64,000 nucleotides of DNA, taken from the NCBI GenBank assembly GCA_003152315.1, contig PLZV01000036.1:1-64000 (forward strand), read 5' to 3'. The DNA is from Verrucomicrobiota bacterium. Lineage in GTDB: Bacteria > Verrucomicrobiota > Verrucomicrobiia > Palsa-1439. The notes under the pieces were generated by a model, which was not told the DNA's origin, ran no database searches, and saw only the letters and a program-made list of their open reading frames with translations. The translations under genes were made by a program, and so were the position numbers. Shown here piece by piece: positions 1-64,000 of this stretch (its first letter is position 1; each line of letters begins with the position of its first letter).

Positions 1-334
1 CGAACTGGTTGCGGTCGCCGTTGCACTCCACGATGTAGTGGCCCTGCGGCAGGGTGAGTGTGGTGGGGTTGCCCGAGTAAACGGAATTCCCATTCAGGTC
101 GAAGATCTGAATCGGGGAATTGTCGGTCGTCTGGATTGAGATCGAGTCGGACTCCCGAAACAATCCCCAGCGAGCGCTGGGTGTTATTTGAATCTTGCTG
201 ACGGCGATATCGAAGGGTTGCGTCAGGAGAGTGGCGGGAGACCAATCTGTCGCCGCGAATCCGACCCCGGCGGTCCCCCAATAGAGACAAACGACAACTC
301 TCAATGCAGCGCGCAGCGCCCTGGAAATATTCAT
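1..334 (-). CDS. Secreted protein, N-terminal part (runs off the window edge)
   Basis: Reading the minus strand from the ATG whose complement is at 332-334 gives 111 codons without a stop to the window edge, so this is a partial gene. The first ~28 residues look like a signal peptide: MNISRALRAALR, then a hydrophobic stretch, then GFAA just before mature TDWSP. The mature part is rich in Ser, Thr, Ile and Asn and reads like a beta-rich domain, including NPTTLTLPQGHYIVECNGD. A weak purine-rich GAGAAG lies just before the start. The product is probably exported. I do not recognise a family; the remainder outside the window would decide. Overlapping plus-strand frames have no protein-like features. 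Confidence 0.7.
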   Translation of the reverse strand, partial: MNISRALRAALRVVVCLYWGTAGVGFAATDWSPATLLTQPFDIAVSKIQITPSARWGLFRESDSISIQTTDNSPIQIFDLNGNSVYSGNPTTLTLPQGHYIVECNGDRNQF

Positions 335-537
335 ACTTCTCTGTGTCGGCCTTCGTGGGGTCGAGACATAGAACCAAGCAGCTTGCGCACCATTCCGGTT
401 CGCAGTAGTAACCGCCTCCAAATGCTTCCAGGATTGCATCCGATTGTCAGATTTGAGACCGAGTTCTCACGGAGCACGCAATTGGACCCAGACTCTAAAT
501 GCCTTTTCGGCGCGCCGCCAGCACCAAACGATTCGCT

Positions 538-566
538 TTGACAGGAGTGAGCCTGTATAGATTATT
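538..566 (+). promoter_or_regulatory. Candidate sigma70-type promoter for the flippase gene
   Basis: TTGACA at 538-543, a 17-nt spacer, and ATTATT at 561-566. The -10 element ends only 6 nt before the ATG at 573, and no Shine-Dalgarno sequence is present, so a transcript from here would be leaderless. The rest of 335-537 shows no gene I can support. Confidence 0.5.
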
Positions 567-572
567 TCCCAT

Positions 573-2057
573 ATGAGTGATGACAGCAGAACCCTGGGTG
601 CCCAGCCGCGAGAGGCTGGGCCTCGTCGCTTGATTGCCCGCAATTTCCTCTCCCTCAGTGTGGCGTCACTGGCGGGACGTTTCGTCAGCCTGTTTTCCGG
701 TATTTATATCCGCCGCGTGCTCGAAGTGGTGGCGATTGGACAGATTAGTTGGTGCTCTGCGGTCATGTCGTACTTTTCACTGATCATCAATCCGGGCCTG
801 GAAACCATTGCCAAGCGGGATGTAGCCCGCGAGCCGGACAAGGCTGGGCATTACGTCTCGATCCTGCTGATGGTGCAGTTTATCCTGGCCGTTGTCGGGT
901 TTGCGTTCGTAGCGAGTTTTGCGGCTCTGGGCCTACGCGGGCCACAGGTCAGTATGATTCTCAGTCTGCAGGCGTTCGCTTTGTTGCTTGCCCCGCTGAA
1001 TCTGACCTGGTTGTTGCAGGCGAACGAGCGCATGGGCCCGGCAGCATTTGCCGAGGTCGTGTCGCAGGTGTTGATGCTGCCGGCGCTGTTTCTGTTTATC
1101 CATAATCCGACGCATGTTGTCCGCTATGTGCTCCTGGTATATCCGTTTCGGATCGGGGTGATTGTGTATTTGGCCTGGTACGCAGGCCGCCGGCATCTGC
1201 TGGAGTGGAAAGAGGTGCGTCCGACATTGCAGGGATCGGGGGCGCTGCTGAAGCAAGCGCTTCCGCTGGGGCTTTCCCAAGGAGCGATCCTGCTGTTTTA
1301 CAATTTCGACGCCATTTTTCTCGGGTTCGCACGGGGGGATGCCACCGTTGGTCTGTACAGCACGGCTTACAACCTCATGTTGATGCCACTGATGTTCAGC
1401 GGTTCGCTGACCAGCGCCTACTTCCCAAGCTTGGCACGGGCGCAGGGAGAGACCCAGCAGATGCAGCGAGTATCAATGGAATTCTTGCGCATTCTCGAGT
1501 GGGTCGGCTTTCCCATCGCCGCTTTGGGTTGGGCGGCCGGAAGCCACGTGGTGCGCCTTCTTTACGGGCCGGAATTCGCACCGAGCGGGCCCCTACTGGA
1601 ATGGCTCAGTCTAAACATCGCGCTGGTGTTTTTTAATGTCGGGATTAGCCAGCCGTTCATCGCCTGGGGTCGGCAAACGGAATTGTTCTATATCACGTTG
1701 CTGGCGGCGCTGCTGAACGTTGTCTTGAACTGCGCCTTGATTCCTCGCTACGGCGTTTGGGCGGCGGTGGCCACGACCATTCTTTCCGAGGTGGCCGTAT
1801 TGATTTGCGGTCTGATTTACCGGCGGAAAATCTGCCCCATCAGTTGGCTGCGTGTCACACTCAAACCGCTGGGCTTCTCCGTCCTGACAGCGGCTGTTGT
1901 CCGAATGTTAAGCTGGCTATTCCCTGGCTTCTGGTGGGCGGCCGTGGCAACAGGTGTTATACTATTTGCAGCGGTCTTCTGGTTCACTGAAGGAAGAACA
2001 TTCATGAAGCTACTCAATGAGTTGGGTGTCCGTCACGTGCCACAAGGTGGGAATTGA
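573..2057 (+). CDS. Oligosaccharide flippase, Wzx/MOP superfamily
   Basis: A 494-residue polytopic inner-membrane protein with about 12-14 hydrophobic segments from residue ~25 to ~475, the expected size for Wzx-type lipid-linked oligosaccharide flippases. The opening pattern (NFLSLSVASLAGRFVSL, then RRVLEVVAIGQISW) and the central SLTSAYFPSLAR stretch are typical of the polysaccharide biosynthesis family in the MOP superfamily. It would flip undecaprenyl-linked repeat units to the periplasm before polymerisation. It opens the plus-strand block that continues through the HAD pair and the DegT aminotransferase. The start is the only ATG that leaves the first membrane segment intact, and it sits 6 nt after a -10-like box. 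The substrate cannot be told from sequence. Confidence 0.9.
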   Translation: MSDDSRTLGAQPREAGPRRLIARNFLSLSVASLAGRFVSLFSGIYIRRVLEVVAIGQISWCSAVMSYFSLIINPGLETIAKRDVAREPDKAGHYVSILLMVQFILAVVGFAFVASFAALGLRGPQVSMILSLQAFALLLAPLNLTWLLQANERMGPAAFAEVVSQVLMLPALFLFIHNPTHVVRYVLLVYPFRIGVIVYLAWYAGRRHLLEWKEVRPTLQGSGALLKQALPLGLSQGAILLFYNFDAIFLGFARGDATVGLYSTAYNLMLMPLMFSGSLTSAYFPSLARAQGETQQMQRVSMEFLRILEWVGFPIAALGWAAGSHVVRLLYGPEFAPSGPLLEWLSLNIALVFFNVGISQPFIAWGRQTELFYITLLAALLNVVLNCALIPRYGVWAAVATTILSEVAVLICGLIYRRKICPISWLRVTLKPLGFSVLTAAVVRMLSWLFPGFWWAAVATGVILFAAVFWFTEGRTFMKLLNELGVRHVPQGGN

Positions 2058-2084
2058 AGGAACGGTCTCTGGGCTGCGGCGCAT

Positions 2085-3053
2085 GTGGCCAACGGAATGA
2101 ATAGGATGCTGGATTTTGATGCTCTCGTGGTCATGGCGAAACGGCCCGCACGACTCCAGCGGCTACGGGAATTGGCGCTCGGCCTCCTGTTGCTGGCGGC
2201 GGTGGCTTGGCTGAAACGATATTTCTCGGTCGGCAGCCGCATCGCGGACTTGGGCACCCTCGCCTTGTTGGTCGGCGGGGCGTCCGCCTCGGAAATCTCT
2301 GGCGGCGAAGCCAGCACTTCTGGTAGGAATCATTCCGCCATCATGCCGCGCCGCCCCTGCACCAGCCGAGAGGATGCATTCAGGACACCGGAATTCAACC
2401 CGGATCCGACGATTCAGTTGTGTTCGTTCGATGTGTTCGACACCACGCTCACACGAGTCACGGCCGAGCCCACCGGGGTGTTTCACCTCCTTCAACGACG
2501 GTTGGCGCGCGCCTCACTTCCATTGCCAGAGGCACTGCTGGACGGCTTTCCAAAACTGCGCGTGGACGCCGAGTGCCAGGCGCGAACCGAGAGCAAACAC
2601 CAAGAAGTCACGCTGGCAGAGATTTACCGCGTCCTCGCCGCGCCGTTTCAGCTTGGCGCGGACTTCGAGAACGAACTGACGCGGCTGGAATTGGAGGAGG
2701 AGCGCCAGTCCATCCGCCCCGTGGCGCGCGTTCTCCAATGGATCAGTCGCGCTCGTGAACTGGGTAGGCGCGTCGCGTTCGTTTCCGACATCTATCTGCC
2801 CGTCGAATTCATCCGCGAGATGTTGGTTCGCGAAAGCGCGTTTCAGGAGGGGGATGGATTGTACGTATCCAGCGAACATAGGGTGATGAAAGCCACTGGC
2901 CGGTTGTTCCAGCAGATGCTCAACACAGAGCGTTGCGCGCCGAATGCCGTCTGGCATATCGGGGACAACTTGCTCAGCGACGTAGAAGTGCCCTACCGAT
3001 TGGGGATTCAGGCCGTTCATTTTTCACTGGCAGCAGGATCATCAGCCAAATGA
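2085..3053 (+). CDS. HAD-superfamily hydrolase-like protein (N-terminal half of a COG5610-like pair)
   Basis: HAD motifs are clear: motif I SFDVFDTTLTR (~residue 112-122), motif II FVSDIYLP (~230) and motif IV HIGDNLLSD (~290). The catalytic Asp pair of motif I is present as DVFD. In many polysaccharide loci this domain is fused to a ~400-residue C-terminal domain in one protein; here that part is the next gene, in another frame, with an ATGA overlap. The reading frame can open at GTG 2085, giving ~105 extra residues with two hydrophobic stretches and no recognisable domain. An internal ATG at 2343 starts close to the HAD domain and may be the true start. The substrate is unknown; a sugar-phosphate or glycan-linked phosphate is plausible from context. 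Confidence 0.75.
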   Translation: MANGMNRMLDFDALVVMAKRPARLQRLRELALGLLLLAAVAWLKRYFSVGSRIADLGTLALLVGGASASEISGGEASTSGRNHSAIMPRRPCTSREDAFRTPEFNPDPTIQLCSFDVFDTTLTRVTAEPTGVFHLLQRRLARASLPLPEALLDGFPKLRVDAECQARTESKHQEVTLAEIYRVLAAPFQLGADFENELTRLELEEERQSIRPVARVLQWISRARELGRRVAFVSDIYLPVEFIREMLVRESAFQEGDGLYVSSEHRVMKATGRLFQQMLNTERCAPNAVWHIGDNLLSDVEVPYRLGIQAVHFSLAAGSSAK

Positions 3054-4444
3054 AAGGCAAATCTCACCAACTCAACCGGTACGAAGAAGCGATGTACTCC
3101 ATCGACAGGGGTCCTTTTTTGTTTCGCTCTATATTGGCAGGCGCTTCGCGGGCAGCCCGTGTCTCGCGCTGCCTCGAATCCGAACATTTGCAGACTTTGT
3201 GGAACACCTCGACCAACATCGTCGGCCCGGTCTTGCTCGGTTTCGTGCTGTGGACCTTCCGGCAGGCCCGTGCGCTGGGGGTGAACCGGCTGTACTTCGT
3301 CTCCCGCGATGGCCAGATCTTGTACCGCCTCGCGGAGCTGATCAATGAGCGCTTTCCCACCGGAATTGCCTCCCGCTACCTCTACGGATCGCGTCACGCT
3401 TGGCAACCCCCGTCCGTGACCGCCGTGGATGAGCAGACCTTGGATTGGGTTTTGGCACCCACCTCAATCCTGACGGTGCGTTGCGTCTGCGAGCGGGTCA
3501 ACCTTGAACCAGAAGAGATTCGGGCGTCGCTCGGAGCGGGCGGCTTCACGCGCGAATCGTGGGACCTCACCTTGTCCGCTCCAGAACGGCAACGCCTGCG
3601 GCAGTGTTTTCACGATCAGGCGATTCAATCCGCCATCGTCGAACGCGCGGTCGAGTTTCGGGTGCCGGCCCTGCACTACCTTGAACAGGAGGGCCTGCTG
3701 GACGACGAACGATTTGCGATCGTCGATCTCGGGTGGAACGGCCGATTGCAGGCGGCGTTGAGCCGGATGCTGTTGTGCGCCGGGTTCCGTCCCCAGACCG
3801 GAATCAAGGGACTGTATTTTGGACTGTGGCGGAGGGTACGAGCCTGCGAAACAGATGTTTTGCAAAGTTATTTCCTGTCACCAGAAAAACCAGCCCCGAG
3901 TTGGTTCTCGACAAATTACGTGGGCTTGTTGGAGATCTTTACCGCCGCCGATCACGACGGGGTCCGAGGCTATCATCAGCGCCAGGGCGGTCCAGCGGAA
4001 CCGTTGTTTTTTGATGGCGCAATTCCCCCGGCTGTTGAGTGGGGTGTTCAAACCCAACAGGAGGGGGTCGTCCACTTCGCGAAGGAACTACTGCAAGTCC
4101 TGACACCCGACGAGCTTCACGAAGCCGGTCTGTTTGAGGCGTCAGAGAAACTGCTTCAAATGTTCTGTACCAATCCGACCGACGCAGAGGCCCAGGAATA
4201 CGGTCTATATCAGGTCTCGGAGCATCAGACCGGCAAATTCTCCTGTCCGCTGGCTCCGCATGTGGGACACCGCGGCGTGTGGCGCCACCTAACGACGGGC
4301 CGGTCGCCCGCCCACAGTGGCGGATGGCTCGAGGGGGCAGTCAGAAGGTCAGGGTTGCATCCAGTCGATTTCTACCTTTGGCTGTTACGGACTCGTGTCC
4401 GGATGCGTTATCACTACCGCGCGCTCCGCCACCGTTACAAGTAG
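3050..4444 (+). CDS. COG5610-like C-terminal domain protein of polysaccharide loci
   Basis: 464 residues, starting at the ATG that overlaps the HAD gene stop (ATGA at 3050-3053). The opening LNRYE motif and the region VGPVLLGFVLWTFRQARALG followed by NRLYFVSRDGQILYRLAEL match the part that follows the HAD domain in long COG5610 proteins as I remember them. A second conserved-looking block is FAIVDLGWNGRLQAALSRML. There is no signal peptide or membrane segment, so it is probably cytoplasmic and acts with the HAD partner. The longer frame from 2933 overlaps HAD coding sequence and is rejected. The biochemical role is not known to me; family assignment comes from recalled similarity, not a search. 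Confidence 0.7.
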   Translation: MKGKSHQLNRYEEAMYSIDRGPFLFRSILAGASRAARVSRCLESEHLQTLWNTSTNIVGPVLLGFVLWTFRQARALGVNRLYFVSRDGQILYRLAELINERFPTGIASRYLYGSRHAWQPPSVTAVDEQTLDWVLAPTSILTVRCVCERVNLEPEEIRASLGAGGFTRESWDLTLSAPERQRLRQCFHDQAIQSAIVERAVEFRVPALHYLEQEGLLDDERFAIVDLGWNGRLQAALSRMLLCAGFRPQTGIKGLYFGLWRRVRACETDVLQSYFLSPEKPAPSWFSTNYVGLLEIFTAADHDGVRGYHQRQGGPAEPLFFDGAIPPAVEWGVQTQQEGVVHFAKELLQVLTPDELHEAGLFEASEKLLQMFCTNPTDAEAQEYGLYQVSEHQTGKFSCPLAPHVGHRGVWRHLTTGRSPAHSGGWLEGAVRRSGLHPVDFYLWLLRTRVRMRYHYRALRHRYK

Positions 4445-4450
4445 ATAATC

Positions 4451-5554
4451 ATGACTAAAGTTCCCTACGTTGATCTGAAAGCCCAGTACCAAGCGATTCG
4501 TGGCGAAGTGCTGGCGGCGTTGGAGGCGGTGTGCGAGTCCACGGCGTTTGCCCAAGGGCCGCCCACCAAGGATTTCGAACAGGAGTTCGCCGCCTATTGC
4601 GGTGTCCGCCATTGCGTCAGCCTCAACAGTGGCACCAGCGCACTACATTTGGCATTGCGCTGTCTCGACATCGGTCCCGGCGATGAGGTCATCACCGTGC
4701 CGTTCACATTTATCGCCACCGTGTGGGCCATCAATTATGTCGGGGCGAAACCAGTATTTGTAGACATCGATCCCGCCCGTCGCACACTTGATCCCGCCAA
4801 GCTGGAGGCGGCCATCACCCCGCGCACCAGGGCCATCGTGCCCGTGCACCTCTACGGCATGCCCGCCGCGATGGCGCCGATCCTTGCGATTGCTGCCAAG
4901 CACGGCATTCCCGTCATTGAAGACGCCGCGCAGGCGCACGGTGCAAAGTATCAAGGAAAGCGCGTCGGCCAATTCGGGTGTACGGCTTGCTTCAGCTTCT
5001 ATCCGGGCAAGAACCTCGGCGCATACGGTGAGGGTGGCGCGCTGGTCACCAACGACGATGCCTATGCCAAGCGCGCCCGCAGCCTGCGCGACCACGCCCA
5101 GAGCCAGCGTTATTACCACGACGAGATCGGCTACAACTACCGGATGGACAGTTTTCAGGGTGCCGTGTTGCGAATCAAACTCAAGCACCTCGACGCTTGG
5201 AACGCCGCGCGCGCCGCTCATGCGCGCCGCTATGCCGAATTGCTCGAGGGGAGCGGCGTCACGGTGCCAGCCACGTTCGCCGACTCCGAGTGTGTCTGGC
5301 ACTGCTACGTCATCGAGTCCGATCGCCGCGACGAGGTGCGGCAGCGATTGTCAGCCGCGGGGATTGACACGGGGCTGCATTATCCGGTGCCGCTGCACCT
5401 GCAAAAGGTGTACGCCTCGCTGGGGTACAAGCGGGGCGATCTTCCCGTTGCTGAATGGCTCAGCGGCCGCTGCCTGTCGTTGCCAATGTTTCCAGAGTTG
5501 ACCGATTCGCAGATCAAATACGTCTGCGACAGTATCCGCGCGAAAGGAACCTAG
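4451..5554 (+). CDS. DegT/DnrJ/EryC1/StrS-family sugar aminotransferase
   Basis: A 367-residue PLP enzyme of fold type I. The cofactor lysine is K187 in FSFYPGKNLGAYGEGG, and the pyridine-nitrogen Asp is in IEDAAQAHGA (~158). SLNSGTSALHLALRCL is the phosphate-binding region. The family transaminates nucleotide-linked keto-sugars, usually from glutamate, to give amino sugars for O-antigen or EPS repeat units. Length is normal for the family. It lies 6 nt after the preceding gene, so it probably shares its transcript. Its stop overlaps the stop of the convergent methyltransferase by a few bases. The sugar product (for example a 3- or 4-amino sugar) cannot be decided here. Confidence 0.9.
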   Translation: MTKVPYVDLKAQYQAIRGEVLAALEAVCESTAFAQGPPTKDFEQEFAAYCGVRHCVSLNSGTSALHLALRCLDIGPGDEVITVPFTFIATVWAINYVGAKPVFVDIDPARRTLDPAKLEAAITPRTRAIVPVHLYGMPAAMAPILAIAAKHGIPVIEDAAQAHGAKYQGKRVGQFGCTACFSFYPGKNLGAYGEGGALVTNDDAYAKRARSLRDHAQSQRYYHDEIGYNYRMDSFQGAVLRIKLKHLDAWNAARAAHARRYAELLEGSGVTVPATFADSECVWHCYVIESDRRDEVRQRLSAAGIDTGLHYPVPLHLQKVYASLGYKRGDLPVAEWLSGRCLSLPMFPELTDSQIKYVCDSIRAKGT

Positions 5555-6393
5555 AACTTCGGTTTTTCCGTGACGATCACCGTCAGCCACGTGTACCGGC
5601 GCAGTGATGGGAAATGGCGAAACACCCATTCGTCGATATTCTGCAGACAACGCAGCAGTTGGGGGTGGTACTTGCCCTGGCGCACTTCGTCCATCCAGTA
5701 AGGAAACGCCTGGCCCGAAAATTTCAGGGTGACAAAGCGCATCGCAAACAGGACCAGAGACACGAGATGATACTCCCGGTGAGTCAATCGGCCGAATTGA
5801 TTGGCCAGAAAATCGAAGTCACGCTGTTCGAGCGGGTGTTCATCCTCTGTTCGTAGATCGCTGGCGAAGAAGCGGTAGATTTCGCTGAAAATGCTCCCTT
5901 TTTGCGGCTCGAGAAAGACGCCGCGTCCGCCAGGCTTCATCACGCGAACGATATTCGGCACGGCCTGCGGCATATCCAGATGGTGGAGAACGCCGTCGGC
6001 AAAGACGAGATCGAAATAACCGTCAGCATATTTCATGTCTTCGACGCGGCCAGCTTGCGCCCGCACCCGTTCGCCCACGCCGTGTTGTTTGGCCAACTCA
6101 TTCGTGACAGACACCATCCGTTCCGAAACATCCAGGGCGTGAACCTCAGCTCCGCCGAGGGCGAAGAACACGGATGTGTCACCCTGCCCGCAGCCGATAT
6201 CCAAGACTCGCTTGCCCTGTAGATTGCCAAATTGCTCGAGGACGTAGAGGTTCTCCAGGCAGGTCGGGGCAAACACGTTTTGTGGCGCGAGTTGCTCCCG
6301 AGAGAGTTGCTCCGCGTAACGGTCATAGAACTGGCTCTCCGCATGAGCCCGTTTGGTTGGTCCGCCGCCAGTCTCCGAAGGCATATTGGTCAT
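5551..6393 (-). CDS. Class I SAM-dependent methyltransferase
   Basis: 280 residues. Motif I VLDIGCGQGDTSVFFAL (~63-79) forms the SAM-binding glycine loop; motif II has an acidic residue in VHALDVSERM; the post-motif FDLVFADGVLHHLDMP and MKPGGRGVFLEP are typical of the methyltransferase type 11/25 group. The C-terminal ~100 residues form an extra domain with aromatic and basic residues. It is probably cytoplasmic and could methylate a sugar nucleotide, lipid-linked sugar or a quinone-like molecule; its place in the EPS locus favours glycan decoration. It is convergent with the aminotransferase and divergent from the GT2 gene. A second ATG 9 nt inside (6384) is an equally likely start. Confidence 0.85.
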   Translation of the reverse strand: MTNMPSETGGGPTKRAHAESQFYDRYAEQLSREQLAPQNVFAPTCLENLYVLEQFGNLQGKRVLDIGCGQGDTSVFFALGGAEVHALDVSERMVSVTNELAKQHGVGERVRAQAGRVEDMKYADGYFDLVFADGVLHHLDMPQAVPNIVRVMKPGGRGVFLEPQKGSIFSEIYRFFASDLRTEDEHPLEQRDFDFLANQFGRLTHREYHLVSLVLFAMRFVTLKFSGQAFPYWMDEVRQGKYHPQLLRCLQNIDEWVFRHFPSLRRYTWLTVIVTEKPKF

Positions 6394-6453
6394 GGATGAT
6401 AGTGTGTGCTGGCGGTGGCAACAATACCAAATGTCGCATGCCGATTATTCTCT

Positions 6454-6482
6454 TTATCATGGTTGCGCCTGATTAGTATAGT
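6454..6482 (+). promoter_or_regulatory. Candidate promoter for the GT2 gene
   Basis: TTATCA at 6454-6459, a 17-nt spacer and TATAGT at 6477-6482. The -10 ends 10 nt before the ATG at 6493, and no Shine-Dalgarno sequence lies between, so the transcript would be leaderless or nearly so. Confidence 0.5.
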
Positions 6483-6492
6483 GACCCAATTC

Positions 6493-7401
6493 ATGAATGT
6501 CGCCCTGACGATTGTCATACCGGTCTACAACGAGGAGGCCAACGTCGAGTTGCTGTTGGAGCGTCTCGCCGGGATTGTGCCAAAGCTGCCGTCACCCGCG
6601 GAGGTGATGATCGTCGACGACGGCAGTGGGGATGCAACGGTTCCCAAGTTGATCCAGGCAAGAAAGAAATATCCCTGGTTGAAAGTCATCGAGCTCCGTC
6701 GCAATTTCGGCCAGCACGCTGCGACATACGCCGGGTTTGACCATGCCAAAGGTGGTGTCGTCGTCACGCTGGATGGCGATCTCCAGAACGATCCTGCGGA
6801 CATTCCCAAGCTGCTAGAGAAAATGGCCGAGGGGTATGACGTGGTCTGCGGCTGGCGGACGGACCGGAAAGATCCATTCCTTTCGCGCAAATTGCCTTCC
6901 CTGATTACCAACTATCTCATTCGCAATGACGCGCCGACACCAATTCATGACTACGGTTGTTTTCTCCGGGCCTACACCAACGTGGCCGCCAAGGAGTTAT
7001 CACACTATTCGACATCGCGCGGCTGGTTCCCCGTACTTTTTTCCAAACTCGGTTTCAGGGTCGGCGAGGTGCCCGTCAGCCACCAGGAACGTCCCGGCGG
7101 CGAAGGTTCCAAGCACGGCTTCTTTGTTCGGTTGGACCAATTCATGTCGGTGTTCATGGGTGCGACAACGAAGCCATTTCAATTTGTCGAGGTAATTGGG
7201 ATTGGGGCTGTCGGGCTTGGCGGAACAGGCTTGCTGGCCGGGATTGTCATCCGTTCCTGGCTGCTCGGCGTGCTGTCCGCCTCACTGGCACTCTGGGGTT
7301 TTTCAGTAACGATCACGGGGATGGTTGGCGAATACCTCGTGCGCATGAATTACGAGATCGGGCGCAAACCAAAGTATCTGGTGCGTAACGTCCACGAGTA
7401 G
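6493..7401 (+). CDS. GT2 polyprenyl-phosphate glycosyltransferase (DPM1/ArnC/GtrB type)
   Basis: 302 residues from the ATG at 6493; the upstream frame to 6406 is rejected because the family starts directly with the nucleotide-binding strand (LTIVIPVYNEEANVELLLERL). The catalytic domain shows VDDGSGD and a DLQNDP motif after VTLDGD, both typical of the dolichol-phosphate-mannose-synthase-like group, plus RNFGQHAATYAGFDHA. Two membrane segments near residues ~225-285 anchor it. Such enzymes transfer a sugar from a nucleotide donor to undecaprenyl phosphate; the product serves periplasmic GT-C enzymes. A candidate partner is the GT-C-like protein at 12896-14482. Sugar specificity is unknown. Confidence 0.9.
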   Translation: MNVALTIVIPVYNEEANVELLLERLAGIVPKLPSPAEVMIVDDGSGDATVPKLIQARKKYPWLKVIELRRNFGQHAATYAGFDHAKGGVVVTLDGDLQNDPADIPKLLEKMAEGYDVVCGWRTDRKDPFLSRKLPSLITNYLIRNDAPTPIHDYGCFLRAYTNVAAKELSHYSTSRGWFPVLFSKLGFRVGEVPVSHQERPGGEGSKHGFFVRLDQFMSVFMGATTKPFQFVEVIGIGAVGLGGTGLLAGIVIRSWLLGVLSASLALWGFSVTITGMVGEYLVRMNYEIGRKPKYLVRNVHE

Positions 7402-7419
7402 GCGCCGGCCACCCGAACT

Positions 7420-8625
7420 TCAGTGTCTTGGGGATCCAGCGCGCCCTCTCTGATAAATCGTTTCGTAGACCTCGAGCGTTTTTTCGGCAACGACTCGTGG
7501 TGCATACGCAGCCAACGCCTTGGCGCGACCCGCCGCGCCGAATTGGCGTCGGAGCGTGGCATTCGGTAGCAACTCGCACAACGCGGCCGCCAACTCATCG
7601 CTACGGCCAGGGGTGACGAGCAAGCCGGTCTGATTGTGTTCGACCAACTCCGGAGTGCCACCCGCGCGAGTGGCAATTACCGGCACGCCCGCGGCCATTG
7701 CCTCGGCGACCGCCATCGGTAACGTTTCCTGGAAGGATGGCAACACGAGCACATCGCTATGGGCCAGTTGACGCGCGACGTCTCTTTCATTGAGCACGCC
7801 GAGCCATTGGATGCGCCCGGCAATGTGCAACTCCTCCGCGCGACGGCGCAGCTGTTTGTGGTATTCGGCGCCGTTCACGCCGCCGCCGATTTGGCCGATG
7901 ACTCGCAACAGGATCCCAGCCCCCAGTTTCTGCTGGGCTTCCGCCAGTGCTTCGACGAGGTGGAGTAGTCCCTTCAATGGGTAGATCGTCCCGACAAACA
8001 GAAGCGCAAAGCCCGCTTCCGCGCGTGGTTGTGGCTGGACATCGAAGAAACAGGGCGCAACGGCGTTGGGGATTAAGTGGCAACGCGCCCGGCTGCCGCG
8101 TTCTTTGAAGAAATCTTCCACCTCCCGGCTCAAACAAATCACGTCCCCCGCCCGGTGCGCAACGATTTTTTCCATCCAACGAGGCACGTGGCTAAGCGAC
8201 AACAGCGGTGGTCGCGTGACCCGATGGACCCGGTGCATAATACCGTGGATGGTAATCACGTTGGGGTACGGCGAGGTAACCGCGGTGAGGGCATATTCCT
8301 GTTCCGTGCCCTGTGCGTGGACAACGTCGGGTTTGATTCCTCTCAGTTCCTTGAGAATCAGGTGCCGCCGCCACGTGTAAAAGCTGGCGCTTCCAGAAAA
8401 AAGAGGAGACGGCAGTCGATGCACCGTGCCGAAGGGGCCTTCCTCGACAGTCGGCGTGTTGACCTCACCCGTCGTTCCGATGATGTGGATATCGGACACG
8501 CCAATCTCGCGCAGCCCTCGCAGGAGATTCAGTCCTGGCGAGAGGTGGTACGGCAGTAATTGTTGCGGTCGCTCAAGCCCACGGATTACGTAGGTGTCAA
8601 AGTCTCCCACTAGGGCGATGCGCAT
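7420..8625 (-). CDS. GT4-family glycosyltransferase
   Basis: 401 residues with the GT-B fold. The C-terminal half has FVGTIYPLKGLLHLVEAL, the EX7E-type motif ETLPMAVAE (~310-318), and AAGVPVIATRAGGTPELVEHN, all hallmarks of GT4 donor-binding domains. The N-terminal acceptor domain is less conserved, as usual. The enzyme would be cytoplasmic or membrane-associated and retain the donor anomeric configuration. It is the last gene of a minus-strand run (9710-11272, 8610-9713, 7420-8625); its start overlaps the previous gene end by 16 bp, so translation is probably coupled. Donor and acceptor are not identifiable. Confidence 0.9.
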   Translation of the reverse strand: MRIALVGDFDTYVIRGLERPQQLLPYHLSPGLNLLRGLREIGVSDIHIIGTTGEVNTPTVEEGPFGTVHRLPSPLFSGSASFYTWRRHLILKELRGIKPDVVHAQGTEQEYALTAVTSPYPNVITIHGIMHRVHRVTRPPLLSLSHVPRWMEKIVAHRAGDVICLSREVEDFFKERGSRARCHLIPNAVAPCFFDVQPQPRAEAGFALLFVGTIYPLKGLLHLVEALAEAQQKLGAGILLRVIGQIGGGVNGAEYHKQLRRRAEELHIAGRIQWLGVLNERDVARQLAHSDVLVLPSFQETLPMAVAEAMAAGVPVIATRAGGTPELVEHNQTGLLVTPGRSDELAAALCELLPNATLRRQFGAAGRAKALAAYAPRVVAEKTLEVYETIYQRGRAGSPRH

Positions 8626-9713
8626 AGTCGTTCAAAGAGGGCTTCATATTGGTCGATCATGTGTTTGATGGTGAATTCCTGTGTGGCACGCATGCGTGCA
8701 GCCTGCGAGAGCCCAACGAAGGAGGGACCGGCAAGGGAGCGGACGGCAGCAACCAATCCCGTCGTGTCTCCCACGGGCACCATCATTCCCGTTACCCCCT
8801 CTCGCAGGATTTCTGGGATTCCGCCCACCTGATAGGCAGCGACAGGACGACCGGCGAGCTGGGACTCGATGATCGACAGGCCCAGCGGCTCCTCCTCCGC
8901 CGGGTGTACGAGTATTTGAAATTGCTCGACCATGCCCGTAGTGCCCTTGTCCCAATAGCCGTGGAGGATAAATCTCCCGTCGAGACCGGCCACCTGGACT
9001 GCCTTCCGCAATTCGGCGAAGAGCGGGCCGTCGCCAAAGATATGCATTCGATAATCGAGATGGCTTTCCAGTCCGCGCGCCACTTCCACGAGGTCCAATG
9101 GTCGTTTTTGCCGGACGACCCGGCCGATGAACCCGAGGTGCCATGGCGGACCCGGCTGAGGGAGGGGCAAGGCTGCGAGTGCCGTATCGTTCATTCCGCC
9201 GGTGATGATAGAATGCACGCGGGAAGCGTCCATTTCAGGAAACTGCCCGTGAATACATTCGGATGTTGCCCGTGACACCCCGACCATGTGCGTTCCCTGC
9301 CAGGTGAACACACGGCGGACGGCAGCGGTTTTCAATCGATTCAGGATGCCGGGGGAACGGGCCTCTGCTCCATGAATAGTCCAGACCATGGGAATACTTC
9401 GCCGACGGCACACTTCATGAAGGGCAAAAACCGAACCATGGGCCGAGACGACCTGGATCCGGTGCTGATCCATCAGTCGGCCCGCGAGCCGCGCCGCCGC
9501 GAGGTGCGGTTTGAGTCGGCGTCGGTGCATATCGAAAAAATAGTAGGGCATATTGGCGGGAATCTTTGCCCGGAGCTCCGGCGCGTTGTCATAGGCACCT
9601 GCCAGGATCACCCGGTGCCCGCGCTGGTGCAGTTGCAAGGCAATCTCCAAGGAAGTGCGCTCCATCCCTCCCACGGGGTGTTTGACGTAAGTGCTCCAGA
9701 CGAGCACATTCAT
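8610..9713 (-). CDS. GT4-family glycosyltransferase
   Basis: 367 residues, GT-B fold. The N-terminus VWSTYVKHPVGGMERTSLEIALQLHQRGHRV has the glycine-rich acceptor loop seen in WaaG/PimA-like enzymes. The C-terminal domain has FIGRVVRQKRPLDLVEVA, HPAEEEPLGLSIIESQLAG (EX7E motif EPLGLSIIE) and a typical VGGIPEIL. The gene starts inside the stop of the polymerase-like gene (ATGA, 9710-9713) and overlaps the next GT4 gene, so the three genes form one operon. It would add a sugar to the lipid-linked repeat unit at the cytoplasmic face. Specificity unknown. Confidence 0.9.
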   Translation of the reverse strand: MNVLVWSTYVKHPVGGMERTSLEIALQLHQRGHRVILAGAYDNAPELRAKIPANMPYYFFDMHRRRLKPHLAAARLAGRLMDQHRIQVVSAHGSVFALHEVCRRRSIPMVWTIHGAEARSPGILNRLKTAAVRRVFTWQGTHMVGVSRATSECIHGQFPEMDASRVHSIITGGMNDTALAALPLPQPGPPWHLGFIGRVVRQKRPLDLVEVARGLESHLDYRMHIFGDGPLFAELRKAVQVAGLDGRFILHGYWDKGTTGMVEQFQILVHPAEEEPLGLSIIESQLAGRPVAAYQVGGIPEILREGVTGMMVPVGDTTGLVAAVRSLAGPSFVGLSQAARMRATQEFTIKHMIDQYEALFERLCASP

Positions 9714-11272
9714 GCCGTGGCACTCACGATGGATTGCGCCGGAGCAAGCCTCGTTTTCGCAGCCGCGTTTTGTTTCAATTCATCAGACATGCGGAACAGC
9801 AGCCGCAGGCAAGCAACTTGGAAGAGCAGCTCGGGAACGTAGCCGTCATAGCCGCCGAACACGAAGGTATAATGGATCGGTCCCCATATCAATTGAATTG
9901 CGAAGTAGATCGCGACGGGAAACAACGGGGTTCCGCGACATTCGTTGACGCAGCGGTAGGAGTAGAAGGCGGCGCTGATGGAAAGCAAGTACAGCAGCGC
10001 CAGCCCGCAGGTGCCGGCATAGCGAATGGCGCTGAGCGGCCCGCTGTGATAGGCTCCCGTGAGTGTGATGAACTCCTTGTAATTCCTACTCGCAGATATA
10101 GCGATGGCATCCTCGAGATTGACGCCGAAGCCGTCACCGAACCACCAGTCTTTGATGTATCCCCACTCAATCACTTCTTTCCAGAGCTTGAATCGCTCCG
10201 TGCTGCTTGATTCAGCATCCCTAACGACGGCCTCAGACCATTGGCCCGGCAGGAACGCCAGAGATCGTTGGATTCCCTCGGGCAACTCGTAGAATCGTCC
10301 TTGCCCGAAGGTCAGCGCCGCGACGAGCGCCGTGCCGGCGAAACCAGCCAACGCCAATTGCCGCCAACGCCGATGCAACCAACCGCTGATTCCGAATCCT
10401 GCCACCACCCACAGGAGAGCGCTGCGGAACCCCGAGACAAGAATACAGATGGCGGCGAGGAGCATCGCGTAAAACCGGCCACGTCGCGGATCAAACAGCG
10501 TGCCTGGTGAGTAGTACGCAAAGAGCACCATGAACAACTGGAAGCCAATGGACTCCAGCCCCTTGAACCGATGGATTCCGCCCAGACCCTGCAACCTGCC
10601 AATGTATTCGTGGATCTCCAAACCGGAGTACCAACTCGCCACCGTCAGTGTCATCGAGGGTACGATATGCACAAACAAACTCAGCCCACTCAGAATTGCT
10701 GCCGGCACGAGTACGTAGTAGGGGATGCGCGACACTGAGGTAACGGTGTCTGGCAGGCGGATGATCACCCAGTACGCCAGTAGCGCAATGCAGATGTTCA
10801 CAACGGGACGGCCGCCGATGCTCTCCGATCCGAAGATGAGGAAACCGACCGGGTTTTTGACCAAGTTGAACGCGAGGTATATGATATTAAGTCCAACCAG
10901 CAAATCCAACAAATGTAGTTTGGGGCGCAGATTCTGCTGCGACAACACACGGTACGCCACATACGAGGCGGCCGCCAAAAATATACCCAGATCACGCACG
11001 GCAAACGGAATCGGCAATTTACCAAAGCTCCCCGTCAAGAGAAAGGTCAGTGGAATCAAGATCCAGGCTTTCCGTTGCATCCCGAAGGCAACAAGAATGA
11101 CGACCAATATCCCCACGAAGCAAGTTAAGAAGAAGTATTGTTCGTTGCCCAGCCAGTATCCGATAATCACGGCGACCGCGATTCCCACCAGCAAGGTGGT
11201 CAGCCGCATGACGAACGCTCTGGCCATCGCCGGATTGTGAAGATCGTCAATAGAAATGCCCAGCAGTTTCAT
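9710..11272 (-). CDS. O-antigen ligase/polymerase-like membrane protein (Wzy/WaaL type)
   Basis: 520 residues with about 11-12 hydrophobic segments spread from residue ~22 to ~500. A large periplasmic loop between ~310 and ~410 contains ERFKLWKEVIEWGYIKDWWFGDGFG; the Arg/Trp-rich R..LW pattern followed by G.G.G is the usual signature of the O-antigen ligase family. It would polymerise or ligate repeat units in the periplasm. I start at ATG 11272; the frame opens 12 nt earlier at TTG, which is less likely. A -10-like TACAAT lies 12 nt upstream with no Shine-Dalgarno. It heads the operon with two GT4 genes. Wzy or ligase roles cannot be separated from sequence. Confidence 0.8.
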   Translation of the reverse strand: MKLLGISIDDLHNPAMARAFVMRLTTLLVGIAVAVIIGYWLGNEQYFFLTCFVGILVVILVAFGMQRKAWILIPLTFLLTGSFGKLPIPFAVRDLGIFLAAASYVAYRVLSQQNLRPKLHLLDLLVGLNIIYLAFNLVKNPVGFLIFGSESIGGRPVVNICIALLAYWVIIRLPDTVTSVSRIPYYVLVPAAILSGLSLFVHIVPSMTLTVASWYSGLEIHEYIGRLQGLGGIHRFKGLESIGFQLFMVLFAYYSPGTLFDPRRGRFYAMLLAAICILVSGFRSALLWVVAGFGISGWLHRRWRQLALAGFAGTALVAALTFGQGRFYELPEGIQRSLAFLPGQWSEAVVRDAESSSTERFKLWKEVIEWGYIKDWWFGDGFGVNLEDAIAISASRNYKEFITLTGAYHSGPLSAIRYAGTCGLALLYLLSISAAFYSYRCVNECRGTPLFPVAIYFAIQLIWGPIHYTFVFGGYDGYVPELLFQVACLRLLFRMSDELKQNAAAKTRLAPAQSIVSATA

Positions 11273-11284
11273 GAACGGAGGCAA

Positions 11285-11313
11285 ATTGTACAGCTAGTAT
11301 CGGGCCACCGCAA
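11285..11313 (-). promoter_or_regulatory. Candidate promoter of the minus-strand polymerase/GT4 operon
   Basis: On the minus strand: TTGCGG (complement of 11308-11313), 17-nt spacer, TACAAT (complement of 11285-11290), then 12 nt to ATG 11272. The -35 is weak and there is no Shine-Dalgarno sequence. Confidence 0.4.
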
Positions 11314-11395
11314 GCCAGACCATCGGCGGTGGCTCTCGACGATCCGAATAAATAGACCGACCAATCGTGTATGATCATCGCGTGGTGAGGTGCTA

Positions 11396-12478
11396 TCATG
11401 GGGAGTCTCGTTGCGCTGGCCGGAACGTCTGCCTTGTTACCGTGTAGTTCATCGCTCTCATGGTGGCGAGGAAAGCTCTGCCATTGGGTTTCGGGGTATC
11501 GGCAGAGGAATCCCAGTAGCCGCATTGGTACAAATTGGTTGCTGCGCCAAGCCAGTACGTCGGGCACAAGGCCCAGACGCCGTTGCGTTGGGCGATAATG
11601 CAATAGGCGATAACGTCTTCCGGTGTGCCGAGGCCCAGTTCGCTCACGCAGACGGGCTTGCCCCCCGACCACTTGTCGCAGTTGGCGATGCAGGCAGCGA
11701 GGTTTGGCATGTTCGGTCCGTAGTTTTGATACGGTGAATATGTCCGTGCATTATCCGGCCCGGTGCCGGTCATGCGGTAATCGTGGAACGTCACGATGTC
11801 GCACGCTTTGAATCCGCCATTGGCGGCGAACACGGAGAAGAAATTGTCATCGTAGGGAACGGTGAGCGATGGGCCAGCAATCTTGACGGTGTAATCGACC
11901 GCGAGCACGGCGGTGCTGACGGCGCTGGCGAGCTTCGCGGTGAAGGTGGCGATGTCCTGCCACGTCTTGCATTGCGGCACCCAGTCGTAGCCGCCGCCAG
12001 GTTCGTTGGTGAACTCGACGATTTGGATGCGGCCCGGCGCGTGTTTGAGCAGGGCCTGCACGAAAGCGCATTCGCCCGCGATGTACGCGGCTTGCAAGTT
12101 GGTGTAAAAAGCTGGCGGCTGGAATACGTTGAACATGAGCAGCGGCTGGAGCGCATTGGTGAGTGGCGCGTTGTTGGCTCCGAAGCTGCAGAAGTTTGTG
12201 GGAGTATTACAAGCGAGCATGGCGTCGAAGGCCTTCCAATTGTAGACGCCTTGCGTCGGTTCAAGGGTGCTCCACCAGACGCCCTGGCTGCGGATGAGAG
12301 CCGGCTGAATGACGCTATAGATGCGGGGAAGCTCCGCTGAATCCCTGCCGCTGGCGCTGTCGCCGCCGATGAGGATCTGGCGCGGCGCTGGATCGGCGAC
12401 ATCGCGTAATGGCTGCTGCACCGTGGCGCAACCAATCGATAGGGCAATTGCAGCGGCGAGCATGCATGAGCTATTCAT
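11396..12478 (-). CDS. Secreted glycoside-hydrolase-like lipoprotein (TIM-barrel, clan GH-A type)
   Basis: 360 residues. A short signal sequence ends in SIGC (Cys17), consistent with a lipobox. The body has the two-glutamate layout of clan GH-A: acid/base E159 in IVEFTNEPGGG and nucleophile E280 in KPVCVSELGLGT. An early SQGVWWSTLEPTQGVYNWKAFD segment resembles the first strands of GH39/GH5-like barrels, and a FHDY motif lies at ~231. Many cysteines (~12) suggest disulphides. A good AAGGAGAG lies ~11 nt upstream of the start. It may trim or recycle the polysaccharide made by the locus, a role often seen for glycosidases in EPS clusters. The family number is uncertain. Confidence 0.7.
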   Translation of the reverse strand: MNSSCMLAAAIALSIGCATVQQPLRDVADPAPRQILIGGDSASGRDSAELPRIYSVIQPALIRSQGVWWSTLEPTQGVYNWKAFDAMLACNTPTNFCSFGANNAPLTNALQPLLMFNVFQPPAFYTNLQAAYIAGECAFVQALLKHAPGRIQIVEFTNEPGGGYDWVPQCKTWQDIATFTAKLASAVSTAVLAVDYTVKIAGPSLTVPYDDNFFSVFAANGGFKACDIVTFHDYRMTGTGPDNARTYSPYQNYGPNMPNLAACIANCDKWSGGKPVCVSELGLGTPEDVIAYCIIAQRNGVWALCPTYWLGAATNLYQCGYWDSSADTPKPNGRAFLATMRAMNYTVTRQTFRPAQRDSP

Positions 12479-12895
12479 CTGTTTCTCTCTCCTTGTTTAA
12501 CCACGAAAACACACCTTTGCATTTTTATCCAGTACACCTTCTTGCGTGAGGATGCCTTCTGTTCCCAGGGCCGCAGGAGCATTCCTAATCCCTGATCCGA
12601 CAGTGGCTTCTTGCCACGGCGAAGAATAGCACCACCGCGTAGTAACAGCGCACAACAAACCGCGCTGCGTAAAACTGCCTGGATCGAGTCTGTGAACACG
12701 CTTTCGTGTTTGTGGCGGGCGCGTACGCTGCCTCCCTTTCTTCGGCGTGGATGGCGTTGGTGGACAAGTTTCGCAGCCTCACACTTGCCTTTCCTTTCCC
12801 ACATCCTTTGAGGACTGCAGTGTTGACCCGCCCCCCTGAAACTCGACCGGTTTTTTGGGGGGGCGGGCGGGCGGGAGAGCCGGCCGGGGACGCGA
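12479..12895. other. Intergenic region without a supported gene; G-rich tract
   Basis: 417 bp between two minus-strand genes. No frame here has protein-like features. It holds an inverted repeat (CCCGCCCCCC at 12827-12836 and GGGGGGCGGG at 12858-12867, 21-nt loop) and four GGG runs with single-C loops at 12861-12875, a strong G-quadruplex motif on the plus strand. The stretch near 12497-12530 resembles the AACCACGAAAACAC type of dispersed repeat I associate with this phylum, but one copy cannot prove it. Confidence 0.5.
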
Positions 12896-14482
12896 TCATT
12901 GTGATCTGGAGATGGATTTGGTCAACCGGTACAACGCGAAATTTTTGTTTTTATATACCGGCTCAATGCCTCCCTGAGCGGCAAGCCGTTCGATGTCACC
13001 AGGCGGTACTTGGTCATAGCCATTGCCCGGGAGGTACACGCACACGTAATCACCACGGGAAAGCTCGCCAACACGGTCGATCATCAGGGATCTTCGGCCG
13101 GTCATTAGCTTCATGGCGCGAGGCTTGAAGAACACAATCGTGCTGGTGGGGTCTGTGTTCTCGGCAACAAACGAGAACATATCTCGGGATGTTTGGATGT
13201 ACGGTCCATAACGACCGTCTCGATTCCGGTTGAGGTTGTCGAATGCACGCTTGGCTGAAAGAATCGTACAGCCCAACAGGATGACAATAACGGGGGAAAC
13301 ACTGATTGTTTTCCACAGTGTCTCTTCGGGGCCAATGACAAAGGAGAGGAGTTCTTCAAGGCCTGTCAGTACAAATGAGACATAGAAGGGAAGCAGGGGG
13401 AAGAGAAACCGGATCCCCTGCTCGAAAGGCCAGAGAATATAAAGCAAAAGCGTCAAGGCCATGTACGCCAGCATATGAAAGTCCGAGCGGTATCGTTTCC
13501 TTATCCCCACGCCGGCGAGAAGGATGGTTGCGCCATAGACAACGCGAGCGCCATGAATCAAGTAGCGGTGGGATGATGTGGGGGTGATAAACATGCCTGG
13601 TATATCAAGATAGTAAACGAGGTGGTGTTTGATGAGCCCCAGCGACATCCCTCTGAAAAGAGAGAAGTACGACGATCCCCCGCCGGGCAGGAGAGTGCTC
13701 CACACCGATGTTAGGATCACGAAAGTGATGTATGGCAACAGGGCGACGCACAAATGATGCACGGTGGTTTGCGAGAGAACACCTTTGAGAGATGCCAGTC
13801 CACGACCGTCTGTAGTTCGTTGAGCAATGACGCTCGGGAGGGCCACGGCCACTTGTGTGATTCCAAGTGTGAACAGAAGGGCAATACCGTTGGTTCGAAT
13901 AGAGAACGAAGCCGCAATCAAGGCTCCGAGAAGCAACTGGTCAGCAATGGGTGAGATCAGGCGCCGCTTTTCAATCACGATAGCCCCCAGCAGCATCAGG
14001 GAGACAGTCGAGAAAAGAAGGAAAGGAATGTCGGAAAGGATCTCGTTCGTGAAGAAGAGCAGATAGGGATTCAGGGCAAAGAGGCCGACCATGACCAGTC
14101 GCCAGAAATCTGAATGGTATTTGCGTAACCCAAGCCAGAGTACCCAGAGAAAGAGCAGAAGGGAAACCACTCCAACGGATTTGAGAGCGATGACGTTGTT
14201 GCCGTAAACCGCGTAGAGGGGGGCCAACATGGCCGGAAAGCCCCACGGGTACACCGCCGGCCCAGCAGCGGCTGATGTTTGCTCCATCGTGAAGCGACTC
14301 GCTTTGATAAACTCCCGGGGCCGCCCTTCCACGATGCTTTGGGCCTGCATGATGTAACCGGCAAAATCGTCACCCCAATCGTGGCCATTCGTGAGCCCCA
14401 TGTAACACAGCAATCCTGTGATCCCTATAAGCAAGGCAAACAGCGCATTGGCAATCGGAGGTCTCATCATCTTTGCATACAT
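12896..14482 (-). CDS. GT-C-type integral membrane glycosyltransferase-like protein
   Basis: 528 residues with about 10-11 hydrophobic segments in the first ~400 and a ~110-residue soluble C-terminal domain. The first periplasmic loop carries GHDWGDDFAGYIMQAQSI (~33-50), an acidic pair where PMT/ArnT-like GT-C enzymes keep their catalytic Asp. FALNPYLLFFTNEILSDIPFLLF (~142-164) matches the conserved loop of the same group. It would transfer a sugar from polyprenyl phosphate to a glycan or protein in the periplasm, possibly using the product of the GT2 enzyme at 6493-7401. By eye, its base composition is less GC-rich than its neighbours, which hints at transfer. Family assignment is by topology and motif. 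Confidence 0.7.
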   Translation of the reverse strand: MYAKMMRPPIANALFALLIGITGLLCYMGLTNGHDWGDDFAGYIMQAQSIVEGRPREFIKASRFTMEQTSAAAGPAVYPWGFPAMLAPLYAVYGNNVIALKSVGVVSLLLFLWVLWLGLRKYHSDFWRLVMVGLFALNPYLLFFTNEILSDIPFLLFSTVSLMLLGAIVIEKRRLISPIADQLLLGALIAASFSIRTNGIALLFTLGITQVAVALPSVIAQRTTDGRGLASLKGVLSQTTVHHLCVALLPYITFVILTSVWSTLLPGGGSSYFSLFRGMSLGLIKHHLVYYLDIPGMFITPTSSHRYLIHGARVVYGATILLAGVGIRKRYRSDFHMLAYMALTLLLYILWPFEQGIRFLFPLLPFYVSFVLTGLEELLSFVIGPEETLWKTISVSPVIVILLGCTILSAKRAFDNLNRNRDGRYGPYIQTSRDMFSFVAENTDPTSTIVFFKPRAMKLMTGRRSLMIDRVGELSRGDYVCVYLPGNGYDQVPPGDIERLAAQGGIEPVYKNKNFALYRLTKSISRSQ

Positions 14483-14696
14483 TCCCCATGTGGCCTACGC
14501 CTTGCGACCATGGCGGGTCATTCAGTCTCGTTAACCAACATCGTATCGTCTCCGCCAGTGCCTTCAAGCCTTTCTTGCCGCTCCAAAGACTGGATTCCTG
14601 ACTCCGGGGGAGATGGCTTCTGCCCTTGATCGCGTTCAGCATCGATTTTCGACCGAACGCAGACAGAGCACCGCCTCCCCCGTTGGCATTCGTCAT

Positions 14697-14791
14697 CTTG
14701 GCTGCTGCTTCTCAGCGCCGTGTTTGCGCCGATTCTGTTGAAGATCTACGTCTTTCCCAGGATCCCAAGCCTGGATCGGATTACCAGCTAG
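14697..14791 (+). pseudogene. Acyltransferase-3 C-terminal remnant, copy 1
   Basis: The last ~30 codons of an acyltransferase-3-like gene: WLLLLSAVFAPILL, then KIYVFPRIPSLDRITS and TAG at 14789-14791. Nothing upstream continues the protein, so it is a remnant. It is 90% identical over 90 bp to copy 2 near 15997-16086. The rest of 14483-14929 shows no gene I can support. Confidence 0.65.
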
Positions 14792-14929
14792 CAGAGGGGT
14801 GTCCCGATCAATGTTGACGAGTCGTGCAAGCATAACTGACAGACACCACAGGCCCTGCCCCGGTTCAAGAAAACTATCGCGCTAAGTCCCACAGGCTGCT
14901 AGGATGCGGCGTAAGAGTCGAAGCGATAG

Positions 14930-15649
14930 ATGAAACTAATGAAACTTTGGCGATTATACCGGGCGTGTCCGTGGCTGGAGTACCGCCACCGTCTCGTCGC
15001 TGGGCTGCCGGCAAACGGTTCCCTGCTGGAGATCGGTTCATCCAACTGTGACCGGGCCAAGCTTTTCAAGACGATCCGCCCCGACCTGCAGGTGTTTGCC
15101 ACTGACATTCGAGATTTCTCACAAGAGGCCGGACCGGAGATTGAGTTCTTTTTGTCCGATATCACCAAGGGGTTGCCGCCCCAGTTTGATGGTAAGTTTG
15201 ACTGTGTAACGACGATGCACTTGTTCGAACACCTGCCCCCGGATTCTTACGACGCTGCCGTGACTACCATCAAGTGCGTCCTCAAACCCGGCGGCATCTG
15301 GTACATCGAGACACCCAGCACGCGATCCACGTGCTTTCCGTCACTCTCGCTTGGGATACGGCGCTATAATTGCCCGATCAATTTCTATGACGATCCCAGT
15401 CACGTGAAGCCTTTCTCGAAGGGCGGACTGTATTACCTGTTGAGTGACCGCGGCTTTCACGTCAAACGGATCGGCGTCGCCCGAAACCTGTTGTTTACCG
15501 TTCTTTCGCCGGCCCTGATCTTGGCGGGACTTCTTCTCCGAAATCGAGTCTGGTTGGTAATCGGGTTGTGCAACCTATTCGGATGGGCGGTCTTCGCCCA
15601 CGGCGTGAAACCATATTCAACTGACAAGCAATCAGGTTCGGCCAAGTAA
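14930..15649 (+). CDS. SAM-dependent methyltransferase (Methyltransf_23-like) with hydrophobic C-terminus
   Basis: 239 residues. The SAM-binding region is weak but ordered: SLLEIGSSNCDRAKLFK (~31-47; EIGSS replaces the usual D-x-G-x-G), FATDIRDFS as acidic loop, FDCVTTMHLFEHLPP and LKPGGIWYIETPS. After ~190 there are two hydrophobic segments (LLFTVLSPALILAGLLL and VWLVIGLCNLFGWAVF), so it is probably membrane-tethered. It sits between two decayed acyltransferase tails and overlaps the CinA fragment by 18 bp, so its last residues (GSAK) may come from that fragment. Likely role: methylating a glycan or lipid-linked intermediate. It seems intact, but its catalytic competence is uncertain. Confidence 0.75.
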   Translation: MKLMKLWRLYRACPWLEYRHRLVAGLPANGSLLEIGSSNCDRAKLFKTIRPDLQVFATDIRDFSQEAGPEIEFFLSDITKGLPPQFDGKFDCVTTMHLFEHLPPDSYDAAVTTIKCVLKPGGIWYIETPSTRSTCFPSLSLGIRRYNCPINFYDDPSHVKPFSKGGLYYLLSDRGFHVKRIGVARNLLFTVLSPALILAGLLLRNRVWLVIGLCNLFGWAVFAHGVKPYSTDKQSGSAK

Positions 15650-15865
15650 ATTCCGCAGCAACATGTCCAGCGCGGTCTGGCTGACGAATACCTTGAAGGT
15701 CTCGCGGTCAAAATTCAGTAGGTGATGTTGGACACGCGTGCCGATCGACGTAGCGAGGCCAATGAAGACAAGGCCGGCGGGTTTGTCGGGCGTGCCGCCA
15801 GTCGGGCCGGCGATGCCGGTGGCGCTGAGGGCGTAGTCGGCGCCGCTGCGTTGGCGGATGTCGTC
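15632..15865 (-). pseudogene. CinA/PncC C-terminal domain fragment
   Basis: Minus-strand reading gives IRQRSGADYALSATGIAGPT and then GGTPDKPAGLVFIGLA, the core signature of the CinA C-terminal (nicotinamide-nucleotide amidase) domain, and then HHLLNFDRETFKVFVSQTAL, the end of the same domain, with its own stop. Everything before the IRQRSGADYA block is missing; homology ends at ~15860-15866, exactly where plus-strand acyltransferase-like sequence begins. It is therefore the tail of a former gene left by a deletion or rearrangement. No start codon with a ribosome site supports expression. Confidence 0.8.
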
Positions 15866-16086
15866 TTGGTTACTGCTTTTCGGCAAGTACACTTTTGCAA
15901 TCTACCTCATGAACACGATAGTCATTGGCCTTGAGAAGTCACTGCTGGTGAAATTCCACCTCTGGACTGGTCCGGTATTCACGCTCCTCTCCCCCCCTGC
16001 TGCTGCTCAGCGGCGTGTTTGTGCCAATTCTGTTGAAGGTCTGCATCTTTCCCAGGATCCCGAGTCTGGATCGGATTACCAGCTAA
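15864..16086 (+). pseudogene. Acyltransferase-3 C-terminal remnant, copy 2 (frameshifted)
   Basis: Plus-strand reading gives SWLLLFGKYTFAIYLMNTIV and IGLEKSLLVKFHLWTGP, typical of the last membrane helices of acyltransferase-3 (OafA/OpgC-like) proteins. The frame is then broken at a run of seven C (15991-15997). With six C it continues as LLLLSGVFVPILLKVCIFPR, then IPSLDRITS and TAA at 16084-16086. The N-terminal ~300 residues are absent, so it is not functional. The 16087-16194 stretch after it holds no gene. Confidence 0.75.
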
Positions 16087-16194
16087 CCAACTTCATCAGA
16101 TCGAATTCAAAATGGTACCACGGAGCCCAAAGACGGACTACCGGCGGCGGTTCTCGACAATTCCATTTCGCCTGTTAGTATCGCGTCTCGCACT

Positions 16195-16962
16195 ATGGTC
16201 AGACCCAAGGTTTCGATCGTCACGCCGTCCTTCAATCAGGCCCGGTACCTACCGCAGACGCTTCAATGCGTCCGCGAGCAGGATTACCCGGACATCGAAC
16301 ACATTGTTGTCGACGGCGGCTCGACCGACGAGACGCTGGACATCCTGCGCGGCGCGCCAGGGATTCGCTGGGTTTCGGAACGTGACCGTGGACAGGTGGA
16401 CGCGTTGAACAAGGGTTTCAGGATGTGCACGGGTGAGATCCTGGCCTGGCTCAATTCCGACGATACAATGAATCGAAACACCGTAAGCACGGCCGTGGGG
16501 GCCCTGCTACGCACGGGTGCTGATCTGGTCTACGGCAACGTGGAGATTGTGAACGAGCACGGCAAGCTTCTGCGGGTGTCCCACGGCATCCCCTTCGATT
16601 TTCGCATCCTGCTGTGCGGGATCAACTACATCGGGCAGCAGACGGTTTTCTTTCGGCGCGAACTGCTGGAGCGGGCGGGGCCGCTCCGCGTGGAGTTCGA
16701 CAACGCCTTCGATTGCGAGTTGTGGTTGCGAATGGCGCAACACGGGAAACTGGTGTACGCCCCTGAGATTCGCGCTCAAATACGAGTCCACCCCGCCGCA
16801 AAATCCGTGGCACGAGCGGATGTGAGCCGGGCCAATGGCAAGCGTATCCTGGCCGAGTATTGGGAGCGTGGTGGTCTGCCTGCAGTTCTGCGACTGCCGC
16901 CTCTGTCTTGCGCGACAAACGGTTACTACCGGGTCAAGCGAAAATGGCTGGCGCGAAGCTGA
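16195..16962 (+). CDS. GT2-family glycosyltransferase
   Basis: 255 residues with the GT-A fold of GT2. The nucleotide-binding strand is VSIVTPSFNQARYLPQTL, followed by HIVVDGGSTDETL and the metal-binding motif in AWLNSDDTMN (~86-95). GINYIGQQTVFFRRELLERAG and FDCELWLRMAQHGKLVYAPE are typical of the acceptor side. No membrane segments. It adds one sugar to a lipid-linked intermediate; specificity unknown. A TCGACA/TAGTAT pair with 16-nt spacing (16154-16181) ends 13 nt before the ATG, with no Shine-Dalgarno. The next gene starts 64 nt later with its own -10-like box. Confidence 0.9.
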   Translation: MVRPKVSIVTPSFNQARYLPQTLQCVREQDYPDIEHIVVDGGSTDETLDILRGAPGIRWVSERDRGQVDALNKGFRMCTGEILAWLNSDDTMNRNTVSTAVGALLRTGADLVYGNVEIVNEHGKLLRVSHGIPFDFRILLCGINYIGQQTVFFRRELLERAGPLRVEFDNAFDCELWLRMAQHGKLVYAPEIRAQIRVHPAAKSVARADVSRANGKRILAEYWERGGLPAVLRLPPLSCATNGYYRVKRKWLARS

Positions 16963-17009
16963 GCGGGCTGCTGCGGCGGCTAAAATAACTCGCACAGCCC
17001 ACGGGAATT

Positions 17010-17017
17010 TGTAATAT
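17010..17017 (+). promoter_or_regulatory. Candidate extended -10 promoter of the carbamoyltransferase gene
   Basis: TG at 17010-17011 directly followed by TAATAT at 17012-17017, 9 nt before ATG 17027. No clear -35 and no Shine-Dalgarno sequence. Confidence 0.35.
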
Positions 17018-17026
17018 TCAAACACG

Positions 17027-18751
17027 ATGAACATCTTGGGAATTTCGGGTGCAGTGCACGATGCGGCAGCGGCGTTGGTGCAGGACGGCAAGCTGGTGGC
17101 GGCGGTCGAGGAGGAGCGCTTCAAGCGTGTGAAACATGTCGGCTTTGCCGGCTACTTCGGCTACGACACGGGACTACCCCACGCGAGCATCGACTATTGC
17201 CTGAAAACCGCCGGCATCAAAGCGGATGACGTGGACGCGGTTGGCTACTATTACGATCCGTGGCAGGAGTTCCGCTCCCATCTCGCTTTCCGATTGGCGC
17301 GGGCGCACCGCAACCCGGCCCGGGCCGCCTATCATCTCGTGCAATCGGTCACGTTGCTGAAAGACCATCTCAAGACCGAGCCCTTGTTCAATCGCCGGCG
17401 CAAGACGCCGCTGAAGTTTCATTGGCTCAGTCACTACGCCACGCACAACGCGGCGGCGTTTTTCTGTTCGCCGTTCCAGGACGCCCTGATTCTCTCGATC
17501 GACGCCAAAGGCGAGCGTGACTCGTGCTGCGCGGCCGTCGGCGAGGGCAACCAGATCCGCGTCATCGAGACGATACCCTACCCGCATTCGTGGGGCATGT
17601 TCTACATGGAAGTCACGAAGTATCTCGGCTTCAAGCCCGGCCACGATGAATACAAGGTCATGGGCCTCGCTTCCTTCGGCAAGCCTACGTACCTCGAGCA
17701 GTTCCGTCAAATCGTTCGCACGCAGCCGGACGGCTCGTTCCGCTTCGATCTGAGTTGGTTCGACCCGACCTTCACCGGGCCGGACATGCTGAGCCGGAAG
17801 TTTTTCGATACCTTCGGTCCGGCACGCGTCCCGAATTCAGCCATCGAGTCCAAGCACGAGGACATCGCGGCAAGCTTGCAAGAAATCCTCGAGGAAACCG
17901 TCCTGGCTTATCTCAAAGCGCTACGAATCCGCACCGGCAAGAAGAACGTCTGCTTGTCCGGTGGCGTCGTGCTCAATTGTGTGCTCAACGGCAAGATTTT
18001 GGAAAGCGGACTGTTCGACGGGATCTTCATTCCGCCCAATCCCGGCGACGCCGGTTGTGCCGTCGGCGCGGCGCTGCACATTCACCACCAGCTTAATGGC
18101 GCGCCACACAGCTACGTGATGGACCATGCGTTCCTCGGGCCGGCGTATGGCGACGGCGAGATCCTCGCGGCGCTCGACAACGCGAAGGTGGATTACCGAA
18201 AGATGGACGACCCGGCCAAGGAGGTCGCCCGCCTGATTGCCGATGGCAGGATCGTCGCGTGGTACCAAGGTCGAATGGAATGGGGACCGCGCGCGCTCGG
18301 CAACCGCAGTTTGCTCGCCGATCCGACCCGGGCCGAGATGCGCGACGTCGTCAACAAGTGGGTCAAGCACCGCGAAGATTTCCGGCCGTTCGCGCCATCG
18401 GTGCTCGAAGAGAAGGCGCCGGAATATTTCGAACATATTACCGACAGCCCGTTCATGCTGTTCATCACACAGGTGAAGGACGACAAGAAAGCGAAAGTGC
18501 CGGCCATCACCCATGTGGATGGCACGGCACGACCGCAGACGGTCAGCCAGAAGACGAATCCGTTGTATTGGCAGGTGATCAAGGAATTCGAGAACATCAC
18601 CGGTGTACCCTGCGTGTTGAACACCTCGTTCAATATCATGGGCGAGCCGATCGTCTGCACGCCACCGCAAGCGATCCGGTGTTTCTACGGCACGGGCATC
18701 GATGCACTCGCCATCGGCGACTACCTGGTGCTCAAGCAGCGTATGAGTTGA
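17027..18751 (+). CDS. Carbamoyltransferase, NodU/CmcH/TobZ family
   Basis: 574 residues, the usual length. The N-terminal Kae1-like domain starts ILGISGAVHDAAAALVQDG and has EEERFKRVKHVG; the metal-binding histidines are in WLSHYATHNAAAFF (~135). The C-terminal YrdC-like carbamoyl-transfer domain includes VAWYQGRMEWGPRALGNRSL and LNTSFNIMGEPIV. These enzymes make carbamoyl-AMP from carbamoyl phosphate and ATP and transfer the carbamoyl group to a hydroxyl of a sugar or other small molecule. In this locus the target is probably a sugar of the repeat unit or its nucleotide donor. The downstream GT4 gene begins 32 nt later and is probably cotranscribed. Confidence 0.93.
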   Translation: MNILGISGAVHDAAAALVQDGKLVAAVEEERFKRVKHVGFAGYFGYDTGLPHASIDYCLKTAGIKADDVDAVGYYYDPWQEFRSHLAFRLARAHRNPARAAYHLVQSVTLLKDHLKTEPLFNRRRKTPLKFHWLSHYATHNAAAFFCSPFQDALILSIDAKGERDSCCAAVGEGNQIRVIETIPYPHSWGMFYMEVTKYLGFKPGHDEYKVMGLASFGKPTYLEQFRQIVRTQPDGSFRFDLSWFDPTFTGPDMLSRKFFDTFGPARVPNSAIESKHEDIAASLQEILEETVLAYLKALRIRTGKKNVCLSGGVVLNCVLNGKILESGLFDGIFIPPNPGDAGCAVGAALHIHHQLNGAPHSYVMDHAFLGPAYGDGEILAALDNAKVDYRKMDDPAKEVARLIADGRIVAWYQGRMEWGPRALGNRSLLADPTRAEMRDVVNKWVKHREDFRPFAPSVLEEKAPEYFEHITDSPFMLFITQVKDDKKAKVPAITHVDGTARPQTVSQKTNPLYWQVIKEFENITGVPCVLNTSFNIMGEPIVCTPPQAIRCFYGTGIDALAIGDYLVLKQRMS

Positions 18752-18783
18752 AACCCGTCAAGGGCGCTCCGCGATCTTCTGGA

Positions 18784-19911
18784 ATGTCACACACGCGAAC
18801 AAAGATTCTGGTATTCGGCTATCTGCCGCCGCCCTACTTCGGGCCGAGCGTGACGTATCAGGCGCTGATGAAGTCGGAGTTCCCGCGTCGATTTGATGTG
18901 ACGTTTATCAACATGGCGACAGCCCGGCATGTGTCTGATGTGGAAGCTTTTCGGGTTGGGAAACTGTTTCGAATGGCGTGGATCATACTCCTGGAGACCT
19001 ATTACCTCCTGACTCATCGATTTGATTTTTGTTCCTGCCCGATCTCCGTAAATCGCAACGCCTTTCTGAGGGACGCGTTGTTTTTAGCTGTTGCCCGGAT
19101 GTTTCGAGTACCGACGGTTGTTTACGCGCACGGTAACAATTTACCGGATTTCTATGACCGTTCGTCCCCGCTTATGAGGCGAGTCATTAAGGCCACTTGT
19201 AGCCGCGCGGTCGGTGGAATCGTCATGGGTAACCGTCTTCGTCCGAATCTGGAAAGATGGTTGCCTCAAGAGAGGATTTTTCCGGCCACGGATGGTGTTC
19301 AGATCTTCTCGCCGATGCCGGAGCTCCCGAAGGACCGGAAGGGGATCTCCGTGTTGTATCTGGGTAATTTGATTCCCGAGAAAGGAGTCTTCGTGGTACT
19401 GGAAAGTGCTGCCAGAATCCGGAAGCAACGGCGCGACATCCGCTTTATTTTTGCCGGGGCTTGGTTTAAGAGCAGCGACGAGCACCGTGCCCGCGAATTG
19501 GTGCTGCGCGAGGGCTTGACTGACGGTGTCGAGTTTGTTGGTCGAGTCATTGGGGAGCAGAAGTGGCAACTGCTCGTAACGGCAGACATGCTTGTTTTCC
19601 CGACATTCTATTATTACGAGACGCTTGGCCTGGTTTTATTGGAGGCCATGCAGGCTGGGTTGCCGGTGGTGACCACGCCGCGCGCTTCCATTCCGGACAT
19701 CATTGAGGAGGGAGTCAACGGTTTGATGGTGGCGGAGCAAGACCCGCTCGATTTGGCGAACAAAATTCTGCGGCTGGCTGATGACCCGGCGTTGCGGCAG
19801 CGGATGGGGGCCGCCAACCGGGAAAAATTCCATCGATTGTACACACACGAGCACTATGGACAGCGAATGATACGAGTTTTTGAAGAACTGGCTGCTTGCC
19901 GAGATCGATAA
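18784..19911 (+). CDS. GT4-family glycosyltransferase
   Basis: 375 residues from the ATG at 18784; the longer frame reaching back to 18259 only shadows the carbamoyltransferase. GT-B fold: N-terminal KILVFGYLPPPYFGPSVTYQ, and in the C-terminal domain VLYLGNLIPEKGVFVVLESA, the EX7E motif ETLGLVLLE, and QAGLPVVTTPRASIPDIIEEG. The hydrophobic patch around residues 60-75 is probably a membrane-association helix. It adds a sugar in the same pathway as the carbamoyltransferase. By eye the gene is less GC-rich than its neighbours. Donor unknown. Confidence 0.9.
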   Translation: MSHTRTKILVFGYLPPPYFGPSVTYQALMKSEFPRRFDVTFINMATARHVSDVEAFRVGKLFRMAWIILLETYYLLTHRFDFCSCPISVNRNAFLRDALFLAVARMFRVPTVVYAHGNNLPDFYDRSSPLMRRVIKATCSRAVGGIVMGNRLRPNLERWLPQERIFPATDGVQIFSPMPELPKDRKGISVLYLGNLIPEKGVFVVLESAARIRKQRRDIRFIFAGAWFKSSDEHRARELVLREGLTDGVEFVGRVIGEQKWQLLVTADMLVFPTFYYYETLGLVLLEAMQAGLPVVTTPRASIPDIIEEGVNGLMVAEQDPLDLANKILRLADDPALRQRMGAANREKFHRLYTHEHYGQRMIRVFEELAACRDR

Positions 19912-19959
19912 CAACATCTGGCAAAGATGATTGAACCTCGACTGCCGGATCTCTTTTCA

Positions 19960-19990
19960 AAGCCTGCCGGCATGCGGCTTGTTTCCTTTC
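19960..19990 (+). terminator. Possible hairpin terminator between convergent genes
   Basis: AAGCC at 19960-19964 and GGCTT at 19976-19980 pair, extended by GC/GC around a bulged T, followed by GTTTCCTTTC. It lies just after the GT4 stop. The T-tract is imperfect. Confidence 0.35.
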
Positions 19991-21008
19991 ACCGGGGTGA
20001 TTGAGAAGGATCTAAAGGGATAGCCTTGAGACGCTCGTCCAGTTCGTCCCGCGTCCATATTGTCCACGGCTTGATTTCCCGGGCGAGTTCATCGGTTCTC
20101 AACGCCGCCCCTTGCGCAGTAGGATGAAATGGGGTGTCTGCGAAGTGTTCCAGATTCGTATCCGCGCCGAGATTGGGATCCTTGAGAACGGGCATTGTCG
20201 CGGCAACCTCGTAGAGGAATCGCAGGTTGCAACCTTGAAACCGCTTCAAATCTTCGGGCGAGCTATATCCCCATGGGAGCGCGTAGGCCACGCGCACATT
20301 GCGTTGATCACACCAGTCGTGCAGAGCAACCAACCAGGAACGACCTTCTTTCGAAAGCTTTGTAGGGGCTTCTTTGACAGACTTTACAGCGCGGCGTGCG
20401 CCCACTTCATGCCAACCACTAGGGTGTAGCTCAGCCGCAAAATAGGGATAAAGTGGTCGGCGAAGAACCACCTTGGTGACCAGTGTGAATGTGTGATAGC
20501 CGCCGGGCCGCAAATCCAGCAGCGCGGAAAGCCAGTCGACCCGATTGGGATCTCGCAGCAGCGACGGTTCACCGATCGATAGACCAAACTGAGCGCCCAG
20601 CGACTCGATCCTGAGCGGTCCAGCCAGTAGATCCGGCTCGAGGGCGACGACCAGTGTGTCGCCGGTCCGCACGGAGTCTTGGGCGTAATGGGTGAGGACC
20701 TTTGCCCCCATACCCGCGCCCAGTCCCAGGTTCAATGCTGGCAAACGGTGCTGGCTGAGCATCCGTTCGCCATCTACGGATGTGGTGCAGCTTGATCCGC
20801 CGCAGAATACGACCTTGTTTGTGTACTCAAGGTCGAGCTTCTGCGCCCACAGTTGCTTTACTGCGGCACAGCGGCGGAAAAACGCTATCTCCGGGTTTGC
20901 GCGCACCGTGTAGAGCGCACCCACCGCCCACGTGGCAACCGCCACGCCGAGCAGTCGCGCGGCCTTCCATGGCACACCGATGCTAAAAAGCGAAGTAGAT
21001 AAAGGCAT
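19989..21008 (-). CDS. SGNH-hydrolase-like partner of the MBOAT acyltransferase
   Basis: 339 residues. An N-terminal membrane anchor (AARLLGVAVATWAVGALYTV, ~16-35) leads to a periplasmic domain. VVFCGGSSCTTSVDG (~66-80) has a Ser in a GxSS context like block I of SGNH enzymes, and FADTPFHPTAQGA (~290) supplies the Asp-x-x-x-His pair near the C-terminus. This resembles the AlgX/AlgJ/DltD type of accessory protein that moves an acyl group onto an exported polymer. Its start lies inside the end of the MBOAT gene (26-bp overlap), so the two are translationally coupled. A precise family name would need a search; role inferred from motif and partner. Confidence 0.7.
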   Translation of the reverse strand: MPLSTSLFSIGVPWKAARLLGVAVATWAVGALYTVRANPEIAFFRRCAAVKQLWAQKLDLEYTNKVVFCGGSSCTTSVDGERMLSQHRLPALNLGLGAGMGAKVLTHYAQDSVRTGDTLVVALEPDLLAGPLRIESLGAQFGLSIGEPSLLRDPNRVDWLSALLDLRPGGYHTFTLVTKVVLRRPLYPYFAAELHPSGWHEVGARRAVKSVKEAPTKLSKEGRSWLVALHDWCDQRNVRVAYALPWGYSSPEDLKRFQGCNLRFLYEVAATMPVLKDPNLGADTNLEHFADTPFHPTAQGAALRTDELAREIKPWTIWTRDELDERLKAIPLDPSQSPR

Positions 21009-22383
21009 TGGTCTTTCCAGGCGCGAGCAACACGGTCAAAACCACGAGCACTACCAGTGCGAGTGGTTGCCGGAGGTAATAGTATTCTTCATTCTTATGC
21101 GTTACCGAGAACCATTCAGCCAGGAGCGTTAGCGCAGTAAGCAGGAGAAATCCTCCCAGTGCGACCCCATCACCGGAAGCCAGGACTTGTAGCGCCTCGC
21201 GCAGGGCTCCGCCGTTGTAGGTCGCAGGCATCAGTAACACTTTCGATTTCTGAAGCAGCACGTCGGTGCGGAGTTCGTAAAAGCTCATCCAGGCATAGAA
21301 GCTGCCGAGCATCGTGAGCCCCCAGGCCAGCGAGCGTGGGACATTGAGTTTGCCGCCCAACCGGTTGATGATCAGGAAAAGGCCATGAAGTGCTCCCCAC
21401 AAGATGAAGTTCCATCCCGCACCATGCCAGGCGCCCGACACGATAAACACCACCGCCACGTTGAAGGCCCACCACTTCACGCGCCCGCCTCCCATGGGGA
21501 TATATACGTAGTCGCGAAACCACCCGCTCAGCGTGACGTGCCAGCGTCTCCAGAATTCTGTGACGCTGGTCGAACAGTATGGACTTCGAAAGTTCAGGGT
21601 CAGATTAATGCCCAAACAGCGGGCCACGCCCAGTGCCACAAGACTGTAGCCCGCAAAATCGTAATAAATCCGCAGCCCGAAGATGAGATTGGCCTCCCAG
21701 ATCAAAAATGGATTCGTGCTGGAACTGCCGTTGAAGAATCCCGCTAGGTTGTCGGCGAGACAGCATTTGAAAAACAAACCGACCACGATCCAACAGACGC
21801 CCTCGTCTATCTTTTCGGGCAGCCACCGGAAACGGAACGTTTCCATCTGGGGTAGCAGGTTCGCCTTTCGCTCGATTGGTCCAGCCACGATCTGGGGGAA
21901 AAACCCGGCGAAATTCAGGTAGTCCAGAAAGCGGGGAAGCGGCGACTTCAGTGCCAGCGTGTCGATAACGAAGGCAACTTTCTGAAAGGTGTAGAACGAA
22001 ATCCCGACGGGAATCACGAGGTTGCGAAACGCGTCCGCATTGAAACCCAGCACCCGGTTTACAACAAAGTCGCCGTACTTGTAATACACGAGTGGCAAAA
22101 CTTGCAGCGGAATCAGCACAAACAGGTATTTGGAGCCGTGCTTCGCATGGTATTTCAAAATCCACGCCAGCCCCACATACGTCGTGATTGCCACCACCAG
22201 GAAAATGAGGAAAGTCACCCAACTGACGCAGAGCAACAGGAACAGCCCCAGCGAGAACAGCGCAACTTTATCGAATACCGCCAGCGCTGAACGCGCGAAG
22301 TGCACGAAAAGATAACGCACACCGAGAATGACCGCCAAACCACTGAATAAACACTCCCAGAAACGCAACTCAGCGAAGTTCAT
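20983..22383 (-). CDS. MBOAT-family membrane O-acyltransferase (AlgI-like)
   Basis: 466 residues, ~11-12 membrane segments. The family signature is complete: FWRRWHVTLSGWFRDYVYIP (~300) and the catalytic His in SGAWHGAGWNFILWGALHG. AlgI-like MBOATs transfer acetyl groups from the cytoplasm to the periplasm for polysaccharide O-acetylation. Residues upstream of the chosen ATG (frame open to 22611) are non-hydrophobic and read back into the divergent gene, so I start at 22383 (MNFAELRFWECLFSG), preceded by GAGGGG. The SGNH-like gene follows with overlap and supplies the periplasmic step. A promoter-like TTGACT/TAATTC pair with 17-nt spacing lies upstream on the minus strand. Confidence 0.92.
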   Translation of the reverse strand: MNFAELRFWECLFSGLAVILGVRYLFVHFARSALAVFDKVALFSLGLFLLLCVSWVTFLIFLVVAITTYVGLAWILKYHAKHGSKYLFVLIPLQVLPLVYYKYGDFVVNRVLGFNADAFRNLVIPVGISFYTFQKVAFVIDTLALKSPLPRFLDYLNFAGFFPQIVAGPIERKANLLPQMETFRFRWLPEKIDEGVCWIVVGLFFKCCLADNLAGFFNGSSSTNPFLIWEANLIFGLRIYYDFAGYSLVALGVARCLGINLTLNFRSPYCSTSVTEFWRRWHVTLSGWFRDYVYIPMGGGRVKWWAFNVAVVFIVSGAWHGAGWNFILWGALHGLFLIINRLGGKLNVPRSLAWGLTMLGSFYAWMSFYELRTDVLLQKSKVLLMPATYNGGALREALQVLASGDGVALGGFLLLTALTLLAEWFSVTHKNEEYYYLRQPLALVVLVVLTVLLAPGKTNAFIYFAF

Positions 22384-22544
22384 CAACCCCTCAATCGAGA
22401 CTGTCTCTGTTTCACCATCAAGGTGAAGGTGTTCCGCAAAGTCAGTTTCTTGGAAACGGCAGCTTTGGGCAGAAGAATTATTCAATGTGAACTCACAAGT
22501 CAAGTCCGGGTGTTTGTCGGAAGCTGGTGCGCCTTCGCTTTTGT

Positions 22545-22552
22545 GGTACACT
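22545..22552 (+). promoter_or_regulatory. Candidate extended -10 promoter of the DUF362-CapK operon
   Basis: TGGTACACT around 22545-22552 (TG, one base, TACACT at 22547-22552), 8 nt before ATG 22561; no convincing -35 and no Shine-Dalgarno sequence. Predicted transcripts would be leaderless. Confidence 0.4.
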
Positions 22553-22560
22553 ATTGCCCC

Positions 22561-23895
22561 ATGAATCAGGATCCCGTTGCTGCGCGCTGCGCCGTCGTTG
22601 TGCGTCAGCAACCACGATACGATCCCGACCTTGTTGCCTCATCGGTGGACCGGGCGATCGAGGCGATGGGGTTGTCCTGGGGCAACCTGGTGCGAGCGGG
22701 CGAGCGGGTGTTGTTGAAGCCGAATTTTATCCGCGAGTCGCACGCTGGCAGACCGGACGAGTGGGAGCAGATCACCACGCATGGCACCGTCATCGCCGCC
22801 GTCGCGTGTCAGGTCGCCGCCGCGATGGACGGGCGGGGCACCATTACCATCGCGGACGCGCCGCAGACCGACAGCGATTTTGACGCGATCTGCGAACGCG
22901 CGGAGATTCCGCAGCTACGCAGACGGTTGCGGCGAGAATTTCCCGAGCTACGTTTTGAGGTGCTCGATTTGCGGCGGGAAGCCTGGCGCACAAAGCGGGG
23001 CGTGATCGTGGAACGCCGCAAGCTTCCGGAAGACCCGCGCGGCTACACGCTCGTTAACCTCGGCGAACATAGTTGCTTCCAGAATAAAAAGGGGCGCTTC
23101 TACGGCGCGGACTACGACACGGCGTTCACCGCCCAGCACCACTCCAACGGAAAACACGAATACCTGATCTCCCGCAGCGTGATGGATGCGGATGTGTTCA
23201 TCAACCTACCCAAGCTCAAGACGCACAAGAAAGTGGGTGTCACCCTCAGCCTCAAAAACCTCGTTGGCATCAATGGTGACAAGAACTACCTGCCGCACTT
23301 CTGCATTGGCACTCCCGACGAAGGCGGCGACGAGTTTCCCGACAGTAAGGCCGCGACGAAGTTTCAGAGTCGCGCGATTGCCGCCTTCAAGAGCGCCGCG
23401 AAGCGCAGCGGCGCCGCCACCAAACTCTGGGCGCCCCTTGCCAAGCGGGTTGGTTCGCGAATGTTCGGCGACACGACGAAGGTCGTGCGCAGCGGCAACT
23501 GGTGGGGCAACGACACGACGTGGCGCATGACGCTGGATCTCAACAAAGTGCTGCGGCATTTCGACGGCTCCGGCAAACCACGCACGAAGCCCTTGCGGTA
23601 TCTGACCATTATCGACGGCATCGTTGCCGGCGAGGGCAACGGGCCGATGGAAGCCGACGCCAAACCCTGTGGTGTCCTCATCGCGGGTACCAATCCCGTG
23701 GCCACCGATTTCGTCGCTACGCGGCTGATGGGGTTCGACTGGCAAAAAGTCCCGACCATTCGCGAGGCGTTTCAAATGTCCGATCTCAAATTGACTGATT
23801 TCGGTCCGGACGACATCGAGGCTGTGCCCGAACTTGGCGAGGTTTTCCATTTCCGGCCACATTTCGGTTGGGTCGGTCGTATCGAAGCGCCATGA
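22561..23895 (+). CDS. DUF362-domain protein
   Basis: 444 residues from ATG 22561. The DUF362 pattern is visible: VLLKPNFIRESHAGRP near the N-terminus, TIADAPQTDSDFDAI, then DVFINLPKLKTHKKVGVTLSLKNLVGING, the family core, and IDGIVAGEGNGPMEADAKPCGVLIAGTNPVATDFVATRLMG. Many DUF362 proteins carry 4Fe-4S clusters; here I see no ferredoxin-type cysteine cluster. The gene heads a tight operon; its stop overlaps the CapK-like start (ATGA, 23892-23895). The frame extends to 22423 but that part is antisense to the MBOAT gene start. Biochemical function is unknown; context suggests a role in modifying the polysaccharide. Confidence 0.85.
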   Translation: MNQDPVAARCAVVVRQQPRYDPDLVASSVDRAIEAMGLSWGNLVRAGERVLLKPNFIRESHAGRPDEWEQITTHGTVIAAVACQVAAAMDGRGTITIADAPQTDSDFDAICERAEIPQLRRRLRREFPELRFEVLDLRREAWRTKRGVIVERRKLPEDPRGYTLVNLGEHSCFQNKKGRFYGADYDTAFTAQHHSNGKHEYLISRSVMDADVFINLPKLKTHKKVGVTLSLKNLVGINGDKNYLPHFCIGTPDEGGDEFPDSKAATKFQSRAIAAFKSAAKRSGAATKLWAPLAKRVGSRMFGDTTKVVRSGNWWGNDTTWRMTLDLNKVLRHFDGSGKPRTKPLRYLTIIDGIVAGEGNGPMEADAKPCGVLIAGTNPVATDFVATRLMGFDWQKVPTIREAFQMSDLKLTDFGPDDIEAVPELGEVFHFRPHFGWVGRIEAP

Positions 23896-25238
23896 TCCCC
23901 GGCAAAGGTATTTACAATTCGTTGCCCGTGTGGGCGCAGACTGTTGCGGTCAATTTCGCCAGTCGGCGTAATTTCCGCGACAAGTATGGCGCTGATTTTC
24001 AACGTTTTCTCGCGCAGCTCGAGGCCAATGAAAGGAAGTCGCGCGACCAACTCCAGGCGGAGCAGCGCGAGGCATTGCACGGGTTGCTGCGTTACGCGGT
24101 GACGCACGTGCCGTTCTACCGCGAGCAAAAGCTGCCGCCCGATGATTTCGCGGCATGGCCGGTTCTCGACAAACAGACGGTCGCGGCTTCGTCCGGGAGA
24201 TTTCTGTCCGAGGAATTTGATTCGCGCCAGCTGATGAAGATCAACACCAGCGGCACCACCGGCACGCCGCTGACCGTGTGGTTCCCGAAGGAATACCATC
24301 AAATGGAGATGGCGTTTCGTTGGCGACATAAGGCGTGGGCGGGTTGCCCTTACCTTAGCAGCGGCGCATACATTTCAGGCCACCCGGTCGTTCCACCCAA
24401 CCAGAAACGCCCGCCGTTCTGGCGCGTGGATCGCATCGAAAAACGCCTACTCTGTTCGTCGTACCATCTCACGCCCGACAATTTGCCGTGTTATATCGAC
24501 GCGCTCACAGACTTTGCGCCCGATTTCGTTCACGGGTATCCTTCCTCCGTATATCTTCTGGCCAAACAGATGGCTGACGATGGGATCACGGCGGTGCGTC
24601 CCCGCGCGGTGTTTACGGCGAGCGAGACCCTGCTCGATTTCCAGCGGGCAGCCATCGAGCGGGCATTCGGCACGAAGGCCTTCAACTGGTATGGCACCAC
24701 GGAATTTACCAACAATATTATCGAATGCGCGCAAGGCAGTTTGCATCAGCGGCCCGACTATGGCGTGTTGGAGCTTCTTGGCGATGGGACGATGATCGCG
24801 ACGGGTCTGAATAATCGCGCCATGCCGTTCATCCGTTACAAGGTCGGCGACCGCGCAACGCGCAGCGATGACACGTGCGCGTGTGGTTGCGCCTTTCCGC
24901 TGATCGAACGCATCGAAGGGCGCGTGGAGGACTACGTGCGTACCCCGGATGGCCGACTGATCGGTCGTCTGGATCACATATTCAAGGACGTGCAGCATAT
25001 TCGTGAGGCACAAATCGTGCAGACGAAGCTCGATGAACTCGTGTTGCGCATCGTGCGTACGGATGGGTTTACCGCGAAAGACGAACAGATCATTCTTAAG
25101 GAAGCGCACCTGCGGCTCGGTGATTCGATGCGGATTCGTTTCGAGTTCACGGACGTCATTGAACGCACCGCCGGCGGCAAGTTCCGCTTTATTGTTTCCC
25201 AATTGCCGCGCGAGCAATTAGAATTCTCCAGACCATGA
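23892..25238 (+). CDS. CapK/PaaK-like adenylate-forming enzyme
   Basis: 448 residues. MKINTSGTTGTPLTVWFPKEYHQ (~115) is the phosphate-binding S/T-G-rich loop (usually SSGTTG) of the adenylate-forming superfamily; FHGYPSSVYLLAKQ is close to DFVHGYPSSVYLLAKQM here; NWYGTTEF is the Y-G-x-T-E motif; GDRATRSDDTCACGCAFPLIERIEGR holds the hinge region with Cys-rich spacing typical of the PaaK/CapK group. These enzymes activate a carboxylate with ATP. PaaK homologues in capsule loci (CapK) are common but poorly characterised. Neighbours are ATGA-overlapped on both sides. The acid and acceptor are unknown; no acyl-carrier protein gene is nearby. Confidence 0.88.
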   Translation: MIPGKGIYNSLPVWAQTVAVNFASRRNFRDKYGADFQRFLAQLEANERKSRDQLQAEQREALHGLLRYAVTHVPFYREQKLPPDDFAAWPVLDKQTVAASSGRFLSEEFDSRQLMKINTSGTTGTPLTVWFPKEYHQMEMAFRWRHKAWAGCPYLSSGAYISGHPVVPPNQKRPPFWRVDRIEKRLLCSSYHLTPDNLPCYIDALTDFAPDFVHGYPSSVYLLAKQMADDGITAVRPRAVFTASETLLDFQRAAIERAFGTKAFNWYGTTEFTNNIIECAQGSLHQRPDYGVLELLGDGTMIATGLNNRAMPFIRYKVGDRATRSDDTCACGCAFPLIERIEGRVEDYVRTPDGRLIGRLDHIFKDVQHIREAQIVQTKLDELVLRIVRTDGFTAKDEQIILKEAHLRLGDSMRIRFEFTDVIERTAGGKFRFIVSQLPREQLEFSRP

Positions 25239-27301
25239 AACAACTCGTCCAGGACTTCAAAACCGGTGACATCAAACTCGTCGACGTGCCACCACCGGTG
25301 ATTGCGCCGGGCTGCGTCCTGGTGCGCAATGCGTATTCCCTCGTCAGCGCGGGGACGGAGAAAGCTACCGTGGCGATGGCGCAGGCGTCGCTTGTCGGCA
25401 AGGCGCGATTGCGTCCCGATCTCGCCCGGCAAGTGCTCGGCACGCTCAGGCGCGAAGGGATTGGTGCCACGCTACGCAAGGTGCAGTCGCGCCTGGACCA
25501 GTGGAAGCAACTTGGCTACTCCTCGGCAGGGACGATCCTCGAAGTTGGCAAAGGCGTGACCGGTTTCGCTGTTGGCGACCGGGTGGCCTGCGCGGGACAA
25601 GATTACGCAAGCCACGCGGAAGTGGTGTTGATCCCTCAGAATCTCTGCACCAGGCTTCCCGAGAGCGTTGCACTGGAACACGCGGCGTTTTCGACGCTGG
25701 GCGCGATCGCACTGCAAGGGGTGCGCCAAGCCGACACGCGTGTAGGCGAAGTGGTCGCTGTCATCGGGCTGGGATTGGTCGGTCAATTGACCGTGCAGAT
25801 TCTCAAGGCGTCCGGCTGCGTGGTGTTCGGTATTGATGTGAGTGAAGCGGCCTGCGCGCTCGCGAAGACCTGCGGTTGCGATGCCGTGGCTGTGCGCACG
25901 CGCGATGACGTGGAGCGCATCGCTGCGAAATTGAGCAATGATTTTGGCGTAGACGCGGTCATCATCACCGCGTCAGCCCCGACGAACGATCCGGTCGAGC
26001 TGGCGGGCAGGATTTGCCGCGAGCGCGGACGCGTGGTAATGGTGGGCGTGACCGGCATGGAGGTGCCGCGCGACATTTACTATCGGAAGGAACTGGATTT
26101 CCGCCTTTCCCGCAGCTATGGGCCCGGTCGTTACGACCCGCTTTACGAAGAACAGGGCATCGACTATCCCATCGGTTACGTGCGCTGGACGGAAGGCCGC
26201 AACATGGAGGCCTTCGCGCAACTGCTCGCGGCCAAACGGATCGACGTGGCGGCGTTGACCACGCATACATTTCCCGTCGACGACGGGCCGAAGGCGTACG
26301 AACTAATCACGGGAAAGACCGGCGAACGGGTAGTCGGTGTCCTTATCCAATACCCACCGACCATGGAACAGACGAGTGTCATCGTCGCAAAGTCAGTCGG
26401 CACCGCACCGGCCAAAGCGATGGTGTTGGGGGTCATTGGCGCGGGCAATTACGCCCAGGGCGTCCTATTACCGCAGTTCAAAGCGAGCGCGGATGTGACG
26501 TTGCGTACCGTGTGCACGGCGACCGGCGTGAAGGCCCAGAAGGCAAAGGAGAAATTCGGCTTTGAAACGTGCGTTACGGATTGGCGCGCGGTGATTGCCG
26601 ATGCGGCGATCAATACGGTGCTCGTCGCCACGCGTCACGACTTGCACGCGCCGATAGTTTGCGAGGCGCTGCGCGCCGGCAAGGCGGTGTTTGTCGAGAA
26701 ACCGCTGTGTCTGCGTGGCGAGCAGTTGGATGAGATCGTGAAAGTGATGAATCAGACGGGCAACGCGCGCTTGCTGGTTGGCTTCAACCGCCGTTTTGCG
26801 CCGTTCGCTGCGGAAGCGCGAAAACTGAGCGGCCCGCTGATGATGCGGTACCGCGTCAGTGTAACGCCGCTGCCGCGCGAGCATTGGATCAACAATCCGG
26901 ACATCGGCGGCGGTCGCATCCTTGGCGAAGTGTGCCACTTCGTGGATTTTCTGCAATTCGCGGCCCGTTCGCGGCCGGCGTCCGTCTTCGCCCAGGGTTT
27001 TGGCGCCGACAACGTGCAGGTGTCACTGCGGTTCGCGGACGGGTCGGTTGGCGCGGTGGATTATTTCTCCGTGGCCGATGCGGGGTTGGAGAAGGAACAC
27101 TTCGAGGCGTTCGGCGGCGGACGGCATTTGGTGGTGACTGATTTTCGTGACAAAGGGCAGGCTGCGGAGGTCCGCGAGTTCATTGCCGCAGTCAAAACAG
27201 GCAGCCCGATGCCGATGGGACTCGAAGAGATTGTCAACAGCACGCGGGCGACTTTGGCCGTTCTTCGCTCGATCCAGAGTGGGCAGGCGGTCGAGTTGTA
27301 A
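25235..27301 (+). CDS. Bi-domain dehydrogenase: zinc-type MDR plus Gfo/Idh/MocA
   Basis: 688 residues with two full enzyme domains. Residues ~1-370 are MDR-like, with SLVSAGTEKATV, GVTGFAVGDRVACAG and the NAD(P) loop VIGLGLVGQLTVQILKASG. Residues ~385-688 are Gfo/Idh/MocA-like, with VLGVIGAGNYAQGVLLPQFK, the VEKPLCL motif containing the catalytic Lys (EKP) and a C-terminal beta-sheet domain. This fusion is recurrent in EPS loci and is thought to oxidise and reduce sugar derivatives. The gene overlaps its upstream neighbour by ATGA and is followed 6 nt later by the toroid gene. Substrate unknown; cytoplasmic. Confidence 0.9.
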   Translation: MKQLVQDFKTGDIKLVDVPPPVIAPGCVLVRNAYSLVSAGTEKATVAMAQASLVGKARLRPDLARQVLGTLRREGIGATLRKVQSRLDQWKQLGYSSAGTILEVGKGVTGFAVGDRVACAGQDYASHAEVVLIPQNLCTRLPESVALEHAAFSTLGAIALQGVRQADTRVGEVVAVIGLGLVGQLTVQILKASGCVVFGIDVSEAACALAKTCGCDAVAVRTRDDVERIAAKLSNDFGVDAVIITASAPTNDPVELAGRICRERGRVVMVGVTGMEVPRDIYYRKELDFRLSRSYGPGRYDPLYEEQGIDYPIGYVRWTEGRNMEAFAQLLAAKRIDVAALTTHTFPVDDGPKAYELITGKTGERVVGVLIQYPPTMEQTSVIVAKSVGTAPAKAMVLGVIGAGNYAQGVLLPQFKASADVTLRTVCTATGVKAQKAKEKFGFETCVTDWRAVIADAAINTVLVATRHDLHAPIVCEALRAGKAVFVEKPLCLRGEQLDEIVKVMNQTGNARLLVGFNRRFAPFAAEARKLSGPLMMRYRVSVTPLPREHWINNPDIGGGRILGEVCHFVDFLQFAARSRPASVFAQGFGADNVQVSLRFADGSVGAVDYFSVADAGLEKEHFEAFGGGRHLVVTDFRDKGQAAEVREFIAAVKTGSPMPMGLEEIVNSTRATLAVLRSIQSGQAVEL

Positions 27302-27307
27302 CCGCCG

Positions 27308-28327
27308 ATGAACGCGAACGAAGGCGAATCCCTGTCGCAAGTCTTTCAGAAGCTGCACAACTTCTGTTGGGCCCGTGAATGGCGCGGTTATGATCCCTAT
27401 GACGGTTTGAATTCTCCGCTGGCGCGAGTTTTGCCCGGAAAACAGGCGCGACAGGCGTGGACACAGCTTCACAAGCGCAGTCCGATCAATCTTCGCGCTT
27501 TGTGCGGTATCAAGCCCCAACTCAACTCGATGGCGGTGGCTTTATTCGCCATGGGTAGCGCGGACGAGCGGCTTCTCGATGTGCTCGATTCATTGCGCAC
27601 TCCGGAAGGCGGTTGGGGATATCCGTTTGGCTGGCAATCACGCGCTTTCTACGCGCCGCCGAACACACCCAATCTCATCTGCACCACACTTGCGGTGAAA
27701 GCCTACCGGCGGCTTGGGCGGAAGTGTGACACCAGCTTCGTAGAGGGGCTGATAAGCGAGAGCGGCGGCGAAAGGTGGATTCGGTACATACCCCAATCGG
27801 AGACGCAGGTACACAATATCAACCTGATGGGCGCGGCGCTCCTGGGGCGACGGGATTGCGTGGAATTCTCGGTGAAGCGACAGCAGCCGGATGGTTCTTG
27901 GTGGTACGGCGAGGCCGAGAACCAGCGTTGGATCGACAATTTTCACACCGGATACAATCTTGTTGCCCTTCGCGAGTACGAGCAAGCGACCCGCGACGCC
28001 AGCTTTGCGGATGCAGCCCAACGGGGATTCGCCTACTGGGAAAGGGTATTCTGGCTGGCGGACGGGTCACCGCGCTACTATCACAACCGGACGTATCCCC
28101 TCGATATTCACTGCTGCGCGCAGGGCATTTTGACCTACCTGGCGTTTGGCGATGTGGCAAAGGCCGACGGGGTGGCACGCTGGGCGCTGAAAAACATGTG
28201 GGATGAACGCGGCTTTTTCTGGTATCAACTCGGTCGGCTGGCCATCAACCGGATCCAGTACCTGCGCTGGTCGCAGTCGTGGATGTATTACGCATTGAGC
28301 GAATTGCTAAAAATAAGAAGCGAATGA
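27308..28327 (+). CDS. Alpha/alpha-toroid-like protein of the EPS operon
   Basis: 339 residues, no signal peptide. The helical repeats contain PEGGWGYPFGW, CTTLAVKAYRRLGRKCD and VKRQQPDGSWWYGEAENQRW; the Q-x-x-DGSW-type pattern resembles the QW repeats of terpene-cyclase and related alpha/alpha-barrel proteins. HNINLMGAALL, NFHTGYNLVALREYE and IHCCAQGILTYLAFGD add further helical hairpins with conserved His and Asp. It could be a polysaccharide lyase, epimerase-like or binding barrel. I cannot name a family. Its place in the ATGA-linked operon, before the WecB-type gene, ties it to the same pathway. Confidence 0.75.
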   Translation: MNANEGESLSQVFQKLHNFCWAREWRGYDPYDGLNSPLARVLPGKQARQAWTQLHKRSPINLRALCGIKPQLNSMAVALFAMGSADERLLDVLDSLRTPEGGWGYPFGWQSRAFYAPPNTPNLICTTLAVKAYRRLGRKCDTSFVEGLISESGGERWIRYIPQSETQVHNINLMGAALLGRRDCVEFSVKRQQPDGSWWYGEAENQRWIDNFHTGYNLVALREYEQATRDASFADAAQRGFAYWERVFWLADGSPRYYHNRTYPLDIHCCAQGILTYLAFGDVAKADGVARWALKNMWDERGFFWYQLGRLAINRIQYLRWSQSWMYYALSELLKIRSE

Positions 28328-29430
28328 AGCTGAAAATTGTTAACGTCGTCGGGGCTCGCCCGAACTTTATGAAGATGGCCCCGCTGATGATGGAATATCA
28401 GCGACACCCGGACAAGTTTGAACCCAAACTTGTGCACACCGGCCAACACTACGACGACAACATGTCGACCCTGTTCTTCGAGCAACTACATCTGCCGAAA
28501 CCTGACGTCTACTTGGGGATCGGTTCCGGCTCGCACAGCGAACAGACGGCCAAGGTAATGGTGGAAATGGAGAAGTTGCTGTCTGCCGAACCTCCCGATC
28601 TGGTTGTCGTAGTTGGTGACGTCAACTCGACCATGGCGGCGACGATCGTGGCGGCCAAGCTCTGTATCCCAGTGGCGCATGTCGAGGCCGGCCTGCGAAG
28701 CTTTGATCGGGCGATGCCTGAGGAAATCAACCGGCTGGTGACGGACGCCTTGAGCGATTACTGCTTCATCACGAGCCAGGATGCGGACGTAAACCTTCGT
28801 CGCGAAGGCGTCGCGCCAGAGAAGATATTTTTTGTTGGTAACGTGATGATTGACACACTGTTACAACTCAAGGACGTGAGTCTCAAATCCGATGTTTCCA
28901 AGCGACTTGGCTTGGGTGGCTCATACGGGTTCGTTACGCTCCATCGTCCCAGCAACGTGGATGACAAACAGGTGTTCGCGGAAATCCTTGCGGCCCTGGA
29001 CACCATTCAGAAGGATTTGATGCTGGTGTTTCCCGTTCACCCACGCACGGTCAATCGGCTGAAGCAGTTTGGATTCTGGGACGGACTCCGTGGTTGGAAA
29101 AACCTGAAGTTGACCGATCCTCTCGGATATCTGGATTCACTGTGTCTGATGGCCAATGCGAAGTTGGTTCTGACCGATTCGGGCGGCGTGCAGGAGGAAA
29201 CCACGGTTCTAGGAGTGCCCTGCCTGACGATTCGAAATAACACCGAGCGGCCGGTCACGATTACGGAGGGCACGAACACGCTTGTCGGAACCAGCCAATC
29301 CAAAATAGTCGGCGAAGCCAGGAAAATACTGGCGGGCAATGGCAAGCGGGGACGTGCCCCGAAGTTCTGGGATGGCAAGGCTGCGGGGCGGATTGTCGAA
29401 TGCCTGCTCAAGCACCCACCAAAGCGATGA
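28324..29430 (+). CDS. wecB: UDP-GlcNAc 2-epimerase (non-hydrolysing)
   Basis: 368 residues, GT-B-like fold. Signature segments: VVGARPNFMKMAPLM, HTGQHYDDNMSTLFFEQL, VVGDVNSTMAATIVAAKL, HVEAGLRSFDRAMPEEINRL and LTDSGGVQEETTVLGVPCL. It interconverts UDP-GlcNAc and UDP-ManNAc; ManNAc would be the donor sugar for the WecG/TagA enzyme encoded next, whose start overlaps this stop by ATGA. I start at 28324 where the ATG overlaps the toroid-gene stop; the longer frame to 28279 lies inside that gene. Gene symbol by family; strict orthology not tested. Confidence 0.93.
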   Translation: MKLKIVNVVGARPNFMKMAPLMMEYQRHPDKFEPKLVHTGQHYDDNMSTLFFEQLHLPKPDVYLGIGSGSHSEQTAKVMVEMEKLLSAEPPDLVVVVGDVNSTMAATIVAAKLCIPVAHVEAGLRSFDRAMPEEINRLVTDALSDYCFITSQDADVNLRREGVAPEKIFFVGNVMIDTLLQLKDVSLKSDVSKRLGLGGSYGFVTLHRPSNVDDKQVFAEILAALDTIQKDLMLVFPVHPRTVNRLKQFGFWDGLRGWKNLKLTDPLGYLDSLCLMANAKLVLTDSGGVQEETTVLGVPCLTIRNNTERPVTITEGTNTLVGTSQSKIVGEARKILAGNGKRGRAPKFWDGKAAGRIVECLLKHPPKR

Positions 29431-30185
29431 ACCCGCCGACCGACAAGAAGGCGATTCTGTTTGGCGTGCCTATCGACAACCTAACATTGGAGGAAACGGT
29501 TGGCCGGGTAGAAACGATGATTCGAGAGGGCGGGACTCATCAGCATGTGGTTGTCAATGTGGACAAAATTGTAAAACTCCAGCGAGATCCCGAATTGCGC
29601 AATGCGGTTTTGAGTTGTGATTTGATCAACGCCGATGGCCAGCCGATAGTTTGGGCGTCTAGATTGCTGCAACACCCTCTTAAAGAAAGAGTTACTGGTG
29701 TAGATTTGTTCGATAGTCTAGTAGCCCGGTGCGCGGAAAAGGGGTATCATCCCTATTTGCTTGGGGCGCGCCAGGAAATAGTGGAAAGGGTGGTTGAGGT
29801 GCTGAGGCAGCGCCATCCCACGTTGAAGATTGCCGGGTATCGAAACGGGTATTGGCAACCGGCCGAAGAAGCTGAAGTGGTGCAAGGGATCAAGCGAACG
29901 CAGCCACAAATGTTGTTTGTCGCGATGGGTTCTCCGAAGAAAGAGATTTTTTTGAACAAGTGGAAGGCTGAGTTGCAGACGCCCTTTGTCATGGGCGTGG
30001 GCGGGACCTTTGATGTCGTCGCCGGATTGGTAAAACGCGCGCCGCGATGGATGCAAAAATGCGGACTTGAATGGCTTTTTCGACTCATCCAAGAGCCGCG
30101 AAGAATGTGGCGACGCTACCTGGTCGAGGATATGGCCTTTTTTGGCCTGGTATTACGGGAATGGCGGGCGCAGCGGCGATCATAA
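29427..30185 (+). CDS. WecG/TagA/CpsF-family glycosyltransferase (GT26)
   Basis: 252 residues. The family motifs are complete: VVVNVDKIVKL, INADGQPIVWASRLL, VTGVDLFDSLV, YLLGARQEIVERVVEVL, FVAMGSPKKEIFLNKW, VGGTFDVVAGLVKRAPRWMQ and GLEWLFRLIQEPRRMWRRYL. GT26 enzymes transfer ManNAc (TagA) or ManNAcA (WecG) to a GlcNAc-PP-undecaprenyl intermediate, which fits the adjacent epimerase. The start at 29427 overlaps the wecB stop (ATGA). It is peripheral to the membrane via its basic, Trp-rich C-terminus. It ends the six-gene coupled run. Confidence 0.93.
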   Translation: MNPPTDKKAILFGVPIDNLTLEETVGRVETMIREGGTHQHVVVNVDKIVKLQRDPELRNAVLSCDLINADGQPIVWASRLLQHPLKERVTGVDLFDSLVARCAEKGYHPYLLGARQEIVERVVEVLRQRHPTLKIAGYRNGYWQPAEEAEVVQGIKRTQPQMLFVAMGSPKKEIFLNKWKAELQTPFVMGVGGTFDVVAGLVKRAPRWMQKCGLEWLFRLIQEPRRMWRRYLVEDMAFFGLVLREWRAQRRS

Positions 30186-30259
30186 TGATTGCCTGGTGTT
30201 TCCCGCTTGCCTTTTGGCTTCGTTTCACAAGAATAGCGCGACTAGTTTGACGGAGGATC

Positions 30260-30973
30260 ATGGCACAAGACGTCCATAACGATTTACGCATCACCGACCA
30301 GTTCGACCTTGAGGTCTTTTGGGCGGATCATGGAAAACAGATCACCATCGCCGCAGTGGTGGTCATTGCCATCGTCGGGTTCCTGCTCTACAGGCAATAT
30401 CAATCAAGTACGCAGGCGGAACAGGCTGCATCCATGTTGGCGAATGCCACGGATGCGCCATCCTTGGAGCAGGTCATCCGGGATTACCCGAAATCCTCGA
30501 CGGCTGCGGAGGCGATGTCGCGACTTGCGGACCTGTACTATCGTGCTGGCAAATACCCCGAAGCTGCAAGTACTTACGAAAGAATTACAAGAGAATTCCC
30601 CACACATCTGCTGGCAGAGTCTGCCAAACTTGGTCTAGCGACTGTTCTGGAAAGCCAAGGGAATACGGACGGCGCCAAAGCACAGTATTTGCAGATAATC
30701 AATTCTGGCCCAAATAATTACGTCGTCAATGCCGCAAAGATTGGATTGGCTCGGTGCTTGGAGGTTGGCGGCCAAAAAAAGGAAGCGCGCCAGTTGTATG
30801 AGGAAGTACTCGCATTGGGTCAAAACTCCCCGTGGTTTACGCAGGCATATTTGCAGTGGGTTGTACTAAGCCGCGATATGCCGCCCGAAAAGCCGAGCGA
30901 GTCCCCGGTGCAACCTGCCACGCCACCCACCAAAAATGGCCTGCAATTGCCATCGCTGACGACGGTGCCTTAG
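30260..30973 (+). CDS. TPR protein with N-terminal membrane anchor (YfgM-like architecture)
   Basis: 237 residues: a cytoplasmic N-tail (ITDQFDLEVFWADHGKQ), one membrane segment (ITIAAVVVIAIVGFLLY, ~28-44), then tetratricopeptide-like helices with YRAGKYPEAASTYERITREFP and a second repeat pair at ~135-200, and a Pro-rich tail. The layout matches TPR_21/YfgM-type proteins that sit at the inner membrane as chaperone-like partners. A GGAGG box lies just before the start. It follows the EPS operon by 74 bp and might be read from it. By eye the GC content is lower here than in flanking genes. Binding partner unknown. Confidence 0.75.
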   Translation: MAQDVHNDLRITDQFDLEVFWADHGKQITIAAVVVIAIVGFLLYRQYQSSTQAEQAASMLANATDAPSLEQVIRDYPKSSTAAEAMSRLADLYYRAGKYPEAASTYERITREFPTHLLAESAKLGLATVLESQGNTDGAKAQYLQIINSGPNNYVVNAAKIGLARCLEVGGQKKEARQLYEEVLALGQNSPWFTQAYLQWVVLSRDMPPEKPSESPVQPATPPTKNGLQLPSLTTVP

Positions 30974-31001
30974 GAGGCTGGTTCAGAGATAATTTCAAGT
31001 C

Positions 31002-31029
31002 TTGACACGCGGTAGGCCATTCCTATATT
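31002..31029 (+). promoter_or_regulatory. Strong sigma70-type promoter upstream of the unknown exported protein
   Basis: TTGACA at 31002-31007, 16-nt spacer, TATATT at 31024-31029. The leader to ATG 31176 is about 140 nt. A small hairpin (CCATTC 31036-31041 with GAATGG 31046-31051) lies at its very 5' end. Confidence 0.65.
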
Positions 31030-31175
31030 CAGTTTCCATTCACGGGAATGGCAGGCGGACTGGCTAAGACACTACGATTTGAAATTGGCACGCTGCGACG
31101 GGGCAGGCTTTGTCAGGAAACCGAAATCAATCAGAACCGCAGGCTAAATGATCAATTAAGAAGGAGGAGCAAGTC

Positions 31176-32162
31176 ATGAAGGTGAACTCGCACAGGACTA
31201 TGGGGAAAATCGGGATGGCGCTTTTGCTTTTGGGGATTTCTACGATCGGCGTCTACCGGACACAGGCCGCGCCGGCACCGGACAACCACTCGGTACTCAT
31301 TCTTGACAGTACAGTCACCGGTGGCTCCAACAGTTTGGAAGCAGACAGCGCCGTCAGTAATGGCTTCACTGTCGTGGTCGTGACCAATGACGAGTGGCTG
31401 GCTATGAGCACCAGTGATTTTGCCAGCTTTCAGGCGATTATTCTTGGTGACCCGACCTGCGGCGTCCTCAGCGACATCGATGCGGCCACATCCAACCGAA
31501 CGACTTGGGCTCCCGCTATCAAGGGGAATGTCGTCATCATCGGTACGGATCCAGTATTTCACGATCCCTCCCATCCGGGGGCCGGTGTACTGATTAACGA
31601 TGGCATTAAGTTCGTCACATCACAAAAGGGGAAGACCGGCGCGTACCTCGACCTGAGTTGCTATTATGACAGTGATCCGGTTACCGATACGGTTCAGGTT
31701 CTCGACCAGTTCGGTTCGTTTTCCGTGACCGGGGTTCCCTGCGTGAGCGCCGTGGCAATCGTGGCGTCGCACCCGGCAATTGCTTCGTTGACCGCTGCTG
31801 ATCTTTCGGGGTGGGAATGTTCGGTGCACGAAACATTCATAACATTCCCCCCCGGCTTCATCGCTTTGGCGATCGCTGTGGATACCCACTCGCCTTACAT
31901 TATTGCCAAGGGCAAGGGTCTCGTCTCGGGCGGCAGTGGATGCTTGGATTCGGGAATCGCTGGTCTTGGATTGTCTCGCTCATACCAGATTGCACTGCAG
32001 CGGGAAGCCACTATTATTAACCGCGCGGTGGCACGTCGGGATTTCAACGGCGCACGCGCCAATTGCGCGGTTTTAGGTAGACGGATCGCGGCTCTCGTGC
32101 GCATGGGCTTGATTGATCCGACGACGGCCGATGCAATCGCGTCGTGCTGCAGCAGTCTTTAG
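31176..32162 (+). CDS. Exported protein of unknown family
   Basis: 328 residues with a Sec signal peptide (basic N-tail, GMALLLLGISTIGV, cleavage likely after QAA). Strong AAGGAGGAG 8-9 nt upstream fixes the start. The first ~130 mature residues alternate strand and helix (HSVLILDSTVTGG, FTVVVVTNDEWLAM, FQAIILGDPTCG, GNVVIIGTDPVFHDP), which looks like a class-I glutamine-amidotransferase-like or ThuA-like alpha/beta fold, but no catalytic triad is evident. The C-terminal ~75 residues are helical (EATIINRAVARRDFNGARA) and end CCSSL. It has its own promoter and a long leader, like the porin gene downstream. Function not recognised. Confidence 0.75.
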   Translation: MKVNSHRTMGKIGMALLLLGISTIGVYRTQAAPAPDNHSVLILDSTVTGGSNSLEADSAVSNGFTVVVVTNDEWLAMSTSDFASFQAIILGDPTCGVLSDIDAATSNRTTWAPAIKGNVVIIGTDPVFHDPSHPGAGVLINDGIKFVTSQKGKTGAYLDLSCYYDSDPVTDTVQVLDQFGSFSVTGVPCVSAVAIVASHPAIASLTAADLSGWECSVHETFITFPPGFIALAIAVDTHSPYIIAKGKGLVSGGSGCLDSGIAGLGLSRSYQIALQREATIINRAVARRDFNGARANCAVLGRRIAALVRMGLIDPTTADAIASCCSSL

Positions 32163-32188
32163 GCTGAAATTGGGCCGAGTTTTGGGAC

Positions 32189-32216
32189 TTGACACATTTT
32201 GGGTCGAGCCTATACT
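32189..32216 (+). promoter_or_regulatory. Strong sigma70-type promoter of the barrel-porin gene
   Basis: TTGACA at 32189-32194, 16-nt spacer, TATACT at 32211-32216; same layout as the promoter at 31002-31029. The leader before the GTG start is about 165 nt. Confidence 0.65.
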
Positions 32217-32251
32217 CGGCGCGTAAGTGGAGGATGGGGGATAAGTTAAGG

Positions 32252-32308
32252 TCTGCTTCAGGATGGCTTTTGCATCGTAGTGATGGAAAGGCTTGTCATC
32301 GAAGCAGA
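32252..32308 (+). promoter_or_regulatory. Long hairpin in the 5' leader of the porin gene
   Basis: TCTGCTTC (32252-32259) pairs with GAAGCAGA (32301-32308). After a two-base bulge the stem continues with GATGGC pairing GTCATC (one G-U). It could stabilise the mRNA or serve as a regulatory structure. No known riboswitch class is recognised. Confidence 0.45.
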
Positions 32309-32387
32309 AGTGGCCTCCAGAAACTGAAAAATAGAAGGCTTGTGCTTTGCGCACAGCGAACGTAAACAAAACGAAGGAGGACACAGA

Positions 32388-33737
32388 GTGAAGAAACTAT
32401 GGCTAGTAGTCGCGCTGGTTGCCCTGGGGGGATTGACCAGCAAGACATTCGCCGATGTCCAGAATATCCGCCTGAGCGGTGATATCCGCATCCGCGGGTA
32501 TTTCATTGATAGCGCAGGTAATGATGGCACAGGCGCTCAGGCCAGCGGGAATGCCTCATTCATCTCACAACGAACACGGGTTTCGGTCGAAGCTGACCTT
32601 GAAGACCACGTACTGGTGGTTGTGACCCTCCGTGCCGAGAGCCTCTGGGGCTCCGACAACGAGTCGGTGCACAATGCCTCCGGCGCTGGCAATGCCGGCT
32701 TCAACGGGAATATCAACCGTGGCTGGGATGTCGGTGTGAACGAGGCGTATGTTCAGTTCAACGAACTGTTCTACACTCCGGCGACGCTGAAACTTGGTCG
32801 CCAGTACCTCCAATACGGTCGCGGGCTGATCATCAGCAGCGTCGAACAAGAGTACAACTATGACGCCGCTCGGCTGGTGCTCGATTACTACCCGCTGACG
32901 ATTGACCTCGTCGGTGCGGAGTTGGTGAACAATCAGGGCTTCAGCCCGACGCCAACACACGCAGGTGCCTCTGACCTATTGTTCGTGAATGCCCGCTATG
33001 AACTGAGCGACTCGGCCCTCAAGGACGTCGAGGCGTATTTCGGCTGGGTTTCCCAGGGCTCCAGTGGCCCGGTCACCTCGAGCCGCGTTCCGCCGACGAG
33101 CAACTCCGCCTCGCCACTCATCCTCGGCGTGCGCGCCGACATCAACCCGCTGGACGCTCTCCAGCTTTGGGTTGAGGGCGCCTACGAATTCGGCGCGGAC
33201 GGTACCACGCCGGCCGATCACAGCCTCAGTGCGCTCCTCTTCAACCTGGGTGGTAAATACACCTTGAAGAATGTGCAGTGGGTGCCAGTGTTGAACGGAA
33301 ACTACATTTTTGCCTCGGGTGGTGGCAAAGGGAATGTGGATGGTTCGTTCGTTCCCTGGTTCGACTATGCGGATGGGTACAATGGTTATCTGTTTGCCCC
33401 CGCGCTCACGGACATCCACATCTTCAACTTGGGCGCGTCGGTGAAGCCCTACGAGAACACCACGCTCGCGTTGCAGGTTTACTACTACCTGAAAGCGGAT
33501 AAGGACGGCGTAGCCGGAAGCAACCCGAATGTTGATTTCGGCGGGATGTCCGTTGCCCCGACAGCCGCCAGCCAGGACATCGGCTGGGAAATTGACGGGA
33601 TCCTTGGCTACGACTATAGCAAGGACGTCCGGGCGCAACTCGTTTACGGTGCATTTGTGCCAGAAGGTGCCTATCGGCATGCCGGCACCAGCGCTGTGGC
33701 CGAGGAAGTTCGCGCGGAAGTCAACGTCAAGTTCTAA
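32388..33737 (+). CDS. Outer-membrane beta-barrel, alginate-export-like
   Basis: 449 residues from GTG 32388, preceded by AAGGAGG at 32374-32380. Sec signal peptide (KKLWLVVALVALGGLTSKTFA). The mature protein is a series of amphipathic strands with many Asp, Asn, Tyr and Gly; recognisable segments are IRLSGDIRIRGYF, FISQRTRVSVEADLEDHVLVV, EAYVQFNELFYTPATLKLGRQYLQYGRGL and the terminal RAELVYGAFVP-like strand ending in NVKF. This matches the alginate-export (AlgE-like) porin group. It probably exports polysaccharide or takes up sugars. It is monocistronic, ending at a strong terminator. The upstream frame from 32340 lacks a ribosome site. Confidence 0.8.
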   Translation: MKKLWLVVALVALGGLTSKTFADVQNIRLSGDIRIRGYFIDSAGNDGTGAQASGNASFISQRTRVSVEADLEDHVLVVVTLRAESLWGSDNESVHNASGAGNAGFNGNINRGWDVGVNEAYVQFNELFYTPATLKLGRQYLQYGRGLIISSVEQEYNYDAARLVLDYYPLTIDLVGAELVNNQGFSPTPTHAGASDLLFVNARYELSDSALKDVEAYFGWVSQGSSGPVTSSRVPPTSNSASPLILGVRADINPLDALQLWVEGAYEFGADGTTPADHSLSALLFNLGGKYTLKNVQWVPVLNGNYIFASGGGKGNVDGSFVPWFDYADGYNGYLFAPALTDIHIFNLGASVKPYENTTLALQVYYYLKADKDGVAGSNPNVDFGGMSVAPTAASQDIGWEIDGILGYDYSKDVRAQLVYGAFVPEGAYRHAGTSAVAEEVRAEVNVKF

Positions 33738-33761
33738 CCGCACGCGGTTAAACTCTAACCG

Positions 33762-33796
33762 AAGACCCCCCGATTCGTCGGGGGGTCTTCTTTTTT
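33762..33796 (+). terminator. Rho-independent terminator after the porin gene
   Basis: Perfect 10-bp stem AAGACCCCCC (33762-33771) and GGGGGGTCTT (33780-33789) with an 8-nt loop, followed by CTTTTTT. A smaller TAACCG/CGGTTA hairpin precedes it at 33735-33750. Confidence 0.92.
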
Positions 33797-33835
33797 CTCT
33801 GTGCCTGGGCCGTGGTGTATGATTTGATGCGCCGC

Positions 33836-34375
33836 ATGGCGAAGCCGGCAGTATCGGAGGAGAGGTTTGATGTGGTCGATGAGGCGGATCGCGTGATCGG
33901 CTCGGCCCCGCGTTCCGAGGTGCATCGGCGCAAGCTGCGGCATCGAGCCGTCCACGTTCTGCTCTTCAACACGCGGGCCGAGCTCTTTGTGCAGAAGCGC
34001 TCCTCCGCCAAGGACATCTTTCCAAGCCTCTATGATTCCAGCGCCTCGGGCCACCTGAATAGCGGGGAAGACTATGACATCTGTGCCCGGCGTGAGACGC
34101 AAGAGGAGCTCGGGCTGGTGGTGCCCGTTGGGCAGCTCTCCCGTCACTTCAAGGTCGAAGCCTGCGAGCAAACGGGCTGGGAGTTCGTGTGGGTGTACAG
34201 CGCGGCCACCGACGAACACCCCCGGATCAATCTGGCGGAACTCGAATCCGGCGAGTTCTGGACGCCGGAATATACGCGCTCGCTGCTGCTGGCAAATCCG
34301 GAGCAGTTTGCGCACGGTTTTGTGCGGGTCTTCAACGAGTTCGATCATCGCGGTCTCTTTCCCCAAAAGCCCTAG
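33836..34375 (+). CDS. Nudix hydrolase (IPP-isomerase-like/YfcD type)
   Basis: 179 residues from ATG 33836. The Nudix box GX5EX7REUXEEXGU is perfect, GHLNSGEDYDICARRETQEE followed by LGL. FDVVDEADRVIGSAPRSEVHRRKLRHRAVHVLLFN is the start of the IPP-isomerase-like subgroup. It probably hydrolyses a nucleoside diphosphate derivative. ATGs at 33812 (GTG frame start) and 33827 are alternatives; 33836 is 12 nt after a TGTATGAT -10-like element (33816-33823) and has no Shine-Dalgarno, so the mRNA may be leaderless. The gene follows the porin terminator directly, then a ferredoxin. Confidence 0.85.
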   Translation: MAKPAVSEERFDVVDEADRVIGSAPRSEVHRRKLRHRAVHVLLFNTRAELFVQKRSSAKDIFPSLYDSSASGHLNSGEDYDICARRETQEELGLVVPVGQLSRHFKVEACEQTGWEFVWVYSAATDEHPRINLAELESGEFWTPEYTRSLLLANPEQFAHGFVRVFNEFDHRGLFPQKP

Positions 34376-34473
34376 CCGAGCCGAAACCGTTGCAAAGGGC
34401 GGCGGTTTTTCGTATACAGGTGCGACACGGTACGGGTTGGCGCAGCCGGTTTCGACAATCACAAAGGAGATTT

Positions 34474-34779
34474 ATGCCGACGGTTGAGTTTTTGAATGCT
34501 GGCAAGAAGGTGGATTGCGGACAGTATGCAAACCTCCGCAAGGCGGCGCTGCTTCATGATGTTCCCGTTTACAAGGGAATTGATGGAAAACTCAACTGCC
34601 AGGGCAACGGCCTGTGTGGCACGTGCGTGATGGAGATCGTGGAAGGCGCCGAAAATCTCTCGCCCATGACGCGTCGTGAAAAACTTCGGCTGAAGGGCCA
34701 GCCGGCGAATCGTCGCCTGAGTTGCCAGTGTCAGGTCATGGGCGACATCATCTGCATTACCTCGCCCGCTTTGGATTGA
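34474..34779 (+). CDS. 2Fe-2S ferredoxin, plant type
   Basis: 101 residues with AAAGGAG 4 nt upstream of ATG 34474. Cluster ligands C42, C48, C51 (CQGNGLCGTC) with the fourth at C84 or C86 (RLSCQCQV), i.e. CX5CX2C then about 32 residues. The beta-grasp pattern of plant-type ferredoxins is visible in PTVEFLNAGKKVDC. It carries electrons in the cytoplasm; no dedicated reductase or oxygenase is adjacent. The frame continues upstream to 34189 only as a shadow of the Nudix gene. Confidence 0.88.
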   Translation: MPTVEFLNAGKKVDCGQYANLRKAALLHDVPVYKGIDGKLNCQGNGLCGTCVMEIVEGAENLSPMTRREKLRLKGQPANRRLSCQCQVMGDIICITSPALD

Positions 34780-34895
34780 CCGCGCGAACATGGCTTGCCT
34801 CCCACGCGCTCCCCACGGTACAATTGCCACTCTATCAGATCGCGGCAGCGGTCTGGGAGCAAGTCAGCAACGGGAATCGTTTTAAAGGGCGAGCT

Positions 34896-35531
34896 ATGGA
34901 TTTGAAGCCGTCGGTCGAATTACGGGAAGTCGTAAAGAACCTTCACGGTTGGTCAAGTTTTCACCCGCAATGGAAGGTCGACTTTAACAGTTACGCGCTG
35001 AAGACTGCCGAGGGGGTTATTTTTATCGACCCGTTGAAAGTGGAACTCGCCGTCCTCGAGAGACTTGAGGCCCTTGGCGAGCCGATCGCCATTCTGCTTA
35101 CCAATGCCCATCACGACCGTGAGTCCGATTGGTTTCGCAAGAAGTACGAGGTTCAGATCTATGCTCACGAAAAGGCCCAGGCCGACTGTGACACCAAGAT
35201 CGATGTGCTGCTGATGGACGGCGAGCGGTTGCCCGGCGGAGTGAAAGCGGTGTATCTCCCTGGCTCTTCCGCGAGTGAGACTGCCTATTATGTCAAGACG
35301 GGGGGCGGCATCGTTCTGGTCGGGGACACCCTTCTCAATCAAGGCGACAAGGGACTGGCGTTGTTGCCGGAGCCCTATATCGAGGACAGGAAGCAGGCTC
35401 TGAAGTCGCTCCAGAGACTGCTCGATCTTGATTTCAAGACCATCACGTTTGCACACGGCAACCCGATTGTGGGAAACGCGAAGAGCGAAATTACAAAATT
35501 CCTCAAGAAACCGAAGAAGAAAAGCTCATGA
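34896..35531 (+). CDS. Metallo-beta-lactamase-fold protein with altered metal ligands
   Basis: 211 residues from ATG 34896. The fold pattern is clear: strands VIFIDPLKVE, AILLTNAHHDRE, LPGSSASETAYYVK, GIVLVGDTLL and KTITFAHGNPI. The usual HxHxDH motif reads N70-A-H72-H-D74-R75, so the first His is Asn and the last is Arg; the second-site PGH reads PGS (S124). Asp144 and His187 remain. Such changes argue for lost or altered metal binding; it may bind rather than hydrolyse, or use one metal. It is translationally coupled (ATGA) to the 42-residue basic protein. The longer frame to 34722 is not supported. Confidence 0.75.
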   Translation: MDLKPSVELREVVKNLHGWSSFHPQWKVDFNSYALKTAEGVIFIDPLKVELAVLERLEALGEPIAILLTNAHHDRESDWFRKKYEVQIYAHEKAQADCDTKIDVLLMDGERLPGGVKAVYLPGSSASETAYYVKTGGGIVLVGDTLLNQGDKGLALLPEPYIEDRKQALKSLQRLLDLDFKTITFAHGNPIVGNAKSEITKFLKKPKKKSS

Positions 35532-35656
35532 GCCAACAATATAACAAAGTTGAGAAACGTCGCCGTCGGACCGCCTACCTCAGAAGGCTGAAAGTGCGGC
35601 AAAAGCAAGCCAACCCCAAGGCCGCGCGACCGGCTCCCGCCGCCTCCGCCAACTGA
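35528..35656 (+). CDS. Small basic protein, 42 residues
   Basis: ATG at 35528 overlaps the previous stop as ATGA and the frame ends TGA 35654-35656. The product MSQQYNKVEKRRRRTAYLRR then LKVRQKQANPKAARPAPAAS and AN is strongly basic (14 Arg or Lys in the first 30) with an Ala/Pro tail, like a nucleic-acid-binding or ribosome-associated peptide. I have an impression that similar small proteins starting with SQQYNKV occur in Verrucomicrobiota but cannot check it. Too small for routine gene callers. It may bind RNA; the ATGA link ties expression to the metallo-beta-lactamase-fold gene. Confidence 0.65.
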   Translation: MSQQYNKVEKRRRRTAYLRRLKVRQKQANPKAARPAPAASAN

Positions 35657-35678
35657 TTGGCGCGGTCTCCGCTTTCGC

Positions 35679-36692
35679 CTACGCGACGGGAGCGAGACCA
35701 TAGTTACGAGCGTGGAGTTCGCCCAGAGTGGCCAACTCCGCCGGGGTCAGGGTGGACGCGTCGGACGCCGCGGCAAATTCGCGGAGCTGCTGCTCGTTGT
35801 AGATGTTGGGCAGCACCGAACAAATGCTGGGCTCCGTGAGGATGAACTGGATCGCCGCCTGGCCCAACGTGCGACCCGTGTCCTGCGTGAGGAACGAGAT
35901 CTGTTCGACCTTCTTGAGCCCATCCAATAACCAGGCTTTCCGTTTTTCATCATCGGCCACGCGGAAGGTGCGATGGTCGTCCTTGCTAAACGTCGTCTTT
36001 TCGGAATAATTCCCTTCCAATAATCCCGAGCAGTGCGGTACGCGCGTAAAGGCGTTCAAGTCACACTCGCGGGCCACGGGGAAAAGAGGTTCGCCGATCA
36101 TCCGCTCAAACAAATTGTAAATGATCTGCACATGTGCGCCGCGCTCCCGTAGTGCCGCGATACCTTCCGCAATCTGACGGCGGTCAATTGCCGGCCCCAG
36201 CGCCACGCCGTACGTTAGAATCTTGCCGGCTTCGCGCAGTTCCCGCAGGGTGTCGAAGACTTCGTCGTTGCGGATCGTTTCAATGCGCGGGTTGTGGAGC
36301 TGGTAGAAATCGATGCGGTCGGTCTTCAATCGTTGCAGGCTTCGTTCGCAGGCCATGCGGATGAAATCGGGCGACCAGTTGTGCGGACGTTCGCGTTGCC
36401 CGGGCTGCACGCCGGGATGATCGTAAAAATCATAGCCGAACTTCGTGGCGATGACGATCTCGTCACGCCGCCCTTCAAAGGCCTGGGCCAGCACCACTTC
36501 ACCCTTGCCGTCGCCGTAAACGTCCGCTGTGTCGAAGAAGTTGATGCCGTGATCGAGCGCCTGGCGCAGCAGCCGGACACCCGTGTCGTAATCCTCATCG
36601 CGCACGCCCCACATCTTGGTTCCGACGGTCCAAACGCCAAAGCCGACCACGGAAACGTTGCAAGAGGTACCTTTTAGTGCGCGGTATTTCAT
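35679..36692 (-). CDS. Aldo/keto reductase
   Basis: 337 residues, TIM barrel. The catalytic tetrad is in place: Asp in [14 protein letters not shown], Tyr in DVYG, Lys in [13 protein letters not shown] and His in [10 protein letters not shown]. The C-terminal part shows NADP-binding style residues ([23 protein letters not shown]). It reduces an aldehyde or ketone with NADPH in the cytoplasm; substrate unknown. It is a single minus-strand gene with its end 22 nt from the small basic gene on the other strand. Nothing nearby points to a pathway. Confidence 0.93.
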
Positions 36693-36804
36693 AGTGAATC
36701 CTGTGACCTGTTCGTGCGCATTTTACCGAGACAGCGAGCTTCCCGGCGAGCCAAAACGGATGCGCCCCGACGGTGGCCCGGCATTCCTGGCTCGGTGACC
36801 TCGA

Positions 36805-37263
36805 TTACCGGTGTGGCGCGGGCGGTGTGGCGGGTGTGGGTTGGGCGACACCAGGCTGGGTGCCGGCACCCCCGGGCGTTGCTTGTTGTCCTTGCGTGAA
36901 CGCGCGCTGCCAGTAATCATCGGGGTACGTAACTCGTGGGATGCTGCTCCAGAAGCCGTTGATCACCGGGCCTTGCGGCGTGCGGTAAACCCATGATTCA
37001 CCGCTGCGGGTGTCGATGAGAAACAACGCCGTGCCGCGATCCGATTCGTTGGCGACGACGATTTGAAATCGACCCGAGCCGCCAGCTTGGTCAAGTTTCT
37101 CCTCGATGTGGCTAAGGCGCTCCTGCGTCTTATTGACCTGATCCTGGGTCTTGCCGGCTTGTTGCTCGATCGTGTCGAGCTTGGAGCAGGAGGTTGTCAG
37201 CAGCAGAGCCAAGGCAACGACTGAGTACGAGGTAATGGTCAGACCTAAGGAGCGATTATTCAT
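36805..37263 (-). CDS. Lipoprotein with short coiled coil, unknown function
   Basis: 152 residues. Signal peptide with lipobox LLLTTSC (Cys at ~26), then a heptad-like segment KLDTIEQQAGKTQDQVNKTQ and ERLSHIEEKLDQAGG reminiscent of Lpp-type trimeric coils. A beta-rich part (FQIVVANESDRGTALFLIDTRSGESWVYR) follows and then a Pro/Gly/Thr-rich tail ending PATPPAPHR. It is probably anchored in the outer membrane or periplasm. No family recognised. Divergent from the DUF1802 gene. Confidence 0.7.
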   Translation of the reverse strand: MNNRSLGLTITSYSVVALALLLTTSCSKLDTIEQQAGKTQDQVNKTQERLSHIEEKLDQAGGSGRFQIVVANESDRGTALFLIDTRSGESWVYRTPQGPVINGFWSSIPRVTYPDDYWQRAFTQGQQATPGGAGTQPGVAQPTPATPPAPHR

Positions 37264-37404
37264 GGCAACATTCTCCGGTCCCTCTGCGAGCGAGACGACG
37301 CCAAACGGAACGCCATTGTTTGTAACAGTGCCGCTCGAGAACTGTCAAGCGAGGGGATTTCCGTGTGGACACACCAGGGCAGATGCGCTAAGTAATGGTC
37401 GGTT

Positions 37405-37992
37405 ATGCAAACAAGTTCCAACATCGCGTTCAAGGAGTGGGCTGTCGTGGTGGATGCGTTGGGCCGGGGAGAGCAGGTCCTCATCCTTCGCAAGGGCGGG
37501 ATCCGCGAGCAACGCGGTGAGTTTCACGCCGACCACCATGAGTTTTGGCTGTTTCCGACGCAGTACCACGAGGCCGAGCGTTCCGTCATCCCGTCGAAGC
37601 GCCCCATCTTGCTCGAAATGGCTGCCATCGCGCCGCGGGACTTCGTGGATATTGAGTACTACGTGGTAGCCGACCCGGTCTTGACGATCACGGATATCGA
37701 GTGTGTCAAGCGTTTGCAGGGGCGGCATGTCTGGAGTGAGCAGGTCCTCCAGGAGCGCTTCCAGTTCGGGCGCGAGGCGGGATTGCATGCCTTGTTGACC
37801 CGCGTGTACCGGCGGCCTGCGCCGGAGCGTTTCACGCTGCACGAGTCCTACGGAGGCTGCAAGAGCTGGGTCGAACTCGAACACGCGTTGTCCACTGAAG
37901 GCTTGACGCCAGTGCTCGGGGATGCTGAATATAGTGTCCAGCGGGAAGGAATCGTGGAACTGTTATCGGATCATGCCCTTGCTCATCCATAA
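37405..37992 (+). CDS. DUF1802 protein
   Basis: 195 residues. FKEWAVVVDALGRGEQVLILRKGGIRE opens the protein, followed by FWLFPTQYHEAERSV; these are the hallmark blocks of DUF1802. No signal peptide or membrane segment. Function is unknown for the family. Its end overlaps the FHA gene start by 20 bp, so the two probably share a transcript. Confidence 0.85.
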   Translation: MQTSSNIAFKEWAVVVDALGRGEQVLILRKGGIREQRGEFHADHHEFWLFPTQYHEAERSVIPSKRPILLEMAAIAPRDFVDIEYYVVADPVLTITDIECVKRLQGRHVWSEQVLQERFQFGREAGLHALLTRVYRRPAPERFTLHESYGGCKSWVELEHALSTEGLTPVLGDAEYSVQREGIVELLSDHALAHP

Positions 37993-38419
37993 ACGGCCCG
38001 ACGGCACTGAGAAAAGTCTCGAGTTTGCCAGCAAACCCCTCATCGTCGGTCGTCTCCCGGAATCGGAGATCTCCGTCCGCGATGCGTTCATCTCGCGCGT
38101 GCACTGTGGTATCAGTTACGTCAACGGTCAATTCACTCTCAAGGATCTTGGTTCGACCAACGGCACGTACCGCAACGGCGCGCGGGTCTTCGAGTGCGCG
38201 CTCGCTCCGGCCGACAAAATTCAGGTCGGCAACACGACGATTGTCTTCGAGGTCGACGCCAAAAGCGGCAACGCGATCCTGCGCCAGGTCCCCCAGATGG
38301 TGGCCCCTCCGTCAACCCTCGGGGGTTCCACGCCGCCGCGTCCCGACCTCCGCCAAGTCACTGTGCCGGTCAAGGAGCCGCTGATCAAACCGTCAACGCC
38401 AACCCTCCGTCCAAAGTAA
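37973..38419 (+). CDS. FHA-domain protein
   Basis: 148 residues from ATG 37973. The forkhead-associated core is complete: IVGRLPESEISVRDAFISRVHCGI (G26-R27, S41, H44) and LKDLGSTNGTYRNG (N63-G64), which binds phosphothreonine peptides. A Pro-rich tail of ~55 residues follows. It could read out Ser/Thr kinase signalling; no kinase gene is in the window. It overlaps DUF1802 and precedes the small exported protein by 17 nt. Confidence 0.9.
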   Translation: MPLLIHKRPDGTEKSLEFASKPLIVGRLPESEISVRDAFISRVHCGISYVNGQFTLKDLGSTNGTYRNGARVFECALAPADKIQVGNTTIVFEVDAKSGNAILRQVPQMVAPPSTLGGSTPPRPDLRQVTVPVKEPLIKPSTPTLRPK

Positions 38420-38436
38420 CCCGAGCGGAGCGCCTT

Positions 38437-38892
38437 ATGAACGTGGCGCGCAAATTCAAACTGCCAATTCTCATGGTGGCCGGGCTTTTCTTCGTGTCGG
38501 CGACCCGGGCTGGATCACCGGACGCGACGAATCAGGTCAAGTCATCTGCGGAAACGGCTCGTGAAGAGGCGCGGCAGCGACGCGTCAAATCGAACATCGC
38601 CAAGGGTACAATCAAAGAGATCGATTTGCTGCGCCACCAGCTCAAGCTGACAACCGAGGACGGCCTGCGGACGTTCACCTACACGAGCCGGACTTACATC
38701 TTCCGCGACAAGGAAAAGATCGCCGCTGACAACCTGAAGCTCGGCGAGGTTATCGCGTTGCGCTTTAACACGGACAAGGATGGCACCGTGCTCGTTCTGC
38801 GAATCAAAGCCCGCACACCGTCCGAATTGATGGAGCCGCCGTCCACCGGTCCTGCTGACACGACGAATCCCCCCACTGGCAAGCAACCATGA
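38437..38892 (+). CDS. Exported small protein, likely OB/SH3-like barrel
   Basis: 151 residues from ATG 38437. Sec signal peptide (KLPILMVAGLFFVSATRAG). The mature core reads KGTIKEIDLLRHQLKLTTED followed by RTFTYTSRTYIF and LKLGEVIALRFNTDKDGTVL, a small beta-barrel pattern shared with the exported protein at 44960-45319. Acidic/Pro-rich tail. The stop overlaps the DJ-1-like start (ATGA, 38889-38892). Function unknown. Confidence 0.75.
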   Translation: MNVARKFKLPILMVAGLFFVSATRAGSPDATNQVKSSAETAREEARQRRVKSNIAKGTIKEIDLLRHQLKLTTEDGLRTFTYTSRTYIFRDKEKIAADNLKLGEVIALRFNTDKDGTVLVLRIKARTPSELMEPPSTGPADTTNPPTGKQP

Positions 38893-39443
38893 AAAGGGTC
38901 CTGGTTCCTCTGGCACCCGGCTTCGAGGAAATCGAGGCGATCACCGTGATTGACATCCTGCGTCGTGCTGGCGTTGACGTGACAGTGGCCGGTACTCAGT
39001 CAGGTCCGATTGAGGCCTCTCGCAAGACCAAACACATTCCTGATTGTACGCTCGCTGACGTCCAAGCCGAGGATTTCGACATGCTCGTCCTGCCCGGCGG
39101 CCAGCCTGGTGCCACCAACCTCCGCAATGACGCCCGCCTCCAGCAAATCGTCGAAACGTTGCGCACAGGGAACCGCCACCTCGCCGCCATTTGCGCCGCG
39201 CCGACCGTTCTTTTGGCGTACGGCATCTTGAAGGATCGCACCGTCACCAGCCATCCAACCGTTCGTGCCGAGGTCACTGCGGGTGCGAAGGAGTTCTCTG
39301 ACCAACGCGTTGTCGTCGACGGTTCCGTCATCACCAGCCAGTCCGCCGGTACCGCAATGGAATTCGCCTTCAAACTTGTCGAAATTCTCTGCGGCCAGGA
39401 CAAGGTTGCCGAAGTCAATCGCGGCGTGCTCGCCCGACTCTGA
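38889..39443 (+). CDS. DJ-1/PfpI (ThiJ-like) family protein
   Basis: 184 residues. The nucleophile elbow is in AAICAAPTVLLAYG (C102), with E14 in FEEIEAI and H122 in TSHPTV as likely partners, matching DJ-1-type proteins. FDMLVLPGGQPGATNLRND is the family loop. It probably acts in the cytoplasm as a glyoxalase, deglycase or chaperone-like stress protein; activity cannot be decided. It starts inside the preceding stop (ATGA). ThiD follows 58 nt later. Confidence 0.9.
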   Translation: MKRVLVPLAPGFEEIEAITVIDILRRAGVDVTVAGTQSGPIEASRKTKHIPDCTLADVQAEDFDMLVLPGGQPGATNLRNDARLQQIVETLRTGNRHLAAICAAPTVLLAYGILKDRTVTSHPTVRAEVTAGAKEFSDQRVVVDGSVITSQSAGTAMEFAFKLVEILCGQDKVAEVNRGVLARL

Positions 39444-39501
39444 GGATTCTCGCTATGTTGCAATTCCCGACCCAGACGGTAGAATCCCCGCCGGTGGCAG
39501 G

Positions 39502-40290
39502 GTGAACCGGAGAAGCACAACCGCAATTGCTCTCACTGTCGCTGGGTCAGACAGCGGTGGCGGCGCCGGTATTCAGGCTGACCTGAAAACTTTCCACGCG
39601 CTTGGCGTCTTCGGCACGAGTGCGATCACCTGCATTACTGCGCAGAATCCGGATCGTGTCAGTGCCGTGCAAGCCCTCGCGCCGCGCCTCGTTGCCGAGC
39701 AGATGGATCGCATTTTCGAGGCGTTCCCCATCGGCGCGGCAAAGACTGGCATGTTATATGACGCGGCCATTATTAAGGCCGTCGCGCACGGCTTTGCCCG
39801 CCGCAAGTTCCGCAAACTTGTTGTTGACCCCGTGATGGTGGCGGGCAGCGGTACACGGCTGCTCAAGAGTGATGCAATCACGGCGTTGTCAACCAGGCTT
39901 TTCCCGCACGCCGCGGTCGTTACTCCCAACCTTGCGGAGGCCGAGGTGTTGTCGCAACGCCCCGTTCACACGTTTGAGGAAATGCGCGCGGTGGCACGTT
40001 CGCTGGCGGAGGAATTTGGCGTGCCGTTCCTCGTGAAAGGAGGACACCTCCGCGACCGGAAGCAAGCGGTCGATGTGCTCTTCGACGGCAAGCACTTTCA
40101 CGAATACCGCGCGCCGAGGGTCCCGAATATCAAGAGTCACGGCACGGGCTGCACCTTTTCTGCCGCCATCGCGGCCAATCTTGCCCTCGGTCACAGTTTG
40201 GCGGAGTCCATTGCCCGGGCAAAGCGATTCGTGACGAGCGCGATTCGTCGGGCGCGAAAAATGGGGAATTACTCAGCGCTGGCTATATGA
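39502..40290 (+). CDS. thiD: Hydroxymethylpyrimidine kinase/phosphomethylpyrimidine kinase
   Basis: 262 residues from GTG 39502, preceded by GGTGGCAGG. Motifs of the ribokinase-like ThiD group: ALTVAGSDSGGGAGIQADLKT, FGTSAITCITAQNP, VVDPVMVAGSGTRLL, FLVKGGHL and HGTGCTFSAAIAANLALG (anion hole plus catalytic Asp region). It phosphorylates HMP and HMP-P in thiamine synthesis. No TPP riboswitch was seen upstream. ATGs further upstream would add residues with no family match. The stop overlaps the ComEC start (ATGA). Confidence 0.9.
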   Translation: MNRRSTTAIALTVAGSDSGGGAGIQADLKTFHALGVFGTSAITCITAQNPDRVSAVQALAPRLVAEQMDRIFEAFPIGAAKTGMLYDAAIIKAVAHGFARRKFRKLVVDPVMVAGSGTRLLKSDAITALSTRLFPHAAVVTPNLAEAEVLSQRPVHTFEEMRAVARSLAEEFGVPFLVKGGHLRDRKQAVDVLFDGKHFHEYRAPRVPNIKSHGTGCTFSAAIAANLALGHSLAESIARAKRFVTSAIRRARKMGNYSALAI

Positions 40291-42710
40291 AGCGTCCGCT
40301 CACGGGACTCGTGGTCGCGTATGCTGCGGGGATCTGGATCGGATCGCTCACAGGTTGGCCGGCGATGATATTGTTCGCTGTGGCGGCGGCATTGCTTGCC
40401 GGTTTTTTGTTTTTGCAGCGAACGCGCTTCGGTCTCGTGACACTATCGGCGGCAGTTGTCGTGGCAGGATCCGCCGCCTATCGCGAGGCCGTGACAATTT
40501 CCTCACCCAACGACATCACACGTTTGCTCGAACCACGTGATCAGAACGTCCAGGCGCAAGGCGTCATCGTCAGCGATACAGGTTATCGCGCTCTGCCCTT
40601 GAATGAAGAGGATGCCGAGCGACAGCGTTTCGAGATCGAACTGACCGCTGTGGAACACTACGGCCAGTGGCAGCCCGCCGTCGGTCGCCTCCTCGTCTTT
40701 GTCAGCGAAACGCGGGATGCGGAACCTCTGCGCTACGGTGATCGCATCACGTTCTCGGCCATTTTGCGCGTGCCCCCGCTCATGCGGAATCCCGGCGCAT
40801 TCGACTGGCGGACCTGGCTGGAGCGACGCGGGATTCATTTTACCGCCACGATTCGGAAGACCGATTTGGTTCACGTCGAGGCCCACGATCAGGGTAATCC
40901 CGTGATCGCCCTGTCGCTGCGGTTGAGCGAGTATCTCGAACACGCCTTGCGGCTCGGGCTCGAGAGCGAACCGAAGCTTGCGGGCACTTTGGCCGGTATG
41001 GTTCTCGGGAAACGATCGGAGATACCGACGGAAACATACGCGGACTTCCAGCGAACGGGCGTGTTCCATGTCTTCGCAATCAACGGACTGCATGTCGGAC
41101 TGGTGACGGCGGTGGTGCTCATCGTGTTGCGTCTGGCACGGATTCCACGCCGTTGGTGTGCGGTGGCGGCAGTGCCGCTCTTGATTCTTTACGTGTTCGC
41201 CACCGGTGCCCATCCGGGCGCGGTGCGGGCTTTGGTGATGGCCTGCGTGTGGTTGATCGGCTGGATGCTGGTACGACCCGCGGATTCCTTGAACAGTTTG
41301 GCTGCGGCAGCGCTGGTCATTCTTGTTTGCGCCCCCACGCAACTCTTGGACGGCGGATTCCTCCTGTCGTTTTCTGTGGTGTTGGCGATTGTGACATTGA
41401 CGCCGCGTATCGAGGTGTTGGTACTGTCGAGGATTGCGCCGGATCCGTTCTTGCCGCGGCAATTTGTCCCGGAGTGGCGGACGAAGCTGGCAGGTGGGTT
41501 GCGCCGCATCATCCAACTGTTGAGTTGCTCCATCGCGGCGTGGTTGGGGTTGCTACCGCTGATGGCGATCTACTTTCATTTGTTCACGCCGATTAGTATC
41601 GTGGCCAATTTGTTGGTCATCCCTTTGCTGGGCGGCATTCTCGCGTTGGGTTTGTTGACAGCACTGGCGCACGTCGCTTCGGCGTGGTTGACGCTGACAC
41701 TGAACAACGCGAACGGTTTTCTCATCAGTATCATGATTCGCGGCGTCGAATGCCTCGGCCATGTGCCCTTCGGCCATTTCTTTGTGCAGGCCCCGCCCCT
41801 CTGGCTGGTTTGGGCGTATTACGGACTCGGCATCCTCCTGCTGAGCAAGCGGATTTCAGCGCCTCAGCGGGGACTGGCCGCCGCGCTGGCGGTGCCGACC
41901 CTGGGTGCGGCGTTGTTCCTGAGCGGTGGCCACGCCAACAGGATGGAACTTACCGTATTGTCGTTGAACGACGGCATGTCAGTCTTCCTTGACGCACCCG
42001 GCGGGCGCAACGACATGCTGGTAGACGGTGGTGGCGGTTGGAGTGGGGCGCATATCGTGATTCCCTTTCTCCGGGCGCAAGGAGTGAATCAACTCGCCGC
42101 GATCGTCCTCACTCGTGGCGACAAGGCCCATGCTGCCGGATTGGATACCGTCGCCAATGAGGTTCCCATCCGGGAGGCGATCTACAGCGGAATCGGCTCG
42201 CGCTCGAAGTATTACCCCGAGTGGCTCGACGAGATGAAGGCGCACAAGATTCCTTTGCGTGCGGTCAAAGCCGGAGACGACCTAAGCGCCACACCGGAGG
42301 TGCATATTCGCGTGCTGAATCCGCCGCCCGGCGTTGCGGCCAGCCGCAGCGAAGACAACGCGCTCGTGCTCGCGGTCGAATTCGGACCGACGCGGGTTCT
42401 GTTAATGTCCGATGTGGGTGAGACCGTGGAGAAACGACTCCTGAAAGAATTCGGTGATCTGCACGCGCAGGTGATCGTGAAAGGCCAGCACGGCACCGAA
42501 TCATCCTGTACCGCCGAATTCCTTGACGCTGTACGCCCGGATGCTGTCGTGCAAGTGGTCAATCTAAACGACAGCCACCGCTATCCCGAACCAAATTTGC
42601 GCGATCGCCTGGGGCAACGTAAGATCGCTCTCATTCGCAACGATGACAGTGGCGCGGTCACGATTCGACTCACCCCTAACAAGTACGAAGTTCGTACGTT
42701 TCTTAAATGA
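40287..42710 (+). CDS. ComEC/Rec2-type DNA-uptake channel
   Basis: 807 residues with an N-terminal DUF4131-like region (~20-190), the Competence domain with ~8 membrane segments (~215-500; FAINGLHVGLVTAVV is its typical motif) and a C-terminal metallo-beta-lactamase-like domain from ~550. In the last domain the usual HxHxDH reads LTRGDKAHAAGL, and GHHGS reads GQHGT, so some metal ligands are replaced. LLMSDVGETVEKRLL keeps the Asp. It is the inner-membrane channel for single-stranded DNA during transformation. Coupled to thiD by ATGA. Confidence 0.9.
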   Translation: MKRPLTGLVVAYAAGIWIGSLTGWPAMILFAVAAALLAGFLFLQRTRFGLVTLSAAVVVAGSAAYREAVTISSPNDITRLLEPRDQNVQAQGVIVSDTGYRALPLNEEDAERQRFEIELTAVEHYGQWQPAVGRLLVFVSETRDAEPLRYGDRITFSAILRVPPLMRNPGAFDWRTWLERRGIHFTATIRKTDLVHVEAHDQGNPVIALSLRLSEYLEHALRLGLESEPKLAGTLAGMVLGKRSEIPTETYADFQRTGVFHVFAINGLHVGLVTAVVLIVLRLARIPRRWCAVAAVPLLILYVFATGAHPGAVRALVMACVWLIGWMLVRPADSLNSLAAAALVILVCAPTQLLDGGFLLSFSVVLAIVTLTPRIEVLVLSRIAPDPFLPRQFVPEWRTKLAGGLRRIIQLLSCSIAAWLGLLPLMAIYFHLFTPISIVANLLVIPLLGGILALGLLTALAHVASAWLTLTLNNANGFLISIMIRGVECLGHVPFGHFFVQAPPLWLVWAYYGLGILLLSKRISAPQRGLAAALAVPTLGAALFLSGGHANRMELTVLSLNDGMSVFLDAPGGRNDMLVDGGGGWSGAHIVIPFLRAQGVNQLAAIVLTRGDKAHAAGLDTVANEVPIREAIYSGIGSRSKYYPEWLDEMKAHKIPLRAVKAGDDLSATPEVHIRVLNPPPGVAASRSEDNALVLAVEFGPTRVLLMSDVGETVEKRLLKEFGDLHAQVIVKGQHGTESSCTAEFLDAVRPDAVVQVVNLNDSHRYPEPNLRDRLGQRKIALIRNDDSGAVTIRLTPNKYEVRTFLK

Positions 42711-42737
42711 GCTCGCCGTGCGTCCGAGCATTCTGAC

Positions 42738-42766
42738 TTGTCTGGCTAACCGGGGCTCGCCATACT
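42738..42766 (+). promoter_or_regulatory. Candidate promoter of the NagA gene
   Basis: TTGTCT at 42738-42743, 17-nt spacer, CATACT at 42761-42766, then exactly 9 nt to ATG 42776 with no Shine-Dalgarno sequence; the same geometry as the promoter at 60645-60673. Confidence 0.5.
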
Positions 42767-42775
42767 GCGCGGGTC

Positions 42776-43957
42776 ATGATGGTTATCATCAACGGTCGCG
42801 TTGTCGGTCCGCACAGCGTGTTGGAGCATCACTGTGTCGTCATCGAAGACGGCCGGATCAAGCAAATCGCGCCGACCGCGCAGGTGCTTTGGCCGGAAGA
42901 CGCACAGGTCATTGATGCTCATGACGGGTTTGTAGCACCCGGTTTCGTCGACATGCACGTTCATGGCGCGATGGGGCGCGATACAATGGAGGGCACCGTC
43001 GAAGCGATGGCGCAAATCGCGAAGTTTCACGCGACGGGTGGCACGACAGCAATGACTCCCACGACCACCACCCACTCTAGGGAAAAAATCAACAGCGCGC
43101 TCCAGGCGATTGCCGATGCGATGGGGCACGATTTCGGCGGGGCGCAAATCGTGGGCGCCCACGTCGAAGGACCCTACATTTCTCGGGAACGCAGCGGCGC
43201 GCAACCCGCACAGTTTATTCGCGACCCAATCTCGTCGGAATATGAACCGTGGCTGGATCGCGGGGGATTGGTGACGCAGATGACACTCGCCCCGGAACTG
43301 CCGGGCGCGCTGGAGCTTATCGACGCGCTTTTGGAGCGGGAGATTCTGCCGAGTGGCGGGCACACGGCGGCGAACAGCGAGCAAGCGTGCGCGGCGATTG
43401 AGCGCGGCCTGTGTCACGCGACGCATTTGTTCAATTGCATGTCGAGCACGGTGAAGTCCGGCCCGTTTCGATTGCCCGGTGCCCTGGAGACGTTTCTGGC
43501 TGACGAACGGGTGATGGTGGAATTGATCGCCGACGGCAAGCACGTGCATCCGGAGTTGATGCGACTGGCGGTGCGGGCGAAAGGAATCGACAAGGTATGC
43601 CTGATCACCGATGCGACCGCGGGCGCGGGCCTGGCGGAGGGCGCCGAGTTTCTGGTCGGTGAAACGCGCGCGGTAGTGGTTGCTGGCGTCGGTATGGTCG
43701 TAGACGGCTCCGCCCTGGCGGGCAGCGTGTCGACAATGATCCAGATGGTCAGGAACATGATTGAGCTTGTCGGCTTGTCGTTGGCTGATGCGGTGCGCCT
43801 GGCGAGCTTGAACCCGGCGCGCGCATTGGGAATCAGCGGGCGGAAAGGCAGCTTGGAACCGCGCAAGGATGCGGACATCGTGGTTTTCTCGGGCAGCTTC
43901 GCAGTGTTAAAGACGGTGATCGGCGGACGGCTGGAATACGAGGCGCCGGCAGCGTGA
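42776..43957 (+). CDS. nagA: N-acetylglucosamine-6-phosphate deacetylase
   Basis: 393 residues of the amidohydrolase superfamily. Metal and catalytic motifs: FVDMHVHGAMGRDTM (HxH), GAHVEGPYISRER (metal Glu), SGGHTAANSEQACAAI and CHATHLFNCMSS (His ligands), CLITDATAGAGL (catalytic Asp). LNPARALGISGRKGSLEP is the usual C-terminal motif. It removes the acetyl group from GlcNAc-6-P, feeding amino-sugar recycling. Length is normal. The first ATG is used; MM at the start leaves a second one codon later. Confidence 0.93.
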   Translation: MMVIINGRVVGPHSVLEHHCVVIEDGRIKQIAPTAQVLWPEDAQVIDAHDGFVAPGFVDMHVHGAMGRDTMEGTVEAMAQIAKFHATGGTTAMTPTTTTHSREKINSALQAIADAMGHDFGGAQIVGAHVEGPYISRERSGAQPAQFIRDPISSEYEPWLDRGGLVTQMTLAPELPGALELIDALLEREILPSGGHTAANSEQACAAIERGLCHATHLFNCMSSTVKSGPFRLPGALETFLADERVMVELIADGKHVHPELMRLAVRAKGIDKVCLITDATAGAGLAEGAEFLVGETRAVVVAGVGMVVDGSALAGSVSTMIQMVRNMIELVGLSLADAVRLASLNPARALGISGRKGSLEPRKDADIVVFSGSFAVLKTVIGGRLEYEAPAA

Positions 43958-43982
43958 ACGACATGATTCAGGTGAACTCGAG

Positions 43983-44879
43983 ATGATTATTATTACCGGA
44001 GCGACAGGGTTTGTTGGCGAGGAAGTTGTCAAACAGGTGCGGGCCGCGGGTCACTCGGTTCGCGTCCTCGTGCGCGACCCGCGGCGCGCGTCGTGGCTGG
44101 TGGAGCGCTACGGGGTCGAGCTTATTCACGGCAACGTCTTATACGCGCCGTCGATCGAAGGCGCGATGCAGGGCGCGAAGTGCGTGATTCACCTTGTGGG
44201 CATCATCCGCGAGTGGAAGGAAAACACCTTCGAGCGGGTGCACGTCCAGGCGACGAACCACGTGGTGGACGAAGCGAAGAAGTCAGGCGTGAAACGGTTT
44301 CTGCACATGAGCGCGCTCGGCACACGTGAGAATGCGCGGAGCCGTTACCAGCAAACGAAGTGGGCGGGGGAAGACTGCGTGCGCAAGAGCGGCCTGGCCT
44401 GGACAATCTTCCGTCCCTCGTTCATTTATGGGCCGAAAGACAAGGCGATCAACACACTGGCGAAGCTCGTGCAACGCCTGCCGTTTGTGCCGGTCCTGGG
44501 CCGCGGGAACACAAAGATCCAGCCAATTTCGGTCGCGAATGTCGCCCGCGGCTTTGTCGGGGCGATTCGGAATGACGAGAGCATCAGCCATGTCTACGAT
44601 CTCTGCGGGCCCGAGGCCTTCACGTGGAATGAACTGTACGACAAGTTGCAAAGAATCCTCGGTACGCGAAAACCGAAATGGCATCTGCCGCTGCCCATCG
44701 CCCGGGTGCAAGCGGCGCTCTTCGAGAAGATCCTGCCGAACCCGCCCTTCACCTGCGACCAACTCCTTATGTTGCAAGAGGACAATACCGGTGACCCAAA
44801 GCCGGCGGAGCGGGACTTCCTGCTGGAGCAGGAGAGCTTCGACGATGGCGTGGCGCGCTACCTCAAGCGCCCCGCGTAA
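43983..44879 (+). CDS. NAD(P)-binding Rossmann protein, NDUFA9-like
   Basis: 298 residues of the atypical SDR class. The nucleotide loop is ITGATGFVGEEVVKQV, followed by VHLVGIIREWKENTFERVHVQAT and FLHMSALGTRENARSRYQQT, with Y and K spacing of complex-I NDUFA9-like proteins. RPSFIYGPKDKAIN and QPISVANVARGFVGAI complete the pattern. It may assist respiratory complex I or quinone metabolism; no nuo genes are near. No clear Shine-Dalgarno; 25 nt after nagA. It ends before a hairpin terminator. Confidence 0.85.
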   Translation: MIIITGATGFVGEEVVKQVRAAGHSVRVLVRDPRRASWLVERYGVELIHGNVLYAPSIEGAMQGAKCVIHLVGIIREWKENTFERVHVQATNHVVDEAKKSGVKRFLHMSALGTRENARSRYQQTKWAGEDCVRKSGLAWTIFRPSFIYGPKDKAINTLAKLVQRLPFVPVLGRGNTKIQPISVANVARGFVGAIRNDESISHVYDLCGPEAFTWNELYDKLQRILGTRKPKWHLPLPIARVQAALFEKILPNPPFTCDQLLMLQEDNTGDPKPAERDFLLEQESFDDGVARYLKRPA

Positions 44880-44880
44880 G

Positions 44881-44914
44881 AAAAAAACAGGGAATCCGTG
44901 AAGGATTCCCTGTT
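44881..44914 (-). terminator. Strong hairpin terminator between convergent genes
   Basis: 12-bp perfect stem (44886-44897 with 44903-44914; GGAATCC core) and a 5-nt loop. On the minus strand it is followed by a run of T (AAAAAAA on the plus strand at 44881-44887), so it mainly ends the minus-strand gene at 44960-45319; it may also end the plus-strand gene. Confidence 0.85.
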
Positions 44915-44959
44915 GCGATATCGAGATTTAAGGAAGTGTAGCCAGTCCTTGCCTCCCCA

Positions 44960-45319
44960 CTAGTCCGTCTTCTTGGCGGTATCGGGTGGGCCAATCTTGT
45001 GGGCCGTCGCGACGCCGTTTTCCTCGGTGTATGCGACCTTGACCTTGTCACCCACCTTGATATCGGCGATCGCCGCGTCCTTCTTGTCGGCGGTACTGTA
45101 CTTGGTCTTCTCGACGATTTTGAACGTCTTGCTGGTCGTATCCTTCTTGACGATGACGGTACCCGCCTTCGCGTCGATGGATTCAATCAACCCCGTGAAC
45201 TGTTGTCTCTTGGGCTTTTCTGGCTTGGCGGCGTCTTGAGCCCGTACCGGCGCTGTGAACGCAAACGCGACCGCCGCAATACTCACTGCCATAGCTGCCC
45301 GTAGCAGATGCTTACTCAT
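44960..45319 (-). CDS. Exported small protein, likely small beta-barrel
   Basis: 119 residues with a Sec signal peptide (MAVSIAAVAFAFTAPVRAQ) and AGGAGG before the start. The mature core QFTGLIESIDAKAGTVIVKK, then SKTFKIVEKTKYSTADKKDA and IADIKVGDKVKVAYTEENGV has the small-barrel pattern (DUF5666-like) also visible in the protein at 38437-38892; the two look like distant paralogues. Lys-rich. Probably periplasmic; function unknown. It ends at a strong terminator and has a TTGACG-type -35 upstream. Confidence 0.75.
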   Translation of the reverse strand: MSKHLLRAAMAVSIAAVAFAFTAPVRAQDAAKPEKPKRQQFTGLIESIDAKAGTVIVKKDTTSKTFKIVEKTKYSTADKKDAAIADIKVGDKVKVAYTEENGVATAHKIGPPDTAKKTD

Positions 45320-45518
45320 TTCTTTCCTCCTGTTGTTGTGAGGGTTCTGTTATTTATATCCCCGGAAGCCTCAGTCGGTGTTTAGAGCAAAAACCTCCTT
45401 CCGTCAAGGGCTTTTTGCTTGATTCACTGGGCCTTCGGGTACAATCTCAACGAGCCTCGCACCGCGCGAGTCAGACGGAGTCTTACAAGGTAAACCAGTT
45501 TTTCGGGAGATTCTCCAA

Positions 45519-47549
45519 ATGCCAGTTGATACCACAAAGATTCGCACGGTAGCCATTGTCGGACATGCCTCCAGCGGCAAGACTTCCCTGGTCGACGCCG
45601 TGCTGTTCATCTCCAAGGTTGTGAACACCCACGGTCGCGTCGCCAACGGAACCAGTGCCGCCGATTGTCTCCCGGATGAACTCGAACGCAAGATCACCAT
45701 TCACGCCAAGTCCTTCCACTGCCGGTGGCAGGGCCACTCGATCACTTTGCTCGACACGCCGGGCTTCGCCGACTTTTTCGGCGACACACTGGCCGCAGTC
45801 CGCGCCGCCGACGCGGCCATTGTTGTCATTGACGGCGTGGGCGGCGTCGAAGTCGGCGCGCGTCGCATCTGGAAGATGCTGGACGAAATGCAGAAACCAC
45901 GCCTCGTGTTTGTCAACAAACTCGACAAGGAGAATAGTGACTTTTTCCGTTGCGTGGAGCAGATCCGCAGCGCGTTCGGAAAAAACTGCATTCCGTTCGA
46001 ATTGCCGGTCGGCCAGGAAACGGGTTTCTCGAAGGTGTTGAACCTGCGCACGACACCCGAGGCGGACGTCCCCCACGAACTGCACGATCAGTTCCACAAA
46101 TGCCATGAAAGCCTGGAAGAAGCCGCCGCCGAGCAGGACGATAAGTTGCTCGAAGAGTTTCTCGGCGGCCAGGCGCTCACGCTGGAAGAGATCACGAAGG
46201 GCACCCACGTCGGGGTCGCCCGCGGCACGACCGTGCCGATCTACTGTGGTTGCGCGGAGAAGGAAATCGGCGTGCAAAACTTGCTGGAAGGCGTTACCGC
46301 GTTGTTGCCATCGCCCGTGGATCGTGGCGCGGTGGCCACCGAGGACGGCGGGAGTGTCGAGCCCGTGGCGAACACGCCGTTTAGCGCTTTCGTTTTCAAG
46401 GCGACCGTTGATCCGTACGCGGGACACCTGGCCTACGTGCGGGTGGTTTCGGGCACATTGAAGGCCGATATGGACGTGCTAAATGTCACGCGGGGCGTGA
46501 AGGAACGCATCCCCCAGTTGCTGAGCATGCAGGGCAAGACGCAGACGACCGTCGCGGAGGCCGGCCCAGGCGAAATCGTGGCGCTGGCAAAACTCAAGGA
46601 TACGCATATCAACAACACGCTATGCGATCCGTCCCGGCAGGTGAAATTCCCGCCGATCAAGTTCCCACGACCCGTGATGAGCTATGCCATCCATCCGCAC
46701 ACGACGAAGGATGAAGAGAAAATCAGCATGGCATTGCACCGGTTGACCGAAGAGGACCCGACGTTCCACATGGAACGCAACCCGAACACCAAGGAATTGA
46801 TCATTTCGGGCATGGGGGACCAACACCTCGCGGTCGTGGTGGATAATCTAAAGAAACGGCTCGGCGTCAACGTCGATCTCAGCACACCGAAGGTCGACTA
46901 CAAGGAAACCATCACCTCTCACGGCGACGGCCATTACAAGCACAAGAAACAATCGGGCGGTCACGGCCAGTATGGCGAAGCCTACGTCAAGATCGAGCCT
47001 CACGAGCGCGGCCGGGGTTTTGAGTTTAGCAGTGAAGTGGTCGGCGGCTCCATCCCACGCAACTTCATACCGGCCGTCGAGAAGGGCTGCGTCGAGGGAA
47101 TGCAGGCGGGCGTCGTGGCCGGTTATCCTGTCGTCGATGTGCACGCGATTGTGTACGACGGCTCGTACCACGACGTCGACTCCAACGAAATCAGCTTTAA
47201 GATCGCGGGCCTGCACGCTTTCAAGGAAGCGATGCAAAAAGCCCGACCCGCGCTGCTCGAGCCGATCATGAATATCACCGTCTATGTGCCCGACCAGTAC
47301 ATGGGCGACATCACCGGGGACCTTAACCACCGCCGCGGTCACATTCTCACCGTCGAGACGGCGGACGGCATGCAAGCCATCAAGGCGCAGGTGCCACAGG
47401 CGGAGTTGTTCAAATATGCGAGCGAGTTGCGCTCCATTACGGCGGGTCGCGCCTCGTTCGAGATGGAGTTTTCCCACTACGAACAAGTTCCCCAACATGT
47501 CGCCCAAAAAGTCGTCACCGAAGCCGCCAAGAAAGCCGAGCAGCATTGA
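45519..47549 (+). CDS. EF-G-like translation-factor GTPase (FusA paralogue)
   Basis: 676 residues with all five EF-G domains. G1 is GHASSGKT (15-22; EF-G normally has AHIDAGKT), G2 region ELERKITI, G3 DTPGFADF, G4 NKLD. Domain IV has GGHGQYGEAYVKIEPHERG and GYPVVDVHAIVYDGSYHDVDS; domain V MNITVYVPDQYMGDITGDLNHRRG. Altered G1 and shorter length point to the EF-G-like (FusA2) paralogue seen in several phyla rather than the housekeeping factor. Role could be alternative elongation or ribosome recycling. A TACAAT box (45440-45445) with a ~70-nt leader and GGAG precedes it. Confidence 0.88.
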   Translation: MPVDTTKIRTVAIVGHASSGKTSLVDAVLFISKVVNTHGRVANGTSAADCLPDELERKITIHAKSFHCRWQGHSITLLDTPGFADFFGDTLAAVRAADAAIVVIDGVGGVEVGARRIWKMLDEMQKPRLVFVNKLDKENSDFFRCVEQIRSAFGKNCIPFELPVGQETGFSKVLNLRTTPEADVPHELHDQFHKCHESLEEAAAEQDDKLLEEFLGGQALTLEEITKGTHVGVARGTTVPIYCGCAEKEIGVQNLLEGVTALLPSPVDRGAVATEDGGSVEPVANTPFSAFVFKATVDPYAGHLAYVRVVSGTLKADMDVLNVTRGVKERIPQLLSMQGKTQTTVAEAGPGEIVALAKLKDTHINNTLCDPSRQVKFPPIKFPRPVMSYAIHPHTTKDEEKISMALHRLTEEDPTFHMERNPNTKELIISGMGDQHLAVVVDNLKKRLGVNVDLSTPKVDYKETITSHGDGHYKHKKQSGGHGQYGEAYVKIEPHERGRGFEFSSEVVGGSIPRNFIPAVEKGCVEGMQAGVVAGYPVVDVHAIVYDGSYHDVDSNEISFKIAGLHAFKEAMQKARPALLEPIMNITVYVPDQYMGDITGDLNHRRGHILTVETADGMQAIKAQVPQAELFKYASELRSITAGRASFEMEFSHYEQVPQHVAQKVVTEAAKKAEQH

Positions 47550-47554
47550 CCGTC

Positions 47555-49540
47555 TCAGCGCTTGGGACGATCGAGAACTGTGAGCAGGTTCCCCTCTACG
47601 ACAAGCAGAAAATGCGGTGTGGGATAAACCTCTGCGACGTACGTTTGAAAAAAACCGACGCGACGTGGGCGAGTCGGGTCTGAAATATTATACAAAGCTA
47701 TCTCTGATAGGCCATTTTCAAGGACAAGCGATTCGTCCAGGAATCTTGGTTCGTGATCTCCGTAGCGGCGAAACCAAAGGGCCAGCGGCGACGCGCGATA
47801 CTCGCCAACCAAGTCCCATTCGTGTGGTCGCGGGTGTCGTAGGATGCGCAGCCCCGACATGTTACTAACGCACCAAAGATCACCCCGGTTATTTGCGCAT
47901 CTCTCATTTGGATCATCCAGGAACAACTCTCTTGGCGGCAGGGCGTCCGGGTCGCGCGCCCAGTTGCGTTTATCGAGTAGAAGCTCGGGATGGTCAGGAT
48001 CGAGCGGCTTACCTGGTGTCCAGAAGCCCAGCCCGTTTGAGGACACGTTGGATAATACGATCTGCAACTTCCCTCGATAGATTCTGGCGGATGTGTCCGG
48101 TGGCAACTGGATCTCGTAGCGCGGTTGGGGGTTCGGTCCGTCAGACCAATCGAAGACGTACAGCTTGTGCTCCTTCGCCACCCACTCCTGCAAGTAGGCG
48201 TAACGGCTGACCGTACTTTCCCAGTCCTTGTAGACGTTGACGGATGCGATGGGGAACCGGTCGGGTGGCGGTTCCACTGTCGTACGACTGGTAACCTGTA
48301 GCGGGCCATGGCTCGGCCACGATAGCCTCAAGCGCAGCAAATCCGCATTCCAGTTGTCGTCCGGATCTTTCCTATTGGTGTTATGGCTGAGTGTCAAAAC
48401 CAATTCCCCATTCTCGTCCATAGCAAAGCCAATGATGCGCCCGGACTCGTTCAACTTGTCGGATAGATTGGCTTGCTGAAGATCCTTGATTTGGCCGTGC
48501 TCATCGAGGCGAAAGGATGCAACTTGCAGGCGCCAGGTTGTGGACGGGTGCCTGTGCCGAATTACTGACACCGTGGAAATGGACGTTGCTGACACCGCGT
48601 AAAACTGATCGCCCTGGTTCGCCACTAATACTCTCGGATACCAGAAATTCTCATCGTGGAAGATCTCCTTTTGGTCGCGCACGACGAGGGAGTTTCCGAC
48701 TTCTCCCAACGCGAGGCCGAGCAACGTCAACACGACGAGGGCCACTGTCCACGCGAGTTGTTTGTGGCCGAGCCGGATGACCCGCTCCCGCGTGCAGCAG
48801 ATTAGCGCCGTCCCGACGCAGGTGACCAGTCCCAGCACCGTCAGCACCACAAACGGCCAGCCAAAGCCGAGCCACGAACGGTCGGTGGAAGAACTGGCAG
48901 ACTCCAGTGTGCTCCACCAATTCGGATGCAAGAATTGGAGCCGGGACGAGATTAGCGGAGCGACGAGCCAGACGATCAGCGCCAAGCAACCGACGAGCGT
49001 GCTAGCCAGCATCTGGCGCGTGACTACCGCCGCGGTGAACCCGATTACGTAACCAACCACAAACACCCAGGTCCAGAGAAGCGCCCAACGAATCGTTGTT
49101 ACCGTGGTAGGCGCGTCCCAACCTCTCTCGAACGCGCCCCAATGCAACATGGAGAAATCCCAGGCAGCCCCAACGAACAATACCAGCAACAGGACCGCCA
49201 CCCCCGTCTTCAGTTTGGCCCAAATGACCTGCCGCGCGGAAACAGGCATCGCCAGCAAAAAATGTTCTTCAGCTTTGCCCCAGTCGCGACAAACGGTGTG
49301 GGCGCCGATGACCACTGCGTAGAGCCAGCCCACGGCCACCAAGAGCGCCCACACGAATGGAAATGATTCATGGTCCCGGCTGATCGCGAGAAGGAGCGAT
49401 TCGAGAATGGTCGGCAGGACCCAAAAGATCGCGATGCCGCCGATCAAGGCTTCGCGCGCATCGCGATATTCCTTCCGCGAGAGATTGTTCATCGCGGACC
49501 TCGACGAGAGCGGTCGGGTTGTGACGAGTGACACGTTCAT
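47555..49540 (-). CDS. ABC-2-type permease with large extracytoplasmic beta-propeller-like domain
   Basis: 661 residues from ATG 49540 (ATGA with the upstream permease). About 7 membrane segments fill residues ~15-300, in the ABC-2 order, with AEEHFLLAMPVSARQVIWAK as the permease coupling-type loop. With seven helices the ~350-residue C-terminal part lies outside. It has repeated beta-strand units such as WRLQVASFRLDEHGQIKDLQ, ASVNVYKDWESTVSRYAYLQ and GLRILRHPRPHEWDLVGEYR, resembling a beta-propeller. No cysteine or catalytic pattern is evident. It might sense or bind an external ligand for the exporter. Family not recognised as a whole. Confidence 0.7.
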   Translation of the reverse strand: MNVSLVTTRPLSSRSAMNNLSRKEYRDAREALIGGIAIFWVLPTILESLLLAISRDHESFPFVWALLVAVGWLYAVVIGAHTVCRDWGKAEEHFLLAMPVSARQVIWAKLKTGVAVLLLVLFVGAAWDFSMLHWGAFERGWDAPTTVTTIRWALLWTWVFVVGYVIGFTAAVVTRQMLASTLVGCLALIVWLVAPLISSRLQFLHPNWWSTLESASSSTDRSWLGFGWPFVVLTVLGLVTCVGTALICCTRERVIRLGHKQLAWTVALVVLTLLGLALGEVGNSLVVRDQKEIFHDENFWYPRVLVANQGDQFYAVSATSISTVSVIRHRHPSTTWRLQVASFRLDEHGQIKDLQQANLSDKLNESGRIIGFAMDENGELVLTLSHNTNRKDPDDNWNADLLRLRLSWPSHGPLQVTSRTTVEPPPDRFPIASVNVYKDWESTVSRYAYLQEWVAKEHKLYVFDWSDGPNPQPRYEIQLPPDTSARIYRGKLQIVLSNVSSNGLGFWTPGKPLDPDHPELLLDKRNWARDPDALPPRELFLDDPNERCANNRGDLWCVSNMSGLRILRHPRPHEWDLVGEYRASPLALWFRRYGDHEPRFLDESLVLENGLSEIALYNISDPTRPRRVGFFQTYVAEVYPTPHFLLVVEGNLLTVLDRPKR

Positions 49541-50382
49541 GTTTGCATCCATTTTTGAATCGGCCGGCCCGACTTCCAGCCGACCAACCACACGGGGAGA
49601 ACGATCCACAAGCCGGCTTGCGCCAGAAGTAGCACCGGCAAAAGAGGCGCAAAAACTCCGGGAAACGCGACGACGAGTGGCGAGAGCGGGTTAAGCAGCC
49701 CCGTACAGAAGAGCGCCGCCTGGTAGAGCGTGACGGTTCTTTCGAAATCCCATGATTTTCCGGCGGGGAGTAGTTGTATCAGCCACACGAGCAGCGCGAT
49801 CGTCAGGGAAATCCCGCCAAGCGCCGCGGTGAACTCCTGCCTCGCCCGCGTCAGCAGAAAGAACAAGGGCGTGTACCAACAAGCCAGCGAGATGGTCGCC
49901 ACCAATGCGAAGACGCCGATTGTTTCCAGTGGATGCGCTCCCGTCAGAAGGTGAGAAAGATTCCGGACATTGCTGAAGTTATCGTACGCGAATTCTTTTG
50001 GCACCCGACGAAATCCGCGGCTGGCCATGGCGGCCATGCCCGCCAAGGTTGCGATAACCATCATCCCGGCGAGTTGGGCGAGGCCCATCATCCATTTCGA
50101 GCGCAACACCTGCGCTCGTGAAACCGGCTGCACTGTCAGAAACTCCCAGGTGCGATCCGCGCGCTCGCTCGCGACAGAACCCATGGCCAGAAAGACCACC
50201 ATTACCAAACCGACGGGGCCGTAAATCAACAGAGCCGCTTCACCGTTAGGGATGATTTGTGCGCGCAACAGGCCCGCCAACAGGCCGCTGAGCACAGTCG
50301 TGCCGAGGAAAAACCGCCAGCGCTGTTCCTGCCATTCCTTGCGCAACAACCCGCGGAATATTCTTCGTCTGTTCTCAGGCAT
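49537..50382 (-). CDS. ABC-2-type transporter permease
   Basis: 281 residues from ATG 50382 (an upstream ATG at 50403 is possible). Six membrane segments between residues ~20 and ~275. SVASERADRTWEFLTVQPVSRAQVLRSKWMMG is the conserved ABC-2 coupling region. It forms the membrane channel with its partner at 47555-49540, driven by the ATPase at 50375-51271; the genes overlap by a few bases each, so stoichiometric coupled translation is likely. Substrate unknown; the YtrBCDE and bacitracin-type exporters are the closest functional model. Confidence 0.85.
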   Translation of the reverse strand: MPENRRRIFRGLLRKEWQEQRWRFFLGTTVLSGLLAGLLRAQIIPNGEAALLIYGPVGLVMVVFLAMGSVASERADRTWEFLTVQPVSRAQVLRSKWMMGLAQLAGMMVIATLAGMAAMASRGFRRVPKEFAYDNFSNVRNLSHLLTGAHPLETIGVFALVATISLACWYTPLFFLLTRARQEFTAALGGISLTIALLVWLIQLLPAGKSWDFERTVTLYQAALFCTGLLNPLSPLVVAFPGVFAPLLPVLLLAQAGLWIVLPVWLVGWKSGRPIQKWMQT

Positions 50383-51271
50383 GGGGCGCCTCCCTCCGAC
50401 CAATGACGTATGCCTCGAAGATTTCGTCGAGATTCAAATCGACTTCGCGTACCGGTAGGATTGGGCCGAGCGCGCGACGTGTGGCGGCAACGTCTTCGAC
50501 CGTGACCGCCAACTGGCTGTCGTAGGATTGTATGTCCAGCAAGCCCGCGAGCTTCGCCACGTCTATGCGGTCGGAAGATTGGAAAACGAGGCGTTTGACC
50601 TTTTCCCGCAGTTCGTCCACGGGCGCGCACCGGAGGATCCGTCCGTCGTGCAGGATCGCAACGCGGTCGCAGATGGGCTCGATTTCGTAGAGGAGATGTG
50701 AAGAAAAGAAAACCGTGATGCCCTGGTTCTGGAGATGGCCGATCACGTCGCGCAACAGATCGCGCCGGGCGATGGGATCGAGAGCCAGCGTTGGATCATC
50801 GAGAATGACCAGCTTTGGTCGATGCGCGAGCGCCAGCAAGAGGGCCAGGCGGCTGGTCTGACCCTTGGAAAGCGCGCCGACCTTTTGATCGGGATCGAGG
50901 CGCATTTGTTTGCGCAAGTCTTCCGCGGATGTCGCATCCCAGGCTGGGTAAAAGCGAGCGACCCACTCAATGAGTTCCTTCACCCGCATCCAACTGTACA
51001 TGGTTTGGTTTTCAGCCATGTAGCCGATGCGGCGACGCACCTCGATTGGTTGGACTTGGGGGTCAATGCCCGCCACCGCGCAGCGGCCCGCATCGGGTTG
51101 AAGAAGCCCCAGCAGAATGCGAATCAGCGTGGTCTTGCCGGCGCCGTTCAAACCGAGGAACCCAAAGATTGAACCTGCGGGAACTTCAAGATTCACGTCA
51201 CGCAGAACGTCCTGACCACCGAAGGATTTGCGGAGGCCTTCGATTCGAATGTCAGCAGTGAAGTTGCTCAT
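50375..51271 (-). CDS. ABC transporter ATPase
   Basis: 298 residues. Walker A GLNGAGKTTL (40-49), Q-loop in MAENQTMYSW, signature LSKGQ (134-138) and Walker B VILDDP (155-160), where the usual catalytic Glu is Asp (D158-D159); H-loop in FFSSHLLYEIE. The C-terminal ~85 residues form the small accessory domain of ABC-2 ATPases. It powers the two permeases downstream and is encoded after the GntR regulator with an ATGA overlap. The Asp-for-Glu change may slow hydrolysis. Confidence 0.92.
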   Translation of the reverse strand: MSNFTADIRIEGLRKSFGGQDVLRDVNLEVPAGSIFGFLGLNGAGKTTLIRILLGLLQPDAGRCAVAGIDPQVQPIEVRRRIGYMAENQTMYSWMRVKELIEWVARFYPAWDATSAEDLRKQMRLDPDQKVGALSKGQTSRLALLLALAHRPKLVILDDPTLALDPIARRDLLRDVIGHLQNQGITVFFSSHLLYEIEPICDRVAILHDGRILRCAPVDELREKVKRLVFQSSDRIDVAKLAGLLDIQSYDSQLAVTVEDVAATRRALGPILPVREVDLNLDEIFEAYVIGRREAPHA

Positions 51272-51663
51272 GGCGACCGACCTCCGTTCGTGAGTTTCTC
51301 AATTTCTTCATCCAAAAGTTGGTGCAATTCGGGACGCGAGATTTCAAAGTGAACCGCCTGTGCGGCCGCCTGACCGAGAATCCCCGCGACCTGCTTGAGC
51401 CGCTCCGTTTTCTTCGTCGCGGGTGGCGCGTCGGCGACGAAGGTCCCATCGCCTTGTCTTCGGCTGATCAAACCGTCCCCTTCGAGCAGGATGTAGGCTT
51501 TGAGAACGGTATTCTGATTGACGGGCAGCCGTCTCGCCAACTCGCGCACGCTTGGCAGGCGGTCACCCGCCTGCAGGGTGCCGTTGGCGATTTGGTAGCC
51601 GATCTGATCGACGATCTGCCGATAGATCGGAACGGCGGAACTGCTTTCCAAGCGGATAAACAT
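51268..51663 (-). CDS. GntR-family regulator, YtrA subfamily
   Basis: 131 residues. The winged-helix DNA-binding domain is GDRLPSVRELARRLPVNQNTV and LKAYILLEGDGLISRRQGDGTFV (~38-80), followed by a short ~45-residue helical tail, the hallmark of the YtrA group that lacks a large effector domain. It heads the ABC exporter operon (ATGA to the ATPase gene) and has a palindromic site immediately upstream of its start, so negative autoregulation is likely. Confidence 0.9.
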   Translation of the reverse strand: MFIRLESSSAVPIYRQIVDQIGYQIANGTLQAGDRLPSVRELARRLPVNQNTVLKAYILLEGDGLISRRQGDGTFVADAPPATKKTERLKQVAGILGQAAAQAVHFEISRPELHQLLDEEIEKLTNGGRSP

Positions 51664-51665
51664 AT

Positions 51666-51689
51666 ACTGTTCTATACATGTAGAACAGT
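51666..51689 (-). promoter_or_regulatory. Palindromic operator of the GntR/ABC operon
   Basis: Perfect 9-bp half-sites ACTGTTCTA and TAGAACAGT separated by 6 nt, starting 3 nt upstream of the regulator start codon. On the minus strand a TTGACA -35 (complement of 51701-51706) lies 17 nt before the site, so the operator covers the -10 region. Confidence 0.75.
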
Positions 51690-51797
51690 TAAGGCTCCTT
51701 TGTCAAGTTCCGCCTGCGAACAGGGCTGAATAAACTCTCCCCACGCGCGTCTATCTTAGGCAGTTGGATCTCTGGCAGCCCCTGAGACTGACACGGA

Positions 51798-54530
51798 TTG
51801 ACGATGCGACGATCATTTGATACAATCCTAGAGCATGGTCCAAGGCGAGGCAGCATTCTCGACCATGAGGAATTTGTGCCAACTCCACAACTTATTGACA
51901 CTCCACCGGTAAAGTCCCTCGAAAAGGCGACGACCACAGATGCGGCGCGGGCCAAATCACCGACCGTGGTTGCGCCGACAGAACGGGTGGTAACGGAGGG
52001 GAAGTTCTTTCGCGTCGGCTCACAGAAATTTCATCCTCGTGGTGTGACCTACGGCCCCTTCAAGCCCGACCAGGTCGGTAGTACCTTTCCGAAGCCCGAG
52101 CAGGTGGAACGTGATTTCGTGTTGATGAAGGAACTCAACGCGAATTGCCTGCGCGTCTATCACGTGCCCCCGCGCTGGTTCCTCGACCTCGCGCAGCAGC
52201 ATGGATTGAAAGTGCTCGTTGACTACTATTGGCCCAAACATACGTGCTTTCTGGAAGATCGCGAGACGATCCAGTTTGCGCAGGACGCGACGCGCCGGGC
52301 GGCCGAGGCGCTGAAGGGCCATCCCGCCGTGTTCGCGCTCACATTGGCAAACGAAATCCCGCCGGACATCGCCCGCTGGTACGGCGCGAAGCGCATTGCG
52401 CGGTTCATCGACGGGCTCGCCGCAATCGTCAAGGAGGTGGATCCGCAACGGCTCGTCACCTTCGTAAATTTTCCCACGACGGAGTTTCTGCAGCCAGCCA
52501 GTCTCGATTTCGTAAGCTTCAATGTCTATCTCCATGAACCGCGTCCCTTTGCGAACTACCTCGACCGCTTGCAGAATATTGCGGGCGACAAACCGCTGCT
52601 GCTGGCCGAGTTTGGCGTCGACTCCATGCGGGAGGGCGAGGACGCCAAGGCGCAGATTCTCAGTGGCCATATCGAGATCGCCTTCCGCGCCGGCCTGGCG
52701 GGCATGTTTCTTTTTGCGTTCACGGACGACTGGCATACCGGCGGCCATCAAATTGAGAATTGGTTTTTCGGACTGACCACACGGGACCGCAAACCGCGCG
52801 GTGCGTTTCACGCTGTGGCCGAGCAGTACAAGCGCGCCCCCCACTTCCCGCTGCCGCAATACCCGAAGGTGAGTGTCGTGGTGGCGAGCTACAACGGTGC
52901 GCGGACCCTGCCGTCGTGCCTTGATTCGCTCACGCACCTGAATTATCCGAATTACGAGATCCTGCTCGTGGATGACGGTTCGACGGACGACACGGCGCGC
53001 GTCGCGACCCACTACCCCACAGTGCGTGCGATCCATCAGCCGAACATGGGGTTGAGCGCCGCGCGCAATACCGGCATCCAGGCCGCCACGGGGGAGATCG
53101 TCTCGTTTACCGACAGTGATTGCCGCGCCGATGAAGACTGGCTGTACTACCTTGTCGGGGATTTGCTTAAGACCGACGCCTGCGCGATCGGCGGCCACAA
53201 TTTTCCGCCGCCTGAGGACAGTCCCACCGCCGGCTGTGTCGCGGTTTCACCGGGCGGCCCGGCGCACGTGATGCTTGACGACCGCAGCGCGGAGCACATT
53301 CCCGGCTGTAACATGGCGTTTTGGAGATGGGCGCTCGAGGAAGCGCACGGGTTCGACGCGCAGTTTCGCGCGGCGGGTGACGACGTGGACATTTGTTGGC
53401 GGTTGCTCCAGCGGGGCCGCAAGATTGCGTTTTCCCACGCGGGGTTTGTCTGGCATTACCGTCGCAACACCATTCAGGCCTACCTGAAGCAGCAGCGCGG
53501 TTACGGCGTCGCGGAGTCCATGTTGCGCCGGAAACATCCGGAGTACTTCAACAGCCTCGGCGGGATGCGCTGGCGCGGTCGCATTTACAGCCCGTCGAAG
53601 ATTGCGGGGTTCTTCGGCAAATTTGTGATTTACCATGGCACCTTTGGCAGCGCGCTTTTCCAGACGCTGTACACGCCAGAACCCAGCGGACTATTGACGG
53701 TCTTGACGAGCCTGGAATGGCATGTTTTATTTACGGTGGGTGCGTTCCTGCTCGCGACGGTCTGGCCGGCCTTGTGGCCGTTGCCCGTGTTGACGGTGCT
53801 CGCGAGCCTGGCCATGGCGACGGCCGCCGCGGTGCGCGTGGAGTTGCCGCCGTGGCAGACGCGCTGGTGGTCGCGGCCGCTGGTGGCGATTTTGTACCTG
53901 TTGCAGCCGATTGTGCGCGGGTGGCCGAGATACGGTCGGCGGCTGCGCCGCTCCGAAACGCCGGTCGCGGCGCGCGAAGCCGTGCGCGCCCTGGCGGCAC
54001 AGCATGAGGGACTGGGTTCCGTGCATACGCTCAATTATTGGAACGAAAAGAGCATCGAGCGCTTCACATTCCTGGAAGCGCTACTGGAGTTGCTCGATCG
54101 CGATCAATGGCAGTCGCGCGCCGACAGCGGTTGGGATGAATTTGATGTGACCATCTACGGCGACCGCTTCAGCAAGGTGCTCGTGAAGACCGTGTCGGAG
54201 AACCACGGCGGCGAGAAGCGCCTATTGCGGGCGCGCCTCGAAGGTGGCTGGACACTGCTCGGAAAGATGTCCTTCTTTGGGGTGGTGCTCGGCATGTGCC
54301 TCGCGTCACGATTGTGGTGGTCGCTGGCGTTGCCGGAGTCGAAAGTTCCCATGTGGATGCTGTGGGGTTTTACAGGAGTGCCGCTGGTGCTGATTGGTCT
54401 CTGGGTGGGATACCTTCACCTGCGCACGCGCCGGAGTGTGCGGCTGGCGACAGCGGTGTTGGATCTCTGTGCCAGGGACCTGAAGTTGATCAAACTCAAC
54501 GCACCAAAGAAGTTTGTGAAACCCGATTAG
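51798..54530 (+). CDS. Fusion of glycoside-hydrolase-like TIM barrel and GT2 glycosyltransferase
   Basis: 910 residues. After a ~60-residue low-complexity N-tail comes a clan GH-A-like barrel (~65-345): FHPRGVTYGPF, RVYHVPPRWFLDLA, acid/base E186 in LTLANEIPPD and nucleophile E271 in PLLLAEFGVDS. Residues ~355-620 are a GT2 domain: VSVVVASYNGARTLPSCLDS, LLVDDGSTDDTA and FTDSDC (metal motif), RLLQRGRKIAFSHAGFVWHY. Two pairs of membrane helices (~640-700, ~810-865) flank a soluble C-terminal part. It could make and trim a polymer. Start codon uncertain (weak ribosome site). The stop overlaps the convergent GT4-like gene. Confidence 0.8.
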   Translation: MTMRRSFDTILEHGPRRGSILDHEEFVPTPQLIDTPPVKSLEKATTTDAARAKSPTVVAPTERVVTEGKFFRVGSQKFHPRGVTYGPFKPDQVGSTFPKPEQVERDFVLMKELNANCLRVYHVPPRWFLDLAQQHGLKVLVDYYWPKHTCFLEDRETIQFAQDATRRAAEALKGHPAVFALTLANEIPPDIARWYGAKRIARFIDGLAAIVKEVDPQRLVTFVNFPTTEFLQPASLDFVSFNVYLHEPRPFANYLDRLQNIAGDKPLLLAEFGVDSMREGEDAKAQILSGHIEIAFRAGLAGMFLFAFTDDWHTGGHQIENWFFGLTTRDRKPRGAFHAVAEQYKRAPHFPLPQYPKVSVVVASYNGARTLPSCLDSLTHLNYPNYEILLVDDGSTDDTARVATHYPTVRAIHQPNMGLSAARNTGIQAATGEIVSFTDSDCRADEDWLYYLVGDLLKTDACAIGGHNFPPPEDSPTAGCVAVSPGGPAHVMLDDRSAEHIPGCNMAFWRWALEEAHGFDAQFRAAGDDVDICWRLLQRGRKIAFSHAGFVWHYRRNTIQAYLKQQRGYGVAESMLRRKHPEYFNSLGGMRWRGRIYSPSKIAGFFGKFVIYHGTFGSALFQTLYTPEPSGLLTVLTSLEWHVLFTVGAFLLATVWPALWPLPVLTVLASLAMATAAAVRVELPPWQTRWWSRPLVAILYLLQPIVRGWPRYGRRLRRSETPVAAREAVRALAAQHEGLGSVHTLNYWNEKSIERFTFLEALLELLDRDQWQSRADSGWDEFDVTIYGDRFSKVLVKTVSENHGGEKRLLRARLEGGWTLLGKMSFFGVVLGMCLASRLWWSLALPESKVPMWMLWGFTGVPLVLIGLWVGYLHLRTRRSVRLATAVLDLCARDLKLIKLNAPKKFVKPD

Positions 54531-55696
54531 CGCGGCACCGGCAGGTCACACGCCAGCAACATCGCCCGCAACACCTTGTCCGAGTCGAAATACTCTTCGG
54601 CAATCCGTCGCGCCACCCGGCAGTTGCGCTCGTAATCCTTTCCGATTTCCTCGACGGCGCGCACGACGTCATCCGCCGTCTGGAAGGCAAAGAGTCCCTC
54701 GCCACACGGCAGGAATTCGCTGAAGCCGGTGTCCTGGACAATCACTGGCTTGCCCGAGGCGAGATACGCCACCGTGCGGTCGCTGAACCAACCGCAGCGT
54801 GTCTTTACGTACCCGTCCTTGGCGACGCTGAATTCGCCGCGGGAGTGGCCCAGGTAATTGAGATAGGCGTTCACACTTCGCGTTGCGGCCAGCGCCTCCG
54901 TGATGATCCAGCCCGCCGCTTCCAGTTGTTGCGCGGGAGCGCCGACACCACCGAGGGCGATCTCGAAGGCTTCACCCGCGCGCTGGGGGAGATCGAGGAA
55001 CTTGAGCATCTCGACGTTCTTTTGCCCGTACGTCACTCCCTGATAGTCGACGCTGCCATACGCGGCCCAACTCATGACGGTGGTGAACCGTTTGGCTTCA
55101 GGCGTGTATCGCGGCTGTATCAATTCCCGGGCCAGTGGCTGGCGAAACGGCTGCCAGCGTAGTCCGTGCGTCGGAATTGGACAATCTGGTTTGCCGATGC
55201 GTTCCCCGAAAGTGAAGTGACAATTGAAATCATAAGGCGACGCATAACCGGCGCAGGAGGTGTTGGGGGTCGGCGACATTTTAAATTGCGTGAATCCCGG
55301 GTCGATATCGACAAAGATTCGCTTGCGACAATCGCGCAACTCCTCAAGCCAGGTTGTCGAGGAGGCGCACAGGATGAAATCTGCCCGGCCGCACAACGTC
55401 TTCACTTCGTCACGTTGCAGGCCGTGCCATTTCCCCGTGGCGTCCACGTAACACCAGCGCCGGATGCCGATGTGCTCGAAAAATGGCAGGATCTGGCCGA
55501 GCCCATAGGTCGGATCATCGCTCATGGTATTGGTTCGCGGGTCGTAACACGCCTGTTCCCAGCCATGGTGCTCGAGAAAGACGACTTCGTAACCGAGCTT
55601 CGCGAGGCCCGCGAGGAAGTGATACTGCGACAACAAATGGCCCCCGAGCGGATAACGGGTCAGATAGCCCGCCACAATGGCGACGGGACGGCTCAC
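54527..55696 (-). CDS. GT4-like (GT-B fold) protein, paralogue B
   Basis: 389 residues. The N-terminal part starts VAIVAGYLTRYPLGGHLLSQ and has a VVFLEHHGWEQACYDP motif; the C-terminal part has GYVKTRCGWFSDRTVAYLASGKPVIVQDTGFSEFLPCGEGLFAFQT, the donor-side pattern of GT-B enzymes though without a canonical EX7E. It is about one third similar by eye to the next gene and shares VKxRxGWFS. Its start overlaps the paralogue stop (ATGA). Probably a cytoplasmic glycosyltransferase; specificity unknown. Confidence 0.7.
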   Translation of the reverse strand: MSRPVAIVAGYLTRYPLGGHLLSQYHFLAGLAKLGYEVVFLEHHGWEQACYDPRTNTMSDDPTYGLGQILPFFEHIGIRRWCYVDATGKWHGLQRDEVKTLCGRADFILCASSTTWLEELRDCRKRIFVDIDPGFTQFKMSPTPNTSCAGYASPYDFNCHFTFGERIGKPDCPIPTHGLRWQPFRQPLARELIQPRYTPEAKRFTTVMSWAAYGSVDYQGVTYGQKNVEMLKFLDLPQRAGEAFEIALGGVGAPAQQLEAAGWIITEALAATRSVNAYLNYLGHSRGEFSVAKDGYVKTRCGWFSDRTVAYLASGKPVIVQDTGFSEFLPCGEGLFAFQTADDVVRAVEEIGKDYERNCRVARRIAEEYFDSDKVLRAMLLACDLPVPR

Positions 55697-56844
55697 GCAC
55701 CCGCCCTGGTGATGAGGTCGGCAAGTACCTGCCGCGCGTCGAACATCTTTGCGGCCAACTGACGCGCGGCGCGGGAATGCGCGGCGTAGTCGGTGTTGAC
55801 CGCCTCAATGCCCCTGAGGGCTTCGTCGATGGTCTGGTAAGCGAACAGTCCATGTCCCGTCGGATAACTGTTGCTCCAGCCGGTATCCTGCAATACGCAC
55901 GGACGACCCAGCGCCAGGTAACACGCGCTCCGGCAACTGAACCAACCGCTACGGGATTTGACGTAGCCTTCTTTCGCGACGCTCCATTCACCTTTCGAGC
56001 GGCGCAGGTATTCGCGGTACGTCCAGGGATCGGGCAAATACCCGGCGGGTTCGATGATCTGCCAGCCCTTTTGCTGCAGCATCTCGGTTGGGCGTTTCAT
56101 GCCCGGGCCCATGCCCATCGCGATCTCGAACTTTTGCGCCGTTCGCCCCGGCAGATCGACGAATTTCAGGAACTCAACGTCCTTCTGTCCCCACGTTTCG
56201 CCGTTGTACTCGCAACTCTTGTACGAAACCCAGTTCATCACCGTCGTGAACACGTCCCGTGGTGGCTCGGCGGGAAGCTCCCACCAGTCGAGCACGATCG
56301 GTTGACGCGTGGGAATCCAGGCGAACCCAACTGCGGGGATGCGGCAATCCGCTGCGCCGATATTCTCGGCAAAGGTAAAATGCCGGTCGTGCGCGCGGAT
56401 GCGGTCGATCACATCCTGTTTACCCGAGGCAAGCGCGACCTGGGTAAACATCGGGTCGGAGTCGAGAAAAACCTTGCACGAGATCGCGAGATATTCGGGC
56501 CGCAGCCACCCGCAGCCGGAAACGTTCAAATAGAGGTCCGCCGTCGCGCAAATCTCCTTCGCGGCCGCTTCCGTGTGGCCGTGGTAGCTCGCGTCCGGCG
56601 CGCTACGGTAAATCCAGCGGTCGGCGAGCCCGAGTTTCTCCATGACCCCGCGAAGATAGTCGACATTGTAACTGGCGTCCGCGGAGACGGTATTCTTGAT
56701 CGGGTCATACGGCCACATCTCCGTGTCTTCGAGGTAAAACACATCGTGTCCCAACTGGCGGAAGCCTTCAACGTACTGCAAATAATCCCACGCGACGCCG
56801 CCGAAAGCGTATTGCCCGACCAATCCCGTGACCACGATGCGCAT
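55693..56844 (-). CDS. GT4-like (GT-B fold) protein, paralogue A
   Basis: 383 residues from ATG 56844 (frame open 12 codons further). N-terminal RIVVTGLVGQYAFGGVAWDY and HDVFYLEDTEMWPYDP; C-terminal GYVKSRSGWFSCRSACYLALGRPCVLQDTGWSNSYPTGHGLFAYQT, parallel to paralogue B. The tail RAARQLAAKMFDARQVLADL resembles the end of GT4 enzymes. It lacks the EX7E pair. Preceded by a good promoter with only 7 nt to the ATG and no Shine-Dalgarno. It forms a two-gene unit with paralogue B. Confidence 0.7.
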   Translation of the reverse strand: MRIVVTGLVGQYAFGGVAWDYLQYVEGFRQLGHDVFYLEDTEMWPYDPIKNTVSADASYNVDYLRGVMEKLGLADRWIYRSAPDASYHGHTEAAAKEICATADLYLNVSGCGWLRPEYLAISCKVFLDSDPMFTQVALASGKQDVIDRIRAHDRHFTFAENIGAADCRIPAVGFAWIPTRQPIVLDWWELPAEPPRDVFTTVMNWVSYKSCEYNGETWGQKDVEFLKFVDLPGRTAQKFEIAMGMGPGMKRPTEMLQQKGWQIIEPAGYLPDPWTYREYLRRSKGEWSVAKEGYVKSRSGWFSCRSACYLALGRPCVLQDTGWSNSYPTGHGLFAYQTIDEALRGIEAVNTDYAAHSRAARQLAAKMFDARQVLADLITRAGA

Positions 56845-56851
56845 CACGGCA

Positions 56852-56880
56852 TTTATAAACTGCTTTTGCACTCGACACAA
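56852..56880 (-). promoter_or_regulatory. Promoter of the GT4-like pair
   Basis: Minus strand: TTGTGT (complement of 56875-56880), 17-nt spacer, TATAAA (complement of 56852-56857), then 7 nt to ATG 56844 with no Shine-Dalgarno. Confidence 0.55.
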
Positions 56881-56907
56881 TCATGGCCGCATTTCACAGT
56901 ACGCCGC

Positions 56908-58383
56908 ATGCGCAGCGACAAACTGCTGGCCGCGGTAACGCTGGTCGTGGGCGTTCTCGCGTTTGCGGTCGTGCTGGCGTATCACCGCATCGTCGACGGA
57001 GATTTGTGGGCGCGGCTGGCCGTTGGCGCGCACGTGTGGCGGACCGGCAGCCTGATGCGCCACGATGTGTTTGCGTTCACGCCGACCCTGCCCGAATGGA
57101 TCGATCACGAATGGGGCGCGGGCGTGATGTTCTTCGGGCTGCTCAACGCCTTTGGCCCTGTGTCGCTCATGCTGCTAAAGATCGTCACGGGGTGCGCGGC
57201 AATTCTTCTGTGCCTGTTTACCGCGCGACGCAACAGAACCGGCTGGCCCACGCTGTTGCTCCTGGCGATTCCTTGTGCGGTGGCGGTACTGCCGGGTTAT
57301 GTGACGGTGGTGCGCAGTCACGCGTTGACGTACCTGTTCTTTGCGCTGACGTTGCTCTGCCTCGAAGCAATGCGCGACGGGCGACGCTGGCCGGCATTCG
57401 TTATCACACCCCTCATGCTCGTGTGGGCGAACGTGCACGGGGGGTTCGTGGTCGGGCTTATTGCGATTGTAGTCTACGCGGCGTTGGTGCGGACGCGAAC
57501 GATGCTCGTCACACTGTTAGCCGCCATCGCGGTCACGTGTATCAATCCGTACGGGCTTCATTACTGGACATATCTCGTGCCCGCCTGGCTGCATCCGCGC
57601 GCGGACATCACCGAGTGGAGTTCGATGCCCATCTTGGGTGGCGATCCGTACTTCGGGTTTCGCATCCTGTTCCTTATCGCGATCGTCGTGATTGCCGCGG
57701 AATGGAAACAACGGACCGCATTGGGACTGACAATTCTCGCGCTGACGGCAATCGCTGCGTGGCTGCATCGACGTCATGCGCCGTTTTTTGGGCTGGCAGC
57801 CCTCGTCTATCTCGGGCCATACGCGGAGCGCTGGTGCCGCCGCGTGCCATCCGTTGCCGTCCTGGCGATTCACGGAGTGCTGGTGGCATTTGTGGTAGTG
57901 CGGTTCTTGCCGCAGGCCTCGCTGGAACCGGCGGTGCCGGCGAGTTTCTATCCCGTGGGCGCGGTCGCAACACTGGATCGGGCCGGCATCAAAGGAAACC
58001 TTGCCGTGCCGTTTCGCTGGGGCAGCTACGCCTCGTGGCGGCTGGCACCCAGGATCAAAGTCTCAATGGACGGGCGTTACGAGGAAACGTATCCAGACGC
58101 GACGTTCGAGATGAACCGCGCATTTTTCCACAGGATCGGAGTGGATTGGGACCGGCTCCTGCGAGAATACCGCGTGGATTTCATCATTTTGGAGTTACGG
58201 ACAACGCAGCTTTCGCCCCCTGATCTGCGCGAACACGGCTACGAAGTAATCCGAGCCGATGACACGTCAGTGCTGCTCGCCCGGAGTGAATTCGCGCCGG
58301 TGTTGCGCACGGCGGCGGCAAGGCTCCCGTCCACACCTTTCGACCAGCTCGATCCGCGACTCGCAGCTCGCTGGTTGCCGTGA
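56908..58383 (+). CDS. Polytopic membrane protein, GT-C-like
   Basis: 491 residues from ATG 56908. About 9-10 hydrophobic segments up to ~330 and a soluble C-terminal part of ~150 residues. The first periplasmic loop has DGDLWARLAVGAHVWRTGSL followed by HDVFAFTPTLPEWIDHEWG, with acidic residues where GT-C enzymes keep catalytic Asp/Glu. The frame is open back to 55483 across the antisense GT4-like gene; that extension is a GC-driven shadow. It is divergent from the GT4-like pair and may act on the same glycan. Family not firmly recognised. Confidence 0.7.
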   Translation: MRSDKLLAAVTLVVGVLAFAVVLAYHRIVDGDLWARLAVGAHVWRTGSLMRHDVFAFTPTLPEWIDHEWGAGVMFFGLLNAFGPVSLMLLKIVTGCAAILLCLFTARRNRTGWPTLLLLAIPCAVAVLPGYVTVVRSHALTYLFFALTLLCLEAMRDGRRWPAFVITPLMLVWANVHGGFVVGLIAIVVYAALVRTRTMLVTLLAAIAVTCINPYGLHYWTYLVPAWLHPRADITEWSSMPILGGDPYFGFRILFLIAIVVIAAEWKQRTALGLTILALTAIAAWLHRRHAPFFGLAALVYLGPYAERWCRRVPSVAVLAIHGVLVAFVVVRFLPQASLEPAVPASFYPVGAVATLDRAGIKGNLAVPFRWGSYASWRLAPRIKVSMDGRYEETYPDATFEMNRAFFHRIGVDWDRLLREYRVDFIILELRTTQLSPPDLREHGYEVIRADDTSVLLARSEFAPVLRTAAARLPSTPFDQLDPRLAARWLP

Positions 58384-58404
58384 AGAATTACCGCCAGCCA
58401 TTCG

Positions 58405-60579
58405 CTACAGCGCGGTTAAAATCTCCGCCGGCGCCTTCTCGATGCGGTCGATGCGGAATTTCTGCGGGCCGGTGTCACCCTTCCAGTCGATGGTGTCGCC
58501 GGCGTGTTTGTTGAGCAGGGCCTGGGCGAGGGCGGCGGGGTAACTGATGATGCCGCGGGCAGGGTCACTGTCCCACGCGCCGAGGATGTAATAGGTGTGT
58601 GATTGCTTCGCGCCGAGGTCGGTGACGGTAACGCTGGTGCCGATGCTGACGAGATCGGTCTTGGCGTCGGCGAAGTCGGTGGCCTGCGCGCGTGAGAGGA
58701 GGCTTTCGAGTTCGGCGCGGCGGCGCATCAGGAGTTTTTGCGTGTCCTTGGCGGCCTTGAACTCAAAATTCTCGCGCAAGTCCCCGTAACTGCGGGCCAA
58801 ACCGATCTCCTTGCTATTCGCTGGAATCTTCTTCTGCACGATGTCCTCGAGCTCGGCCATGCGTTTGTGGTAACTGGCCCACGAGACGATAATCGGCTGC
58901 TCCTTGACTGTTTTCGAGACGAGGGACTCCTTTACGAATGGGTGTTCCTTGACGATGCGCGCCATCAGCGAACGGCGGTCGAGTTCCTCGATTGCGCCGC
59001 TGGCCAGGATCAGGCGCGTCAGGTTGCGGACGGTTTCGGTATCAGCCTCGGCGAGGAGATCGGCCACCAATTCTCCCTCCTCAAAAAGCACATCACGGAG
59101 CTTCTTATTGGCGGACTTGGTGGGCGCCGACTCAATGGCTTCCACGACTGCAAGCAGGAGCGCGGGAGTCTGGAAGTCGTCGAGCCAGGGGTAGGCCTTG
59201 CGGGAGGCCGGTGTGGAGACATTGCGGCAGATCCAGCACAACAACTCGGCGCCCGCAGTTTGATTGTGCACCCATTGCTTGATGGCGCCGGCATGCTGGC
59301 CCAGCAGATCGGGAATCTCATCGAGAACTTTTGTGGAGAATCGATTGAATTCCTTGAACAGGCGGTCGGGCGCGGAAGTTTTGAGGACCGCGAGCACGCG
59401 TTTCTGAGCGGACGTACTCAAGTCGTCCAGCAATGCCGATAGATTGTAGATCCCCGCAAGCAAGTTGGTGAGAAAGGCGCCGGCGTCCTCGACGGTTGTT
59501 TGCCGGCGGCGACCGAGTTGTTCGAGGACGACAGCAGCTTCGATGCGCTCGGGCTGGCGGCTGATCGGTGTCTTGTTCAAGGCGTCCAGCAGCGCATCCT
59601 GAAACTCCTGGATCAGGAGGTCGGCGTTGTCCATTTCATCGACACGCTTGAGGAATTCCCGGGCGACAGCGGTCTTCTGGATGAGGCCCTTTGCGGTTCG
59701 GAAGTCTTCGAGGATTTCATCCTGTTGCGAGACCGGCGCGGTGCGCAGCACAATGGGGTCGGTCTTTTTCACGGCGAGGTCGAAATGCGGATCCTTCTTC
59801 GCCAGCTTGCGGACATTGTCCCACCACTTCTTCCAATGATCCGTGGGCACAACCGAGCCCGCGAGCATGGCTTCGATGCGATCAGCAGTCGTGGAGCGAT
59901 TGAGGCTGACGAGCGCCAGGCGAAGAAGGGCGACGGGGTCTTCGGTGCTGAGACGCTTGAGACCGTCAAGGTCGGTCAATTTGCGGACTTCAACATGTTC
60001 ATGGCTCACCGGTGTGAGGCTTGTTGCGGCATACGCGAGTTGCATTGAGTGGGAAGGGTTGTGCGCAAAACCAACGACGATCTGTCCCAGAGTGGTATCG
60101 AAGGTCTTAACACGGCCAAAGCCCCAACTCTTGTGCTGGCAAAACGCGTCCGGTTGGAGAGCCAGCAGGGTTTCGATTCGGGTTAGCGCTGTCGGAAGCG
60201 GCGTGCGATTGTGATCGAGCTCGGCAACGGTGAGGATGGTTTTCAGACGCGGATCTTTTTCATGGATCTCGCTGAGCGCTTCGGTTATTTCGGCTCGGAG
60301 CTGTTTGTCGAGTGGGTGCGCTTCTGTTTGCAACTTAAGGGCATACAACCATTCACGGTGCTTACCTGCGGCCTTGATACTCTCGGCGATAAGCGAAGCC
60401 AACTCCGCGGCCAGTGCGTGCTGGCCAGCGTCCGCAAATTCTTTCACAAGCAGGAGCAAGAATTCGGGTTGGTCAGTTAATTGCTCCGCTAATTCAAGCC
60501 ACAGGGCTTGAGCGTTGTCCCAGTCCTTTTGGGATAGGAGGGTTGTGAGTTGCTGGTGGTGTTTTTGGGTCGAACTCAT
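58405..60579 (-). CDS. Gre-type transcription factor with long N-terminal helical region
   Basis: 724 residues. The last ~155 residues are Gre-like: the coiled coil MAELEDIVQKKIPANSKEIG then LARSYGDLRENFEFKAAKDT, with the tip Asp and Glu (GDLREN) needed for transcript cleavage, and the C-terminal FKBP-like domain (SIGTSVTVTDLGAKQSHTYY, GDTIDWKGDTGPQKFRIDRI). The first ~560 residues are helical repeats without a recognised domain. Ordinary GreA/GreB have ~158 residues. It should bind RNA polymerase secondary channel and rescue arrested complexes; the large N-terminal region may recruit other partners. Divergent from the Wza-like gene. Confidence 0.88.
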   Translation of the reverse strand: MSSTQKHHQQLTTLLSQKDWDNAQALWLELAEQLTDQPEFLLLLVKEFADAGQHALAAELASLIAESIKAAGKHREWLYALKLQTEAHPLDKQLRAEITEALSEIHEKDPRLKTILTVAELDHNRTPLPTALTRIETLLALQPDAFCQHKSWGFGRVKTFDTTLGQIVVGFAHNPSHSMQLAYAATSLTPVSHEHVEVRKLTDLDGLKRLSTEDPVALLRLALVSLNRSTTADRIEAMLAGSVVPTDHWKKWWDNVRKLAKKDPHFDLAVKKTDPIVLRTAPVSQQDEILEDFRTAKGLIQKTAVAREFLKRVDEMDNADLLIQEFQDALLDALNKTPISRQPERIEAAVVLEQLGRRRQTTVEDAGAFLTNLLAGIYNLSALLDDLSTSAQKRVLAVLKTSAPDRLFKEFNRFSTKVLDEIPDLLGQHAGAIKQWVHNQTAGAELLCWICRNVSTPASRKAYPWLDDFQTPALLLAVVEAIESAPTKSANKKLRDVLFEEGELVADLLAEADTETVRNLTRLILASGAIEELDRRSLMARIVKEHPFVKESLVSKTVKEQPIIVSWASYHKRMAELEDIVQKKIPANSKEIGLARSYGDLRENFEFKAAKDTQKLLMRRRAELESLLSRAQATDFADAKTDLVSIGTSVTVTDLGAKQSHTYYILGAWDSDPARGIISYPAALAQALLNKHAGDTIDWKGDTGPQKFRIDRIEKAPAEILTAL

Positions 60580-60644
60580 TTGGAATCAAGGAGTTTCTGG
60601 TTTGGTAATGATGGTTGCCAACGGAAAAGCTGCGGGTCGCCCGC

Positions 60645-60673
60645 TTGACGGGGCTAGAGGCCACGGATATGAT
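60645..60673 (+). promoter_or_regulatory. Promoter of the Wza/Wzc module
   Basis: TTGACG at 60645-60650, 17-nt spacer, TATGAT at 60668-60673, then 9 nt to ATG 60683 with no Shine-Dalgarno. The predicted transcript starts within a few bases of the start codon. Confidence 0.6.
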
Positions 60674-60682
60674 GGCCGGCCG

Positions 60683-61366
60683 ATGAGATGGATTTTCACG
60701 TTCACTGCTTTTTACCTTTTGTTCGCCGGGTGCCAGTCTACCCAATCGGTACAGGTCTTGTCTCCTGAGAAATTCGTGGCTGCCACCGGCGGCGGAGCCT
60801 ACAGCACCACGGAAACGAATGCAACGCCGGCGACGAATGCCAAACCGAGGGTGATTGTGCCCGGGGTCACCATCAGCGTGACGGTGGATGAAGATCGCAG
60901 CCTGAATCGCGCGTACTTGATTCCGACCAGCGGGGCGGTTGACTATCCGCCGCTCGGACGGATCGTGGTGGAAGGCCTCACGCCCGACGAACTGGCGCAG
61001 AAAATCCGGGAGAGTTTGGAGAAGGACTATTTTCAGAAGGCCACGGTTGCCGTCACGGTCGAGGCGGTGCCCGTTGGCGGTGGTGGTGGGGTGATTTATG
61101 TGATCGGCAATGTGAATCGGCCCGGGCCCCTGTTGTTGCCGAAAGACGAGAAGTTCACCGTGACGAAGGCGATCATCGCCGCGGGAAATTTCGCGACTTT
61201 TGCGAATGGCGGGAAAGTACAATTAATCCGCTACAATGAAGACGGCAAGAAATACGTCACCTATATCGACGTGGACCGAATCATGAAGCGGGGCGAATTC
61301 GAAAAGGACATTCAAGTGCAAAGCGGGGACTGGATCATCGTGCCCGAGAAACTGATCAACTTTTAG
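60683..61366 (+). CDS. Polysaccharide export lipoprotein (Wza-like)
   Basis: 227 residues from ATG 60683; the frame reaches 60515 but those residues lie in the divergent promoter. Signal peptide with lipobox LLFAGC (Cys ~15). The polysaccharide-export domain begins PGVTISVTVDEDRSLNRAYL, followed by a SLBB-like part (VIYVIGNVNRPGPLLLPKDEKFTVTKAIIAAGN) and IQVQSGDWIIVPEKLINF. It is shorter than E. coli Wza (about 380) and lacks the C-terminal transmembrane helix region, as in many Gram-negative homologues. It forms the periplasmic/outer-membrane conduit together with the kinase next to it. Confidence 0.9.
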   Translation: MRWIFTFTAFYLLFAGCQSTQSVQVLSPEKFVAATGGGAYSTTETNATPATNAKPRVIVPGVTISVTVDEDRSLNRAYLIPTSGAVDYPPLGRIVVEGLTPDELAQKIRESLEKDYFQKATVAVTVEAVPVGGGGGVIYVIGNVNRPGPLLLPKDEKFTVTKAIIAAGNFATFANGGKVQLIRYNEDGKKYVTYIDVDRIMKRGEFEKDIQVQSGDWIIVPEKLINF

Positions 61367-61385
61367 TCGCGGCGCGGACTTGCCC

Positions 61386-63830
61386 ATGATCAATCAGAAC
61401 GCAGGGAACCAAAACAGCGGCGAGAGCCGGTCCGAGAGCGTCGACATCAAGGAGTACATTGTCGTCCTGCTCAAGCGGAAGTGGCTTGTCCTGATTTGCT
61501 TTTTGCTCAGCATGGCCGGCACCACGGCTTATCTGTTCACCCGCCCGCCAATTTATCGGGCGAACGCGAAAATGCGCGTCACCACCGCCGGCGGGTCGTT
61601 GCCGGTTTCCGAGGTGATGCGCGAGGACGAGAGCCGGTTCTACGCGACAGAGATCAACATTCTCACGGGCCAGACCATGTTGCGCCGCGTGCAGCAACGA
61701 TTGCGCAAGACGCCGGAAGAGATCCATGAAAATCTGTTCGACCTGAAGGTGGAGGTCGTCCGTGGTTCCTCCATTCTGCAAGTCACCGTCGACAGTTTTT
61801 CCACGGACTTTGCGAAGGACTTCGCGAACGCGCTTTGCGAAGAGTATCTGCGGTATCGCGACGAGCAGCGCTCCCAGAGCTCCGAGTCGGCGCTGCTGAT
61901 GCTGACGCGTGAGATCAACCGGCTGGGGCAGGAGTTGAAGGGGTCGCAAGAGCGCTATGTTGAGTACGCGAAGGAGCACGATTTGCCGCAGATGCAGGGG
62001 ACCGAGGGAGTTTGGTGGCGGTCGTTCTACATCAGCCTGGCGGATTTTGCGTCCCTGAAAGAACAACTGGCCCGAGCGAAGGCGGTGGCCAATGCCCTCG
62101 ATAAGGATAACGCGGCAGCGGCGATAGCGCTCCTGGACCAATCCCAGCAATATTCGCCGGCACGCGCGACGTCCATCGACACGAATGTGGCTTATCGTAC
62201 GGGACTACCGCCGGGTGGGTTGCTTATGGAGATGGATGGCACCAATTCACTCGGAACGTTAACGGGTACCGAGGATGGCGTCGAGCCGGCCGCGAAGTTT
62301 CCGCTAGAGGCGACCACCAACGCGGATTCCCTTCTGGCCTCCGTGGGTAATCTCACGCTCGATGCGACGAGGAATTCCGGCGACGCGACCCTGGCGCAGT
62401 CCATTGCCTCAGTTGCCGCGGCCACCTCGGATCAGGTCCTGGTGCACACGCTGGTGGATCTCGAGCAGCGGCGAGCCGGTCTCGAGGTGAAGATCCAGGA
62501 TTTGTCGAAGACCCTCAAGGCCCGGCATCCGGCCCTGGTCGCCGCGCAGCAGGAGTTGGACGATGTAAACCAGAATATACGGTTTCAGATGAAGCTGGCG
62601 CGTGACATCCAGAATGCGCGGATCAGTTCCCTGGAGGCCCAGGTTCAATACGCAGAAAAGGGCCTGGAGGAGGCCAAGAGGGAGGGCATGGAGAGAAGCA
62701 AATCCGTGCTGCTGGGGCAAACCATTCATGATGATGTCGAGCGGACCCGTTCGCTGTATAACGCCTTTCTGAACCAATTTACGAAGATCGACGTGTCCCA
62801 GGGGTTTAACGCCCGCACCATTTCTGTTTCGGAGCCCGCGATTCTGGAAGGCGAGCCGGTCTATCCCAAGAAGGTAAAGGGATTATTGATCGCGGGGTTT
62901 TTGGGATTGGGCTTCGGTCTGGCCATCGCGTTTTTCTTCGAGTATATCGACGATTCGATCAAGCTGGCGGAGGAGGTAGAGCGGGACCTGCAGTTGCCGT
63001 TCCTCGGGATGATCCCCGCCGCGCAATGGAACCCCGATGACCTCAGCGTGCATCGACTCGACAAGCTGAAGCAACAGGGCGGCGTGGCTGAATCCTATCG
63101 GGTGGTGCGTTCGGCCATCATTTTTTCCACACCACGCGAGAAACTGCGCTCGATGCTCGTGACCAGCGCCGTCCCGCGCGAGGGCAAGACGACCACCTGC
63201 GTGAATCTCGCCATCGGCTTTTCGCAGGTGGAGGATCGCGTGTTGCTCATCGATGCCGACCTGCGTCGCGGCGAAATCCACAAGTATTTCGGCTTCGAGA
63301 AGGACAAGGGCCTCGCCGATATCCTGCTGGGCGAAGCGATAGCGGAAGAAGTGATCAAGCGCGGCGACGTTGCCAAACTCGACGTCATCACCTGCGGCGC
63401 CTATCCCGCCAATCCGGCGGAGTTGCTCCTTGGCTGGCGCTTAAAGGAGTTCCTCGACTGGGCATACAAGCACTACGACCGCGTGGTCGTGGATTGCCCG
63501 CCCGTCATGGGCATCGCCGACAGCGCCATCCTCGGCTCGGCCGTGGACGGGGTGCTCTTCATCATTTGGGCGGGTCGCACGTCACGCCGCTACGTTCGCG
63601 TGGCGAAGATGACGGCGGTCAGCCGTGGCGCCAAAGTCTTCGGTTTTATCCTGAACAACCTCGAACCTGGTCGCGTCGGCTACTACCATTACTATCCGTA
63701 CTACTACAGCTACTACTCCCGTGGTTACTACTATGCCCACAAGGAAGACGAGGGCAAAGGCGGCGACATCAAGGGCGTTGAGGTGCCGACCCAGGAAGAC
63801 GGCAAGGACGAGATCGACGACGTGTATTGA
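61386..63830 (+). CDS. Wzc-like tyrosine autokinase / chain-length regulator
   Basis: 814 residues from ATG 61386 (TTG 61380 also possible). N-terminal Wzz domain with membrane helices at ~32-50 and ~495-515 and a periplasmic coiled-coil region that holds an unusual non-coiled insert (~255-345). The BY-kinase domain has Walker A AVPREGKTTT (~595), Walker A' VLLIDADLRRG (~620), Walker B VVVDCPP (~699), and a Tyr-rich tail with about 14 Tyr in residues ~762-788 (YYHYYPYYYSYYSRGYYY). It controls polymer length and export by cyclic phosphorylation. The module probably continues beyond 64000; 63831-64000 shows no gene I can support. Confidence 0.95.
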   Translation: MINQNAGNQNSGESRSESVDIKEYIVVLLKRKWLVLICFLLSMAGTTAYLFTRPPIYRANAKMRVTTAGGSLPVSEVMREDESRFYATEINILTGQTMLRRVQQRLRKTPEEIHENLFDLKVEVVRGSSILQVTVDSFSTDFAKDFANALCEEYLRYRDEQRSQSSESALLMLTREINRLGQELKGSQERYVEYAKEHDLPQMQGTEGVWWRSFYISLADFASLKEQLARAKAVANALDKDNAAAAIALLDQSQQYSPARATSIDTNVAYRTGLPPGGLLMEMDGTNSLGTLTGTEDGVEPAAKFPLEATTNADSLLASVGNLTLDATRNSGDATLAQSIASVAAATSDQVLVHTLVDLEQRRAGLEVKIQDLSKTLKARHPALVAAQQELDDVNQNIRFQMKLARDIQNARISSLEAQVQYAEKGLEEAKREGMERSKSVLLGQTIHDDVERTRSLYNAFLNQFTKIDVSQGFNARTISVSEPAILEGEPVYPKKVKGLLIAGFLGLGFGLAIAFFFEYIDDSIKLAEEVERDLQLPFLGMIPAAQWNPDDLSVHRLDKLKQQGGVAESYRVVRSAIIFSTPREKLRSMLVTSAVPREGKTTTCVNLAIGFSQVEDRVLLIDADLRRGEIHKYFGFEKDKGLADILLGEAIAEEVIKRGDVAKLDVITCGAYPANPAELLLGWRLKEFLDWAYKHYDRVVVDCPPVMGIADSAILGSAVDGVLFIIWAGRTSRRYVRVAKMTAVSRGAKVFGFILNNLEPGRVGYYHYYPYYYSYYSRGYYYAHKEDEGKGGDIKGVEVPTQEDGKDEIDDVY

Positions 63831-64000
63831 CGACCGCTGATCCGCGTATTTCCCGGTGCTCCGCGCGCCACACCCCGCGTTTCGTTTTCCTAGTAGCGCT
63901 TTCCAGCAGCTGACGCGGTTGCTTCAAGGCGGCATCGATGTTGGCGCAGACGTTGTACCTGCGGGAGCCTCTCAATAAGGCCAACTTTCGCCTATTATAC

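Follow-up and report, generated by a model that had tools for sequence, protein, structure and literature searches.

A clan GH-A barrel fused to a GT2 glycosyltransferase in Verrucomicrobiota, a possible cytoplasmic oligosaccharide synthase

The fusion gene and its domains

The window considered here, i.e., the whole 64,000-nucleotide stretch of Verrucomicrobiota DNA that was analysed, has at 51798-54530, on its plus strand, one open frame that encodes 910 amino acids if translation begins at the TTG at 51798. The ATG at 51804 is the likely start, with the TTG as the alternative, which gives a protein of 908 amino acids (51804..54530). Residue numbers follow this ATG, and the two glutamates called E186 and E271 in the initial annotation are thus E184 and E269. 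As that annotation had proposed, a glycoside hydrolase barrel and a GT2 glycosyltransferase share this one frame: Pfam places Glyco_hydro_2_C at residues 90-343 (E 1.9e-14) and Glycos_transf_2 (PF00535) from residue 357 (E 2.5e-30) in the same chain. The barrel spans residues 57-345 (51972..52838) and is joined by a linker of about 10 residues to the GT2 domain, at residues 354-600 (52863..53603). Further downstream are a first membrane hairpin (residues ~633-677, 53700..53834; helices 637-653 and 659-677 in the model), an alpha/beta domain without a family match that is predicted to be cytoplasmic (residues 721-816, 53964..54251), and a second hairpin (residues ~817-873, 54252..54422), recognized by hydropathy, charge and the full-length model. 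These four hydrophobic segments account for the two pairs of membrane helices described earlier, and the N-terminus has no hydrophobic segment, in agreement with the reported lack of a signal peptide before the barrel. Modelled at full length, the protein yields a medium-quality structure (pLDDT 69.7) in which the pocket-to-pocket geometry is uncertain.

Other genes were also noted in the window. Divergent from the fusion gene, the minus-strand region 47555-51663 has in a row the genes for a GntR regulator, an ABC ATPase, an ABC-2 permease and a membrane protein of 684 aa that Pfam does not match. The plus-strand gene at 45519-47549 specifies a 676-aa EF-G-like GTPase that has the complete set of EF-G domains and may be an EF-G paralogue, and a 724-aa protein at 58405-60579 (minus strand) ends in a complete GreA/GreB factor of 160 residues, preceded by 560 residues without a Pfam match.

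The barrel: fold and catalytic residues

Modelled alone from 28 sequences, the barrel is predicted with confidence (pLDDT 90.4, pTM 0.91) and displays the clan GH-A signature, namely a (beta/alpha)8 barrel with an N-E pair ending beta-4 and a glutamate at beta-7. E184 (codon 52353..52355), the presumed acid/base, directly follows the strand 176-183, while E269 (codon 52608..52610), the presumed nucleophile, lies within the strand 265-270; inspection of the codons places them in N-E-I and A-E-F contexts, respectively. Both glutamates, at the positions first reported for them, are invariant in all 60 members of the family, down to the most divergent, as are their clan GH-A partners R117, N183, N240 and W310; at Y242, members have either Y or F. 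More generally, 23 of the 27 near-invariant barrel residues map to the catalytic face, at strand ends and loops (Fisher p 1e-6).

The top solved structure is LaGH157, a GH157 beta-1,3-glucanase (9fz9/9g4n; E 5e-19, TM 0.85, ~20% identity) whose structure was determined with laminarin oligosaccharides, and a profile alignment pairs E269 with LaGH157 E224, the residue mutated in entry 9g4n. Next come GH2 beta-glucuronidases (TM ~0.8). Both share the fold and the two catalytic glutamates with the fusion barrel, but the solved GH157 and GH2 enzymes have no transferase domain, and the fusion protein lacks the GH2 accessory domains: Pfam finds neither the N-terminal sugar-binding nor the Ig-like domain of GH2, and residues 1-56 are unconserved and modelled with low confidence. 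At the profile level, the GH2 TIM-barrel family PF02836 matches 27 of 28 members and that of the GH72 glucanosyltransferases, a transglycosylase family, 26 of 28 (best E 3e-11). GH157, GH158 and GH72 enzymes act on beta-1,3-glucans, whereas GH2 enzymes act on uronides and galactosides, so the substrate of the barrel cannot be read from these matches. Fold, glutamates and conserved pocket face bear out the clan GH-A assignment of the initial annotation. Of the two outcomes that would have spoken against it, neither was encountered, as the confident model retains a conserved catalytic face and the nearest families are active glycosidases or transglycosidases. Judging from sequence and model, the barrel is very probably an active retaining enzyme.

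The GT2 domain

The GT2 motifs DDGS, DxD and DDxD are present in 60/60 members, with invariant aspartates in the DDGS, DSD/DDD-type and GDDVD motifs. The QxxRW motif is missing from the GT2 domain of all 60; the corresponding region holds a conserved QQxGYG instead (G568 in 59/60), and the QxxRW strings found in some members fall in the barrel or, in one species, past the first hairpin. The closest named GT2 family is MftF (TIGR03965; E 1e-47 over residues 352-585), with a score of 163 bits against a curated cut-off of 280. At 470 aa, MftF is too short to hold such a barrel, and its acceptor is mycofactocin; it produces short beta-1,4-glucan chains of up to nine glucoses (PMC7491314), so the fusion GT2 may also make short chains. 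A processive, BcsA-like synthase was considered and rejected, given the lack of QxxRW in the GT2 domain and the presence of four membrane segments, none of which is found in one family, f3. Since f3 members combine barrel and GT2 without any membrane segment and no GT2 domain has QxxRW, the "processive-type" label first given to this domain, whose nearest named family MftF is matched below cut-off, is not supported.

Membrane topology

Membrane segments were assigned by hydropathy and charge only. The two hairpins follow the positive-inside rule, with a mean of 10.0 and 9.0 lysines plus arginines on the GT2 side versus 0.6-0.7 in the short loops, and no helix separates the barrel from the GT2 domain. 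The members of family f3 (L062-L069, 684-734 aa) keep barrel and GT2, together with an apparent remnant of the C-terminal domain, and show no membrane segment by hydropathy. GT2 enzymes use cytoplasmic nucleotide sugars. Together with the short linker, the missing signal peptide, the charge distribution and the f3 forms, this leads us to predict, with little doubt, that both active sites face the cytoplasm, as already suspected from the window alone; the barrel itself would almost certainly be cytoplasmic. A periplasmic barrel was discarded on the basis of the same topology signals and of the f3 forms.

Distribution and inheritance

A pattern-based search of 84,980 species genomes recovered 27 relatives with the whole fusion, all of them Verrucomicrobia and 41-83% identical. 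The survey of other genomes advised at the outset thus shows that the fusion recurs, and, as it is also present near full length in 41 of 57 related genomes by a count of the match table, it is not a chance product. Several families among these 57 genomes are without it, and in an even draw across the phylum, on whose genomes the systematic searches were centred, it was found in 27 of 289 genomes. Some genome matches contain internal stops; when extracted, their frames proved open across almost the entire matched stretch. None of the 57 related genomes holds a second full-length copy, no member with barrel and GT2 split was seen, and no plasmid copy covering 80% of barrel plus GT2 was found. 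In a tree built from barrel plus GT2, the labels of the families require the fewest possible changes, hence inheritance is mainly vertical. The gene is thus single-copy and mainly vertically inherited; the idea of a horizontally acquired capsule gene was dropped in view of the one full-length copy per genome and of the minimal label changes on the tree. An extra N-terminal stretch of 340 residues in one member (L047) is of low complexity and arginine-rich, and was judged to be upstream read-through rather than a domain.

Genomic neighbourhood

Among mechanically called ORFs, a half ABC exporter resembling MsbA and NdvA lies directly downstream of the fusion gene, on the same strand, in seven families (f1, f4, f6, f7, f10, f13 and f20); f1 is the family of the window itself, and its adjacent exporter is found at locus L010. 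The genome of the window has only five genes for transporters of this class, so that the arrangement would hardly recur by chance in seven families. These exporters are 34-73% identical to one another and match both MsbA and glucan-exporter models, in no case above cut-off, so they do not reveal their cargo. In four of the families (f1 at L010, f4, f6 and f10), the exporter is followed by CgeB-like glycosyltransferases. The window has two of these on the minus strand. The first (54527..55696, 389 aa) is convergent with the fusion gene, overlaps its end and shows a weak match to PF13524; its homologues follow the exporter in other families. The second (55693..56880, 395 aa) is 39% identical to the first. 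Elsewhere in the same genome, on contig C57, an orthologue of the L010 exporter (69%) sits beside a third CgeB-like transferase. This transferase family occurs in 31 of 41 carriers of the fusion versus 0 of 16 non-carriers (hypergeometric 9e-8, ignoring kinship), some of the assemblies of the ten carriers without it being incomplete. Many families have no exporter or CgeB-like genes adjacent to the fusion gene. Fusion protein, exporter and CgeB-like transferases probably form one pathway.

HemL, encoded upstream, and a pseudouridine synthase, encoded downstream, were dismissed as partners, being clade-specific and unrelated neighbours; ORFs of 1179-1187 aa opposite the fusion gene (L087, L079) have no domain and were judged spurious. 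Genes at other loci were noted as well. At L110 (12023-14476), an 818-aa protein joins a CgeB-like glycosyltransferase to a GT2 domain; its gene belongs to the same run as those of the GH-GT2 fusion and the ABC exporter, with a methyltransferase gene in between. A CgeB-like gene at L089 (12439-13595) is broken across two frames, perhaps through a frameshift or an assembly error. Finally, a 1120-aa protein in an f2 genome (L088, 5367-8726) adjoins the GH-GT2 gene and combines a GH18-like domain, a polysaccharide deacetylase and a PgaC/NodC-like GT2; other carriers also have GT2-matching ORFs of ~1120-1140 aa. This triple fusion likewise joins a GH to a GT2 domain, but with a chitinase-like GH18, a deacetylase and a different type of GT2.

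Comparison with known synthases

No description of this GH-GT2 fusion was found in the open-licence literature. The published fusion closest in layout is that of the Pseudomonas proteins "Orphan" and NdvB, in which an N-terminal TIM-barrel glycosidase or transglycosylase is likewise joined to a GT2 domain; there, however, the barrel is periplasmic and helices separate the domains (PMC10237404). Orphan/NdvB possess a GH17 barrel, a signal peptide and a BcsA-like processive GT2, whereas the protein described here has a GH2/GH157-like barrel joined directly to an MftF-like GT2, and neither a GH17 match nor a signal peptide was detected in it. The cyclic glucan synthase Cgs offers a different parallel: transferase and GH-type domains are carried by one membrane protein, its soluble domains are all cytoplasmic and its product leaves through an ABC exporter, Cgt (PMC10901819), as proposed here for the fusion. 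The folds differ, Cgs being built from GT84 and GH144/GH94 domains and the fusion from a GT2 and a GH-A barrel; only GT2-type and GH2_C domains score above Pfam cut-offs in the latter, with no GT84 or GH94. At 908 aa, it is also much smaller than Cgs and has two hairpins instead of six helices. A cyclic product is a feature of Cgs and, for the fusion, no more than a possibility. The protein belongs to neither group.

Proposed function and alternatives

Our tentative preference is for a cytoplasmic oligosaccharide synthase in which the barrel sets the length of the chain, or rejoins it, before ABC export. The protein would be anchored to the cytoplasmic membrane from the inside and have two activities. 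Its GT2 domain would use a cytoplasmic nucleotide sugar to glycosylate an acceptor and so build a short beta-linked chain, which the adjoining barrel would cut or transfer (transfer being slightly more likely), so that its length is set or the chain is re-joined, possibly in cyclised form. CgeB-like glycosyltransferases would then add further sugars, and the MsbA/NdvA-like exporter would carry the completed product, an oligosaccharide or a glycolipid, across the membrane. Among the roles first suggested for the barrel, that of a hydrolase or transglycosylase acting on the nascent chain is the most likely. Whether it transfers rather than plainly hydrolyses appears evenly balanced, and a beta-glucan is a plausible substrate, though a somewhat less than probable one.

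The barrel could instead be a trimming or editing hydrolase that by plain hydrolysis strips wrong or surplus sugars off the GT2 product or cleaves a glycosidic precursor, with neither transfer nor cyclisation. Its full catalytic machinery fits such a role, and its strong similarity to GH2 exo-glycosidases would point to trimming and not to transfer; however, its fold is closest to that of an endo-acting beta-1,3-glucanase, the GH72 transglycosylase profile also matches, and a free hydrolase placed beside the synthase would be a waste unless kept under control, which makes this reading somewhat unlikely. A barrel devoid of activity, which only binds the growing chain or, as had also been suggested, the acceptor, has precedents, since non-catalytic GH domains are known in other proteins. 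It is nevertheless very unlikely here, because the catalytic residues never vary: glutamates and clan partners are kept in 60/60 members, with the invariant residues concentrated on the catalytic face.

Other alternatives concern the product and its route. The GT2 domain might act on an inner-leaflet lipid, with CgeB-like enzymes extending the resulting glycolipid or lipid-linked oligosaccharide, the MsbA-like exporter flipping it, and the barrel moving a glycosyl unit onto the lipid or releasing it. Anchoring to the membrane without a channel would suit this scheme, as would exporters that score as well or better against MsbA than against glucan exporters, and Sinorhizobium has a GT2-transferase-acyltransferase-ABC cluster. 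Yet the soluble f3 form does without anchors and lipid-handling genes are not conserved beside the fusion gene, so that we regard a glycolipid product as quite unlikely. As to a processive polysaccharide synthase with a periplasmic barrel, the domain order is indeed that of the Pseudomonas GH17-GT2 proteins (PMC10237404), but the absence of a signal peptide, of an inter-domain helix and of QxxRW, along with the soluble f3 forms, renders it extremely improbable.

Implications for the Verrucomicrobiota

The oligosaccharide synthase that we favour is encoded by a conserved single-copy gene, often located beside transferases and an exporter, and probably synthesises and trims a glycan of the cell surface that is then exported. 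A few known synthases combine GH and GT domains in a single chain and use them to control chain length or ring closure; the fusion represents a further design, built from other domains, whose glycosidase is apparently intact and faces the cytoplasm. The favoured scheme makes concrete predictions, since the exporter, the partner transferases and the two glutamates are all specified. A bolder and unlikely proposal is that the fusion is a third, unrelated design of cytoplasmic glucan synthase with length control or cyclisation: the MftF-like GT2 and, in the same chain, a transglycosylase barrel of the GH157/GH72 kind would produce a periplasmic glucan of defined and possibly cyclic form, to be exported by the ABC transporter. 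The single, vertically inherited copy in many Verrucomicrobiota families suggests a shared envelope glycan that seems not to have been described; if the bolder proposal is true, such a system would be ancestral in much of the Verrucomicrobiota and the counterpart of the periplasmic glucans of Proteobacteria.
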